Made by a program: the position numbers and the translations under genes | The notes under the pieces: generated by a model | Database searches by the model: none | Seen by the model: only the letters and a program-made list of their open reading frames with translations | What the model was told of the DNA's origin: nothing | IMG/VR virus record: IMGVR_UViG_3300008740_000015 | Span: 1 to 44,609 of that record | Origin: a virus | Length of the DNA: 44,609 nt | Strand: one strand, 5' to 3' | Part shown: positions 1 through 44,609 of the stretch, in pieces | Numbering within the stretch: position 1 is the first letter of the stretch | Layout of the letters: the number at the start of each line of letters is the position of its first letter

Positions 1-1661
1 TAAATTCTTTTATATAAGGATTTATTAACATCATCTAAAGGGATAATATCATTTGAAGCAGATATTAATGTATCAACATATTCAAATCCAGTGGGAGCAG
101 GTAATGAACTTGTTATTTCGGGGAATGGAAATAATGCTCCTTTAGGTGTTAATCCTAAAAATGCGGTGTATAAATCATCTTTAGAAAAATTATTTTGGTA
201 CAATTTTACACCAAAATCTCTAATAGCATCTGCTACTAAATCTTTAGATACACCAAAATCTAACCTATTATCAGCATTATATTTTTGAGTAATGTCTTTA
301 GTATATAACCAAACATTATCATAATATTGAGCAACCATATCAACAAATAGTTCATATGGTTGATTAGCAGGATCTATTCTTAAATATTCAGGAACTGTTT
401 TATATAGATAATCTTTATTGTCATTATCATATTTTGAAGCAGAATATATTCTACCCCCATAATAGGGACTTGTTTCTATATCACTACCAAACCATGTTAA
501 AGCCTCTAAACTTCCAGTTTTAGCTAATAAATAAGGGGGTTCTGTTGTTGTTTTAGGCCATGAATAAATAGAACCACTGTCATAGTAAAGGAAATATTCA
601 AACCCATCAAAATTCTTTATAATATCTCCTATTTTATTTTCTAAAATTGTTATGCTAGTTGCAGAACTAGTAACATCTGTTAAATCAGAAATAGAGGAGG
701 AGTGTTGTTCTATTAAGCTTGATTTATAGTAAAAGTTTTCTAATCTTGTTTTAGCTGAACTAAAATTTATAAAATTATTAAAAGTAGTATAATCAACACT
801 AATAGATATAGAACTTGAATCCATTAAACTATTTAATTGGTTTAATGAACTAGTAGGAGCCCCTGATATTAAATCTGTATAAGATAAATTTTGGGAGGAA
901 TTATTTATTTGGTCTTTTACAGGTAAATTAAAATTGGGGCCTTGTAAAGGGGTAAAATCCCTTATTGTAATAGGGGTTGGTGGGTAACTTACCTTATAAC
1001 TTACAGGATTGCTAAAAGTAGTAACAATCCATAATTCATTTTTTAATTGGAATTGAGGGGGTAGGGATTCATATAATTTAATAACAACTGTGGGGTCATT
1101 GGTACCCTCATTTTCCAATTTAATGTTATTGGCAATTATTAAATTATTATCACCGAAATTTAAATAAAAATCTACAAAGTAAGTACTAAGGTCTCTAAAT
1201 TGAATGAAATTATTAGTTTGTTCAACTATATCTAAATTAGATAAAATATTACTATCTAATCTTATTTCGGTTCTATCTGAGGAGATTTCAGAGATAAAGA
1301 GATTAGTATTGGGGTCACCTATCTGTTTGGTTAAAAAGTTATAAGAGGATATATATTCTCCTGTGGAGTATAAAGATCTAACATCTCTTTCAGGGTCATA
1401 AGTAAAGCTTGTTATAAGGGGTTGGGAAGAAGTTGTATTAAGTTCTAAATTTGGGTCTATGGTATTATTTAGAATTGTATACTTATTATAGTTGGTAACG
1501 TATTTTAATAAAGATTGATTACTGTCATATACCAAAAATTCAATATAACTAGAATCACCCAATGATGTAGGGATATTAGAAATAGTAACTAAATTTTCAT
1601 CCTGGGGTGAATACGATTGGAGTTGAATATTAGTTGTTGGGTTATTTGGAGTAATAGGCAT
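1..1661 (-). CDS. Large tail/baseplate-region structural protein, C-terminus outside the window
   Basis: The frame is open from an ATG at 1661 to the left edge, giving at least 553 residues that begin MPITPNNPTTNIQLQSYS. It is rich in Ser, Thr, Asn, Tyr and Asp with many short beta-prone stretches, which is typical of phage tail and baseplate proteins. I do not recognise a named family. It is the last gene of a minus-strand run that begins with gp5-, gp25- and gp6-like genes, so a peripheral baseplate or fibre-network role (the position of T4 gp7 to gp10) is the best inference. The preceding gene ends 12 nt upstream. Confidence 0.8.
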   Translation of the reverse strand, partial: MPITPNNPTTNIQLQSYSPQDENLVTISNIPTSLGDSSYIEFLVYDSNQSLLKYVTNYNKYTILNNTIDPNLELNTTSSQPLITSFTYDPERDVRSLYSTGEYISSYNFLTKQIGDPNTNLFISEISSDRTEIRLDSNILSNLDIVEQTNNFIQFRDLSTYFVDFYLNFGDNNLIIANNIKLENEGTNDPTVVIKLYESLPPQFQLKNELWIVTTFSNPVSYKVSYPPTPITIRDFTPLQGPNFNLPVKDQINNSSQNLSYTDLISGAPTSSLNQLNSLMDSSSISISVDYTTFNNFINFSSAKTRLENFYYKSSLIEQHSSSISDLTDVTSSATSITILENKIGDIIKNFDGFEYFLYYDSGSIYSWPKTTTEPPYLLAKTGSLEALTWFGSDIETSPYYGGRIYSASKYDNDNKDYLYKTVPEYLRIDPANQPYELFVDMVAQYYDNVWLYTKDITQKYNADNRLDFGVSKDLVADAIRDFGVKLYQNNFSKDDLYTAFLGLTPKGALFPFPEITSSLPAPTGFEYVDTLISASNDIIPLDDVNKSLYKRI

Positions 1662-1673
1662 AGATCAATTGGG

Positions 1674-2015
1674 TTATGAACTTTTAATTTGATTTGATTG
1701 TTGTTGTGCTTCTAATAATTCTTCCCTTAATTGGGCTATTTCATTTTGAAGTGATTCTATAACCTCATTATTTTTATCGAAAGCTATATATTCACTACTT
1801 GTTTTAATTAAATATTCATGGGAATTAGTAGGTCCTAATTCATTAATTTCATAGAATAATTGATTGTACATATCAAAAAATTCTTGAATTGAGGGTTGTT
1901 CATTTATTTGTTCTTGGGTTGATTTAACCCCTAATTGGGTAAAAGAGGTATTGATGGTTTTTTCATAATCTCTTTTACTAAAAACTTCCTTATTTAATTT
2001 TATATTTTGAGCCAT
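1674..2015 (-). CDS. Small coiled-coil protein of the baseplate operon
   Basis: The 113-residue protein has no recognised domain. Residues about 78-110 form a clear heptad-like segment (EVIESLQNEIAQLREELLEA), so it should form a coiled coil. The middle is Tyr/Phe/Asn-rich. Its start ATG shares bases with the stop of the 388-residue gene upstream, which implies translational coupling and a common structural role. It could be a small baseplate linker or a chaperone for the large protein that follows. Function unknown. Confidence 0.75.
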   Translation of the reverse strand: MAQNIKLNKEVFSKRDYEKTINTSFTQLGVKSTQEQINEQPSIQEFFDMYNQLFYEINELGPTNSHEYLIKTSSEYIAFDKNNEVIESLQNEIAQLREELLEAQQQSNQIKSS

Positions 2016-3181
2016 TATCCATTAATTACTTTAAAATAATAATTATCATCTAATACAAGTGTAGAACCATTAATATTTGTTTTGACCATTACTTTATAAT
2101 ACCTTTCAGGTTCTAAACCATTCATATAAACATCAAAATAATTTCCATCAGCATCAGAGCTTATTTGAGTATATGTGGTATCGAAATCTACAACAAATTC
2201 ATTGGTATCCAAATCTTTTATAGCATAATATGAAGCAGTCGGTAAATAATTGGTGCCTGTAAATTGAGATGCTGTAGCCCATACTTTAACTGGATATTTA
2301 GGTGCTACATTAAATCTAAATCTATTAACTGAGGAGGGTGTAAAAGTACCAGGGTTTTCAGCTAATGAGGATATTAAATTAGTTGTTGAAATAATACTTG
2401 ATGTTGCTGATCCTGTTAATATTGTGGTATAATCTTTCCATTTAAATTGTAATTCAGGAGGGTATATTGTATTAGTATCAACACTATAAAATTGCATTAC
2501 AGGTTGAATTTGTGTGTTTGTATTAAATTCAACTGTATTTTCCCATTTTGTTATAAACCCATAATTAGGTAATGAAGCTGAAGAGTCAACCCCTAAAGAA
2601 CTACTATACCAATTGGATACAATGGTTTTAACTCCTACTTTTAAATCTTTTTCACTTCTAGTATCAAATGATTGAGTTATAGCATATAAAGTTCCATCTG
2701 AACCACTATGGTACCAAGAACCACCTCCAGCAGCTACATAAGTAGGATTATATGAACTTGTAACATAATGATTAGTAGAATCAGTACCACTTGAAGACCA
2801 AGCAATTGAATTTAGGAAATTTGGTGAATACCAAGAAGCACCATCAGTAGTTAAAGGTTGATCTAAATAAGTTCCTGTCCCATTATACCAAAATTGGGCT
2901 ACGGGATGGACAGATAAATCAGTTGATTCAACTATACCCTGAGCTGTTGCTATATAAGATCTAAAATCAACATCCCATTGTTTTGTCCCAATTTTATTAT
3001 TAATAACATCTTCAATTTCAGATTGAACAAATTCTGTTAGAAATCTTGCTGCTTGTGGGTTAGTATCTACAGCAAAATTTAAATTAGAAATTTGAGATAT
3101 AGCATCTATCCCTGTATTCATATTAGGATAAAATGAATATAATGTTGTGTCTTTATATGGGAATAATTTATATACAGCCAT
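2015..3181 (-). CDS. Baseplate-region structural protein of 388 residues
   Basis: The sequence starts MAVYKLFPYKDTTLYSFYPN and is rich in Tyr, Ser, Thr and Asn. Repeated aromatic and Ser-Gly-Thr segments (residues about 95-190) point to an all-beta outer structural protein. No catalytic motif is visible. The C-terminal 80 residues read like a fibronectin- or Ig-like beta domain, ending in YYKVMVKTNINGSTL and DDNYYFKV. Its place two genes after the gp6-like wedge protein fits a T4 gp8-like or other wedge component, but the sequence alone does not prove this. Confidence 0.75.
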   Translation of the reverse strand: MAVYKLFPYKDTTLYSFYPNMNTGIDAISQISNLNFAVDTNPQAARFLTEFVQSEIEDVINNKIGTKQWDVDFRSYIATAQGIVESTDLSVHPVAQFWYNGTGTYLDQPLTTDGASWYSPNFLNSIAWSSSGTDSTNHYVTSSYNPTYVAAGGGSWYHSGSDGTLYAITQSFDTRSEKDLKVGVKTIVSNWYSSSLGVDSSASLPNYGFITKWENTVEFNTNTQIQPVMQFYSVDTNTIYPPELQFKWKDYTTILTGSATSSIISTTNLISSLAENPGTFTPSSVNRFRFNVAPKYPVKVWATASQFTGTNYLPTASYYAIKDLDTNEFVVDFDTTYTQISSDADGNYFDVYMNGLEPERYYKVMVKTNINGSTLVLDDNYYFKVING

Positions 3182-3201
3182 AATTTTATTTTGTTATAAT
3201 A

Positions 3202-3591
3202 TTAATGTTGGGTTTTACCATTAGAATTAAATAAATTTTGAAGGGGTTTTAATAAATCTATTTTAGGGGGATTATTACTTGGGGGGTTAGGGAATTTATT
3301 TTCCCAATCTTTGGAATCTAAATAAGTATTATTAGGGGTCCATCTGTTAAGTTGGGTTATTAAATTTTTCCCATCCTTTTCTTTTAAAGTAACTTCCCCC
3401 TCTTCATCAGTAATATTATGAGTACCAATATTTAAATATTGACCTGTGGGAATATTGGAAGAATTAGTCCTATTAGGACCACCATCGATTCTTGGATCTT
3501 CTACATCTAGATTGGTTTTATTAAAAGAATCTATTAGGGATGTTATCTTTTTGGGTAATTTTTGCCCATTGTTTTGTGTGAATGTTGGCAT
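3202..3591 (-). CDS. Short proline/asparagine-rich protein between gp6-like and 388-residue genes
   Basis: This 129-residue protein has low sequence complexity. The C-terminal third is rich in Pro and Asn (NPPSNNPPKIDLLKPLQ). No signal peptide or transmembrane segment is visible. It lies in the same direction as the baseplate genes with 12-21 nt spacers on each side. Such short disordered proteins often bridge baseplate subunits; that is inference from position only. Confidence 0.65.
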   Translation of the reverse strand: MPTFTQNNGQKLPKKITSLIDSFNKTNLDVEDPRIDGGPNRTNSSNIPTGQYLNIGTHNITDEEGEVTLKEKDGKNLITQLNRWTPNNTYLDSKDWENKFPNPPSNNPPKIDLLKPLQNLFNSNGKTQH

Positions 3592-3603
3592 ATTTTTTAT
3601 TTT

Positions 3604-5469
3604 TTATAATGGTACTACTCTTCCTTTAATATCAGTATCAGGGAATTTAACTTCGAAAATACTTGGGTCTAATGAAGGGTAAATTACTTGATTTTGGGTT
3701 GCAGAATCAATATCATATGAATATTGAGAATAACCCTTTGTAATCCCCGCCTTGTTCATAATCTTAATGTCCTTTATTGTTTGGACCCCTAATATTTTAT
3801 CTAACATTACATATAAATTTCTAATTAAAATGGGTTGGTTTATTTGCCATTTATCTCTGGTGAAATATGATTTTAATGAGTTAATACAGGATAATATAAC
3901 ATCATTATTGTTATAATTAGGTAATACTATGATTTCAAAATCTACTGCTATGTTAATAATGAAAGCATTTCTTATTTCAATATTGTCTCCTATTATTCTA
4001 TATTGTGATAAATAGGTTCTTAAATTTTTCTTTAGGGTTTGGGAGGGTGTAGCAAACTGGCCTAAAGAATTTTGAGATAAAACCCATAAGTTTAAAGTTT
4101 CAATGGTTGAAACTTGCTCATCTGTTAATTTAGGTTTTTCTATATATGCTTTAGCTACTGTTCCATATTCAGGGGGCATGCTTAAAGCTCTTACCATGTA
4201 ATCATCTAGAGTAACTGATCTTTGTTGGGAAGCAATGGATGATATAGTGTTTTGTCTAATTTCTTCTGTTGTATCACCCGCTTGACCCCCATCAGCAGCT
4301 TGAGGATTGTTTACAGCTAACGAATCAAAAACATAGTTTGAAGTAGCATTATTTAAGGTTGGGTTGTTAAATGTAATGTTATTTAAATTAGAAATAGTAG
4401 TTAAATCCCCTGATGGTACGTTTGATTCAACCCCCCCTCCTGTTAAGTACCTTACAGTAAGAGTAGTAGAGGATGGGGAAATGCCGTAAGTATCTGAAAA
4501 TAGAAAATTTGTAGGTGAATAAGCAGTGGTTAATTTATCTTTTTCAAAAGGTAAACCTATACCCACATTATTAGGGTTGGGAGTTACTATTTCATCTACA
4601 TCATTAGGATTACCAGATCCAAATTGGATTTGGAGGTTTGTTTCAGATGTCAAACGAGTAGCAAATCTTCTTTGAACTTTTTTTAATTGGAGTAAATAAG
4701 GAACATCCCCAACATCTGCTACATTATTAGGATCATTAACATTAGTATTTTTAATATTATCATAAACCATTTCTTGGGCTAAATAATCTACTTCATACCA
4801 AATATTACCATCAGAATCTACTATATCTAATACCCCTATAAGGTTTTTACCCTTTATATCAATTGTTGTGAATGGGGATGGGGAAGTAAAAGTAAATGTT
4901 TTTTCATTGATAGTAGCAGAAATGGAATTTATGGATTTTTTTAACAAAAAATAGGTAGGAACTTGGGATGTAACCTGATAGACTGATATTTCTGTGGGGT
5001 TTAGAGAACTTGAGGTGGAAAAATCTATTTTATCCTCAACAAGAAATATGGTTTCGGGGTTTAGAGAAGATTCAATTTGAGTATTTTCACCTATAGTTAA
5101 TGAATATGAAAAATCAGGAATATACCCCCCTATTCCATCTGGTATAGAAGGGAGGAGTTGGTAAAAATCAAGAATAGTTTGGGCGGCACCTGTTGCTTTA
5201 GGTTTATAACCAAACATATAAGCTAATTCATATAAATTGTCTGTTTGTCTAGCAAATTGGGTAAATGTTTCTTGTAATTGGTTATCTAAATAAAAGGACA
5301 TTACATCACTAACGTAAGATGCTTGTTCCATAAACATCATTCCTGGTGATGTAGGGGAAAAATCATTATAAGTGTTTGGGAAATAGGTTTTGGAAAATTC
5401 TATTAACCTTGCTCTAATATCAGAAAAGTCTCTATTTAAATATTTTACGTCTCTATCTACTGTGGCCAT
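3604..5469 (-). CDS. gp6-like baseplate wedge protein
   Basis: The 621 residues start MATVDRDVKYLNRDFSDIRA, a typical opening of T4 gp6/gpJ-type wedge proteins. It is followed by the family pattern around residues 40-95 (FSPTSPGMMFMEQASYVSDV, then QLQETF, ARQTDNLYELAYMFGY). T4 gp6 is about 660 residues, so the length fits. In T4, gp6 dimers form the inner iris ring of the baseplate wedge and change shape at contraction. The start overlaps the stop of the gp25-like gene (TAATG), the usual gp25-gp6 order in T4-like phages. Confidence 0.88.
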   Translation of the reverse strand: MATVDRDVKYLNRDFSDIRARLIEFSKTYFPNTYNDFSPTSPGMMFMEQASYVSDVMSFYLDNQLQETFTQFARQTDNLYELAYMFGYKPKATGAAQTILDFYQLLPSIPDGIGGYIPDFSYSLTIGENTQIESSLNPETIFLVEDKIDFSTSSSLNPTEISVYQVTSQVPTYFLLKKSINSISATINEKTFTFTSPSPFTTIDIKGKNLIGVLDIVDSDGNIWYEVDYLAQEMVYDNIKNTNVNDPNNVADVGDVPYLLQLKKVQRRFATRLTSETNLQIQFGSGNPNDVDEIVTPNPNNVGIGLPFEKDKLTTAYSPTNFLFSDTYGISPSSTTLTVRYLTGGGVESNVPSGDLTTISNLNNITFNNPTLNNATSNYVFDSLAVNNPQAADGGQAGDTTEEIRQNTISSIASQQRSVTLDDYMVRALSMPPEYGTVAKAYIEKPKLTDEQVSTIETLNLWVLSQNSLGQFATPSQTLKKNLRTYLSQYRIIGDNIEIRNAFIINIAVDFEIIVLPNYNNNDVILSCINSLKSYFTRDKWQINQPILIRNLYVMLDKILGVQTIKDIKIMNKAGITKGYSQYSYDIDSATQNQVIYPSLDPSIFEVKFPDTDIKGRVVPL

Positions 5470-5876
5470 TATACAAAATTAAATTCAACTTCACCACTTA
5501 TATTAGTATTTACAACACTATAAGTTAGTGATATGTTTATTTGGTTATTATCTTCTTGTCTTGATACTTTTAAATTTCCCACAGATATATCAGGAAAGTA
5601 TCTCTCTAATTGGTTTTGAATTCTTTCTTTTAAAAAATCTAAATTATCTGTTGTAATCTGTTCAAATATAAATGATCTTAAACCCCCACCAAATAGAGGA
5701 TTTAAAGGTATTTCCCCTGGTTCTGTTAGAAAATAGTTAATCAGATTATTTCTTATTGCGTCTTTTGTAGAAAAATTTGGGTTAAAGGCAGTAGGAAAAG
5801 TTAAAGGTAAATTTATCCCTACAGCAGCGCTGTTATTAAAATCAATAGGATATATTTGTTGTGCCTCAAATGCCAT
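5469..5876 (-). CDS. gp25-like baseplate wedge protein
   Basis: The protein has 135 residues, close to T4 gp25 (132). The family signature is visible at residues 47-75: FLTEPGEIPLNPLFGGGL and then IFEQ, the (lysozyme-named but non-enzymatic) gp25/GPW core that seeds sheath attachment. The C-terminal half has the expected beta strands (ISVGNLKVSRQ, INISLTYSVV). It lies directly before the gp6-like gene with a TAATG overlap, which supports co-translation in the wedge operon. Confidence 0.88.
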   Translation of the reverse strand: MAFEAQQIYPIDFNNSAAVGINLPLTFPTAFNPNFSTKDAIRNNLINYFLTEPGEIPLNPLFGGGLRSFIFEQITTDNLDFLKERIQNQLERYFPDISVGNLKVSRQEDNNQINISLTYSVVNTNISGEVEFNFV

Positions 5877-5879
5877 TAT

Positions 5880-6212
5880 CTACTTCATTAAATTCATTAT
5901 TTGGTCCATTCCTAATTCTCCTTCAGGTAAACTTCCATTTGGGGAAGTGGTGTCTCCTGCACCTTGGGGGTTAAATCTTTTTACATCTTTACTTGTAAAA
6001 TTTAAAGCTGTTTCTCCTAACACATCCATATACTTCTGCCTCGTTTCAGTAGATGATATTTGGGGTGTAGGGGTAGGGGAACTTATGTTTTTGCTCTCAT
6101 TTACAACCTGTTTAGGAGCTTTAACAGCTTCTAATAGAATCTCTTTTAATTCATCTTGGATAGCTTCTTTAACTGCTTCCTTAATCATTTTTTTTAATTC
6201 GTTTGCTTTCAT
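5880..6212 (-). CDS. Small protein with a leader-like N-terminal helix, baseplate operon
   Basis: The first 14 residues (MKANELKKMIKEAV) resemble the MKKSELRKIIKEEI leader found on many genes elsewhere in this window. A longer Lys/Glu amphipathic helix to about residue 32 follows, then a Pro/Thr/Ser-rich linker (SPTPTPQISST) and a short C-terminal part. No enzyme motif is seen. Three nt separate it from the gp25-like gene. A TATTTATAA motif lies 10 nt before the start. It may be a head or baseplate accessory carrying the leader, or the similarity may be chance from a Lys/Glu-rich helix. Confidence 0.7.
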   Translation of the reverse strand: MKANELKKMIKEAVKEAIQDELKEILLEAVKAPKQVVNESKNISSPTPTPQISSTETRQKYMDVLGETALNFTSKDVKRFNPQGAGDTTSPNGSLPEGELGMDQIMNLMK

Positions 6213-6222
6213 ACTATGTTTT

Positions 6223-6231
6223 TTATAAATA
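6223..6231 (-). promoter_or_regulatory. TATTTATAA motif, candidate late control site
   Basis: The coding strand reads TATTTATAA ten nt before the ATG at 6212. The same 9-mer sits just before several other presumed late genes. It may be part of a phage late promoter or a start-region signal; which one is not decided. Confidence 0.4.
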
Positions 6232-6239
6232 TTATATTA

Positions 6240-6992
6240 TTATGCTTTTAATTTATTCTGTTGAATATAATAAACTAACTCGTCAATCAAAATTTGATCG
6301 TTAGAACTGTAGGAAGGATCTCCTTGCAGCATTATTATCCCTTGGGAATTTCTAGCTACCGCTTGTCTTCTTCTTAAATCATTCCCTGTATTTTCTCCCA
6401 CAGTTACAACCCCCATTTCAAAACCATTTACATTAGTAACAACGGGGGATAATTGTTTTGATTGTTCTTGGGTAGAATCTAACAATTCTTTTGATACTGA
6501 TTCTTGTGTAGATATTTCTCCCCCTCCATTATTATTACTTAATTCTTTAGCACTGGATTGGATTAATAAATCTAATACTCCTAATAAATCGATTACTTTA
6601 CTTAATTCTGTTTTTAAAAAGGTTAATTGGAATGTACCTGCACCTGCTTTACCCTTTGAAACATCAATAAGATCCTCTAACACTTTTATAGCATCTTTAG
6701 CAATAAGAATAGGACCTACTGGGATGGGGGTAGTAACTGTTGATGGAATAAAGGCAACAGCTTGAATTGATGCTTTAAGTATAGGGATTGATTTTTCAGA
6801 AGTTTCTATTATTTGTTTTGGGATATTGATAGCTGTTTCTAATGTTTCAATTCCCTTATAAAGATTATTTAGTTGTTTAGTTACCTTATTTTTCTTTTTT
6901 ATAAGTTTATTAAGACCCTCTATATCCTTAGGAGGTTTTAGTTTTTGGGTAATAGTGGGTTGTATTTCTTTAACTATTTTTGGGTCTAACAT
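6240..6992 (-). CDS. Baseplate-hub-region protein with central hydrophobic segment
   Basis: The 250-residue protein begins with a Lys-rich, coiled-coil-prone part (residues 20-60). A hydrophobic Ile/Ala/Val/Pro stretch follows (about residues 75-105, with AFIPSTVTTPIPVGPILIAK), then another helix. The hydrophobic stretch is long enough for a membrane-active segment, as in tape-measure or hub proteins. It sits between the gp25-like gene and the 442-residue hub-region gene. I do not recognise the family. Confidence 0.75.
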   Translation of the reverse strand: MLDPKIVKEIQPTITQKLKPPKDIEGLNKLIKKKNKVTKQLNNLYKGIETLETAINIPKQIIETSEKSIPILKASIQAVAFIPSTVTTPIPVGPILIAKDAIKVLEDLIDVSKGKAGAGTFQLTFLKTELSKVIDLLGVLDLLIQSSAKELSNNNGGGEISTQESVSKELLDSTQEQSKQLSPVVTNVNGFEMGVVTVGENTGNDLRRRQAVARNSQGIIMLQGDPSYSSNDQILIDELVYYIQQNKLKA

Positions 6993-6994
6993 TT

Positions 6995-8323
6995 TTATAC
7001 TGTTTCATTATTTGAAAGAGGTTCATTAGCTAGTCCCTCATTATTGTTATTTTCCATTTTCCTTTTTTCCCTTTTTTCATATCTTTCTGCTTTCTTTTGG
7101 AAGTCTTTTGTACTTTTAAGTAAACCAATAGGATCAGGAACCCCTAAATCTGCTATTTGGTTGATAATAAAGGGGGTTAATTTTCCTTTTATAGTGCTTA
7201 AAAGTTTTTCTGTTTGAATTTCAATAAATTGTTTTTTTTGCCTGCTTTCTTGAAGAAGTTTTAGCTGCTCATCATTAATTTCATTAACTTTTAAATTTGC
7301 TTCTCTTCTTGCTACCTCAATATTTGGGATTTTTACAACCCCCAAATTAGATCTAAAAGTTCCATCTGCTTTTAATGGAGTAACTTCAATTACTTCATAA
7401 TCGGGGGCTGAGATGGTAACTAGTAACTTTGAGTTAGTAATTAATAATGATGAATTTGGACCGTTTATACTTAAGTATTCACTAACAGAAGGAATTTCGA
7501 TAGAAAATTCACCCTTACCATTCCCTTCACCCGATACGGGTTCTGCTTTGTACATATCTATAAGATCAGGGGGGGTTTCTTCATTATTAATAGGTGGAAT
7601 ATATTGAGGAATATATTTTACTGTTGGAAATGGTATTGGTTGTAATGTTGAAGAATCTACCACAGTACCAGTAATTTTAAATACAGATTGGGTTGAAAGT
7701 GAAAATTCATCAATATAAACAATTCTCTCAATATTATTATTATATATAAATTTAGTTAATGCAAAATTTATTGGTAAATCTTTTTTTACTGTACCATTGG
7801 CCTTTCTTACACTTGAGTAAATTAAACACCCCTCAGACCAACCTTCGGAAGTACCCCTATGAATTCTTATCCCATCAAAATCTAAATTACCACTTGAAGA
7901 TTCCATTTTAATTCCTCTAGGATCGGTACCAACTCTAGGGAATACCCCAGGGTTTTGAAATTTCCTTCTAGGATCAAGAGGAAATTTAACATAACTCTCC
8001 ATTAAATTAGTATTACTCGTAGTATCCAAAACTATATAATAGGCTCCTTTATCAGGGGGAAGGGTAGAATCTGGAGAGAAATTTAGGTTAGATTCTATTG
8101 CTGTTACTTTATCTATTTTGAGTTTTCTAGGGAGGTCTTCAACGGTAAAACCAACAACTTCTTCTTTATACCATAAAGTACCTGTTACTCTTTTATCGTC
8201 TACTATTTTTTCTCTTATAAGAACTAAACCATTAAATTTCCTAACATAATTTTGGGATATTGGGTTTAGATCATTAAGTGATATATAATCCCCTTCTAAA
8301 TTTATTCCTTGAAATGATGGCAT
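6995..8323 (-). CDS. Baseplate hub accessory: DUF5675-like domain plus carboxypeptidase-regulatory-like domain
   Basis: Residues about 40-205 carry a DUF5675-like pattern, ending in IRIHRG, then EGWSEGCLIYSS; the His and Cys positions also recall the HG-xx-GC motif of L,D-transpeptidases. Residues about 215-335 look like a CarboxypepD_reg-type beta-sandwich (FKITGTVVDSSTLQPIPFPT ... GKGEFSIEIP). The C-terminal 100 residues are Lys/Glu-rich and helical. A peptidoglycan-contacting role at the baseplate, comparable to the lysozyme of T4 gp5, is plausible but not shown. It lies 2 nt downstream of the gp5-like gene. Confidence 0.75.
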   Translation of the reverse strand: MPSFQGINLEGDYISLNDLNPISQNYVRKFNGLVLIREKIVDDKRVTGTLWYKEEVVGFTVEDLPRKLKIDKVTAIESNLNFSPDSTLPPDKGAYYIVLDTTSNTNLMESYVKFPLDPRRKFQNPGVFPRVGTDPRGIKMESSSGNLDFDGIRIHRGTSEGWSEGCLIYSSVRKANGTVKKDLPINFALTKFIYNNNIERIVYIDEFSLSTQSVFKITGTVVDSSTLQPIPFPTVKYIPQYIPPINNEETPPDLIDMYKAEPVSGEGNGKGEFSIEIPSVSEYLSINGPNSSLLITNSKLLVTISAPDYEVIEVTPLKADGTFRSNLGVVKIPNIEVARREANLKVNEINDEQLKLLQESRQKKQFIEIQTEKLLSTIKGKLTPFIINQIADLGVPDPIGLLKSTKDFQKKAERYEKREKRKMENNNNEGLANEPLSNNETV

Positions 8324-8325
8324 AT

Positions 8326-9639
8326 TTACTTAGTTTTACTTACTTGAGATTTATAACTACCCATATTAGCTTTGAAATTTGCAATATCCAATTTTAAACT
8401 AGTAGCTACTGTAATTACACCTCCATTAGCAACAGGAGCTCCTGCTGGCCATATCTGATCTACAGATAATTGAGTACATAAATGGTCTAATTTGGTTAAA
8501 ACTACATCTAAATTTTTTAAAAAAGTATCACCCAAAATTAGAGGTTCAGTTGCTGATTTATCACCTAATTTTATATCACTACATTCCACAACAACATTTT
8601 TACCTGCATTAAAATTTAGAGATGAATTTGCTCCCAGGAATACTGATTTTTCACCACTTATTAATACATGGTCTGTTTTGGCATTAAAAACTAACCTATC
8701 AGAATTAATTATGACTTGGGGTTTTTCATACAAATTAGGTAATTCAGGAGATTCGTTGTATGAAGTAAATTCATTATTTATAGTTTCTATTGGGATTTTT
8801 TGAGTTGATGTTTGCCAAATTGAAGAAATATCAGTATTGATGTTTTCAGTTATAGGGACCCAACCTTCATTTGATTCTTCGGGGGATTGACCATTTCTAA
8901 TGATAGTAATAGGATCACCATTTGTACCTGTTTCAGACCATTCATTTAAAGAATCTGTAAGTGTTGGTTTTGCCGTACTTCCAAATCTTATACTATTTCC
9001 CCACCTTCCTTGGTAAATAACATCTCCAGCAAAGGGTAATAGGGGGTGTATATTGGATCTTTCCTCAAAAGTAGCTTGACTTGGGTTTATGGGACTATTA
9101 AATTTTGGTGATATAGTTTCTGTGGTATCATCATTAACCCCCCCTGTTTTTCGAGTAGAACCTACTTCTGTTTGTTGGTATGTTTTTTGCTGTTGGGGTG
9201 GTAAATTTTTGCCCTGACCATTTAGGTTAGGATAGGCATTATGGTGGGGGTGATTCCATACACTAAACATATTAATGTAGTAATAGACCTCATTAGATGG
9301 GATATTGCCTATTTTATTATTAGGTAATTTAAATAATAAAACAAGTTCATCTACTAAGGGATATGATGAGATTTGTGGGAAAAAGGGTTTGGCTATAGCA
9401 TTACCTCCTACAGGTTTAAAGGTATTTAATTCAAAAAAAATAGTCCCAATACCATTCAACCCCCCATATTCTTCAATATTCGGGTAATTACTGTTTAATA
9501 TAATATCAGTAACCCTACCAATTTGAATCTCCTCCCTAAGAACAGATAGTATGTTATTTAGGTCTGAATTTCCCGTATCATAACCCTTCCCCGCGGGTGG
9601 TATTGAATTTGATGATAGTCCTTTATCAAACATAACCAT
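8326..9639 (-). CDS. gp5-like baseplate hub/spike protein
   Basis: The 437-residue protein has an N-terminal OB-like region (residues 30-130: LREEIQIGRVTDIILN ... LVLLFKLPNN), a low-complexity middle, and a beta-helix-like C-terminal part (residues about 325-365: KSVFLGANSSLNFNAG, VVVECSDIKLGDKSATEPL). This order matches gp5/VgrG-type spikes. The lysozyme domain of T4 gp5 is absent. ATG codons at 9639 and 9633 are both possible; 9639 shares bases with the upstream stop. It should form the cell-puncturing spike trimer at the tail tip. Confidence 0.8.
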   Translation of the reverse strand: MVMFDKGLSSNSIPPAGKGYDTGNSDLNNILSVLREEIQIGRVTDIILNSNYPNIEEYGGLNGIGTIFFELNTFKPVGGNAIAKPFFPQISSYPLVDELVLLFKLPNNKIGNIPSNEVYYYINMFSVWNHPHHNAYPNLNGQGKNLPPQQQKTYQQTEVGSTRKTGGVNDDTTETISPKFNSPINPSQATFEERSNIHPLLPFAGDVIYQGRWGNSIRFGSTAKPTLTDSLNEWSETGTNGDPITIIRNGQSPEESNEGWVPITENINTDISSIWQTSTQKIPIETINNEFTSYNESPELPNLYEKPQVIINSDRLVFNAKTDHVLISGEKSVFLGANSSLNFNAGKNVVVECSDIKLGDKSATEPLILGDTFLKNLDVVLTKLDHLCTQLSVDQIWPAGAPVANGGVITVATSLKLDIANFKANMGSYKSQVSKTK

Positions 9640-9998
9640 TATTCTTCTTCCTCCTCTTTTTTAGGTGGTAATTGTAAGCTTTTTATATCATTTAGAAGTT
9701 GTTCTTTTTCTTCTTCAGAAATTCCAAACCCATTATCTTCATTACCTTCGTTAGCAAATATTCTTTGAAATATAGTAGCTACTTTTATAAGTGCTTCATC
9801 ATTTTTAATACCTAATTCCATATACTCTTTAATTAAGGGTACAATTAAAGTAGCATCTCCTATGTCCTGTACTAGAGGTTTTAATTCAGAAATTAAAGCA
9901 GATATTTGGTCTTCTTTTTTCTTTTGATTGTCGTATATTTCTTTGAGTAAACTTGAATATGTTTTTTTCCCAAAGACTTTTTTTTCTAAGTGACTCAT
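9639..9998 (-). CDS. Acidic helical protein upstream of the spike gene
   Basis: The 119 residues are mostly helical (residues 12-85), and the protein ends in a Lys-then-Glu tail (PPKKEEEEE). No domain is recognised. The stop overlaps the start of the gp5-like gene (TAATG), so it is translated with the hub. It could be a baseplate-assembly factor. A TATTTATAA motif lies 20 nt before the ATG, so this gene probably heads the baseplate transcription unit. Confidence 0.7.
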   Translation of the reverse strand: MSHLEKKVFGKKTYSSLLKEIYDNQKKKEDQISALISELKPLVQDIGDATLIVPLIKEYMELGIKNDEALIKVATIFQRIFANEGNEDNGFGISEEEKEQLLNDIKSLQLPPKKEEEEE

Positions 9999-10018
9999 AT
10001 TTATGGGGTTTTTGTTGG

Positions 10019-10027
10019 TTATAAATA
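10019..10027 (-). promoter_or_regulatory. TATTTATAA motif before the baseplate operon
   Basis: The coding strand carries TATTTATAAC 20 nt before the ATG at 9998 and directly after the stop of the sigma-factor gene. A position at the head of a late operon makes a late-promoter role plausible. Confidence 0.45.
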
Positions 10028-10034
10028 TGAAAAA

Positions 10035-10766
10035 TTAATTTTTTTCAAAATCAATATATCCTGTCTCTAAGTAAAATATATAACTTCCTTTAAATAAATC
10101 ATATAACTTATTTGCTATTTTTGTAATCTTGGGTGTTTTTACTTCTAACCCGTTAGTAGCCATTATTTCCCTAATATAAATATATAAAGCTTTTTTGTTA
10201 AATATTTCTATACTTTCTCTTTTTCTAAATAATTCTAGTATGGCGTCTGCTATTTTAGCATCGTTTCCTTTTGGAAAAAAATCTTCAAAATTTTCCTCAA
10301 CGTATTTAATGTAATTATCTATAAAATGAGATAAATTATCTACTATTCTTTCATCTTCTAAATTATAAGAATAGGTTTCATCCTTATATAAATCATCTAC
10401 TGGTGCTGATTTTAATCGTTTTGAATAGTTTTTGTTGTTATATATTATAAGCCAATTCTTAACTATAGTACCAAAATATGAATATGCTTTAGCCCCTTTG
10501 TCTGGGTTGAATAAATGCATTTTGGTTAATAAAAATGTTATTATCTCGTGTTGTAAATGTTCTATATTATCTACTTCAGTATAATAAAACTTAAATGTAT
10601 GGATTATATTTTCTGTTAGTTTAAAAAAGGGATAATGAATTTCATCCCTGTAAATATCACTCCTAACCTCAGGGTTAGGTTCATTGTTATATCTAACTAT
10701 AGCTGCTTCAGTGTCTTTAGTGAAGTAGTTTTTAGATTTAGGTCTTCGTTTTTTTGCCACAATCAC
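10035..10766 (-). CDS. gp55-like late-transcription sigma factor
   Basis: The 243-residue protein matches the T4 gp55 family: an N-terminal RRPKSKNYFTKDTEAAIVRY, then residues 39-75 (YRDEIHYPFFKLTENIIHTF) and residues 83-115 with HLQHEIITFLLTKMHLFNPD and KAYSYFGTIVKNWLI, the sigma region 2-like helices. T4 gp55 is 185 residues; the extra length is a C-terminal helical part. In T4, gp55 joins RNA polymerase with gp33 and the gp45 clamp to read late promoters. The start overlaps the upstream membrane-protein gene by 4 nt. Confidence 0.88.
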   Translation of the reverse strand: MIVAKKRRPKSKNYFTKDTEAAIVRYNNEPNPEVRSDIYRDEIHYPFFKLTENIIHTFKFYYTEVDNIEHLQHEIITFLLTKMHLFNPDKGAKAYSYFGTIVKNWLIIYNNKNYSKRLKSAPVDDLYKDETYSYNLEDERIVDNLSHFIDNYIKYVEENFEDFFPKGNDAKIADAILELFRKRESIEIFNKKALYIYIREIMATNGLEVKTPKITKIANKLYDLFKGSYIFYLETGYIDFEKN

Positions 10767-11047
10767 TTTAATCTTTTTACTTTAAAATCGTTTAATATTT
10801 TTTGAATTTCTTGTACTGATTTGAAGAACTGACCCACTTCATCATCTGATTTAAATACTCCGCTGTGGTCTATTTCTTTTAATTTTTTATCTGAGGCTTC
10901 TATTACTTTAGAAATTCTATCAAGGTATTCAAGATACCCAACAAGAATGTCCTCTTGTTTTTCATTCTTCTTGAGGAGATTAAAAGTCGTGAAACCAAAT
11001 ATCACGACTAAAACCGATAAAACGGAAATAATGGTTATAGTAATCAT
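10763..11047 (-). CDS. Small membrane protein with N-terminal anchor and coiled coil
   Basis: Residues 2-25 (ITIISVLSVLVVIFGFTTF) form one transmembrane segment, and the remaining 70 residues are a charged, helical tail. Family not recognised. It overlaps the HD-hydrolase gene upstream by 4 nt (ATGA) and the sigma gene downstream by 4 nt, so all three are translationally coupled. Orientation is probably N-out with a cytoplasmic tail, by the Lys/Glu after the anchor. Confidence 0.75.
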   Translation of the reverse strand: MITITIISVLSVLVVIFGFTTFNLLKKNEKQEDILVGYLEYLDRISKVIEASDKKLKEIDHSGVFKSDDEVGQFFKSVQEIQKILNDFKVKRLK

Positions 11048-11805
11048 AAATTATCTAACATGCTTTTTAACCCCTCACTTTTAATTGAGCTGAGTGCTTT
11101 ATTTTTTGAGTTGGTTTTGTTGTTTACTTTGAAATTGTTCTTTGGTTTGTCTTCCTTACCAAATTTTGGTAACCATTCTTTTTCGAATTCTATTCTTGAT
11201 GCCATTAAATCTGCTTGATGAATTATAAATACGAGAGAAGTTCGAGGTTTTAACTCTGGCATATAGTTTTTTAAATAAGGTTCATTTGCTGGATCATATA
11301 ACCCATCATGTAAACGAATAGATAACCATTCATTCTGGGTTAATTTAATATCGTTATCAACTAAAAGTTTAATGGATCGTTCAGGAACTGACATATAAGC
11401 AATTGAATTATTAAACTTATACATTTCACCCAAATTCTTTTTTCTCCATTCATCAGTTGAGGGTTGATGTGCATAGTTATCTTCTTCTCCCATTTTACCT
11501 AAATCATGATTAATAGCTGAGAATACAAGTTCTTCGATTGTATAGTTTTGTTCTGCTCCAAAGTTATACCATACCTTATTAATTTCTAAAGCACCTTCTA
11601 TAACTCGATTAACATGATCAACATATCCCCCTGGAAAAGCATTATGGTATGCCTTTTTATGGGAAGCAGGCATTAACATGATTTCTTCTTCATGTTTTTT
11701 ATAAAACTTTAGGAGTTGGTCTTTTCTAGGGTCTGAAATATAGGTGTTAATATAGCCTATAAATTTTTCCCAATTAGATTGTATTTGCTCTGCTGTTAAT
11801 TCCAT
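11044..11805 (-). CDS. HD-domain phosphohydrolase
   Basis: The 253-residue protein carries the HD signature: first His in GGYVDHVNRVIEGAL (about residue 63), the HD pair in SAINHDLGKMG (about residue 94), and a late Asp in IIHQADLMASRIEFE (about residue 199). HD enzymes use these residues to bind metal and hydrolyse phosphate esters such as nucleotides. Similar proteins are common in marine T4-like phages, where the substrate is generally unknown. The C-terminal 45 residues are Lys/Asn-rich. It is coupled to genes on both sides. Confidence 0.82.
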   Translation of the reverse strand: MELTAEQIQSNWEKFIGYINTYISDPRKDQLLKFYKKHEEEIMLMPASHKKAYHNAFPGGYVDHVNRVIEGALEINKVWYNFGAEQNYTIEELVFSAINHDLGKMGEEDNYAHQPSTDEWRKKNLGEMYKFNNSIAYMSVPERSIKLLVDNDIKLTQNEWLSIRLHDGLYDPANEPYLKNYMPELKPRTSLVFIIHQADLMASRIEFEKEWLPKFGKEDKPKNNFKVNNKTNSKNKALSSIKSEGLKSMLDNL

Positions 11806-11972
11806 TATTCTCTTTCTATTATATCACTTAAATCTTGAACGATTTGATTAATTTCTCTCTGAGTGGAGTTAATTTCTTCTTTACTACCACCTCTGTGAAT
11901 ATTCATGTCAAGCTTTTTTAGTAAACCATTCAGTTTTTGGAGGCGATTTTGTGCCAATTGTTTATTTCTCAT
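11805..11972 (-). CDS. Small helical protein (55 residues)
   Basis: The ORF runs ATG at 11972 to TAA at 11805, and the stop shares a base with the start of the HD-hydrolase gene (TAATG). The product begins MRNKQLAQNRLQKLNGLLKK and is predicted to be two charged helices separated by HRGGSKEE. The coupling and the even codon use support a real gene. Function unknown; a small regulator or assembly factor is possible. Confidence 0.7.
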   Translation of the reverse strand: MRNKQLAQNRLQKLNGLLKKLDMNIHRGGSKEEINSTQREINQIVQDLSDIIERE

Positions 11973-12036
11973 AAATTATCTATTAGTTAATCTTAACCCA
12001 CTGTGGTAACCCTATCACCGGGTCACGTTTTTTTAT

Positions 12037-12044
12037 TTATACGT
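12037..12044 (-). promoter_or_regulatory. T4-type late -10 box TATAAATA
   Basis: On the coding strand the sequence is CGTATAAATAAAAAAACG, which contains a perfect T4 late promoter -10 box (TATAAATA). It lies about 65 nt before the 55-residue gene. The leader between them contains a GTGACCC/GGGTTAC stem. It could drive the 11.97-10.0 kb genes, including the late sigma factor itself. Confidence 0.4.
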
Positions 12045-12084
12045 TTTGGGGTTTCTAACAAACCCGTATCCATAATGTACTAAT

Positions 12085-12537
12085 TTAGGATTCGGGAGCC
12101 AAATTATCTTCAAGAAAAAGTTGGATTTTGTTAAGAAAGGCGCATTTCTCGTATTCTTCATAACCTTCAAAGTAATGGGTTGCCAATTTTAATGCAGTAA
12201 TTAAGTAATCACTATTTCTAAGTAATAAACTTTCTTTCCAACATTGGTCATCTAATTCACAATCTTTAATGTACTCCCAAGCTCTATTATAAGCCATAAA
12301 TTCTCCAGCTTCTTCAATTTCATGAAGATTAAATTCTTCATTTGATTTCTGGAATAATTTAACTACTTGGTTCCTGACATTATTATGGTTTAAGATCATT
12401 TTTTCAAACATTCCTATGTAATAAGGAGGAGTAGTTTTAAATTCCTCAAATTGGAAATCTACCCCAGACTCTTGCTTAGTTGGAGATCTAAAGTCATCAT
12501 CAGGATTGAATAAATTGAATATACGGTTAATGTCCAT
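12085..12537 (-). CDS. Helical protein of unknown function (150 residues)
   Basis: The sequence starts MDINRIFNLFNPDDDFRSPT and is acidic and helical from residue 35 onward (FEKMILNHNNVRNQVVKLF ...). No domain is recognised. It stands alone between the DUF932 terminator upstream and the putative TATAAATA element downstream. A TATTTATAA motif ends just 2 nt before its ATG, which is too close for an ordinary promoter unless the message is leaderless or the true start is internal. Confidence 0.75.
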   Translation of the reverse strand: MDINRIFNLFNPDDDFRSPTKQESGVDFQFEEFKTTPPYYIGMFEKMILNHNNVRNQVVKLFQKSNEEFNLHEIEEAGEFMAYNRAWEYIKDCELDDQCWKESLLLRNSDYLITALKLATHYFEGYEEYEKCAFLNKIQLFLEDNLAPES

Positions 12538-12539
12538 GC

Positions 12540-12548
12540 TTATAAATA
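12540..12548 (-). promoter_or_regulatory. TATTTATAA motif at the start of the 150-residue gene
   Basis: The coding strand reads AATATTTATAAGCATG, so the motif ends 2 nt before the start codon. This placement weakens a pure promoter reading and keeps a translation-start role open. Confidence 0.3.
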
Positions 12549-12583
12549 TTAAAAAAATATTTTAGTATGGCAAGTTATTTTAG

Positions 12584-12610
12584 AAAAAAAAAGCTCCCAT
12601 TCGGGAGCTT
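12584..12610 (-). terminator. Intrinsic terminator of the DUF932 gene
   Basis: A perfect 8-bp stem AAGCTCCC/GGGAGCTT with a 4-nt loop is followed on the minus strand by a run of T. It lies 24 nt after the stop of the DUF932 gene. Confidence 0.85.
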
Positions 12611-12633
12611 ATATTATTTGAAATTTAATTCTA

Positions 12634-13440
12634 TTATGAAACGTACTCTAACGCTAAATCAAATAATTCTTTATTGATCTTTTGGTCTTGTTTGAAATTT
12701 TTAATTTGACGAGCTTTACGAACTTTACTCCCAATTGAATATTCAAAATCACCTTCAATGATTTTTTCTTGAACTACATTAAAAATTGACCATAAATCAT
12801 TTCCACAATCTTCTTCACGAACTGGGTTTAATAATTCAATAACATCAATTTTAATTCTCTTCAATTCATCCTTTGTAAATCGAGTTCCAAGAGCTTTTTT
12901 AGCAAAATCAACAGCTTTTTCTTGTTCTAAATCTATGGATTTCATTTTATTCATTGACTCAACAGTTAATGGTAATTTCTCAACCATTTCTCTAATTTGA
13001 ACTTGCAATTCCTCAAATGAATAACCCATATGTCTCATTTTAACATCTTCAAATTGAGTTTCCGAAATAACCAAACCATTTTCACAAACCATTCTAAACA
13101 ATCCCGCAGTGAAAGTAAAACTATTTTTACCATCATGACTATTTGTTAACAAAATTTGTGGAAAAACTGTATCACCATCATTTCCATTAATGACAACATC
13201 AGGATTCCTAAATACAACTAAATGTTTCTGAACACCTCTTGTTGAGCTTGTACGAGCAGCAACTTGCTTAGCATCAACAACATCCCAACCTAGTGTTCTC
13301 ATATCATTGATAACTTTAGTTGTAGGAATGTGAGTGTAATGTTTTGAAACTTCTTTTGATGGCTTTTGAGTAAACACTGAAGGTGCTTGTTCTTTAATTT
13401 GCTCATCACTTAAAAATTCTACTTTACTTAAATCTAACAT
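12634..13440 (-). CDS. DUF932 family protein
   Basis: The 268-residue protein shows the DUF932 core: residues 95-135 with VFPQILLTNSHDGKNSFTFT and LFRMVCENGLVIS, preceded by HLVVFRNPDV. The family is widespread in phages and plasmids; its activity is not established. It has its own early-type promoter upstream and an intrinsic terminator downstream, so it is a single-gene unit. The ATG at 13440 follows an A-rich leader ending AAAGTAT. Confidence 0.88.
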   Translation of the reverse strand: MLDLSKVEFLSDEQIKEQAPSVFTQKPSKEVSKHYTHIPTTKVINDMRTLGWDVVDAKQVAARTSSTRGVQKHLVVFRNPDVVINGNDGDTVFPQILLTNSHDGKNSFTFTAGLFRMVCENGLVISETQFEDVKMRHMGYSFEELQVQIREMVEKLPLTVESMNKMKSIDLEQEKAVDFAKKALGTRFTKDELKRIKIDVIELLNPVREEDCGNDLWSIFNVVQEKIIEGDFEYSIGSKVRKARQIKNFKQDQKINKELFDLALEYVS

Positions 13441-13478
13441 ATACTTTATTTTTTATTATTATTTCTTATTTACGTCCG

Positions 13479-13509
13479 TAAATATACGAAAGATTTCCTG
13501 GGACTCCAA
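13479..13509 (-). promoter_or_regulatory. Early-type promoter of the DUF932 gene
   Basis: The -33 TTGG (13509-13506) and the -7 TATATTTA (13486-13479) are 19 nt apart. The TTCGTATATTTACG core is shared with eleven other promoters in the window. A stem (TTTCCTG/CAGGAAA) overlaps the -33 side and could be an operator. Confidence 0.75.
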
Positions 13510-13604
13510 GTCTCCTGCGCAGGAAAGACAAGAGAATGTTAATTACTTTTGTGCGAAAATCAACGCATATTACGCAATATCCACGATATATGCCAATATC
13601 GCGT

Positions 13605-13644
13605 GATAATGCAGTAAATGCGCGTTAAATGCTGTTAATGCGTG
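13605..13644. repeat. Four imperfect 10-nt tandem copies, iteron-like
   Basis: The plus strand reads GATAATGCAG, TAAATGCGCG, TTAAATGCTG, TTAATGCGTG in direct succession. The last copy runs into the end of the membrane-protein gene. The preceding 50 nt hold CACGATAT/ATATCGCGTG inverted sequences. It could be a protein-binding array or replication element. Confidence 0.45.
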
Positions 13645-14021
13645 TCTTTTTTAGTATTAGTGGCTTGAGAATTGATGGAGTTTAAACAATGGTCTTGATC
13701 TATTCTATCTAACATCCACCTTAATATTTGACCTGCTATGGATAATGTATTATCTCTTTGATTTTTTCCAATCACGGAAGAGATGGTTTCTTTAGGATTA
13801 CCAAATTTATACCCCCCATCTCTAATAAAAATAGCATCAAAAAATTCTGCTCCATTTACATTAGCAAATACATCAATTTCTCTAGCTGTACGCCAAAACC
13901 AAACAGACATCATCCTTTTATCCCCTGTAAAGAGATATTTAATAATCATAAAAATAGAAACTATTGGAAGTAATAGATAGAGTAAAATAGAGGCAACAAT
14001 TAAAACAACAAAACCTATCAT
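13635..14021 (-). CDS. Membrane protein coupled to the SiaC-like gene
   Basis: The 128-residue protein has one long or two close N-terminal transmembrane segments (residues 2-32: FVVLIVASILLYLLLPIVSI then FMIIKYLF). A soluble domain of about 95 residues follows with no recognised motif. The start overlaps the stop of the SiaC-like gene by 4 nt. The three overlapping genes (CUB/T9SS, SiaC-like, this) form one module, so it may anchor or sense for the SiaC-like partner. Not related by eye to SiaB or PorX/PorY. Confidence 0.75.
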   Translation of the reverse strand: MIGFVVLIVASILLYLLLPIVSIFMIIKYLFTGDKRMMSVWFWRTAREIDVFANVNGAEFFDAIFIRDGGYKFGNPKETISSVIGKNQRDNTLSIAGQILRWMLDRIDQDHCLNSINSQATNTKKDTH

Positions 14022-14398
14022 ATCTCCATCAAATCCTCTACAAAAATTATGTTAAACTTTGAATTAGGGAAAGCATTTCTAAATAAAGAACCCTCTTCTT
14101 TCATATCATCATCATCTTCTTCATAATACCAATTGATAACAAGATTTCTAGCAGACCCATCTATTTTTTTAATCATATGGTAAATATATTTAGTAGAAAC
14201 AGAATTCATAATTTCTAATGCTAAGTCAATGGTTATAACCGCCCCTTCCATATATTCTGAGCATTTTTCCAATTCTTCTAGGATAGGATTATAAAAAGTT
14301 GAGGGGTGTTCAGGGTATGATTTACCTTTAATAGTTAGGGTACAATTTTCTTTATCTAATTTAACATAGGGTTTATTCCCTAAGGCTTTTATTTCCAT
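14018..14398 (-). CDS. SiaC-like (DUF1987) regulatory protein
   Basis: The 126-residue protein carries the DUF1987/SiaC pattern: residues 20-48 (CTLTIKGKSYPEHPSTFYNP ...), residues 55-75 (VITIDLALEIMNSVSTKYIY) and residues 85-110 (LVINWYYEEDDDDMKEEGSL). In Pseudomonas, SiaC is a switch protein that activates the diguanylate cyclase SiaD and is controlled by phosphorylation via SiaB and the phosphatase SiaA; the family is common in Bacteroidota. The phosphorylated Thr in this protein cannot be assigned by eye. It is coupled (TAATG) to the secreted CUB gene upstream. Confidence 0.82.
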   Translation of the reverse strand: MEIKALGNKPYVKLDKENCTLTIKGKSYPEHPSTFYNPILEELEKCSEYMEGAVITIDLALEIMNSVSTKYIYHMIKKIDGSARNLVINWYYEEDDDDMKEEGSLFRNAFPNSKFNIIFVEDLMEI

Positions 14399-15969
14399 TA
14401 TTTCTTTATAAATTTACCTTCACCATTTAAATTATCACTTTTTGATCTTACTATATAATATCCGGGGACAAATTTCTGTATGTTTATATTAAATTCTTCT
14501 AATTCACCTATATAAAACATTTTATACACTTCTTCACCTTTTGAATTATATATTTTTACATCATGGTTTATTGGGTGGTCATTTGGATAAACTAATTCTA
14601 AATGTATATTATCAATTGCTGGATTAGGGACTATATGTAAACCAACAGTGTGTTCATTTGAAACTTCTACTGATATTGGGTTGAATACTTCAAATTTCCC
14701 ATCATAATCAGTTTGTGATAATCTATAATAAGATAATCCAAGATGGGGATTATGGTCTACTAAATTATAACTCATTTCCATATTATTATTTCCTGCTCCA
14801 TTAATATTATCAACAACTTCCCATTCCCTACAATCTAAACTTCTTTCAATAGTGAAATAATCATTATTTACTTGAGATGCAACAACCCAATTTAAATTAA
14901 CATTATTATTATCATTAACTTCTCCTGTAAACGACATTAAAACAATAGGTAAAGCTCCACCCCCTCCAAATCCAAACCTCATATTAGGTCTTAAAGAATT
15001 TCTAAACCCTGATGGTCCTGGAAATGCTCCATCAGCATAATTATATACAACTGTATTTGCTCTAGAAGTGTATCTATATTGAGGGTATGCACTTACCCAT
15101 GAACCATCTTCATTTACAGTTTTAACTAATAATCCTTCTAACCCATTATAAACAAAAGGAGCATCTAATGTAATAGTATTCCATCCTTGAACCCATTTAA
15201 TATCTCCCGCATACACCAATGTCCAATCTGTCCATGGGCCACTACCATCTGTGGGTTCTATTCCATCAGGAAACATATTAGCAGAGGTATGTGCTAAATA
15301 TATTTTTTGATTGTTCATAGTTAAATCAATATCATTTACCACATCAAATGAAATGCTCTCTATTATAATAGGAACTCCCATATCTGCTTGACCCCACATT
15401 AAACCAGACCATGAATAATCATAATAACCATATGATGGTACTCTGCCGTCTGTTGATTGAGAATTTCTATCTCCCAATTCAATAGTCCATAATGGATCTA
15501 TTACACTAACATCTATTTTAAATCCTGCATCTGTAACTGAAAAGTCTGAAGACCATAATAATGTAACGGCTCCTGTTGGATGTGTTGATTGAACAACATC
15601 TGGTAAATCTGTACCACAATATTTACCAATTAACGTAGTAAAATCATCTCCATCATAAACTTCTAAATAATCGTAATTACAAGATGAATGGTTTTCAACT
15701 CTAAATTCAACAAATCTTAAATAAATTTTATCACTGGTTTGGTCTGTAGGATATATTGTTAATGCTCCTAAACCATTATTAGTATAATTTCCACCTACAT
15801 CCCCATCATCATATAAGATTCCATCATCAACAGTCCAAGTATACCAATTCCCATCAACAGGCATGAGGGTTACTGTTGGTTGGGCGCAAGTTTGATACCC
15901 ACCAATAAACATTGCTAAAAGGATTATTATTAAAGTGTAAAAGCTGTATTTTTTTGAATTTGTTTCCAT
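14398..15969 (-). CDS. Secreted CUB-domain protein with type A T9SS sorting domain
   Basis: The order is signal peptide (residues about 8-29, LIIILLAMFIGGYQTCAQ), then a CUB domain (about 30-155, with FRVENHSSCNYDYLEVYDGD and YCGTDLP). A beta-rich middle follows, then a host-like segment ALPIVLMSFTGEVNDNNNVN with NNDYFTIERS and YYRLSQTDYDG (about 340-435). It ends in a T9SS type A sorting domain (about 441-523: IVPNPAIDNIHLEL ... YYIVRSKS ... GKFIKK). T9SS exports such proteins across the Bacteroidota outer membrane. The gene looks acquired from a host. A TATTTATAA motif 9 nt upstream suggests late expression. Confidence 0.9.
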   Translation of the reverse strand: METNSKKYSFYTLIIILLAMFIGGYQTCAQPTVTLMPVDGNWYTWTVDDGILYDDGDVGGNYTNNGLGALTIYPTDQTSDKIYLRFVEFRVENHSSCNYDYLEVYDGDDFTTLIGKYCGTDLPDVVQSTHPTGAVTLLWSSDFSVTDAGFKIDVSVIDPLWTIELGDRNSQSTDGRVPSYGYYDYSWSGLMWGQADMGVPIIIESISFDVVNDIDLTMNNQKIYLAHTSANMFPDGIEPTDGSGPWTDWTLVYAGDIKWVQGWNTITLDAPFVYNGLEGLLVKTVNEDGSWVSAYPQYRYTSRANTVVYNYADGAFPGPSGFRNSLRPNMRFGFGGGGALPIVLMSFTGEVNDNNNVNLNWVVASQVNNDYFTIERSLDCREWEVVDNINGAGNNNMEMSYNLVDHNPHLGLSYYRLSQTDYDGKFEVFNPISVEVSNEHTVGLHIVPNPAIDNIHLELVYPNDHPINHDVKIYNSKGEEVYKMFYIGELEEFNINIQKFVPGYYIVRSKSDNLNGEGKFIKK

Positions 15970-15978
15970 AATTATTTG

Positions 15979-15987
15979 TTATAAATA
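15979..15987 (-). promoter_or_regulatory. TATTTATAA motif before the CUB/T9SS gene
   Basis: The coding strand reads CATATTTATAACAAATAATT and then ATG; the motif ends 9 nt before the start. Confidence 0.4.
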
Positions 15988-16063
15988 TGGATAATATACT
16001 AAGGAACTTTACTAATTCCAAAGTATCTTGGGATAAGCATGATAAATCGACAGATATTCGGGA

Positions 16064-16240
16064 TTAAGCTTTGGGAGAGGGGTTTTCTCTATATTTTTCT
16101 ATTGCCTTTTCTATCAACCTCTCACAAATCTCCCCACTTTCTAAATCTTCAATTTTAGTAGTTTTACTTACTTCAATTTTGATTTTACGATGAGCATCTA
16201 AAACCCCTTGTATGTAGCATATTAATTCGTTGTGAGTCAT
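16064..16240 (-). CDS. Small helical protein (58 residues)
   Basis: The ORF runs ATG at 16240 to TAA at 16064. The start sits inside the stop of the leader-bearing gene upstream (ATGA). The product begins MTHNELICYIQGVLDAHRKI and ends in a Lys/Glu-rich helix (EKAIEKYRENPSPKA). No leader and no recognised domain. It is the last gene of the 17.8-16.1 kb operon. Confidence 0.7.
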   Translation of the reverse strand: MTHNELICYIQGVLDAHRKIKIEVSKTTKIEDLESGEICERLIEKAIEKYRENPSPKA

Positions 16241-16548
16241 TTTTTATTTAAATGTGGGAACATAGCATGAAGACCTTTATTTAAATTCTCCATTTTATTA
16301 AGAATATCAATTACCTGGTAGTTATCAGGAACCATACCTGCTAATTTATCTCCTTGGGGTTTATTAACATACTTACCTAATACTTCAATTAATCTCTCCA
16401 TATGAGAAGCACCATTTCTCAATGTTTTTTGAGTTAACAATAATTGCCTCATAATTTCACTTACATCACCTGCACTCCACTGTTCATTTTCAACAATAGA
16501 TTTACTAAGTTCTTCTTTGATGATTTTCCTTAGTTGTGATCTTTTCAT
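16237..16548 (-). CDS. Leader-bearing small protein, probable capsid cargo
   Basis: The N-terminus MKRSQLRKIIKEELSKSIVE is the type 1 leader. It contains IIKE and ends IVE, both matching the (I/L/V)-x-E cut site of T4-type prohead proteases. The remaining 80 residues are helical (LLLTQKTLRNGASHMERLIE). In T4, internal head proteins carry a similar short N-terminal targeting peptide that is removed. Function of the mature part unknown. Confidence 0.75.
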   Translation of the reverse strand: MKRSQLRKIIKEELSKSIVENEQWSAGDVSEIMRQLLLTQKTLRNGASHMERLIEVLGKYVNKPQGDKLAGMVPDNYQVIDILNKMENLNKGLHAMFPHLNKK

Positions 16549-16556
16549 AATTTATT

Positions 16557-16877
16557 TTATCTAATATGTGTACCGTATCCTCTTATAAGGGCTTCACTTT
16601 CTAATGCAGCCTCAACTTTTTGATCATCCATCCCTTGGATATATAAATACACCTCTCTACCATCCTCAGGATTTCCAATATTCCAACCCTCTTCATTAAT
16701 CAATTTTTCAATAGTTGCAATATATGCTTGGGTATCCATACCCTTTAATTTATTAATAAGTTCTTGTCTAAGATCTAATTGTAAATTTAAGAAATGATGT
16801 TTTAAAGGGTTAATACCTTCATTTAGTGCTCCTTTAAGTTCTTCTCTAATGATTTTTCTTAGTTGTGATTTTTTCAT
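16557..16877 (-). CDS. Leader-bearing small protein
   Basis: The leader is MKKSQLRKIIREELKGALNE, with IIRE and ALNE|G as candidate cut sites. The rest (about 85 residues) is helical, with KLKGMDTQAYIATIEKLIN. No recognised fold. It is part of a six-gene tandem set with short spacers or overlaps. Confidence 0.72.
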   Translation of the reverse strand: MKKSQLRKIIREELKGALNEGINPLKHHFLNLQLDLRQELINKLKGMDTQAYIATIEKLINEEGWNIGNPEDGREVYLYIQGMDDQKVEAALESEALIRGYGTHIR

Positions 16878-16879
16878 AA

Positions 16880-17155
16880 TTATCTAGTTTGTTCAAAATG
16901 ATCCCAAAATTGGTCTATTTCTAAATATCTACCGAAATCTTGAGGGAAATAAACAATTTCATCATCATTAAATCTCATTAATGCAACTACATTGTTAATG
17001 AGGTGTGGGGTTTGAGGATTACCCGCTTTTAGGACTGTATATAAGTTACCATCATTCCCTTTTAGGTTAATTCCGGGTTTTATTTCCATAGTATTTTCTT
17101 TTAATACCTTGGAAATTTCTTCTTTGATAATACGTTTTAATTCAGATTTTTTCAT
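16880..17155 (-). CDS. Leader-bearing small protein, beta-rich body
   Basis: The leader is MKKSELKRIIKEEISKVLKE, followed by N, so VLKE|N and IIKE|E are candidate cut sites. The body (residues 25-91) begins KPGINLKGNDGNLYTVLKAG, which is beta-rich and looks like a small barrel. It resembles SH3/KOW-type folds only loosely. Confidence 0.72.
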   Translation of the reverse strand: MKKSELKRIIKEEISKVLKENTMEIKPGINLKGNDGNLYTVLKAGNPQTPHLINNVVALMRFNDDEIVYFPQDFGRYLEIDQFWDHFEQTR

Positions 17156-17376
17156 TATTTATTTTTCAGCTGTTCAAGATCTCTAATAATTTCATTTATT
17201 AAATTAATAATCTCCTCATTATCATATTTCCCAATTATTGAGTTTAATTCCTCAACTTTATCCTCTATCTGGTCCATTAAGTTATAATCCCAACCACCCT
17301 GGTCCATTAAAGCGCCTTCCTTTAATTCTTTTGAGATTTCTTCTTTGATTATTTGTCTTAGTTGTGATCTTTTCAT
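17155..17376 (-). CDS. Leader-bearing small acidic protein
   Basis: The leader is MKRSQLRQIIKEEISKELKE followed by G, with LKE|G as a possible cut. The 50-residue body is acidic and helical (MDQIEDKVEELNSIIGKYDN). The stop meets the start of the next leader gene at 17155. No function recognised. Confidence 0.72.
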   Translation of the reverse strand: MKRSQLRQIIKEEISKELKEGALMDQGGWDYNLMDQIEDKVEELNSIIGKYDNEEIINLINEIIRDLEQLKNK

Positions 17377-17618
17377 GATGGGTATATTTTATCTAATTCT
17401 AACAACAAATCCATCCAACGCGTTAAGGTATCATCTAATTCCTCAGTAACCTCAGCCCATCTACGTTGATCTTCATCATCAGCACGTTTTATAGTTCGAG
17501 TATCCATAATGGATTTAAATAATAAGAAATCTCTCATTCCGGGAATTTTATTTTCAATTCCTTCATTTACAGATTTTAATTCCTCTTTAATTAATTTTCT
17601 TAATTCTGATTTTTTCAT
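17373..17618 (-). CDS. Leader-bearing small protein with SVNE|G site
   Basis: The leader MKKSELRKLIKEELKSVNEG contains the same SVNE(G) string that recurs inside the 1300-residue protein at 40-44 kb, which ties the two gene sets together. The body is helical and acidic (VTEELDDTLTRWMDLLLELD). It overlaps the neighbour upstream by one base and the gene downstream by 4 nt. Confidence 0.75.
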   Translation of the reverse strand: MKKSELRKLIKEELKSVNEGIENKIPGMRDFLLFKSIMDTRTIKRADDEDQRRWAEVTEELDDTLTRWMDLLLELDKIYPS

Positions 17619-17845
17619 TATTTATAATTTAATCTATTTAGTTTATAAATCATACTTTCTAAAGCATCTTTCAATCCCTCAGCGGTTACATTACCATTCA
17701 GAAACTGGTTTAATTCATCTATGGTAGATAGAACATTTACTTTCATTTCCATTTGTTGGCCTTCTTTTTTCTCCTCCGGGGTAAATTGAAGTGATTCTTT
17801 CAAAATTTCCTCTTTGATAATTTTCCTTAGTTCTGATTTTTTCAT
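17618..17845 (-). CDS. Leader-bearing small protein, first gene of the 17.8 kb operon
   Basis: The leader is MKKSELRKIIKEEILKESLQ, with IIKE|E as a candidate cut. The body is short and helical (MKVNVLSTIDELNQFLNGNV). An early-type promoter and an overlapping TATTTATAA motif both lie just upstream, so this leader operon may be read early and late. Confidence 0.72.
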   Translation of the reverse strand: MKKSELRKIIKEEILKESLQFTPEEKKEGQQMEMKVNVLSTIDELNQFLNGNVTAEGLKDALESMIYKLNRLNYK

Positions 17846-17861
17846 TGAATATAATTTATTA

Positions 17862-17892
17862 TAAATATACGAAAGGCCCTTCAGGTAACCAA
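17862..17892 (-). promoter_or_regulatory. Early-type promoter of the leader-gene operon
   Basis: TTGG (17892-17889), 19 nt, then TATATTTA (17869-17862). The -7 box continues into TTTATAATAAA, so the late-type 9-mer TATTTATAA (17867-17859) overlaps it. It diverges from the plus-strand array promoter about 55 nt away. Confidence 0.75.
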
Positions 17893-17925
17893 TTTCTTAC
17901 GTATATACGTTTTTTTGGGAATAAC

Positions 17926-17956
17926 TTGGAAATCCCATATTTCTTTCGTATATTGA
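17926..17956 (+). promoter_or_regulatory. Early-type promoter of the plus-strand gene array
   Basis: TTGG (17926-17929), 19 nt, then TATATTGA (17949-17956). The predicted transcript starts about 10 nt before the first ATG, so the leader is little more than the junction repeat itself. Confidence 0.72.
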
Positions 17957-17969
17957 CGCCAAAACAAAG

Positions 17970-18086
17970 ATGAAGTTTAAAACAAAAACACAAGTAAAAA
18001 AAGAATCAGAACAATCACATGAACAATTAACTTGGTTATTCATTATTATAGGAATAATAGCTAGTGTTTTAAGTGCTGTTCTATAA
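17970..18086 (+). CDS. Tiny single-span membrane protein (38 residues)
   Basis: The product starts MKFKTKTQVKKESEQSHEQL with a charged head, followed by one transmembrane helix (WLFIIIGIIASVLSAVL). It is the first gene of the plus-strand array, about 10 nt after the predicted transcript start. Function unknown; small inner-membrane phage proteins often modify host processes or act as holin partners. Confidence 0.6.
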   Translation: MKFKTKTQVKKESEQSHEQLTWLFIIIGIIASVLSAVL

Positions 18087-18098
18087 AACAAAACAAAG

Positions 18099-18203
18099 AT
18101 GATAGAGGATTGGAATAAATTAAATAAGTTACAGAAGGGGTTACATATTATAGGAACATTAATTGCTTGTTCTGTAATAATATTTACATTAATTATAATA
18201 TGA
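18099..18203 (+). CDS. Tiny single-span membrane protein (34 residues)
   Basis: The product begins MIEDWNKLNKLQKGLHIIGT and ends in a hydrophobic helix (LIACSVIIFTLIII). The start lies in a junction variant ACAAAACAAAGATG. Array context is the main support. Confidence 0.55.
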   Translation: MIEDWNKLNKLQKGLHIIGTLIACSVIIFTLIII

Positions 18204-18222
18204 AAAATAAACCAAAACAAAG

Positions 18223-18399
18223 ATGATAATACTTGAATTAATACAATGGATAGCAATAGGGTTTATAGGATTTACCTTATACCAATGTTACAAAACACTT
18301 AAAATAATGCTAGAGACCCAGAATACTCTTTCAAAATCATTTGAAAAAGAAATTAGGAGAATCTATGAAATATTAAACCAAAACAAAGATGAAAACTAG
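18223..18399 (+). CDS. Small membrane protein (58 residues) with NQNKDE tail
   Basis: An N-terminal transmembrane helix (LIQWIAIGFIGFTLY) is followed by a charged helix. The C-terminus LNQNKDEN is the junction repeat read in one frame, so it reflects cassette structure rather than function. It overlaps the next gene by 11 nt. Confidence 0.62.
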   Translation: MIILELIQWIAIGFIGFTLYQCYKTLKIMLETQNTLSKSFEKEIRRIYEILNQNKDEN

Positions 18400-18670
18400 A
18401 GAAAAAGAATATGATTATTTGGACAAAGGCAACAAACTAGTTGATAAGTTGGTGTATGAGTTTTCCAATGGTAAAAAATATAGTAACATAGAATTGATTG
18501 AACAACTTAAATTTGATGGTGATGATGAATATTATGCTAGAAAATATTATCATCATTTATCGGCATTGTTTTTAAATGTATTGTTAAACAGAACTGATGA
18601 GGTTAATTCTCATACTGGAAGGGATTATTTTGCTCATTGTTATAGATTTGTTAATCTCTTAAAGAATTAA
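18389..18670 (+). CDS. Array protein of 93 residues, soluble, unknown
   Basis: The sequence (MKTREKEYDYLDKGNKLVDK ...) is charged and helical, with a Tyr/His-rich middle (YYARKYYHHLSAL). It is one of the longest products in the plus-strand array. It starts in an exact junction copy. Not recognised; a winged-helix-like fold is possible. Confidence 0.68.
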   Translation: MKTREKEYDYLDKGNKLVDKLVYEFSNGKKYSNIELIEQLKFDGDDEYYARKYYHHLSALFLNVLLNRTDEVNSHTGRDYFAHCYRFVNLLKN

Positions 18671-18682
18671 ACCAAAACAAAG

Positions 18683-18772
18683 ATGAGTCTAACTGAGATA
18701 TTATTATTAATAACTTGTATTAATTTAACATTAATTGTTATTATAGAAATAATTAAACCAAAACAAAGATGA
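18683..18772 (+). CDS. Tiny membrane peptide (29 residues)
   Basis: The product MSLTEILLLITCINLTLIVI and the next nine residues end in KPKQR, which is the junction repeat read in the second frame; its stop TGA overlaps the next ATG. One transmembrane helix is predicted. Confidence 0.5.
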   Translation: MSLTEILLLITCINLTLIVIIEIIKPKQR

Positions 18773-18981
18773 GTAAAGAAGAATTAAACCAATTAGACAA
18801 ATCTGAATTAGTAGATTTAATATATGATTATTGGACTCAATTGAAAACCCAAGCTGATAATGGGATGAGTGTTAAAGAGAATTACTATTGTGAAGATTTT
18901 GGGAGAGTAAAAATGACAGAGGTGAATAAATTAAGAAATATGTTACACCATAAATTAAACCAAAACAAAGATGATGAATAA
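18769..18981 (+). CDS. Array protein of 70 residues, unknown
   Basis: It begins MSKEELNQLDKSELVDLIYD, a SAP-like or helical start, and ends LNQNKDDE from the junction repeat. Exact junction copies lie at both ends. No domain is certain; the KSELVDLIYDYW helix loosely recalls SAP-type nucleic-acid-binding motifs. Confidence 0.65.
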   Translation: MSKEELNQLDKSELVDLIYDYWTQLKTQADNGMSVKENYYCEDFGRVKMTEVNKLRNMLHHKLNQNKDDE

Positions 18982-19255
18982 AGATAAATTAATTTTAGTG
19001 CATTATATAGACACCGGTAATTTGATTAACACTGAGATACCAACTTTTATAGAAGAAGTAGTAAAAAAAATTAGTTCTGATAAGGATGAACATTTATCCT
19101 ATTTCGTACCTATAAAAGGTGAAAGTAGAGTGGAATGTATTAACCCTAAGTTGATAGATAAAGATGAATATAAAATACATTTAAAAAGATTGGAAAAGGC
19201 GGAAAAAGAATTTTATAAAGTGATAGATGAAATAAATAAACCAAAACAAAGATGA
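18971..19255 (+). CDS. Array protein of 94 residues, unknown
   Basis: The N-terminal half is beta-rich (LILVHYIDTGNLINTEIPTF), the C-terminal half helical (RLEKAEKEFYKVIDE), and the tail is KPKQR from the junction. The start ATG is the first of two adjacent ATGs at the junction. Function unknown. Confidence 0.65.
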   Translation: MMNKDKLILVHYIDTGNLINTEIPTFIEEVVKKISSDKDEHLSYFVPIKGESRVECINPKLIDKDEYKIHLKRLEKAEKEFYKVIDEINKPKQR

Positions 19256-19437
19256 GTGAAGAAGAATTAACTGAGAGAGAAAGGTCTATTATATTCCATA
19301 GTAAGAATTATGATTATAGAATGAATAAATGGACACCAGAAGAACAACATGATAAAGCTGGTATTCCTAGATTAAGAAGTGAATTAACTGATAATGATAA
19401 AACCTTTTTACTATTAAACCAAAATAAAGATGAGTAA
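19252..19437 (+). CDS. Array protein of 61 residues, unknown
   Basis: It begins MSEEELTERERSIIFHSKNY and ends LNQNKDE at the junction. It is charged and soluble, with a YDYRMNKWTPEEQHDKAGI core. It has junctions on both sides (the downstream one is the variant ACCAAAATAAAGATG). Confidence 0.62.
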   Translation: MSEEELTERERSIIFHSKNYDYRMNKWTPEEQHDKAGIPRLRSELTDNDKTFLLLNQNKDE

Positions 19438-19606
19438 ACAAGATTATATCAAACAATTCATTAAAGATTATGGGCACAGCTTTGGAATGGGGTTCTTTGT
19501 AGAACTACATACAGGGGAGGTGATGTATAATGGTACAGATGAGTATAAAGAATGGTATGAAGAAAAAGAGAAAGAGTACTTAAACCAAAACAAAGATGAG
19601 AGATAA
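19430..19606 (+). CDS. Array protein of 58 residues, unknown
   Basis: The product MSKQDYIKQFIKDYGHSFGM and following residues contain a short beta-hairpin-like part (FFVELHTGEVMYNGTDEY) and end LNQNKDER from the junction. It overlaps both neighbours in the array by 8-11 nt. Confidence 0.6.
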   Translation: MSKQDYIKQFIKDYGHSFGMGFFVELHTGEVMYNGTDEYKEWYEEKEKEYLNQNKDER

Positions 19607-19718
19607 AATAGTTCTTACCGAAGATATTTTAAGGGATATGTTAAAATTTGCTGTTAAAAAAGAGTATTATGAAAAAGCAGCTATATTGAGAGATTTTTTA
19701 TCCTATTGTTTTTATTAA
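19596..19718 (+). CDS. Mini-protein with a UVR-like motif (40 residues)
   Basis: The sequence EDILRDMLKFAVKKEYYEKA and then AILRDFL matches the helical-hairpin UVR motif of UvrB/UvrC and of ClpC/McsA-type partners (pattern: A-x-(n)-EKAAxLRD). It is the last gene of the plus-strand array. Its end overlaps the convergent minus-strand leader gene by 21 nt. It could be a UVR-type adaptor or inhibitor of host repair or protease; that is inference. Confidence 0.6.
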   Translation: MRDKIVLTEDILRDMLKFAVKKEYYEKAAILRDFLSYCFY

Positions 19719-20006
19719 CTCCTTATAATAGCCTTGAATAGCTGGGTCATGGTCTTTTAAAGCATCAATGAAGAACGACAACGCGCTTGCTTCTGCATGA
19801 TAATTAACATCTACTAAAGACGTATGCACCTTTTCTAGCTCTTCCACATCCGCTGTTTCCATATCTATGTTCCTTAAATAATCTAACATACCTTTGTAAT
19901 CAAAATTAGCCGAATACATATCACCCGGTTTGAAAGTGGACATTCTAGAGTCTTCTTTTACTAGCTTATTTTCTTTTAAGTATTTTCTTAAATTGAAGTC
20001 TTCCAT
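19698..20006 (-). CDS. Leader type 3 protein, probable capsid cargo
   Basis: The leader MEDFNLRKYLKENKLVKEDS matches two genes at 37-38 kb (MDNFDLRKYL...). The leader holds YLKE|N and LVKE|D, both (L/V)-x-E sites. The body is helical and acidic (NIDMETADVEELEKVHTSLV). It has its own early-type promoter, which sets it apart from the other leader genes. Confidence 0.75.
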   Translation of the reverse strand: MEDFNLRKYLKENKLVKEDSRMSTFKPGDMYSANFDYKGMLDYLRNIDMETADVEELEKVHTSLVDVNYHAEASALSFFIDALKDHDPAIQGYYKELIKTIG

Positions 20007-20025
20007 GGTGTGTTTTTATATGGTA

Positions 20026-20056
20026 TAAATATACGAAAGATTCTCCAGGTGACCAA
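20026..20056 (-). promoter_or_regulatory. Early-type promoter of the 20.0 kb leader gene
   Basis: TTGG (20056-20053), 19 nt, TATATTTA (20033-20026). A CGTATATACC half-palindrome lies a few bases further upstream (20063-20072). Confidence 0.7.
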
Positions 20057-20057
20057 A

Positions 20058-20496
20058 TCCTTCGTATATACCTTGCTCGATACAAAAAGATTTGTTAAAG
20101 AGACGATTTTGGATCCTTTGGATTTTACATTGGTTGGGCAAAATGGGAAATGCCATGGTATATTATATAGGGATATACTTGGTCGGTGGTGAAAGGGGTG
20201 GTTTGAACTGATCATACATCTACTTCCTTCCTTGGCGTATCCACGCATATATGGACATCAGCGCACATGGGATATATTGCATATATACCGGCGTACGCCC
20301 GCCGCCCGCCTACAGCATTACATTATATGTTATGCAGTGTTATAGCATGTTATGTTATGATATTATTATGATTATATTATTATGTACTCCCCTATGTGTA
20401 TTATAGGAAGTATGTACCCCTACCTTACTAGTAATGTATAAGGTACGGACGATGATTCTAATAGTAATGTATTACGTACGAACCACCAACAGCATA
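20058..20496. other. Gene-free region, origin-like composition
   Basis: About 440 nt without a credible gene. It has a GC-rich patch (around 20290-20315, GCGTACGCCCGCCGCCCGCC) next to a very AT-rich stretch with many TTATG repeats (20325-20395), and a direct repeat at 20429-20483. A GC cluster beside an AT-rich stretch and iterons is the make-up of many phage origins. Small ORFs on either strand here look like chance. Confidence 0.5.
20429..20483. repeat. Two 22-nt direct repeats, 33 nt apart
   Basis: TAGTAATGTATAAGGTACGG (plus AC) at 20429-20450 and TAGTAATGTATTACGTACGA (plus AC) at 20462-20483 agree at most positions. Spacing is three helix turns, as in iterons. Confidence 0.5.
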
Positions 20497-20799
20497 TTAT
20501 AGCTTATGATGCGCTGGAACCAATAATTCCGTCATTTCATCGCGCATTAATTGCATTGCTTCAATATATTGTTTTATTGTATAAACATTTTCATCACCTC
20601 CTGTTGGAACATACCGCTTCTTCAACACTGCCCTTAAAGCATATGTTAAGTGTGTGTAATATCCTTCGGTTACACCTGTTTTCCCGTTGATTAAAATGTA
20701 ATTATACTTGTCAATGTGAACCTCATAAGGTGCTATCAGCTCATCCTTAATGAGGCATGTTTTTGATTGTTGACCCTTGGGTCTGCCTTTACCTGCCAT
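20497..20799 (-). CDS. AT-hook-type DNA-binding protein (100 residues)
   Basis: The N-terminus MAGKGRPKGQQSKTC has a GRPKG core like an AT-hook. The rest has beta and helical parts (YEVHIDKYNYILINGKTGVT, GYYTHLTYALRAVLKK). It lies downstream of the non-coding tRNA-like region and next to the origin-like region, so a DNA-binding role in replication or transcription would fit. Family not named. Confidence 0.7.
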   Translation of the reverse strand: MAGKGRPKGQQSKTCLIKDELIAPYEVHIDKYNYILINGKTGVTEGYYTHLTYALRAVLKKRYVPTGGDENVYTIKQYIEAMQLMRDEMTELLVPAHHKL

Positions 20800-20825
20800 A
20801 TGTTATTTTATTATGTTTAGTTGTT

Positions 20826-20900
20826 AGGGTAGGAGGGAATCGAACCCTCGATGCTAGCTTTCAATCCACTTGTATCTAAATAAAGATACCTTTCTACCCC
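20826..20900 (-). tRNA. tRNA-like element with perfect T arm, atypical core
   Basis: A 75-nt minus-strand element has a 7-bp acceptor stem (GGGGTAG/CTACCCT, one G-U pair) and a textbook T arm (GAGGG-TTCGATT-CCCTC). The middle is abnormal: a strong GTATC/GATAC hairpin sits where the D arm should be, and the anticodon-like loop TTGAAAG (would be GAA, Phe) has a poor stem. No CCA is encoded. It may be a decayed or unusual tRNA, or a tRNA mimic. Confidence 0.5.
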
Positions 20901-20911
20901 TACTAATTTCG

Positions 20912-21013
20912 CCCTATGGAGGAGTCAAACCTCACTCAATTAGTATTTTTACTTACTAATATATCTACTATCTCACGTTATTGTATGGTAAAACATACTC
21001 AAGTAGCATAGGA
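20912..21013 (-). ncRNA. Second tRNA-like folded element
   Basis: A closing stem (CCTATG/CATAGG) brackets about 100 nt containing a T-arm-like hairpin (GAGG-TTTGACT-CCTC), a 7-bp hairpin (ATTAGTA/TACTAAT) and a 5-bp hairpin (GTATG/CATAC). It is too long for an ordinary tRNA. It sits directly upstream of the first tRNA-like element on the same predicted transcript. Confidence 0.4.
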
Positions 21014-21028
21014 ACTAAGTTTAAATAA

Positions 21029-21126
21029 CTACCTGCCAATTTTCAATTTTAGTGAATATGACGTATTCTATAGATATCCCAAAGGTCACTATACTGGTTC
21101 TTTCACTGTTTGTCTTCAGCAGGTAG
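21029..21126 (-). ncRNA. Third folded element closed by an 8-bp stem
   Basis: CTACCTGC and GCAGGTAG pair over 98 nt. Inside, TGAC/GTCA with flanking pairs makes an inner hairpin. No coding frame is convincing. Family not recognised. Confidence 0.4.
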
Positions 21127-21129
21127 ATT

Positions 21130-21162
21130 GCTTAATTCTTTGCTTAATTCTTTGCTTAATTT
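21130..21162. repeat. 12-nt tandem repeat, 2.75 copies
   Basis: GCTTAATTCTTT is repeated twice in full and followed by a partial third copy. It lies between the non-coding RNA promoter and the first folded element, so it would be in the transcript's 5' part. Confidence 0.7.
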
Positions 21163-21194
21163 ATTTCATAATGTGCTTTAATTAATCAACGCGG

Positions 21195-21225
21195 TAAATA
21201 TACGAACATTCCTTGGCTTCTCCAA
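21195..21225 (-). promoter_or_regulatory. Early-type promoter of the non-coding region and AT-hook gene
   Basis: TTGG (21225-21222), 19 nt, TATATTTA (21202-21195). The first downstream gene starts about 395 nt later, so the intervening folded elements should be transcribed. From 21226 to 21345 I see no gene; a GC-rich stretch (CACCTCGCGGGGAGGCGTG) is present. Confidence 0.7.
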
Positions 21226-21345
21226 ATCACCTCGCGGGGAGGCGTGAACAGCGCGCGGTTCATATATATTTTTAAAGTACTTTGAAGAGAGGTTGGGGAT
21301 CGGAATGAAGGGGCTAACCCCATCCCTCTCCTATCCCACGTAACA

Positions 21346-21963
21346 CTACACCATTTCTTCACCTACGCTTAATGTTTTGCTTAATCCTTTATTTAACCTC
21401 ACATTGTTATCCACTCGTTGTTGTTTGTTTTCCACCCGTGCATTGGCTTTTAACTTATCTTGTTGAATAATATAAAACCCTTTTATCTCATATTTGAAGA
21501 ACAACTTGGTTAATTCACTATAAACAGGTGTTGAATGATTATGTCTATATTTGGGTTTAATATTCAACGTTAACCCCACACCAGGTGTTTTAACTAATGT
21601 ATCTATCTCATCATGTGGAATTAAACTTAACCTGTTTTCACTATACAAGTAAACCGCTAGATAATCATACTTATTTTGTTTCATCTCGGAATCATACGGT
21701 AACTGATTTGTCGATGTAATGTTCGTCATCGTTTTTATTTCGATTTTGATTTTTCGGTTAGTTTTTTGAATTGTTTGGTTACCAACTTTAATATTAATAC
21801 TTTCAGTTGTTAGTGCATCATAACCATTTCCATCCTCCTGTTTCCAACCCATGATATCACATAATTTAGATTCACAAATGTAACCAACTACTGCTGCTTT
21901 CCCATTATCAGAAAAATCAGAATAGTACCTCATTAAATCCTCTTTTACTTTTTTATCTTCCAT
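21346..21963 (-). CDS. PD-(D/E)xK nuclease-like protein
   Basis: The 205-residue protein shows the restriction-endonuclease-like pattern: a helix with ESKLCDIMGW (about 31-40), GNGYDALTT with the first Asp (about 46-54), then KIKIEIKTMTN (about 72-82) as the (D/E)xK strand, and YDYLAVYLYSE. This fits a DNase of the PD-(D/E)xK fold. No partner methylase is seen. It is the last gene of the minus-strand array operon and overlaps the preceding array gene by 19 nt. Confidence 0.7.
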   Translation of the reverse strand: MEDKKVKEDLMRYYSDFSDNGKAAVVGYICESKLCDIMGWKQEDGNGYDALTTESINIKVGNQTIQKTNRKIKIEIKTMTNITSTNQLPYDSEMKQNKYDYLAVYLYSENRLSLIPHDEIDTLVKTPGVGLTLNIKPKYRHNHSTPVYSELTKLFFKYEIKGFYIIQQDKLKANARVENKQQRVDNNVRLNKGLSKTLSVGEEMV

Positions 21964-22064
21964 TTTATAATTATTTTTAATTTATCTTCTACTTCCCATT
22001 TACCAAATAATCCTAATTGATCATAATCAACACCGAACATTTCTTGTGCTATTTTATTTTTCAT
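21945..22064 (-). CDS. Small array protein, paralogue of the 23.8 kb gene
   Basis: The product MKNKIAQEMFGVDYDQLGLF and following residues share IAQEMFGV-(N/D)-Y with the protein at 23790-23921; the DNA shares a 24-nt identical block. It starts in a junction variant (AGAAACAAAGATG). 39 residues; function unknown. Confidence 0.6.
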   Translation of the reverse strand: MKNKIAQEMFGVDYDQLGLFGKWEVEDKLKIIIKWKIKK

Positions 22065-22227
22065 CTTTGTTTCTCCAATAGTTAATTAATCTTGATTGTC
22101 GTTCTTCGGTTTTTCTTTTTTTAATTATTTTCTCCAAATCATATGTTTTTCTAGCAAACCACCCTAATAAAAAACACATAACAAATATTATGTAATACAA
22201 AAGTATATCCACCCATTCTTCACTCAT
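22054..22227 (-). CDS. Small membrane protein (57 residues)
   Basis: A transmembrane helix (ILLYYIIFVMCFLLGWFA) near the N-terminus is followed by a basic tail (LEKIIKKRKTEERQSRL). It ends NKDEK from the junction. Function unknown. Confidence 0.6.
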   Translation of the reverse strand: MSEEWVDILLYYIIFVMCFLLGWFARKTYDLEKIIKKRKTEERQSRLINYWRNKDEK

Positions 22228-22342
22228 CTTTGTTTTGTTTTAAAAATTCGTCTGTAATTCCTTTTGCCCATAAGTTTATGCTCAATGCTATTGGTACAAA
22301 TATGAGTATAATAAACAATAATACTTTTGTGTTTTCAATCAT
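22220..22342 (-). CDS. Small membrane protein (40 residues)
   Basis: MIENTKVLLFIILIFVPIAL spans a single membrane helix; the tail LKQNKDE comes from the junction. It starts in an exact junction copy. Confidence 0.58.
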   Translation of the reverse strand: MIENTKVLLFIILIFVPIALSINLWAKGITDEFLKQNKDE

Positions 22343-22355
22343 CTTTGTTTTGGTT

Positions 22356-22580
22356 TTAATAATAATCCTCTTCATCCCAATAAACTTCCTTACCTAACTC
22401 TTTAGCAACGAGTCGAGCAATACTATTTACACTATAACCTAAAAACTCTTTCCATTCTTCAGTATTAGGATTTAGTAATACACCATTACCACCACTTGTT
22501 AGTTTAATCTTATCACCATCCCATTTTACATTAAAGTAATCAAGGAAATCCTTACATTTATTTAAATCTTCTTCACTCAT
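22356..22580 (-). CDS. Array protein of 74 residues, soluble
   Basis: It begins MSEEDLNKCKDFLDYFNVKW. A Gly-rich turn (LTSGGNGVLLNPNTEEW) is followed by a helix (SVNSIARLVAKELGKEV). It is acidic at the C-terminus. Function unknown. Confidence 0.65.
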   Translation of the reverse strand: MSEEDLNKCKDFLDYFNVKWDGDKIKLTSGGNGVLLNPNTEEWKEFLGYSVNSIARLVAKELGKEVYWDEEDYY

Positions 22581-22702
22581 CTTTGTTTTGGTTTTATATC
22601 TAAATTCAATCCTCTTGTATACTCCAAATATATCTCTTGTTGAGTTAAACGTTTTTTCCAGAAACGTATGTAATCTATTTTTCCTTTAAACATCTTTTTC
22701 AT
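22577..22702 (-). CDS. Small array protein with LamG-tail-like motif (41 residues)
   Basis: The stretch GKIDYIRFWKKRLTQQEIYL resembles the closing strand of LamG/concanavalin domains (IDDVRIWNRALTxxEI). The tail is KPKQR from the junction. The motif may be a decayed domain end or chance. It starts at the ATG of a CCAAAAGAAGATG junction variant. Confidence 0.5.
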   Translation of the reverse strand: MKKMFKGKIDYIRFWKKRLTQQEIYLEYTRGLNLDIKPKQR

Positions 22703-22949
22703 CTTCTTTTGGTTTTAAAGGGTAGTTATGAATAATTGTTTCTACTTCTCCTACTTCTCTGTCTTTCTCTATGTCGTTTTCTATTACTTTAATCGCTTCT
22801 TCCATAGAAGATAAAATAATTCCAATAGACATCCATGGATGCCACAGACGCTTCGAAATACTAAATACTTTGTATTGTGGAACGAATAAACTGCCATGAC
22901 AATGTGGATATTTATACTTTTGTTCTTTAATTCTATATTCTTTACTCAC
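22686..22949 (-). CDS. Array protein of 87 residues with GTG start
   Basis: The start is GTG inside the junction variant AACCAAAAGAAGGTG, the only non-ATG start in the arrays; the position relative to the repeat decides it. The protein has KYPHCHGSLFVPQYKVFSIS in the middle and ends LKPKEDEKDV. Function unknown. Confidence 0.65.
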   Translation of the reverse strand: MSKEYRIKEQKYKYPHCHGSLFVPQYKVFSISKRLWHPWMSIGIILSSMEEAIKVIENDIEKDREVGEVETIIHNYPLKPKEDEKDV

Positions 22950-23076
22950 CTTCTTTTGGTTTTAATTTTCTAATTTCTTCTAATAAAGCTAATGCAACTC
23001 TTACATCAGAGTCAAACATCATAGTTAACTCTTTCTCAAGTTTTAATAATTTATCTAATTTTTCTTCTTTACTCAT
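22942..23076 (-). CDS. Small helical array protein (44 residues)
   Basis: MSKEEKLDKLLKLEKELTMM and the following residues form one amphipathic helix pair. The tail LKPKEGE comes from the junction. It overlaps the GTG-start gene by 8 nt. Confidence 0.58.
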   Translation of the reverse strand: MSKEEKLDKLLKLEKELTMMFDSDVRVALALLEEIRKLKPKEGE

Positions 23077-23344
23077 CTTTGTTTTGGTTATTTATGTTAG
23101 AATTAATGTACATCATAATCTTAATATATTCTTGTATAATTGATGGTTTCATTTCTTTAAGTTTTTTTAGTACCTCTTCTAAGTCTTCATCTTCGTTTTG
23201 GTTTAGTTTTTCTAATATTTCTTTTTTATCCTTTCCCATTATTGTCTCGATTTGTTTAATCTTTGCTTCGATAGACCAACATTGATATTCATATCCACAT
23301 TCACAAGGTGTCTGCCAACATTTTATACAATCACTTAATGCCAT
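23069..23344 (-). CDS. Array protein with an N-terminal cysteine cluster (91 residues)
   Basis: Residues 6-16 (CIKCWQTPCEC) hold four Cys in a CxxC-x4-CxC pattern, suggesting a small zinc-binding knuckle. The rest is helical and acidic. A segment YIKIMMYINS is shared with the neighbouring gene at 23331-23600; the DNA repeat is 26 nt. It ends NNQNKDE from the junction. Confidence 0.65.
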   Translation of the reverse strand: MALSDCIKCWQTPCECGYEYQCWSIEAKIKQIETIMGKDKKEILEKLNQNEDEDLEEVLKKLKEMKPSIIQEYIKIMMYINSNINNQNKDE

Positions 23345-23600
23345 CTTTGTTTTGGTTTATGTGTAAATTTCTATATTTTTCGTACTGAGAGGTATAGTAT
23401 TTTATTCTACTCAGTGTTTCCTTATAATCTCCGTCTCTACCTAATCTTATGGCTATACCGTTCGATAACCTCTTATATGACTGTGCTACTTTAATATTGT
23501 AACTGTCATCTTTATCTAAAGAATTAATGTACATCATAATCTTAAGCTCTTCATCATTTTGATGTAGAAATTTAAAGAACATTTTTTTAATCCACTTCAT
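23331..23600 (-). CDS. Array protein of 89 residues sharing IMMYINS with its neighbour
   Basis: It begins MKWIKKMFFKFLHQNDEELK and has LKIMMYINSLDKDD around residue 20, identical in part to the neighbour. The middle reads SYKRLSNGIAIRLGRDGDYK. It ends INQNKDGIK. Function unknown. Confidence 0.65.
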   Translation of the reverse strand: MKWIKKMFFKFLHQNDEELKIMMYINSLDKDDSYNIKVAQSYKRLSNGIAIRLGRDGDYKETLSRIKYYTSQYEKYRNLHINQNKDGIK

Positions 23601-23800
23601 CTTTGTTTTGGTTTAAATTCTTCTTTTGGATTTGACAAACAAATATCTGACCATCCACGTTTCATTACTCCATGGTACAAATACACTTGTCTGATAGTTA
23701 TAGTTTCTAACCAATACCATCCACCATCAAATCTTTTTGGAAACCACAAGAACTTAGTCTTGTATCTATATTCTCCATCTTTTGGTCTATTAATTTTCAT
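23597..23800 (-). CDS. Array protein of 67 residues, Trp/Tyr-rich
   Basis: The product has many aromatic residues (RFDGGWYWLETITIRQVYLY) and basic ends, with the junction tail KPKQR. The fold may be a small beta barrel. Function unknown. Confidence 0.62.
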   Translation of the reverse strand: MKINRPKDGEYRYKTKFLWFPKRFDGGWYWLETITIRQVYLYHGVMKRGWSDICLSNPKEEFKPKQR

Positions 23801-23921
23801 CTTCTTTTGGTTTTAGTTCTTTTAATTTATCATCAATTATCAATTGTCCCAATACTCCAAGTTCATTGTAATTAACACCAAACATTTCTTGTGCTATTTT
23901 ATTTAATTCTTTTTCTTTCAT
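23790..23921 (-). CDS. Small array protein, paralogue of the 22.0 kb gene
   Basis: MKEKELNKIAQEMFGVNYNE and following residues match the gene at 21945-22064 over IAQEMFGV. It ends LKPKEDEN from a CCAAAAGAAGATG variant. 43 residues. Confidence 0.6.
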   Translation of the reverse strand: MKEKELNKIAQEMFGVNYNELGVLGQLIIDDKLKELKPKEDEN

Positions 23922-23933
23922 CTTTTTTTGGTT

Positions 23934-24107
23934 TTAATCTTGTGCTAAAGCAACAGTTGTTAATACTCCCGCTATCAAACCTAAAAATAAAAAACACATC
24001 ATATTTTTACTAACTTCAGGATCAAGTGCAGCCTTAATTATTACTACTATTAATATTGCTGTTAAAAGTGCCCAAATTACACCTATTACTTCTCTAAAAT
24101 TTATCAT
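23934..24107 (-). CDS. Two-span membrane protein (57 residues)
   Basis: Two hydrophobic helices (VIGVIWALLTAILIVVIIKA and FLFLGLIAGVLTTVALA) are linked by DPEVSKNMM. A holin-like layout, but many array genes are small membrane proteins, so this is not decisive. Confidence 0.6.
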   Translation of the reverse strand: MINFREVIGVIWALLTAILIVVIIKAALDPEVSKNMMCFLFLGLIAGVLTTVALAQD

Positions 24108-24279
24108 CTTTGTTTTGGTTTAATTCTTCTACGACTTTATTATAGAATTCATTATCTGATTCCATCTTCTGTTTGAACTCATCATATGAATGTAAGTAAG
24201 TTCCTGGTGGTGTTGCTGGTAACCAATTGAATCCCCACTTCATTAATGACTGTTCATATAGTTTTTCTAATTTACTCAT
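24094..24279 (-). CDS. Array protein of 61 residues, soluble
   Basis: MSKLEKLYEQSLMKWGFNWL is followed by a Pro/Thr turn (PATPPGTYLHSY) and a helix. The tail is LNQNKDDKF from the junction. Function unknown. Confidence 0.62.
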   Translation of the reverse strand: MSKLEKLYEQSLMKWGFNWLPATPPGTYLHSYDEFKQKMESDNEFYNKVVEELNQNKDDKF

Positions 24280-24291
24280 CTTCTTTTGGTT

Positions 24292-24399
24292 TTAAAAAAT
24301 TAATATTAAAATTATTAGCCATATAATTCCTATATCTAAACCATCTTTATATATTTTAAATCTAAATGGATGTGATACTATTGCTTTAATTATCTTCAT
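24292..24399 (-). CDS. Tiny membrane peptide (35 residues)
   Basis: MKIIKAIVSHPFRFKIYKDG is basic, followed by a membrane helix (IGIIWLIILILIF). The stop lies at the next junction. Its start overlaps the stop of the gene upstream (ATGA). Confidence 0.5.
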   Translation of the reverse strand: MKIIKAIVSHPFRFKIYKDGLDIGIIWLIILILIF

Positions 24400-24521
24400 C
24401 TTTGTTTTTCTACTTGTTTTTCCAACCATTTAACATATCTTTGATACCATCCATGATAGTCAATTTGACAATTAGGTTCCATGTCTCCGGTTGTTTTTTC
24501 GTATTTTTCTTTAGCTCTCAT
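24396..24521 (-). CDS. Small soluble array protein (41 residues)
   Basis: MRAKEKYEKTTGDMEPNCQI is followed by a Trp/Tyr-rich helix (GWYQRYVKWLEKQ). The tail EKQR comes from a junction variant. Function unknown. Confidence 0.55.
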   Translation of the reverse strand: MRAKEKYEKTTGDMEPNCQIDYHGWYQRYVKWLEKQVEKQR

Positions 24522-24533
24522 CTTCTTTGTTTT

Positions 24534-24605
24534 TTAAAATAATAATCCAATGTATTTAAGAATTTCCCCAATTCCTTTTAATATTCTTTTAATTACTTTT
24601 CTCAT
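24534..24605 (-). CDS. Possible micro-ORF (23 residues)
   Basis: MRKVIKRILKGIGEILKYIG then LLF is a basic amphipathic helix whose start meets the stop of the gene upstream (TAGATG). The size makes it uncertain; the tight coupling is the main support. Confidence 0.4.
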   Translation of the reverse strand: MRKVIKRILKGIGEILKYIGLLF

Positions 24606-24794
24606 CTATAAATCGGATAATTCAAATAATAATGTCATTAGAGTAACAATAACAAGAGGTATCCATAATGGAGATGTTACCCACCACCAAGACCAATCAA
24701 TATTGTCTGTTAGTTTTAATATAATAAATGTTATCAATAATATCCTGCATGCTCCTAATGCACTATAAAAATTACTGTAATTATTGTTTTCCAT
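24606..24794 (-). CDS. Two-span membrane protein (62 residues)
   Basis: Helices ACRILLITFIILKL and PLWIPLVIVTLMTLLFEL flank a Trp-rich loop (DNIDWSWWWVTS). The start context is the promoter-proximal type (AAAATAAAAGTTATG rather than the array junction). Function unknown. Confidence 0.65.
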   Translation of the reverse strand: MENNNYSNFYSALGACRILLITFIILKLTDNIDWSWWWVTSPLWIPLVIVTLMTLLFELSDL

Positions 24795-24799
24795 AACTT

Positions 24800-24991
24800 T
24801 TATTTTTCAAATTTTTTATTAATTCTTTTACCTACAAGATAGAACAAATAAAATGGCATAAACGCAAACAACACTGCTTTTGTTTTGGTTCCAATTCCAT
24901 TGTTTTCTAATTCCCATTTGTCCATCACAGCTAAAGCACATATACATGCTATTACTCTAACGATATAAAGTGTCAAAATTATTTCCATCAT
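24800..24991 (-). CDS. Two-span membrane protein (63 residues)
   Basis: MMEIILTLYIVRVIACICAL and AVLFAFMPFYLFYLVGK are hydrophobic helices, ending in a basic tail (KRINKKFEK). Start and upstream stop overlap (ATGATG). Function unknown. Confidence 0.65.
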   Translation of the reverse strand: MMEIILTLYIVRVIACICALAVMDKWELENNGIGTKTKAVLFAFMPFYLFYLVGKRINKKFEK

Positions 24992-25161
24992 TTTTTTATT
25001 TTTTTATATTCTATTATTGTATACAATACTGCTGATATTAAAACACCAACAAACATTATTTTAGCTTTGGCTATTATTAATTCTTGGGAATCGTCTATTA
25101 TCAAGGCTAACCCAAAAAATCCAATCATGAACATTAATATTAAATAAGCTATTTTTCTCAT
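24988..25161 (-). CDS. Two-span membrane protein (57 residues)
   Basis: MRKIAYLILMFMIGFFGLAL is a signal-anchor helix and IMFVGVLISAVLYTII a second one, followed by a Lys tail. It is translationally coupled to the next gene. Confidence 0.6.
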   Translation of the reverse strand: MRKIAYLILMFMIGFFGLALIIDDSQELIIAKAKIMFVGVLISAVLYTIIEYKKIKK

Positions 25162-25168
25162 ATTTATT

Positions 25169-25330
25169 TTAGTTAAGTCTTTCTTTAGTTATCGTTGTTA
25201 AAAATCTCATAAAATCAGATCGTAACCATAAATCTAATCTTGTTTCTCCACATAATCTCATTGATCTCTTAGTTCGTTTTAAAAACCATTCACCTCTAGT
25301 ATTCTTTACAAATGTTTCAAATTCTACCAT
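25169..25330 (-). CDS. Small basic protein (53 residues)
   Basis: MVEFETFVKNTRGEWFLKRT and the remaining residues are Arg/Lys-rich (TRLDLWLRSDFMRFLTTI). It lies between the membrane-protein run and the first gene of this operon. A nucleic-acid-binding role is possible but unsupported. Confidence 0.6.
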   Translation of the reverse strand: MVEFETFVKNTRGEWFLKRTKRSMRLCGETRLDLWLRSDFMRFLTTITKERLN

Positions 25331-25335
25331 AACCC

Positions 25336-25560
25336 TTACATTAAATGTTTAACTCTTATTGTTGCTGTTTTTGAATAATCTTTTATCCATTCATGGATTT
25401 CATCTTTCTTATATCCATCTTTTTCTAAATAATCCATAGCTTCTCTCTTACTTCTAAAATATAATTTATTAAATGTTTCTACAGTTTTACCATTATATTC
25501 TTCAAATTCTACTATTGCTATTATTTCTTTATTACTCTGTTTTAAATTTACTTTTGCCAT
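25336..25560 (-). CDS. First gene of the 25.6-21.3 kb operon (74 residues)
   Basis: MAKVNLKQSNKEIIAIVEFE begins a small alpha/beta protein with FRSKREAMDYLEKDGYKKDE in the middle. The layout (strand-strand-helix) recalls small dsDNA-mimic or DUF-type phage proteins. The start context is AAAATAAAAGTTATG, preceded by a perfect hairpin in the leader. Function unknown. Confidence 0.68.
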   Translation of the reverse strand: MAKVNLKQSNKEIIAIVEFEEYNGKTVETFNKLYFRSKREAMDYLEKDGYKKDEIHEWIKDYSKTATIRVKHLM

Positions 25561-25577
25561 AACTTTTATTTTAGTAA

Positions 25578-25597
25578 CAACAACTTATTAGTTGTTG
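25578..25597 (-). promoter_or_regulatory. Perfect 8-bp hairpin in the leader of the 25.6 kb operon
   Basis: CAACAACT-TATT-AGTTGTTG forms a perfect stem 17 nt before the ATG. No T-run follows on the coding strand, so it is not a classic terminator. It may protect the message end or control translation. Confidence 0.6.
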
Positions 25598-25610
25598 CTT
25601 TTTGTTGTTC

Positions 25611-25727
25611 TTAATTAACCAACACCGTAAATATACGAACAATTTTTTGCTTCTCCAAGCATTTCCACATAAATCGTATATACGGATTATTTAGGGGAGT
25701 GGTGTAATAAAAAGCTTTAATTTTCAT
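25611..25727 (-). CDS. Doubtful ORF over a promoter (38 residues)
   Basis: The ATG lies at an exact junction repeat, and the frame MKIKAFYYTTPLNNPYIRFM runs through the next operon's promoter to a TAA. The repeat argues that a cassette started here; overlap with the promoter suggests the original gene was lost and only its start remains. Confidence 0.3.
   Translation of the reverse strand: MKIKAFYYTTPLNNPYIRFMWKCLEKQKIVRIFTVLVN
25628..25658 (-). promoter_or_regulatory. Early-type promoter of the minus-strand array operon
   Basis: TTGG (25658-25655), 19 nt, TATATTTA (25635-25628). It would drive the genes from 25560 to 21346. A CGTATATACG palindrome lies at 25675-25684. Confidence 0.75.
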
Positions 25728-25739
25728 CTTTGTTTTGGT

Positions 25740-26264
25740 TTAATTACTTTTTAAAAATGGTACCCCCGTTTTAGGTGATTCAATTACCTTTTTATCATGA
25801 GGTATATCACTATACTTTAATAACTTTAAATCAGCGCTAATTCTCCATCCTTTCTTTCCAAACACATAAATTGTTTGTTGTCTATTACCTTTAAGTATAA
25901 CTGTTTTCTCAAACAAATAATAATGAAAACCGTTTGAATTCAAATAATATTCATCACCTTCTTCATCCTCATGGAAACATTGAGGAGCCAAAGCTTCTTC
26001 ATCACCAACTAAATCTTTACTTGGTCCATTCCATATTGGATCTGGTGAAATGCAAGCGTAATAATTATCTGGTTGTTGTTCTTTTATTGTATTTTTTATT
26101 GACGTGCTAGCAATAAATTTATAATCATCTTCACTTAAGACAACCACATCATTATATGTGTTAAGTAGCATTTTCCTGCGATTATCTGCAATGTCTTTGG
26201 TACTGCATAGCTCCACGCATAACTTGCCTTTTAATTGATCTTTACTTAATACTATGTGTTTCAT
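25740..26264 (-). CDS. Protein of 174 residues, unknown
   Basis: An alpha/beta start (MKHIVLSKDQLKGKLCVELC) is followed by an acidic middle (PQCFHEDEEGDEYYLNSNGF) and a beta-rich end with a Pro/Lys tail. No recognised motif. It is the last gene of the 27.9-25.7 kb operon, followed by a lone junction repeat. Confidence 0.72.
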   Translation of the reverse strand: MKHIVLSKDQLKGKLCVELCSTKDIADNRRKMLLNTYNDVVVLSEDDYKFIASTSIKNTIKEQQPDNYYACISPDPIWNGPSKDLVGDEEALAPQCFHEDEEGDEYYLNSNGFHYYLFEKTVILKGNRQQTIYVFGKKGWRISADLKLLKYSDIPHDKKVIESPKTGVPFLKSN

Positions 26265-26275
26265 TTTTTAATTTT

Positions 26276-26584
26276 TTAATTGTAATATAAACGTAAAACC
26301 ATACTATCATATCCATGACGTCTAGTATAATCATCAGGTGCGTCTAAATTCATTCTATACTTTTTCATTAACTTCATGATTTCAGACAATTCATTAACTG
26401 ATAATCTATACCCAACTGCAAGAAATATGTCTCCAAATTCTTCGAATACTCCTTGAAGCCATCTCCAATCCCCAAGATTGGTTTCTACTTCATCTATTAA
26501 TTGTTGTTCTTTATCTGTGGTCTTCCTTCCAGAAGCTTTAATCTTCTTAAGTGGGTTTATTATGCTTTTTTCTCTTTTAGTCAT
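26276..26584 (-). CDS. Protein of 102 residues, unknown
   Basis: A basic N-terminus (MTKREKSIINPLKKIKASGR) leads into helices (WRWLQGVFEEFGDIFLAVGY). No motif recognised. The middle gene of the 27.9-25.7 kb operon, with 11 nt or less of spacer to each neighbour. Confidence 0.72.
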   Translation of the reverse strand: MTKREKSIINPLKKIKASGRKTTDKEQQLIDEVETNLGDWRWLQGVFEEFGDIFLAVGYRLSVNELSEIMKLMKKYRMNLDAPDDYTRRHGYDSMVLRLYYN

Positions 26585-26589
26585 AATGT

Positions 26590-27132
26590 TTATTTTAATA
26601 GATTTTTTAATTTTATTCCTTTAAAATGTTTATGTGTTTCAAACACCCATTTTTCTTTATCATCTAAACCACTATACCATTTAATTATGTTTTGTAAAGT
26701 TTTACCTTTATGATTCATAATTTTATCTAACTCCTCTTTCATTCTATTTGCATCCACTTCGGTATGTTCTAGAAACCATTGGTGTAATTTAGTTCCAGGT
26801 TTTAATAGGGTTGATGGTTTTTTTTCATATTCTTTTTTATCCCAAAGACCTTCTATATATTCCTCATGTGTTTCGTTATCATGAGTAAACATTTTAAACG
26901 TTGCATTACATAACAACTCTGTTGTTTTATTTAATTTTTTAGCAAGATTAATATTATCTTGGTTTAATCTTACTAAATCTGCTTCTAGATTTAATTCGTT
27001 TTCTGTTTTATTTTTTACTAATTGTTTTTTAAGATTATTTACTTCTTTTTCTAGATCTCTTGTTTCTTTCATTAAACTCTGAGTTCTGTGATCATCTAAA
27101 TAATTTCTGGCTTCGCTATCACTACAAGGCAT
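26590..27132 (-). CDS. Coiled-coil protein with MPCSDSEA start (180 residues)
   Basis: The MPCSD opening is seen in many uncharacterised phage proteins. Residues 20-75 form a long coiled coil (KETRDLEKEVNNLKKQLVKN ...). The C-terminal 80 residues are helical and charged. No enzyme motif. It overlaps nothing and is spaced 5 nt from both neighbours. Confidence 0.72.
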   Translation of the reverse strand: MPCSDSEARNYLDDHRTQSLMKETRDLEKEVNNLKKQLVKNKTENELNLEADLVRLNQDNINLAKKLNKTTELLCNATFKMFTHDNETHEEYIEGLWDKKEYEKKPSTLLKPGTKLHQWFLEHTEVDANRMKEELDKIMNHKGKTLQNIIKWYSGLDDKEKWVFETHKHFKGIKLKNLLK

Positions 27133-27137
27133 AATTT

Positions 27138-27878
27138 TTATTTTTTAAGGTTAATAATTCTGTTATTTATTCTAATATAATTTGAATGGTCTAATCCTTT
27201 TTTTACATACTCAAACTCAAATAAATCATTTCCTTCCCATCTTTTATTATTAGTACTCCATGTAACTACAATCTTTAATCTGTAATTATCCCAATTATTT
27301 TGTACAAATATATTTTGGGTGAATATCCATTTATCTTCATCAATTAACGGAACTTGATTAGATGAATTTTCTACTTTTCCATATTTAATTACTTTAAAAT
27401 TAAATAATTTAAATACTTTTTCATCAAATTCCTTTCTGTGAATTTTTATTTTTTTAGTATCCCAACCTTTGGTTGGTTTGGTTTTAATAAATTCTTTTCT
27501 TAATTCTAATATTTTATTAAGATTATCTTTAAGCTCTTCATCACTTAAACCAATTTCAATACCATGTTTTTCAAATCTTTTATCTAAAGCTTCTTGGTTT
27601 TTCTTATCAGTAATTTCCTGACCTAATCTATCAAAATCCTTTGCTATTTCATTATAATCAAGATGTTCTTGGAAAATATTATGTAATTTTTCAATATAAG
27701 GTGAACGAGATAAATCATCTAATATGTGTCTTCCTACTGCTAAATAATTAAATCTATCTTCCATATAATTTTTAACAGATTTCTCTAACTCTACATAATA
27801 ATCTAATGTTACTTCAGGAATTACTACTTTTGGAATTACCCTTTCTGGAATTGTTATTTTTAAACCTTTATTTTCCAT
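27138..27878 (-). CDS. Protein of 246 residues, unknown, first gene of its operon
   Basis: The N-terminal part has a Val/Pro/Ile repeat (IPERVIPKVVIPEVTLDY); a long helical middle follows, and the last 70 residues are beta-rich (KWIFTQNIFVQNNWDNYRLK). The last part resembles that of the 259-residue protein at 28.5 kb (both end with strands around a Trp-Asn-Asn/Asp motif), so the two may be distant relatives. Start context AAAATAAAAGTTATG. Confidence 0.72.
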   Translation of the reverse strand: MENKGLKITIPERVIPKVVIPEVTLDYYVELEKSVKNYMEDRFNYLAVGRHILDDLSRSPYIEKLHNIFQEHLDYNEIAKDFDRLGQEITDKKNQEALDKRFEKHGIEIGLSDEELKDNLNKILELRKEFIKTKPTKGWDTKKIKIHRKEFDEKVFKLFNFKVIKYGKVENSSNQVPLIDEDKWIFTQNIFVQNNWDNYRLKIVVTWSTNNKRWEGNDLFEFEYVKKGLDHSNYIRINNRIINLKK

Positions 27879-27911
27879 AACTTTTATTTTTTTGCTTTCT
27901 CATTAACACCG

Positions 27912-27942
27912 TAAATATACGAACTCTCCCTCAGGTATCCAC
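27912..27942 (-). promoter_or_regulatory. Early-type promoter of the 27.9-25.7 kb operon
   Basis: GTGG (27942-27939) replaces the usual TTGG, then 19 nt, then TATATTTA (27919-27912). A stem with a TAAA loop (CCACA/TGTGG) overlaps the -33 side and the end of the upstream gene. Confidence 0.7.
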
Positions 27943-27946
27943 ACAT

Positions 27947-28165
27947 TTATGTGGGGATCTTTTTTATTTTAAATATGTTCACTTCTGTATATTTATAAAT
28001 TCCCCTATGGGTTTTGCTTTCTATTCCAAAACTGCCTCCTATCATATGGTGGATAACACCTTCAGTTACTAGTTCGGTAACTCTATTTATGTAAGAAACT
28101 TTATCACCACTTTGAATGATATTTCCTTCACAATCTTTAGTTTTCTCCAGTTTTCTTTTTTCCAT
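27947..28165 (-). CDS. Small beta-barrel-like protein (72 residues)
   Basis: The sequence CEGNIIQSGDKVSYINRVTE with VTEGVIHHMIGGSFGIES looks like a small SH3/KOW-type barrel (GDKV..., turn, GxV). Such proteins bind RNA or protein. It overlaps the upstream gene by 29 nt. Function unknown. Confidence 0.68.
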   Translation of the reverse strand: MEKRKLEKTKDCEGNIIQSGDKVSYINRVTELVTEGVIHHMIGGSFGIESKTHRGIYKYTEVNIFKIKKIPT

Positions 28166-28337
28166 TATAATTGTTTATAAATCTTTGAGACATTTCAATT
28201 TGGAATAAATGTTGTAACATTACACTATGTTCATCGTGAGGATCTGAGATCAAATAATCATTTATTTTCTCATATTCTGTTATAATATCTTTATTAGATA
28301 ATATTCTTATTATTTGGTTTAGATCTTCAACTTTCAT
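28137..28337 (-). CDS. Small helical protein (66 residues)
   Basis: MKVEDLNQIIRILSNKDIIT and the following residues are helical, with a His-rich turn (SDPHDEHSVMLQHLF). It ends in a Lys-rich tail that overlaps the next gene. Function unknown. Confidence 0.65.
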   Translation of the reverse strand: MKVEDLNQIIRILSNKDIITEYEKINDYLISDPHDEHSVMLQHLFQIEMSQRFINNYNGKKKTGEN

Positions 28338-28338
28338 T

Positions 28339-28467
28339 TTAATTAAATAGTTTTATTAATATTATTATTTGTAATACTACAACTGTTACTGCTGTTACTG
28401 TTCTTATAAATTCCATTAGGTGATTATATCTATCAAAAAACCTTTCTACTTTATATCTTCTACTCAT
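28339..28467 (-). CDS. Tiny membrane protein (42 residues)
   Basis: MSRRYKVERFFDRYNHLMEF is basic, followed by one transmembrane helix (VTAVTVVVLQIIILIKLF). The ORF starts 5 nt after the stop of the 259-residue gene and ends 1 nt before the next start. Confidence 0.6.
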   Translation of the reverse strand: MSRRYKVERFFDRYNHLMEFIRTVTAVTVVVLQIIILIKLFN

Positions 28468-28472
28468 ATCTC

Positions 28473-29252
28473 TTATTTTACTAATTCTTCATTTAATTGT
28501 TTAGTTTTCAAATTAATGAAATGATCTACATTAAATAATCTAACTTTATTGTAAACATCTGTGTTTACAACTTTGTTACCATTCCAATCTGTAAAAGATG
28601 TTGTTATTTCAACACTTAATGATTTTTTATTATCATTTGTCCATCTTAAAAATTTAATTTTCTTAACATGTCTAACATAATGATCATTTCTAATGGCACA
28701 ACTTTTCAATCTTTCATCATCAAATTCAATTCCTTCACTAAATAGAAAATGTAAAGACTGCATTTTATCTATTTCAGATTTTTCTTTTCTAATTTGATCA
28801 ATTTCTCTTTCTAATTTAAAAGTCTTACTTCTTAATTTACTTCTTTTTTTATTATTTTCTACTGGAATTTTGTTAAAATCCTTTAACATGGCATTTTTAC
28901 ATAAAAATATCTTTTCAGCAATTTTACCTATTGTTACTAATCTGGTAACTTCCCATTCATCAGTTGTTCCTGAAGAATAATAATCAATTGCAATATCATC
29001 ATACTCTTTTTTATCCCAATGAGATCTTTTAAATCTTAACCTACAAATTTCTTGTGGGTAATCATAACCTTCTTTTCTTCTTTCAAAATTAAAATCTTCA
29101 AAATCATAACCTGAAACTCTAGTTAAAGGTAAATTTTGAAAGTAATTTGTTTGGAAATATTCTTCTATTTCCATTTTTGCTTCTTTGTGAAGAAGTGATT
29201 CTTGATTTCTTAATTCTTGAATTTGTTTTTCTAATTTTTCTATTTTTTTCAT
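28473..29252 (-). CDS. Protein of 259 residues, unknown, coiled-coil ends
   Basis: Residues 1-28 (MKKIEKLEKQIQELRNQESL ...) and about 140-170 are coiled-coil-prone. Between them is a beta-rich part (RKEGYDYPQEICRLRFKRSH), and the end carries TSFTDWNGNKVVNTDVY. It has the duplicated 64-nt promoter/leader block directly upstream. Family not recognised; possibly distantly related to the 246-residue protein. Confidence 0.72.
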   Translation of the reverse strand: MKKIEKLEKQIQELRNQESLLHKEAKMEIEEYFQTNYFQNLPLTRVSGYDFEDFNFERRKEGYDYPQEICRLRFKRSHWDKKEYDDIAIDYYSSGTTDEWEVTRLVTIGKIAEKIFLCKNAMLKDFNKIPVENNKKRSKLRSKTFKLEREIDQIRKEKSEIDKMQSLHFLFSEGIEFDDERLKSCAIRNDHYVRHVKKIKFLRWTNDNKKSLSVEITTSFTDWNGNKVVNTDVYNKVRLFNVDHFINLKTKQLNEELVK

Positions 29253-29313
29253 AACCTTTATTTTATCTCTTTATTTACGCCGTAAATATACGAACCCTTC
29301 TTCAGGTATCCAA
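29250..29313 (-). repeat. 64-nt exact repeat, copy 1 (start codon to -33 box)
   Basis: From the start codon through the leader, -7 box and -33 box, this block is identical to 33132-33195. Confidence 0.9.
29283..29313 (-). promoter_or_regulatory. Early-type promoter of the 29.25-27.95 kb operon
   Basis: TTGG (29313-29310), 19 nt, TATATTTA (29290-29283), inside the duplicated 64-nt block. Confidence 0.78.
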
Positions 29314-29332
29314 GCATTTCCGCGGGAGTCTT

Positions 29333-29518
29333 TTATTTACTTTGCTTGTAATCCAATATAAACCCAATAAGAACTATTAGATTCATACCAATTGATGCTC
29401 CTATTTCATGGATGTCTTCGTATACATTCATTGATAAATGAATATGTCCTACTATCCAAAAGGGTATTGCTAAGTTTTGACTTATCCAAATCAGGGTAAA
29501 TTGGAGAAATTTTTTCAT
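29333..29518 (-). CDS. Two-span membrane protein (61 residues)
   Basis: Helices LIWISQNLAIPFWIVGHIHL and IGMNLIVLIGFILDY flank an acidic loop. The start overlaps the preceding micro-gene (TAATG). It is the last gene of the 31.8-29.3 kb operon. Confidence 0.65.
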   Translation of the reverse strand: MKKFLQFTLIWISQNLAIPFWIVGHIHLSMNVYEDIHEIGASIGMNLIVLIGFILDYKQSK

Positions 29519-29601
29519 TATTGGTTTAATCTATGTTTTATGTAAGCGTAAATGCATATTGCAAAAGCAAATACCCAACTAAATATTACTATTTCTATCA
29601 T
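29518..29601 (-). CDS. Tiny membrane peptide (27 residues)
   Basis: MIEIVIFSWVFAFAICIYAY spans the membrane. It is coupled to the CHU_C gene upstream (ATGA) and to the next membrane gene downstream (TAATG), which supports it as real. Confidence 0.5.
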   Translation of the reverse strand: MIEIVIFSWVFAFAICIYAYIKHRLNQ

Positions 29602-29999
29602 CTTATTAATGTTATTGTTCCTGATTGTGATGTTAAAGCATCTACTTTTAATTGGTAAACATATGTTCCAATTGGGCATGGTTTACCTCTAAATGTTCCG
29701 TCCCAAGCTTCATTTAAATGGGGTGCTTCAAATACCAATTGACCCCATCGATTATAAATTTCTATTGTTATATGATCTAACCCTCTACCCATAACCTGAA
29801 ATACATCATTTGTATTATCTCCATCTGGTGAAAAAACATTAGGAACAAAGATTGCATGTTCTTGAGGCACTTTAATTATATTTGAAATCGAATGTACCTC
29901 TATATTATTACTATAAGCTACTACTCGGTAAATGTCATAATTTTGTCCTAGTAAGCTTAGGGATAATAAAGTTAATATTAATGTTAATTTATTTTTCAT
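29598..29999 (-). CDS. Secreted mini-protein: signal peptide plus T9SS type B (CHU_C) sorting domain
   Basis: A signal peptide (residues 1-18, LTLILTLLSLSLLGQ) is followed by about 30 residues and then a complete gliding-motility-associated C-terminal domain (residues about 50-133): FVPNVFSPDGDNTNDVF, IYNRWGQLVFE, AWDGTFRGKPCPIGTYVYQL, and the terminal GTITLIR. In Bacteroidota this is the type B sorting signal of T9SS. Here it makes up most of the protein, so the domain itself may be the effector, a surface anchor or a decoy substrate. Confidence 0.88.
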   Translation of the reverse strand: MKNKLTLILTLLSLSLLGQNYDIYRVVAYSNNIEVHSISNIIKVPQEHAIFVPNVFSPDGDNTNDVFQVMGRGLDHITIEIYNRWGQLVFEAPHLNEAWDGTFRGKPCPIGTYVYQLKVDALTSQSGTITLIR

Positions 30000-30286
30000 T
30001 TGTGTTTATCGTATAATGTTTTCAATATTTCATGCCCACCAGGTTCGTTTTCTATCTCACTCAACATCGAGGAAAATATTTGGTTTTCTTCCCATAATTC
30101 ATAATAATCTTTATTAACCTGATTTAAAGTTATAGAATCAATTTTTATTTTCTTTTTAAGTGAATCAATCTGCTGCGTATATTGAGGACACTGATCACAG
30201 GGTTTAGCCTTTCTTACTGTAGAGCAAGTATAAACCATAATAACTAAAATACTTACAAGTATTATATTATACGTTTTACTATTCAT
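29996..30286 (-). CDS. Lipoprotein-like protein with CST..AKPC..CP motif
   Basis: A hydrophobic start (ILVSILVIMVYTCS) gives a lipobox-like Cys, then CSTVRKAKPCDQCPQY, then a helical coil (IDSLKKKIKIDSITLNQV). The CST-x3-AKPC-xx-CP block recurs in the gene at 30591-30842. It is coupled to the CHU_C gene (4-nt overlap). It may be a surface or periplasmic lipoprotein, for example spanin-like. Confidence 0.68.
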   Translation of the reverse strand: MNSKTYNIILVSILVIMVYTCSTVRKAKPCDQCPQYTQQIDSLKKKIKIDSITLNQVNKDYYELWEENQIFSSMLSEIENEPGGHEILKTLYDKHK

Positions 30287-30342
30287 TTCTCATATGAGTT
30301 TTCTATTATTTCTAGTAATATTTCAATAGCTGTTTTATTCAT
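30283..30342 (-). CDS. Possible micro-ORF (19 residues)
   Basis: MNKTAIEILLEIIENSYEK ends in a stop that overlaps the next start (ATGA). The coupling and the gap it fills are the only support. Confidence 0.35.
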   Translation of the reverse strand: MNKTAIEILLEIIENSYEK

Positions 30343-30354
30343 TAGTTCTGCCTT

Positions 30355-30594
30355 TTAAAATGGTAAATCTTTTTTTATTTGGTTAGATTCTATATTTAAT
30401 ATTTCTCTTTCAATTTGGGGGTCATTCATATTTAAAATTTCTTCTAAATAATCCCCTATTTCCTGTTTTGTTTCTTGTTTAGCTGTTTTGATTGCTGATT
30501 CTAGTTTACCATCATGGTAAGGATCAATTTCATCTTTAGAATTTAATAACCAACTTGCTAGAATTCTTAATCTATTAATTCTATTATCTTTCAT
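30355..30594 (-). CDS. Small soluble protein (79 residues)
   Basis: A basic helix (RINRLRILASWLLNSKDEID) is followed by an acidic helical part ending LPF. No motif recognised. The start overlaps the lipoprotein-like gene upstream by 4 nt. Confidence 0.65.
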   Translation of the reverse strand: MKDNRINRLRILASWLLNSKDEIDPYHDGKLESAIKTAKQETKQEIGDYLEEILNMNDPQIEREILNIESNQIKKDLPF

Positions 30595-30842
30595 AATTGT
30601 TCTATTGTTATTTCTTCCTCACTTATTAATAAAGTTTTACTTTCTGGAAAACACATTCCATTATAATTGTAATGGGGTATTGTTAATATTGTTGTATCAT
30701 AATAAATGTAACTGAAATGAGGACATGATGTACACGGCTTAGCTCTTTTGCTTGTGCTACAACTACAGTTTAAAAATAATAACCCTAATAATATTAAAAC
30801 CCAATATGTTATCAATAATATTTTTTGTTTTTTTGTTATCAT
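30591..30842 (-). CDS. Second lipoprotein-like protein with CST..AKPC..CP motif
   Basis: A hydrophobic start (ILLITYWVLILLGLLFLNCS) leads to CSCSTSKRAKPCTSCPHF, the same motif as in the 96-residue gene at 29996-30286. The rest is Tyr/Pro-rich. The two are likely short paralogues with a shared lipidated, Cys-rich head and different tails. Confidence 0.68.
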   Translation of the reverse strand: MITKKQKILLITYWVLILLGLLFLNCSCSTSKRAKPCTSCPHFSYIYYDTTILTIPHYNYNGMCFPESKTLLISEEEITIEQL

Positions 30843-31111
30843 AAGCTACCAGGATTATGATCCCCTCTTAAATGTTTATCATGATCATTTTTGGGGTAAT
30901 TTACCATTCCGCAAAACACTTCAAAATCAATATCCAATAACCTATATTTATTATACCATTCTGATTTCCACATACCCATTAAATGTTCATATTTTTTAGT
31001 TTCCTCATGATAATAAAGGGCATAATCATCCATCATCTTAGAAACTTCTGTACCATTTGGGTAATTTTTTTTATATTTTTCAAGCCAATCATAGGCTGTT
31101 AGTACCTTCAT
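30839..31111 (-). CDS. Protein of 90 residues, His/Tyr-rich
   Basis: The product (MKVLTAYDWLEKYKKNYPNG ...) is helical with a YYHEETKKYEHLMGMWKSEW segment and ends HLRGDHNPGSL. No recognised motif. It is coupled by 4 nt to the lipoprotein-like gene. Confidence 0.65.
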   Translation of the reverse strand: MKVLTAYDWLEKYKKNYPNGTEVSKMMDDYALYYHEETKKYEHLMGMWKSEWYNKYRLLDIDFEVFCGMVNYPKNDHDKHLRGDHNPGSL

Positions 31112-31116
31112 AATTT

Positions 31117-31278
31117 CTAGCTTGATTGTCTTAAATCAGTTAAACTTGAACAATTAACTAATGATAACACACCATAAAATATCATTTGATGAGTATTATC
31201 ATTTAAATAATAATATAGAGTCATTCCCATACAAAATAGAAATACTAATGTGACAAATGTTGTTGTTCTATCTTTCAT
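31117..31278 (-). CDS. Small membrane protein (53 residues)
   Basis: MKDRTTTFVTLVFLFCMGMT begins a signal-anchor helix, and MIFYGVLSLVNCSSL a second hydrophobic stretch. Its start overlaps the upstream stop (ATGA). Function unknown. Confidence 0.6.
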   Translation of the reverse strand: MKDRTTTFVTLVFLFCMGMTLYYYLNDNTHQMIFYGVLSLVNCSSLTDLRQSS

Positions 31279-31469
31279 AATTTATATTTATTTTTTAATT
31301 TTTTTATAGTTTCTAATGTGTATTTAAATTCTGATTCTAAATTTTCTAGAATTTGAACTTCGGGGGTTTCATAACTTGTGTATTTTAAAATATCTTCTAT
31401 TTCATCTTTAAATCCATCAATCACTATTTCTATATCACCCCAAAACTTATCTTTTGCTTGACTACTCAT
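31275..31469 (-). CDS. Small acidic helical protein (64 residues)
   Basis: FWGDIEIVIDGFKDEIEDIL and ILENLESEFKYTLETIKKLK form two acidic helices. It lies 3 nt from the 115-residue gene upstream. Function unknown. Confidence 0.65.
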   Translation of the reverse strand: MSSQAKDKFWGDIEIVIDGFKDEIEDILKYTSYETPEVQILENLESEFKYTLETIKKLKNKYKL

Positions 31470-31472
31470 AAC

Positions 31473-31820
31473 TTATATTTTTCTTAATAAACCTGGTGAA
31501 ACATTAATTATATTAAACCTATTGCTTGTACAAACAACTTTAATATTCTTTTGATTAATTTTCTGAATCTCAAAAATCAAATCTGGAAGTACTTTTTTAT
31601 GAGAAATTTTAACTCTTTCACCAATTGAAAAATCTTCTTTAGTTAAAATATTTCCTCTATCTCCTTTAAGAGCTGTCATTTTACCCCTAACTGAGGTTTC
31701 ATCATAAGTAAGTGTTCCTAATTTAATTGTAACCCCATACTTTTTTTCTAATTCCAAAACTGCATCTTGGAAATCTTTTCTAAAATTTGTAACTTTTTGT
31801 TTTGTAAATGTATTATTCAT
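31473..31820 (-). CDS. Protein of 115 residues, beta-rich, unknown
   Basis: A basic helix (FTKQKVTNFRKDFQDAVLEL) leads into a beta domain (FSIGERVKISHKKVLPDLIF then QKINQKNIKVVCTS), reminiscent of KOW/SH3-type barrels. The first gene of the 31.8-29.3 kb operon; start context AAAATAAAAGTTATG. Confidence 0.68.
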   Translation of the reverse strand: MNNTFTKQKVTNFRKDFQDAVLELEKKYGVTIKLGTLTYDETSVRGKMTALKGDRGNILTKEDFSIGERVKISHKKVLPDLIFEIQKINQKNIKVVCTSNRFNIINVSPGLLRKI

Positions 31821-31845
31821 AACTTTTATTTTTTTTATTTATGTC

Positions 31846-31876
31846 TAAATATACGAAAGAACTTTTGCTCTTCCAA
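31846..31876 (-). promoter_or_regulatory. Early-type promoter of the 31.8-29.3 kb operon
   Basis: TTGG (31876-31873), 19 nt, TATATTTA (31853-31846). Confidence 0.75.
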
Positions 31877-31880
31877 GTAA

Positions 31881-32393
31881 TTAAGCGCTTACTTTAAAAG
31901 CGCTTTCAACTACTCTTCTATAACCATTAAATTGGTAACTCCCATTATCAATCAAAACACCATCTTTAATTGTAAATGCATGTTTGTGAACTAATATTAT
32001 ATAAGTTCCTTTATTGAATTTTTGAGCAAATGCTTTAACTGTATAAGCAACTTTTTTGTGCTTATATCTTCTATTAACTAATTTACCCCCTAATTTTGGC
32101 TGATCACCAACATGCTCAATATTAAATGTTTTACCATCTTGATTAAACAAATCTAATTGACCTGCTGGGTCAAAAGTAATTGGTTTTTTGGATAATTTTT
32201 TTAAAGTACTATTGAAAAACTTTGTACCTTTTCCTTTTTTACGATTGAATCTTTTAGAAACAAACACATGAGCCATATTGTAATTAACCTCAAATGCATT
32301 TGCAAATGCTCTAACTACACAATCATTTTTTTCTTTTTTAGCGATTTCACTTTTCTCACTAACTTCATAACCATTTTTAAAATTTTGTAACAT
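31881..32393 (-). CDS. Papain-like (C39-type) cysteine protease-like protein
   Basis: I chose the ATG at 32393 because it follows the standard AAAATAAAGGTT context; the longer frame to 32438 would overlap the promoter leader. The 170-residue protein has KNDCVVRAFANAF (Cys, about residue 25), then LVHKHAFTIKDGVLIDNGSY (His about 136, Asp/Asn after), the order of a papain-like Cys-His-Asp triad as in C39-type and related phage families. It is a single-gene unit with its own promoter. Targets unknown; it may cleave host or phage proteins. Confidence 0.68.
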   Translation of the reverse strand: MLQNFKNGYEVSEKSEIAKKEKNDCVVRAFANAFEVNYNMAHVFVSKRFNRKKGKGTKFFNSTLKKLSKKPITFDPAGQLDLFNQDGKTFNIEHVGDQPKLGGKLVNRRYKHKKVAYTVKAFAQKFNKGTYIILVHKHAFTIKDGVLIDNGSYQFNGYRRVVESAFKVSA

Positions 32394-32440
32394 AACCTTT
32401 ATTTTTTTTAATTTAATTTGCTCGAACCATTCGAACACCG

Positions 32441-32471
32441 TAAATATACGAACCCTTCTTCAGGTATCCAA
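32441..32471 (-). promoter_or_regulatory. Early-type promoter of the papain-like gene
   Basis: TTGG (32471-32468), 19 nt, TATATTTA (32448-32441); about 40 nt are shared with the 29.3 kb promoter region. Confidence 0.78.
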
Positions 32472-32491
32472 GCATTTTTGCATAAGTCTTT

Positions 32492-32701
32492 CTAGTTCTT
32501 TAATGCTCTTACTTGAAGAACAGTGTCAATAATTGTTAATTGTTTTTCACAGTCCTTTATTACCCTAAAATCCATATTAGCATCAGCTAAACCTAATTCA
32601 ACTTCTTTTTTCTTTTCTAGTTCAATTAAATCTAAGGCATTTAACTTATTTACCATGTTTAGGTATTTTTCATCTTCTAGTGATAATCCTCTATATCTCA
32701 T
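32492..32701 (-). CDS. Small coiled-coil protein (69 residues)
   Basis: RGLSLEDEKYLNMVNKLNAL then LIELEKKKEVELGLADANMD indicates a helical, coiled-coil product. It is the last gene of the 33.1-32.5 kb operon. Function unknown. Confidence 0.65.
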   Translation of the reverse strand: MRYRGLSLEDEKYLNMVNKLNALDLIELEKKKEVELGLADANMDFRVIKDCEKQLTIIDTVLQVRALKN

Positions 32702-32707
32702 AGTTTT

Positions 32708-32932
32708 TTATTTATAATATTGTATATCTTGAAATATTTTTATTAATAATTTTTTATCAGAATATGTTGCAGGTTTAATTTCATAATTACCTTCTTCATT
32801 CTCTCTAACAAATGCTACTGATGATAAATTACCACCAAATAACTTGTTTAATAAATCTTTCACTTCCTTACTCACTGTATAAATATCTTTAGGAGTTAGT
32901 GAATTGAATAATTTGTTTTCTTTAAATGCCAT
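32708..32932 (-). CDS. Small soluble protein (74 residues)
   Basis: The product has an N-terminal helical part (LTPKDIYTVSKEVKDLLNKL) and a short beta-rich part (SVAFVRENEEGNYEIKPATY). The start context AAAATAAAGGTTATG is of the promoter-proximal type although a gene precedes it. Confidence 0.65.
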   Translation of the reverse strand: MAFKENKLFNSLTPKDIYTVSKEVKDLLNKLFGGNLSSVAFVRENEEGNYEIKPATYSDKKLLIKIFQDIQYYK

Positions 32933-32948
32933 AACCTTTATTTTATTT

Positions 32949-33134
32949 TTATTTCCAACTATCTATTTCCCAAGCTAAACCCGAGTCTACATAAGCATCT
33001 TCACTGTATGAGTTGATTTTCAATACATTACCATCTGTGAATTTGATTAAAATTAATTCTTCACCAATTTCAATACCTTGATCAATGCTTTCAATCGTTT
33101 TTCCTTCAAATACTTTTAATGTTAATTCTGCCAT
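32949..33134 (-). CDS. Small beta protein (61 residues)
   Basis: MAELTLKVFEGKTIESIDQG and ELILIKFTDGNVLKINSYSE form a short beta-sandwich-like layout seen in several phage DUFs. It lies directly after the second copy of the 64-nt promoter/leader block. Function unknown. Confidence 0.68.
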   Translation of the reverse strand: MAELTLKVFEGKTIESIDQGIEIGEELILIKFTDGNVLKINSYSEDAYVDSGLAWEIDSWK

Positions 33135-33195
33135 AACCTTTATTTTATCTCTTTATTTACGCCGTAAATATACGAACCCTTCTTCAGGTATCCAA
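33132..33195 (-). repeat. 64-nt exact repeat, copy 2
   Basis: Identical to 29250-29313 from the start codon through both promoter boxes. Confidence 0.9.
33165..33195 (-). promoter_or_regulatory. Early-type promoter of the 33.1-32.5 kb operon
   Basis: TTGG (33195-33192), 19 nt, TATATTTA (33172-33165). The -33 box lies inside the last codons of the upstream gene, which ends ...KYLDT. Confidence 0.78.
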
Positions 33196-33600
33196 ATATT
33201 TTTGCCAGTTTCTTTCTGCTCTTATTGCTTCTTTCTCGAAAGGATGATTACCATAATTAAAACCTTGGTCGTATAGTTTTTTGAATTCCTCTTGGTCTTG
33301 TAATGTATGGGTGTGTTCGTGTAATAATGATCTTATAATATCTTCTTCAGTATTTGTTTTTTCAGAATATAAATAAATTATATCCTTATGGGGATCATAT
33401 CGAGCATCTGGATTGCCTTGTTCTCTTTTTAAGTCTTTAATCCCTACAGCATCTACTTGTTTCCAAATATTTTCATGTACTTCAACAGGTTTCATTTGAC
33501 CACCTAAATCTTTTACTATTTGAGGGTACACTCTATCAACAATTACTTGTATTGAATTATTTTCTAAAACTTCATTTAATATGTGTTTTAGTTTAATCAT
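33184..33600 (-). CDS. Leader type 2 protein with HExxH zinc-metallopeptidase motif
   Basis: The leader MIKLKHILNE|V has the length and ILNE end of the type 2 leaders. Residues 88-105 carry SLLHEHTHTLQDQ with HEHTH = HExxH, and a later Glu (FEKEAIRAERNW) could be the third zinc ligand. Upstream, KDIIYLYSEKTNTEEDIIRS resembles the pre-helix strand of zincins. If the leader targets it to the head, this would be a metallopeptidase carried in the virion. Its last codons overlap the next promoter. Confidence 0.72.
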   Translation of the reverse strand: MIKLKHILNEVLENNSIQVIVDRVYPQIVKDLGGQMKPVEVHENIWKQVDAVGIKDLKREQGNPDARYDPHKDIIYLYSEKTNTEEDIIRSLLHEHTHTLQDQEEFKKLYDQGFNYGNHPFEKEAIRAERNWQKYLDT

Positions 33601-34151
33601 GCAGGTAAGTCAGGTAAGTAAAGTTCAAATTTATCATCAAATGTTCTATATTTATAAGGCTTATCCAGTTTAGATAATTGATTTTTTATATACAGCGCAT
33701 ACATCTTACCTCTCTTACTTGTTGTGTTACCAAATGATGTATCTTCATCTTCTTCTGATTTGGGGGCTATAATTACTTTTCCTATTGGGACATGCTTATC
33801 CCATTCGTTAATCCAACTAATTACAATATCTGTAACTGTTGCCATTATTTCATACTGCTCACCTAAGTTTGTAACAGACATCTCTGAGTCTATTCCATAT
33901 TCATCATGGGCCCAAAAGTTAACATCAACAATTAATCCCTCATATCTATCACTCCACCCATAATCCATCTCTACGGTGTATTTAGTTCCTTTATCTGTTG
34001 TAAATTTGTAAGTAGTTATGTCTTGGGGGGTTGAGAATTCAATATAGTTGGCATATTCTTGAGGTGTTGTAGATCCTCTATCAATAGTCCACTTATACTT
34101 CTTTGCAGATGCATCACCGATCTCATTTAATATATCTATTAATTTAATCAT
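33597..34151 (-). CDS. Leader type 2 protein (184 residues), beta-rich
   Basis: The leader MIKLIDILNE|I is followed by a beta-rich domain (TTYKFTTDKGTKYTVEMDYG, GLIVDVNFWAHDEYG, EYEI-type strands). A short acidic/Ser-Lys linker precedes a C-terminal helix and LYLPDLPA end. It overlaps the metallopeptidase-like gene by 4 nt. No known fold recognised. Confidence 0.7.
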   Translation of the reverse strand: MIKLIDILNEIGDASAKKYKWTIDRGSTTPQEYANYIEFSTPQDITTYKFTTDKGTKYTVEMDYGWSDRYEGLIVDVNFWAHDEYGIDSEMSVTNLGEQYEIMATVTDIVISWINEWDKHVPIGKVIIAPKSEEDEDTSFGNTTSKRGKMYALYIKNQLSKLDKPYKYRTFDDKFELYLPDLPA

Positions 34152-34768
34152 TTAGTATACCCTTCAGGGGTTGAATTAATGGAAGTTTTAAATCCCATTG
34201 ATCCTACTTTATCAGCAATTTTACGAACCCCATCTGTTATTTTATTAAACATTTCTATATCTTCATCCTTTACCCAACTATATTCTTCTGGGTGTCTTAT
34301 TTCTCTAGGAAGGTTTAAATAAAACTCAAACCCATTTTCAGGAGAATAAACATAACCAACATCAGAGGCAGAGCCATTCCCAAATCTATACCAACTATAT
34401 TCATCATAAGCTCTTGCAGGTGTTTCTCTTTTTAAATCCCACATTGCATCCTCAACTTGTTGAAATGCCTTTATAATTTTTTCATCAGGTTTACCATATT
34501 TTTTTTGATGTCGTAATGCTTCATTCTCATCATATACACTCATTACAGTATTTTCAGTTGCACTTTGGGCACGATTTTTCATACTAAAACGTTCACTAAA
34601 TATCCATGGTTGTAATGTTTTTACATGATAGTCTCGTGATCTATTACTAAAATTTTCTTCTGATGGATGGAAAAACCAAACTCCCTCTCTTTCAAGGACG
34701 TCTGTATTTTCATTTAATACCTTAGAAATTTCTTCTTTGATTATTTGTCTTAGTTGGCTTTTTTTCAT
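34148..34768 (-). CDS. Leader type 1 protein (206 residues)
   Basis: The leader MKKSQLRQIIKEEISKVLNE is followed by N, so the VLNE|N and IIKE|E sites are both present. The body (from about residue 26) is aromatic and has VWFFHPSEENFSNRSRDYHV, a KTLQPWIFSERF stretch and WVKDEDIEMF near the end. This is one of the largest leader proteins. Function unknown; an ADP-ribosyltransferase-like fold cannot be excluded. Confidence 0.7.
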   Translation of the reverse strand: MKKSQLRQIIKEEISKVLNENTDVLEREGVWFFHPSEENFSNRSRDYHVKTLQPWIFSERFSMKNRAQSATENTVMSVYDENEALRHQKKYGKPDEKIIKAFQQVEDAMWDLKRETPARAYDEYSWYRFGNGSASDVGYVYSPENGFEFYLNLPREIRHPEEYSWVKDEDIEMFNKITDGVRKIADKVGSMGFKTSINSTPEGYTK

Positions 34769-34781
34769 TTTTTAGTTTTGT

Positions 34782-35039
34782 TTATCTTCTATCTAATTGT
34801 TGTGATGTCGCATCAACACCAGAGCGGTCCCTTACATCTATTCCAAACTTATCTAATAGATTATCCAATTGGTTTCTTTCATCATCAGTTAACCTTATTT
34901 TATTTTTCAAGGTATTAGCAGTTAAATTAAGAGCGACACGGATAAATTCAATATCCCCATCCTCAATAGTAATTTTTCCTTCATTCAATACACTACGTAT
35001 TTCCTCTTTGATGAGTTGTTTTAGTTCTGATTTTTTCAT
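34782..35039 (-). CDS. Leader type 1 small protein (85 residues)
   Basis: The leader MKKSELKQLIKEEIRSVLNE is followed by G (VLNE|G). The body is helical (IEFIRVALNLTANTLKNKIR). It starts 13 nt upstream of the next gene's region and meets its upstream neighbour by 4 nt. Confidence 0.72.
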   Translation of the reverse strand: MKKSELKQLIKEEIRSVLNEGKITIEDGDIEFIRVALNLTANTLKNKIRLTDDERNQLDNLLDKFGIDVRDRSGVDATSQQLDRR

Positions 35040-35305
35040 TTTACTAGTTTTTCCATCTGTTTTAATTTTTCCAATAATGTTGAAAAAATTGGTACTACGG
35101 GACCCAAATTATATTTATCTTTATTATACTCCACCCAATCCTCTACTTTAAGACCAAATTTTTTCTTAGATAATTCATCCATTAAAACAGCTATTTCCCA
35201 ACCATACTCTTTTATTAATTTTTGTGCTGTCTCATTACGAGTTTCTAAACCCATATTTTCTTTTATTTCCTCTTTAATTAGTTTTCTTAGTTCTGATTTT
35301 TTCAT
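35036..35305 (-). CDS. Leader type 1 small protein (89 residues)
   Basis: The leader is MKKSELRKLIKEEIKENMGL, with LIKE|E as the candidate cut. The body has helices (AQKLIKEYGWEIAVLMDELS) and a short Pro-rich turn. Function unknown. Confidence 0.7.
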   Translation of the reverse strand: MKKSELRKLIKEEIKENMGLETRNETAQKLIKEYGWEIAVLMDELSKKKFGLKVEDWVEYNKDKYNLGPVVPIFSTLLEKLKQMEKLVK

Positions 35306-35311
35306 TTTAAT

Positions 35312-35545
35312 TTATCTTAATAAATTTAACACCCATACTAAGGTTTCATGAATGGCATCATGTTCACCACCCGTATACCCATAAACTTTTGTATCATATC
35401 CTGCTCTATGGGCTTCTTTACTATGGTTTTGATGTTTTAGTAATTTCTCTTCTATTTTACTAATAATATCTATCTCACCATTTTCCTCACTTAATACCTT
35501 AGAGATTTCTTCTTTAATTATTTTTTTTAATTCAGATTTTTTCAT
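35312..35545 (-). CDS. Leader type 1 small protein, His-rich (77 residues)
   Basis: The leader MKKSELKKIIKEEISKVLSE is followed by E. The body contains KHQNHSKEAHRAGYDTKVYG and GGEHDAIHETLVWV, so several His could bind metal. Function unknown. Confidence 0.7.
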   Translation of the reverse strand: MKKSELKKIIKEEISKVLSEENGEIDIISKIEEKLLKHQNHSKEAHRAGYDTKVYGYTGGEHDAIHETLVWVLNLLR

Positions 35546-35556
35546 TATTTATTATT

Positions 35557-36141
35557 TTATGAAGGTATTCCTGCCATTATTTTAGTATGTTCTTGACCAC
35601 CAATAGTTCTTGTATACCAACCATTACCTTTTTTAGATGAGTCTGTTGGATGAGCACCATGCCAAGTAGTTTCACCTGAACGTCTTGGCCCTAAAATATC
35701 TCTTACTGTTTCTTCATCATCTATAGTAGGAGCGCCTCCAATTCCAACTAAAGAATTGAATGCAGGACCAGAAACTTCAACATAATTACCTGGGGTTTTT
35801 AATAAGCTAGTTTTATGTTTTAATAAATTTTTAATATTTGCTCTATCTCCATCGTGCCCCATTCCAGTATGTTTGACTCCATGAGAAGTGGTTTTACCAA
35901 ATGTGGCTACGTCTATTTCAGGATCAGCATCTATGTCTGCTACTTTCCAGTATGTTAATTCAGGGTCTAGAACATCAGAAGGTGATTTGTATTTAACATG
36001 ACCCCCAATAGAAGAGTATGCATTTTGAATCAAGTCAAACACTTGATCTTGAATATCTTTTAATTCAGAAGGATCTGTTACTTGAACATATTTACCTTTT
36101 GGATAATTTACTTCATTCAATATGTCTAATAGTTTAATCAT
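35557..36141 (-). CDS. Leader type 2 protein (194 residues), paralogue of the next gene
   Basis: The leader is MIKLLDILNE|V. The body shares a pattern with the gene at 36143-36706: LIQNAYSSIGGHVK, then LDPELTYWKVADIDADPEID, FGKTTSHGVKHTGMGHDG. The conserved GGH, D-x-D-(P) and GHD motifs suggest an enzyme with metal or nucleotide binding. I do not recognise the family. Confidence 0.72.
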   Translation of the reverse strand: MIKLLDILNEVNYPKGKYVQVTDPSELKDIQDQVFDLIQNAYSSIGGHVKYKSPSDVLDPELTYWKVADIDADPEIDVATFGKTTSHGVKHTGMGHDGDRANIKNLLKHKTSLLKTPGNYVEVSGPAFNSLVGIGGAPTIDDEETVRDILGPRRSGETTWHGAHPTDSSKKGNGWYTRTIGGQEHTKIMAGIPS

Positions 36142-36142
36142 T

Positions 36143-36706
36143 TTAAATTATAGGATTACCAAATACTGTTTCAACATGGAAATTTCCAGATGAAACTTCT
36201 CTTTTATATTCTCCCTTATTATCTAACCATTCAACTTCTTGGTTAAAAATTTTTTCAACTTGTTCTTGATTATCTATGTATGGAGTTCCCATACCATATA
36301 AAATATCACCTAATCTGTCTGAGGCCTCAATCCAATATCCTTTTTTCTTTAATTGATTAGATAATTTTTGAATTAATTCTTTTTTTGATTCTCTTTGGTT
36401 ATCATGACCAATTCCTGATATTTTAATTCCAAATGGAGATTTTCTACCAAATAAAACTGAATCAGCTTCAGGATCAATATCATGGTCTATTGCTTCCCAA
36501 TAGTAAAGTCTTGGGTTAAATACTGAATCTACATTTGGTACACTTGGGTGTCCACCAAGTGGGGCATAAGAATTTTGGACTAGAACGAATAAATTATCAG
36601 CTATTTCTTTACGCTGTCCAGCGTCTAACATTTGAATCCATCTATTCTTTTTATCATAGAGTTGATTAAATGTTTCTTCTCTTAATATGTCTAAGAATTT
36701 AATCAT
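36143..36706 (-). CDS. Leader type 2 protein (187 residues), paralogue of its neighbour
   Basis: The leader MIKFLDILRE|E has LRE as the cut site. The body matches the neighbour: LVQNSYAPLGGHPS, FNPRLYYWEAIDHDIDPEAD, FGRKSPFGIKISGIGHD. The paralogues have diverged but kept GGH, YW-x2-(I/A)D and G(I/M)GHD. A shared enzymatic role is likely, such as modification of host targets after injection. Confidence 0.72.
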   Translation of the reverse strand: MIKFLDILREETFNQLYDKKNRWIQMLDAGQRKEIADNLFVLVQNSYAPLGGHPSVPNVDSVFNPRLYYWEAIDHDIDPEADSVLFGRKSPFGIKISGIGHDNQRESKKELIQKLSNQLKKKGYWIEASDRLGDILYGMGTPYIDNQEQVEKIFNQEVEWLDNKGEYKREVSSGNFHVETVFGNPII

Positions 36707-36736
36707 TAATTATTTTACCAGTCTTGATGATATGTT

Positions 36737-36994
36737 TTAAAATGATTTTGGTTCATCTCCTCCAAATTTTTCTCTGAGATGAGCATCTAATTTAGGACCA
36801 AGTTCTTCATAAGCTACTCGGGCCCTCTCCATAGTTTTAGGATCATCACTGTCAAGATGAAGAACAGCATTACTTAATTCTGCAGCTGCTATTTGATAGG
36901 CTTTTTCTTCATCACTATGAAATTGATGGGGAGTTGTTTTGGTTTCTTTTTGAATTTCTTCTCTAATTATTTGTCTTAATTGCGATTTTTTCAT
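36737..36994 (-). CDS. Leader type 1 small protein (85 residues)
   Basis: The leader is MKKSQLRQIIREEIQKETKT, with IIRE|E as a possible cut. The body is helical and acidic (DEEKAYQIAAAELSNAVLHL). Function unknown. Confidence 0.7.
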   Translation of the reverse strand: MKKSQLRQIIREEIQKETKTTPHQFHSDEEKAYQIAAAELSNAVLHLDSDDPKTMERARVAYEELGPKLDAHLREKFGGDEPKSF

Positions 36995-37008
36995 TTTATT
37001 ATTTAATT

Positions 37009-37776
37009 TTAATATTTATTCCAATCTGGGACTTCTTGGTTTATTATCATATTATGATATTTCTGTGCTTTATCATACTCTTCATCTGTGTATAAATAAA
37101 GATCTTCATCACTTTCACCATCAAATTCTAATTCTTCTTCAAAATTCATAGCACTCAATAAACCATCTGTGTCAGTTAAACCTGTAAAAAATGAACCGCT
37201 ACTTTGGTTAGGTAATTTATTAGTTTCTTGACCTATAATCCATTCTTTAAAAAATTCAATCTGGGAAGGAATTCTAGATTGTTTTTGTAATGCTACTAAA
37301 TCATCTACTAAATCTCCCCAATCACCCCCCATAGCTTGGTGGGCTATTAACCTTGCTGCCATTTTAGCATTTAAATCAAGCTCATATTTCCATTCTTCCT
37401 CAGTGTATTTTTTCTGAGATGGGTCTTTGCTTACTTCTTCAATACCATGTCTTTCTTGACCACCACCTAAGTTATAATCAATTTTTTTCCTAGCACCCTC
37501 AATATCGAAAGCATATGTTTGATCTAAAATCTCATCATAATATTCATCAATGAAAGGAACATCCCAACCTTCAGGCATTTCTTCAGGGTTATCTTGCAGA
37601 TAATCAAGTAATCCTTGTACACCTTCTTCATCACCAGGAGTAACCATACCTATTAATTTTTCAGCATAATAAGAAATTTTAGTATTTAAAGCATCTTCCC
37701 CTATATCTTTCATAGAAAGATTTTCTTTTAGTAGCTTATTATCTCCTAAATATTTTTTTAAATCAAAATTGTCCAT
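37009..37776 (-). CDS. Leader type 3 protein (255 residues)
   Basis: The leader MDNFDLKKYLGDNKLLKEN has LLKE|N as a candidate cut. The body is acidic and helical, with GDEEGVQGLLDYLQDNPEEM, a Lys-rich middle, and a long acidic end (EEELEFDGESDEDLYLYTDE). No enzyme motif. Confidence 0.72.
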   Translation of the reverse strand: MDNFDLKKYLGDNKLLKENLSMKDIGEDALNTKISYYAEKLIGMVTPGDEEGVQGLLDYLQDNPEEMPEGWDVPFIDEYYDEILDQTYAFDIEGARKKIDYNLGGGQERHGIEEVSKDPSQKKYTEEEWKYELDLNAKMAARLIAHQAMGGDWGDLVDDLVALQKQSRIPSQIEFFKEWIIGQETNKLPNQSSGSFFTGLTDTDGLLSAMNFEEELEFDGESDEDLYLYTDEEYDKAQKYHNMIINQEVPDWNKY

Positions 37777-37793
37777 TTTATTGTTTTTTTATT

Positions 37794-38333
37794 TTAAAAT
37801 TCATCACTATTTAACCAATCTTGGTATTCTTCACTTGTAAAGAATTCATCACTTAAAAGATTTACATTCATACCCCAAGTTTCAGGGTTATCTTTCATAT
37901 CTTCAATAAATTCTTCCTTACTATCATAATCTTCTCCATCAGTTCTCCAATAATCATTGATATAGTATAAAGTTTCTTCAAAATCTTCAGATTCTTTTAC
38001 AAGCTTGTTTTCAGAAAATGTTACTTTTCCAAATTCACTTAAAAAATCAATAAAATTTTGTATATCAACGTGGGTTTTATAACTTGGCTCATAATCGGAT
38101 TCATCAAATGCTGCAAATTCAGCATCTAAATCAACTTCATAACCAACTCCATTGGGGTGTCTTTCTCTTAAAAAGTCAATAAAGTTTCCTATTTCTTGAA
38201 TTCCTTCAATGCTAGGATTAGAACTATATTCTGCTTCTAAATTTTCAAATTTATCAAGAGCATCATATAAATCAATATTTTCTTTTAAGAGCTTGTTTTC
38301 TGCTAAATATTTTCTTAAATCAAAATTATCCAT
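37794..38333 (-). CDS. Leader type 3 protein (179 residues)
   Basis: I place the start at 38333 because there the protein begins MDNFDLRKYLAENKLLKENI, matching its paralogue; the longer frame to 38396 would add 21 unrelated residues inside the esterase gene. Candidate cuts are YLAE|N and LLKE|N. The body is acidic and helical (FENLEAEYSSNPSIEGIQEI). A second, internal SENKLVKESE echoes the leader end. Confidence 0.75.
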   Translation of the reverse strand: MDNFDLRKYLAENKLLKENIDLYDALDKFENLEAEYSSNPSIEGIQEIGNFIDFLRERHPNGVGYEVDLDAEFAAFDESDYEPSYKTHVDIQNFIDFLSEFGKVTFSENKLVKESEDFEETLYYINDYWRTDGEDYDSKEEFIEDMKDNPETWGMNVNLLSDEFFTSEEYQDWLNSDEF

Positions 38334-38337
38334 TTTT

Positions 38338-38829
38338 TTATTTGTTGTGTTTGTTATAAATACCGCGAAAACTATAAATAGGCACTTGGTGACCAATATT
38401 TTTCATTTCTTCTATTTTGAAATTTTCTAACTCACCTATTTCATCTAAATGCTGAAGAGTTACTTTAGGATCTACTACTCTATCTTTTTCACTTAAAGCA
38501 AGTGTTCCTTTAACTTTATGTTTTCCTTTAACAATATTTCTAAACTCAACACTCCTTTCTTTCAAAGCAGGGTTAAATAAAATTACCTCTACATTTTCAA
38601 AATGTGAAGCTAACATATAAGCAAAATAACCACCCATACTAGAACCAATTATTAAATCAGGTTCACCTAATTCTTTAATTTCTTCTAAAATCTCTTGGAA
38701 TAAATCAGGGTTAAGTTTATAATCCATTTCAGGAGCAAAAACATAACCTTTATCTGAAAGGTATTCAACTTTTTGGCCACCTTGCTGACTTTCTAATCCA
38801 TGTAAATATATTATTTGCTTCATGTTCAC
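38338..38829 (-). CDS. Small alpha/beta-hydrolase esterase (YqiA/UPF0227-like)
   Basis: The 163-residue protein has YLHGLESQQGGQK (oxyanion region), DLIIGSSMGGYFAYMLA (nucleophile Ser in GxSxGG, about residue 64), LSEKDRVVDP (Asp) and NIGHQVP (His), so the catalytic triad is complete. This fits YqiA-type esterases. The promoter's -7 box ends only 4 nt before the ATG at 38829, so the message is probably leaderless or starts at the second Met (38823). It heads the leader-gene block. Confidence 0.8.
   Translation of the reverse strand: MNMKQIIYLHGLESQQGGQKVEYLSDKGYVFAPEMDYKLNPDLFQEILEEIKELGEPDLIIGSSMGGYFAYMLASHFENVEVILFNPALKERSVEFRNIVKGKHKVKGTLALSEKDRVVDPKVTLQHLDEIGELENFKIEEMKNIGHQVPIYSFRGIYNKHNK
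38354..38362 (-). promoter_or_regulatory. TATTTATAA motif before the leader type 3 gene
   Basis: The coding strand reads GGTATTTATAACAAACACAA; the motif ends 20 nt before the ATG at 38333, inside the 3' end of the esterase gene. A second similar CTATTTATAG lies 10 nt upstream. Confidence 0.42.
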
Positions 38830-38833
38830 GTCG

Positions 38834-38864
38834 TGAATATACGAACAATTTTTGTGGTATCCAA
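38834..38864 (-). promoter_or_regulatory. Early-type promoter of the esterase/leader-gene block
   Basis: TTGG (38864-38861), 19 nt, TATATTCA (38841-38834). Confidence 0.7.
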
Positions 38865-38929
38865 ATATTTAACGCTGAAAATCAATTATGTTTTTAATAG
38901 AATGTATAAGTAGGTGATAAAAAAAGAAC

Positions 38930-39019
38930 AGGGCAGGTAGTTGAGAGCTCTAATCTCCAGTGGCTTTCCAAGGTTCTACAATAGGTTAACGACCTATTCA
39001 CCCTGTTCTTCTCTGCGCA
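38930..39019 (-). terminator. Structured element ending in a T-run (terminator or small RNA)
   Basis: AAGAACAGGG and CCCTGTTCTT form a 10-bp stem that closes about 70 nt; an inner AATAGG/CCTATT hairpin is present, and T7 follows on the minus strand. It lies just after the lipoprotein gene. It is either a long intrinsic terminator or the 3' end of a small structured RNA. Confidence 0.65.
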
Positions 39020-39025
39020 AAGATC

Positions 39026-39565
39026 TTATTTATTTTTCTTTCTCTTTCTCTTATCTTTTTTACCAATATTTGGAGTTTGGTTTAATAATTCTATTACTTG
39101 TTTTAATGAATCTACTTTATGGCTGTAGGAAGTTATTAGTTTAATTTCTCTGTCAATGTAATATTCTATTTCATCCATGAATTTCTCTGATTTTAGAGTA
39201 AACTTTTCATTTAATTCCTCTAATTCTTTCTCTTTCTTTTTACATTCAGTTAAAGCTACTTCTAATTCTTGTCTTGTTAATTCTAGGTTTTTCTCAACAT
39301 CTATCTTCATATTCAATTCTCTATTGATATTATTAATTGTGTTTTGTTCTAATTCTATTGTGTGTTCTAAAGAATCAACAAACACCCTTTGTTCTACTTG
39401 ATGTTGTTTTATTTTATTAATTTTTTGATCTGCATATGATAATATACTATCTGTTTTATTAACAACTTTAATGTGGTGATCGTGTTCAGGATCAATACAC
39501 TCTTCTTGTATTGGGGTACAAGAAAACAATATTAAAACGATTATTATTGATTTAAACCTAAACAT
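39026..39565 (-). CDS. Coiled-coil lipoprotein, spanin-like
   Basis: A lipoprotein signal (SIIIVLILFSCTP, Cys about residue 16) is followed by about 130 residues of coiled coil (VEQRVFVDSLEHTIELEQNT ... LTRQELEVALTECKKKEKEL) and a very basic tail (KKDKRKRKKNK). A lipidated coiled-coil protein next to a small membrane-anchored coiled-coil protein is the layout of outer and inner spanins. It overlaps the inner-membrane gene by 22 nt. Confidence 0.7.
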   Translation of the reverse strand: MFRFKSIIIVLILFSCTPIQEECIDPEHDHHIKVVNKTDSILSYADQKINKIKQHQVEQRVFVDSLEHTIELEQNTINNINRELNMKIDVEKNLELTRQELEVALTECKKKEKELEELNEKFTLKSEKFMDEIEYYIDREIKLITSYSHKVDSLKQVIELLNQTPNIGKKDKRKRKKNK

Positions 39566-39777
39566 TCTAATAACTTTTCATTCATTTCATCTAACTTTTC
39601 CTCTAATCTTAATTCATCTGCTTCTAATTTTTCAATTCTAGTTTTATGTTCATTTAATTGTTGTGAATGAACCATTTTATTATCAACATACAAGTACCCA
39701 ACAACTATTATTAACACAAAAGCAATAGCAGTTACTGGGGATTTTTTAAATTGGTCGAAGGAAACAGGTAATTTCAT
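39544..39777 (-). CDS. Membrane-anchored coiled-coil protein, possible inner spanin
   Basis: A transmembrane helix (VTAIAFVLIIVVGYLYVD, about residues 14-31) is followed by a coiled coil (HKTRIEKLEADELRLEEKLD). The 77-residue length and overlap with the lipoprotein gene fit a type II inner-membrane spanin. Function inferred from layout only. Confidence 0.65.
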   Translation of the reverse strand: MKLPVSFDQFKKSPVTAIAFVLIIVVGYLYVDNKMVHSQQLNEHKTRIEKLEADELRLEEKLDEMNEKLLECLGLNQ

Positions 39778-40013
39778 TTTTTAACTTTGGTTAATTTTCT
39801 CATCTTGGGGGAATCATTTTCATTAACCGTTACAACATCTAATTGATTAAGTCTATACCACTCGCCTACTTCTAAATTTTGATTTGTTAGAATAATTTCT
39901 GCTCCATGTTTTGGACTATGTAAATGATAACAATTAACTCGTACCTCACTTACTACCTGGTATTTGGTACAGCTTGATATTATTAATATTAATAGGAATA
40001 ATAATTTTTTCAA
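39774..40013 (-). CDS. Small lipoprotein (79 residues)
   Basis: The lipobox region is KKLLFLLILIISSCTKYQVV (Cys about residue 15). The short body is beta-rich with a Lys-rich tail. It overlaps the inner-spanin-like gene by 4 nt, so the three genes form one lysis-like module, or alternatively a lipoprotein set for surface modification. Confidence 0.68.
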   Translation of the reverse strand: MKKLLFLLILIISSCTKYQVVSEVRVNCYHLHSPKHGAEIILTNQNLEVGEWYRLNQLDVVTVNENDSPKMRKLTKVKK

Positions 40014-40017
40014 TTGT

Positions 40018-43000
40018 TTATTTTAAGTAGTTAGGAGTCAATGATTCTTTAACCATTTTCTTAAAGTTAAATTCTTTAATAGGGCAAAATCCTAGTAAAT
40101 CACTTCCCCTACCTACAATTTCATATTCATACCCAAAGTCTTCATTTAACTTATTTTCAAATAAGTCTGTAGCTATTTTATTAAATCTTTTATTGATCTC
40201 ATTATTATCCATCCCACAAACTTCATCTTTAGATAATTCTCTTCTATCAATTGCTTCAATTGAATCATCTTTTTTATCAACAGCAACAATATGATAACTA
40301 TTAGTTTTATTGGATACTACTACAGCAGGTTCAACATCTGAGGATGTTAAAACTTCACCTTCTAATTCAGCTTCATTAACTGATTCTTTATATGGAGTTT
40401 TCTTAGATATCTTGTCTAATTTCCATGGGTCCATTAAAAACCACATTGGTTTCTTTGCGCGAGGTAACCATCCATAAGCAACGTCTAACTTAACTTCCTT
40501 TGATCTCTTTTGAAACCCAACAGAGTCAGATATTGTATACGTAGCTTCATATGCATCGTCATCATTATTGGGTATTTTTCTACCTAATGTCATAGTCAAG
40601 GGTTTTCTATCATCTACATCTCTATAAACTTTGATTTTAGAACCAATTTTATTTTCCACTTCATTAACTGATTCTTCTAATCCTCTTTTATTCATTTCAT
40701 CAAGAACAGATTTCAGTAAAGCCATTTCTGCTTCATTTGGTCTTGTACCTGTTGTTAAAAATTGATCCCTTAATCTTGTAAGAGCTTCATCTGTTAATTC
40801 TTCTACTGCTAATGGTTGAATATCTTCATTAACTGATTCATCATTAACTGTAGCTGGTTCAACCCCAGTTCTTTTAGCATAATTTTGAACATCTCTTAGA
40901 AGTTTTAGTAATTTATTTTTATCTAATTCTTCTTCTTCTTTACTCATTTCCCCTTCAAGTCTATTTATTAATGACTTCATGTAATTTCTCTTACCTTTAG
41001 GAAGTGCATCTATATTGGTTTGTATAAGGCCAATAAGTTCTAGAACATCTTCCTTTTTTAAATTTTTAGCCGCTCGTTTATCCTTGAACTTCTTTTTAAA
41101 GTGTCGAATTACATCACCCCAACTATCACCCCCCATAAATGAACCACCAACAATTGCACTAGGACCAAGCTGAACAAGTAATCCACCTAGCACTAATCCT
41201 ATTCCCCCACCCATAGCTAGTAAAGGTTGCCACCATTCAAATCCTTCATTAATTGATTCTTCCATTGAATGGGCTTCTAATTCACCTGCTTCTTCATTTG
41301 GTGTTTCAAAATCTTCCATTATGTTTTCATCACCCATAAAAGCATACATTTCAGCAGCATTTAAAAGTTCTTCAGGACTTATCTGTAGGTTTTGATTACT
41401 AATCATTTCCTTAGCTGCAGCTAATTTATCTTTTTCTTCCATATCAAAATGCATGGGTCCTAAATAACTATCTATAAACTCTTCAACTGTATCATCATTC
41501 ACATTTTCATTAACTAAACCCTTTATTTCATCATCATCATAAGTTGTTCCTGCTATTACATATTCATAGCGATTACCTTTTTTAATTCTTTTACTTATGG
41601 TTCCTGTTTTTTCTTTACCTTTTTTAACATCAGGATCTTTACCTACTCCACCTTTATAAGTTCTTGAGATTATTACTTTATCACCTTTTTTATATTTAGA
41701 TTCATACATACTTAAATGTCCTAATTCAGTTTTTATATCAATAATCCTATTTTCTAAATCTTCTAACTCAGAACCATATCTATCAGCTATTTCTCCTCCT
41801 TCAGGTTCAGCTTCTTGCTCCATATCAATCATTAATTGATCTCTTCTATCATTTAAATCTGCAAGTTCATCTTGTAAATTAGTATCAGCATGAAATTTAT
41901 CCATCCAACTAGAACCATACTTTTTATCTAATGCTGCTTGTTTAGATTTTTCATCTTCAAGATCCATTTGTGATGCTCTTTGTTTCATTAAAACAGGATC
42001 ATTGTGGTCTAAGTATTCTTCTAATCCTCTTTCTCTACGTAATTGTTCTTTATCCTGAGCTAATTGATCTCTCATTGCGTGTCTTAAATATTCCATTCTA
42101 GGATTATCTGGAAGGGTGTCTATTTCCCCGCTTTTTAATTTTTGGAGCCAATATATTTTAGCTTTATCATCTACAATATCTCCTTCATCTATAAGATCTG
42201 GACCAGCTGGTTTTTTACCTATTTTACCATTTTTACCATAACCACAAGTGCCTTCATCAATTGGTGACCCCGCAAAGTATGAATCTTCAACATATTCTAT
42301 ATACTCTTGAGGTATGCCGTAAGAATTGTCTAAATCATCAAATGCCTCATCATATATTTCATGCCACTGATCATCATCATAAATTCCTAATTTGTTTGAA
42401 ACTTTAAAAAGTTCAGAAAGGTGATCTTCTAATCTTCCTGCAATGTTAAGATCAACTATACTGTAGGCATCATTTTGGATAATGTCTCCTTTAGCCCATC
42501 TAACTGCGCTTCGGAAAGTTTGACCATCTATAGATTCATTAATTGATTCTTCCATATGGTCATATTGATCTTCTTCATCTTCACCATCATAATCATCAAC
42601 ACTGTAATAATCATCTTCTTCATCCCAACTATCATCTTGGGTTTCATCTTCATATTCAGGGGAATAATCGTACATATCCTCTCCAGATTTGGTATAATTA
42701 CCTTCTTTGGATTCTATATGATCTAATACTTTTGTTAAAGCGAATTCTAATATTCTTTCATAAGCTGCATCTCCAGATGAACCTACTGCTTTATCTAATA
42801 TAGAAGCTAAAGTATCCCTTAATGGGTTATTTGAATTTACTAAATAAGAATGAGCAGGGCCTGCTGTTTCAGTTCCATAACCTTCATAAAATTTATCCCC
42901 ATCATTCCACCAACGATAAACAATTTTATTAATTGCTCTTAACATTTCACCTTCTACAGTACCTGTGTTACCTGATCCAGGAACTAATTCACCATATAAA

Positions 43001-43920
43001 GCTTCATTTCTTTCTTCTAATTCACCTTCAACAAATCCTTCATTAACTGATTTAGACCGATTAATTAAATCCATTTGTTTTTTCATTAATCTATCACCTT
43101 TTTCTTTGCCAAAAGTATCACTCCAAGTTCTGTCTAAATCCGTTTGTTCTTTCTCCCATTCTTCATGTGATTGGCCTGGATGAATTGCTTCACAGTCATG
43201 GTCTTCTTCTAAATTTTCTGCATCCCATTTGTCATAATCTTCATCAGTAAAGTCATCATCATATTCAACTTTACCTTCATCTCCTGGGAATACAACTGCA
43301 CCTGAAGTGTATCCTCCTACTAATCCATCATCAAACATAACAAATACTATTCCTTCTTCAATATCAATTTCTTTAACAACTCCAGTCTCACCTTGTTTAT
43401 TTAAAGGGTCAGTAGTTAAACTATTAGATACTACTACTTTATCACCTACTCTATAATCAGTAATTTCGTATTTTACATCTCCAAACCCATAATTGTCTTC
43501 AGGATCTCTAAATCCTTCTTCAACTGTTTTTTCATCTATAAAGAAAGCAAATGATGCATCCCATGTTCTTTCACCAGGTTCTTCTTCCCAATCATCTGTA
43601 CTACCAAATTCAAAATTGTATTCTTCAGTTCGTTCGTTTGCGGCATCAAATGCCCTTTTTAAAGTATTTTCTACTTCATCATTCCAAACTTGTAATGAAG
43701 GGGTCCTTAAATAAACACCCTCTCCTTCTGGTCCTCTATATCCTCTTATATGTTTTTCAATATCAATCCCTACTTTATCCTCAATAGTGTTTATTAATAG
43801 TTCTATATCAGGGTGGGAATCAAGAGACCTTAAATCATCTATGGAATATCCTCTTTCTCTATTTTCTTTGAGGTAACTAGGTTTTAATGCCTCTTTAATA
43901 AGTCTTTTGAAATTTTTCAT
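40018..43920 (-). CDS. 1300-residue polyprotein-like protein with internal ESINE/ESVNE sites
   Basis: The leader [11 protein letters not shown] (residues 1-10) matches T4 CTS length, and YLKE|N follows at 19. Candidate cut sites recur at SVNE 291-294, SINE 459-462, LVNE 802-805, SINE 889-892, SVNE 1029-1032, 1084-1087 and 1180-1183, and LNE 1258-1260. Between them are KOW-like barrels (about 155-220, 741-800), an acidic stretch (410-456), [19 protein letters not shown] (558-576), a coiled coil (640-735) and a hydrophobic segment (897-930). The last 15 residues ([15 protein letters not shown]) echo residues 4-18. I infer a head-packaged protein cut by the prohead protease. Confidence 0.85.
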
Positions 43921-43934
43921 TTAAAAATATTTTG

Positions 43935-43943
43935 TTATAAATA
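43935..43943 (-). promoter_or_regulatory. TATTTATAA motif before the polyprotein gene
   Basis: The coding strand reads GTATTTATAACAAAATATTT and then AAATG; the motif ends 14 nt before the start and includes the upstream gene's stop codon. Confidence 0.42.
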
Positions 43944-44132
43944 CTCAACTACCTCCGCCTCTTGCACAGTTTCACAAAACAAGTAGTGGGTTTGATCTTT
44001 TAAAACATGGTCACAATCTTGTAATAAATCTCTTAATTCTTTTACTTGACTAGTATCTGTAAAATTGTGGTGTCTAATGCGTCTTAAAATTTTATATAAT
44101 TTACCTTGGTGGTGGTATAATGGTCCTATCAT
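43935..44132 (-). CDS. Small basic protein (65 residues)
   Basis: The start at 44132 is preferred over 44195: it overlaps the upstream stop (ATGA) and gives MIGPLYHHQGKLYKILRRIR. The body is His/Arg-rich at first (RRIRHHNFTDTSQ) and acidic at the end (FCETVQEAEVVEYL). The stop lies within the TATTTATAA motif before the polyprotein gene. Function unknown. Confidence 0.65.
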   Translation of the reverse strand: MIGPLYHHQGKLYKILRRIRHHNFTDTSQVKELRDLLQDCDHVLKDQTHYLFCETVQEAEVVEYL

Positions 44133-44320
44133 CTGTGGTGTCTTATTATTTCTCTTATAAGGGTAAATAAAAAAATAATTAAAGCTAAAGGCCATAAAAG
44201 TGATATAACTATTCTTTCTTTATTACTAAATTCAATATCGATTCTTAATGATCTTCCTAATGATTCTATTATCATTATAAAAACCAATCCTATTACTATA
44301 TAAACTGTTAAGTATCCCAT
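44129..44320 (-). CDS. Two-span membrane protein (63 residues)
   Basis: Helices LTVYIVIGLVFIMIIESLG and IVISLLWPLALIIFLFTLIR flank a charged loop (RSLRIDIEFSNKER); the protein ends IIRHHR. It overlaps the next gene by 4 nt. It lies in a small block between the T9SS-tagged gene and the polyprotein gene. Function unknown. Confidence 0.65.
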   Translation of the reverse strand: MGYLTVYIVIGLVFIMIIESLGRSLRIDIEFSNKERIVISLLWPLALIIFLFTLIREIIRHHR

Positions 44321-44469
44321 TCTTGATTTTTATGTTTTGGTTTACGTTTATAAGCTGTTTTTAATTTCTCTGATTTTTCAACAAAACGTCCATCAAAGTA
44401 ACCTTCTTCTTTTTGTTTTTCCCTTGTAACCCCAATCCTTGTTTTTTGTGGGTTGTGTTTCTTTTTCAT
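44308..44469 (-). CDS. Small basic protein (53 residues)
   Basis: MKKKHNPQKTRIGVTREKQK and the rest are Lys-rich (KLKTAYKRKPKHKNQEWDT), so nucleic-acid or head-DNA binding is possible. It overlaps the next gene by 13 nt. Unknown family. Confidence 0.58.
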   Translation of the reverse strand: MKKKHNPQKTRIGVTREKQKEEGYFDGRFVEKSEKLKTAYKRKPKHKNQEWDT

Positions 44470-44474
44470 TTCTT

Positions 44475-44609
44475 TTATCTTACTAATACAACATGACCAT
44501 ATTCGGTCTCAAAAAAATTCTCATCTGTAAATTTATAATTGACTTTCCATACATAAACATCTAATTGACAATCTTCTCCTTTATAAGTACCATCCCAGGG
44601 TTCTCCATA
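44475..44609 (-). CDS. C-terminal end of a T9SS type B (CHU_C) sorting-domain protein
   Basis: Only the last 44 residues are in the window: GEPWDGTYKGEDCQLDVYVW, KVNYKFTDENFFETEYGH and a final VVLVR. The WDGTYKG, DVYVWKVNYK and terminal GHVVLVR strings match the end of gliding-motility-associated C-terminal domains. It is a second type B sorting domain in this phage and the third T9SS-tagged product overall. The 5' part lies off the right edge. Confidence 0.75.
   Translation of the reverse strand, partial: YGEPWDGTYKGEDCQLDVYVWKVNYKFTDENFFETEYGHVVLVR

Follow-up and report, generated by a model that had tools for sequence, protein, structure and literature searches.

A predicted head-targeted polyprotein with exchangeable modules in a T4-like phage

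In phages, cleavage by the head protease is known for maturation and for scaffold removal, and each T4 internal protein has its own tag. In T4, replacing the Glu at the cut (P1) by Asp stops processing and leaves targeting intact. The first ten residues of T4 IPIII are enough for capsid targeting, with residues 8 and 10 controlling its processing; the T4 protease gp21 cuts after L/I-X-E, and in the T4 protein Alt processing takes place at the N- and the C-terminus (PMC9026906). The equivalent protease of SPN3US cuts after A-X-E and removes its own C-terminal propeptide (PMC10052503). For the internal proteins of T4, anti-restriction roles after injection have been described (PMC12373910). Many protease sites within one head protein are found in T4 gp22, gp67 and gp68 and in SPN3US gp53 and gp54 (PMC9026906; PMC10052503). 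Polyvalent proteins (Iyer et al. 2017, PMC5512222) combine many disparate domains in one chain and are probably delivered at infection, and an analogy with the polyproteins of RNA viruses has already been drawn for them. In the open-access literature that was searched, no phage polyprotein cut by the head protease is reported.

Here we describe a candidate in a 44,609-nucleotide stretch of viral DNA (IMG/VR record IMGVR_UViG_3300008740_000015; hereafter the window). On the minus strand, 40018-43920 holds an uninterrupted open reading frame (ORF) of 1300 codons (~148 kDa) that starts with ATG and whose product matched no Pfam, PHROG or NCBIfam family. It contains S[IV]NE six times (at residues 291, 459, 889, 1029, 1084 and 1180), five of the copies being ES[IV]NE, and together with LVNE (803-805) and KLNE (1258-1260) there are eight copies of [ILV]NE. 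An earlier note, made from the letters of this DNA, had counted at least six recurrences of ESINE, ESVNE and similar strings and placed them between unrelated segments; both observations hold, the six S[IV]NE copies indeed separating unrelated segments, and the SVNE↓G that it reported in the leader of a gene at 17.4 kb is there as well (17373-17618, MKKSELRKLIKEELKSVNE↓G; arrows mark presumed cuts). In 2000 shuffles of the ORF's composition S[ILV]NE had a mean of 0.09 (maximum 2) and [ILV]NE a mean of 1.5 (maximum 6), and no shuffle reached the observed counts. At 4.6 S[ILV]NE per 1000 aa, the ORF is about fifteen times as dense in this motif as the remaining minus-strand ORFs of the window, which have 0.3. 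The near-identical DNA word TCA[GA]TTAATGAA encodes each of the six S[IV]NE copies (codons TCA [GA]TT AAT GAA; p ~5e-5 when tested against codon usage in the gene), and the same codon word is used in all four copies of the relative L093 (p ~5e-4), so the motif is repeated at the DNA level too; near-identical words also encode the copies in L226 and L177. Shuffles, density and the codon-usage test together rule out chance recurrence. The looser rule [ILV]xE shows no enrichment (30 sites seen, 29 expected from shuffling), so its count was dropped as evidence and what is informative is the particular word and where it stands. With [ILV]xE so common, the assignment of cut sites among these 30 is tentative.

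Table 1. Predicted polyprotein, its modules and the other leader-bearing genes of the window (residue numbers refer to the polyprotein)
Feature	Coordinates	Strand	Basis or remark
Predicted capsid-targeted polyprotein P0002, 1300 aa	40018..43920	(-)	Single open frame
N-terminal leader, residues 1-10, predicted capsid-targeting	43891..43920	(-)	Hydrophobic residue 8, Glu 10, cf. T4 IPIII
Module, residues 20-135, end TVEE↓G	43516..43863	(-)	Homology boundary with L005
Beta-rich module, residues 136-294, end KSVNE↓G	43039..43515	(-)	L005 homology; AF2 strands
Helical module with acidic tail (FVEGELE), residues 295-462, end EESINE↓S	42535..43038	(-)	Found in 39 viral loci; AF2
Module, residues 463-556, end SPIDE↓G	42253..42534	(-)	Weak similarity to L067 58-168, permuted order
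23-aa cassette (TCGYG), residues 557-579	42184..42252	(-)	Directly after leaders in L187, L179, L195, L183
Region, residues 580-805, end LVNE↓N	41506..42183	(-)	Homology with L177, L077, L088, L178, L008
Acidic module, residues 806-892, end EESINE↓G	41245..41505	(-)	End linker pLDDT <50
Module, residues 893-1032, hydrophobic stretch then basic helices, end DESVNE↓D	40825..41244	(-)	L093, L095, L096
Module, residues 1033-1087, end EESVNE↓V	40660..40824	(-)	Linker pLDDT <50
Beta-rich module, residues 1088-1183, end KESVNE↓A	40372..40659	(-)	L095 homology
Module, residues 1184-1260, end NKLNE↓D	40141..40371	(-)	Linker pLDDT <50
C-terminal piece, second leader-like copy at residues 1283-1300	40021..40140	(-)	Resembles N-terminus
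Six small leader-bearing genes, MKKSELRKIIKEEL...[ILV]xE↓	16237..17845	(-)	
Leader-bearing gene, MEDFNLRKYLKENKLVKE↓	19698..20006	(-)	
Eleven leader-bearing genes, MIKLxxILNE↓, MKKS..., MDNFDLRKYL...KE↓	33184..38396	(-)	
Leader-like gene, MKANELKKMIKEAVKEAI...	5880..6212	(-)	Inside baseplate gene run

The joints listed in Table 1 include variants of the ES[IV]NE word (VEE↓G, IDE↓G, LVNE↓N and KLNE↓D), and a second possible leader cut, LKE↓N, lies at residue 19. Relatives were found by module-wise and neighbour-gene searches; whole-mosaic searches with one protein yield few of them because the modules shuffle. Their mosaic genes are located by terminase, portal or protease genes, those of L095 and L096 adjoining terminase and portal. 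The earlier note had proposed comparing segment order among related phages, and the order does differ, in L095 and L096, in L067 and in L177. The module at residues 893-1032 is 66% identical to one in an 831-aa ORF of L093 that contains five joints of the type S[ILV]NE; there the module (GFEWWQPLL) follows DSVNE↓G. In L095 and L096 the KIKVYR and FEWW modules have the order opposite to that in the window, with the joint SELNE↓VFEWW, and the L095 counterpart of residues 1088-1183 (47% identical) stands before, not after, the FEWW module. The counterpart of residues 136-294 in L005 5001-6671 is 51% identical and begins directly after STLQE↓G, at the boundary that corresponds to residue 135. Residues 580-805 hold a YWLQK module, a second module and a KOW-like barrel (742-805); the first of these (580-635) has 80% identity with a module of L177 that has SVNE at both sides and is followed there by FVEGELE, an order unlike that of the window, and residues 636-741 are common to L077, L088, L178 and L008. 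The whole region may be one piece, or may have further sites that are uncertain.

The FVEGELE module is found in several settings. In L197 it comes straight after a bare leader (MDNFDLTKYLAEGKLLKE↓FVGGTLEKRN), in L187 after a leader plus the TCGYG cassette (MKELIRFRQFLNE↓GTCGYG...LMKE↓FVGG), and in L067 the same cassette immediately precedes FVGGELE. In L178, L184 and L190 the module lies deep within polyproteins of 500-730 aa, and in the huge phages L003, L203, L205 and L207 it is a standalone protein with no leader. Its junctions in T4-like contigs are strict [ILV]xE↓ in 17 of 20 cases, MKE↓ in two and KLE in one, so the joints have the residues in which ordinary capsid-targeting leaders terminate. 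Across clades, P3=[ILV] and P1=E are kept at the junctions, and P2 and the DNA word vary (LMKE, SLNE, VVTE, IKE). An AF2 model of residues 136-580 has a confident helical domain at 295-425 (pLDDT >90 over most of the core), and the FVGGELE module is predicted to be a compact fold; a Foldseek search with this model gave no PDB match and only unnamed phage proteins. The model of residues 742-1300 was poor (mean pLDDT 52) and fold assignment was abandoned there. All six linkers of that part lie within stretches of pLDDT <50, which is weak evidence given that 45% of its residues are below 50.

Among 75 mosaic proteins, 184 of 484 distinct homology boundaries lie within 5 residues of an [ILV]xE, against 104.5 expected (z=8.8, a value that overstates independence since the boundaries stem from related proteins). 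Control motifs were flat ([ILV]xD, z -1.4; [ILV]xK, z 0.1; [AGS]xE, z -1.7) or mildly raised ([FYWM]xE, z 2.8; E.[ILV], z 3.7). Joints and leaders alike have the L/I-X-E expected at the mature ends of gp21-type substrates. The prohead protease gene itself was not found in the window, which is a fragment; of 15 records that are related or share modules, 11 have it as Pfam family PF03420. In nearly all relatives the joint site, (S)LNE↓G, recurs just behind the catalytic domain of the gp21-type protease; the forms seen there are SLNE↓G, LQE↓G, IKE↓G and LREG, and more distant phages, in which the protease domain continues into a scaffold-like tail, have RVNE↓ at the equivalent place. In L226 7232-8992, L227 10635-12674 and L229 4105-5793 a protease domain and a long scaffold-like C-terminal region share one frame. 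No co-variation was seen among relatives between the P2 residue of the protease's own site and that of the linkers, as is expected if P2 is free.

Leaders are common in the window. Twenty genes carry one, the ORF at 40018-43920 and 19 others, with several related leader types (MKKSELRKIIKEEL...LNE↓G, MIKLLDILNE↓, MDNFDLRKYLAENKLLKE↓N; a further leader sequence is MDNFDLKKYLAENKLLKE), and otherwise unrelated proteins of the same phage have leaders in common. An [ILV]xE is present at residues 8-26 in 20/20 of them and in 10/39 other minus-strand ORFs, a comparison that is descriptive because the leader genes were chosen by pattern. The first module of the L177 polyprotein has a homologue (E ~1e-6) in the body of the leader protein at 16237-16548, and the body of the protein at 19698..20006 aligns with internal parts of larger proteins of the head cluster in L168 and L173. 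The leader protein at 37794-38396 (minus strand, ATG at 38333) has a second, internal leader echo, SENKLVKE↓S, which suggests a two-module version of the polyprotein design. Tandem paralogous leader proteins of no known family, 36% identical, are encoded at 35557-36141 and 36143-36706, also on the minus strand. At 33184-33600 (minus strand) the leader MIKLKHILNE precedes a zincin-like protein with an HExxH motif that weakly matches the Pfam family MPTase-PolyVal (PF18818, E 7e-4, under the curated cutoff), a polyvalent-type peptidase that might be packaged too.

Some proteins of the relatives show similar elements in other contexts. The head-cluster protein L228 14395-15498 has an apparent whole leader, Met included, embedded within it (...LKENKMISLVNILNE↓TPLGEK, ...KMISLVNILNE↓T), which looks like a fossil of gene fusion. 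The polyprotein L093 3760-6255, considered together with L226 5496-7202, has a stretch, NNAMATPGSVNGMGNVSLPGNPGTQ, that is similar to the N-terminal part of the major capsid protein of its own phage (L093). Gene 203 of phage immuto (L008 25582-26823) codes for a scaffold-like, acidic protein in which one module is duplicated in tandem, the copies being preceded by VNE↓GFEQW or LEE↓GFEQW, and which has a C-terminal RWQKLAGI motif that recurs near the ends of other head-cluster proteins.

Permutation of the modules, their single leader-bearing versions, the boundary statistics, the site beside the protease domain and the T4-like leader together point to a precursor of modules joined by head-protease sites. 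It is possible to read the same protein as a component of the prohead core, cut many times for clearance from the head, so that the pieces are waste and not cargo. In favour of this reading, the protease cuts core proteins of T4 into several pieces, most of which are lost from the head (PMC9026906); the duplicated VNE↓GFEQW... module of immuto-type phages is located in their acidic scaffold-like protein; and leader-gene bodies recur in head-cluster proteins. Against it, the modules are conserved and domain-sized (up to 26 kDa), they are common to single leader proteins and to standalone proteins of unrelated huge phages, and one of them is the predicted compact fold. We regard a core component as improbable.

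There is likewise only a small chance that the protein stays uncut and works as one long chain, the motif being either a scar left when leader-bearing genes fused repeatedly or a DNA word at which recombination is favoured. The near-identical words in the window, L093, L226 and L177 would fit such an origin, as would leader fossils inside proteins such as that of L228; but P3 and P1 are kept while P2 and the DNA word vary, as a constraint at the protein level predicts, and real leaders end in the same residues as the joints. Very unlikely, finally, is an effector resembling the polyvalent proteins and released by a metallopeptidase (MPTase) instead of the head protease. MPTase domains have been proposed to process polyvalent proteins (PMC5512222), and the window does encode, at 33184-33600, the HExxH protein with its weak MPTase-PolyVal match and its own leader. 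In the ORF at 40018-43920 no MPTase domain was found, and its linkers agree with the cutting rule of the head protease, L/I-X-E, as well as with the site that adjoins the protease domain.

We prefer, and consider probable, the reading that the ORF encodes a polyprotein targeted to the head, from which the prohead protease releases about eleven internal or ejection proteins, built as exchangeable cassettes. The short N-terminal leader would draw one precursor into the growing head, perhaps helped by the second leader copy at the C-terminus. A T4 gp21-type protease would then cut after [I/L/V]-X-E, mostly ES[I/V]NE, at some ten joints; the leader would be lost, and about eleven small proteins of about 6-26 kDa would remain in the head, probably to be ejected with the DNA like the T4 internal proteins. 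The joints would also serve as exchange points, at which modules are reordered between phages and shift between single-module leader proteins and polyproteins. Packaging, cleavage, ejection and an effector role of the pieces are what we infer from these comparisons. The earlier note had proposed one precursor of modules joined by head-protease sites and cut into about eight to ten pieces; comparative sequence evidence supports the precursor, and the likely pieces larger than 5 kDa number 11 by our count.

Compared with the described systems, the protein resembles T4 IPI, IPII, IPIII and Alt in its 10-residue leader with a hydrophobic residue 8 and Glu 10 (PMC9026906), and the window resembles T4 in having unrelated bodies behind common leaders, as late genes; the processing of Alt at both ends has a parallel in the second, C-terminal leader-like copy. 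The T4 internal proteins are single-body genes, whereas here about eleven bodies with repeated protease-like sites stand behind one leader, and the protein is therefore a variant and no plain member of that class. It shares with T4 gp22, gp67 and gp68 and with SPN3US gp53 and gp54 the many sites in one head protein, but the extra cuts of the T4 core and SPN3US proteins destroy a scaffold or propeptide, while those predicted here would separate conserved, exchangeable domains. It is analogous to the polyvalent proteins and not a member of them: their marker domains (MPTase, ART, ParB and others) were not found in the ORF with Pfam, PHROG and NCBIfam, and processing is predicted at repeated linkers by the head protease and not, as proposed for the polyvalent proteins, by an embedded metallopeptidase. 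Further similar proteins are gene 191 of Flavobacterium phage immuto (MW353176) and SSM2_109 of cyanophage S-SM2, mosaics encoded close to terminase, some of whose modules are shared and whose joints are [ILV]xE; they differ in having few SVNE words and other module content, and are annotated as hypothetical.

Judged from its sequence, the polyprotein would be a new variant of T4 internal-protein processing by gp21. We give about an even chance to the broader proposal that T4-like phages, probably of Bacteroidota hosts, use the head protease as a polyprotein processor and thereby have an open-ended cassette platform for injected proteins behind one packaging tag, in which the site is also a conserved DNA word, so that cassettes are gained, lost, reordered and swapped with single-cassette genes. 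If this is true, a phage could bring numerous proteins into its head at a fixed ratio with a single tag. A sequence rule would also be at hand for spotting proteins that are packaged, and probably injected, in the many phage genomes that lack annotation, and the long-noted analogy between phage effectors and RNA-virus polyproteins would become directly testable.
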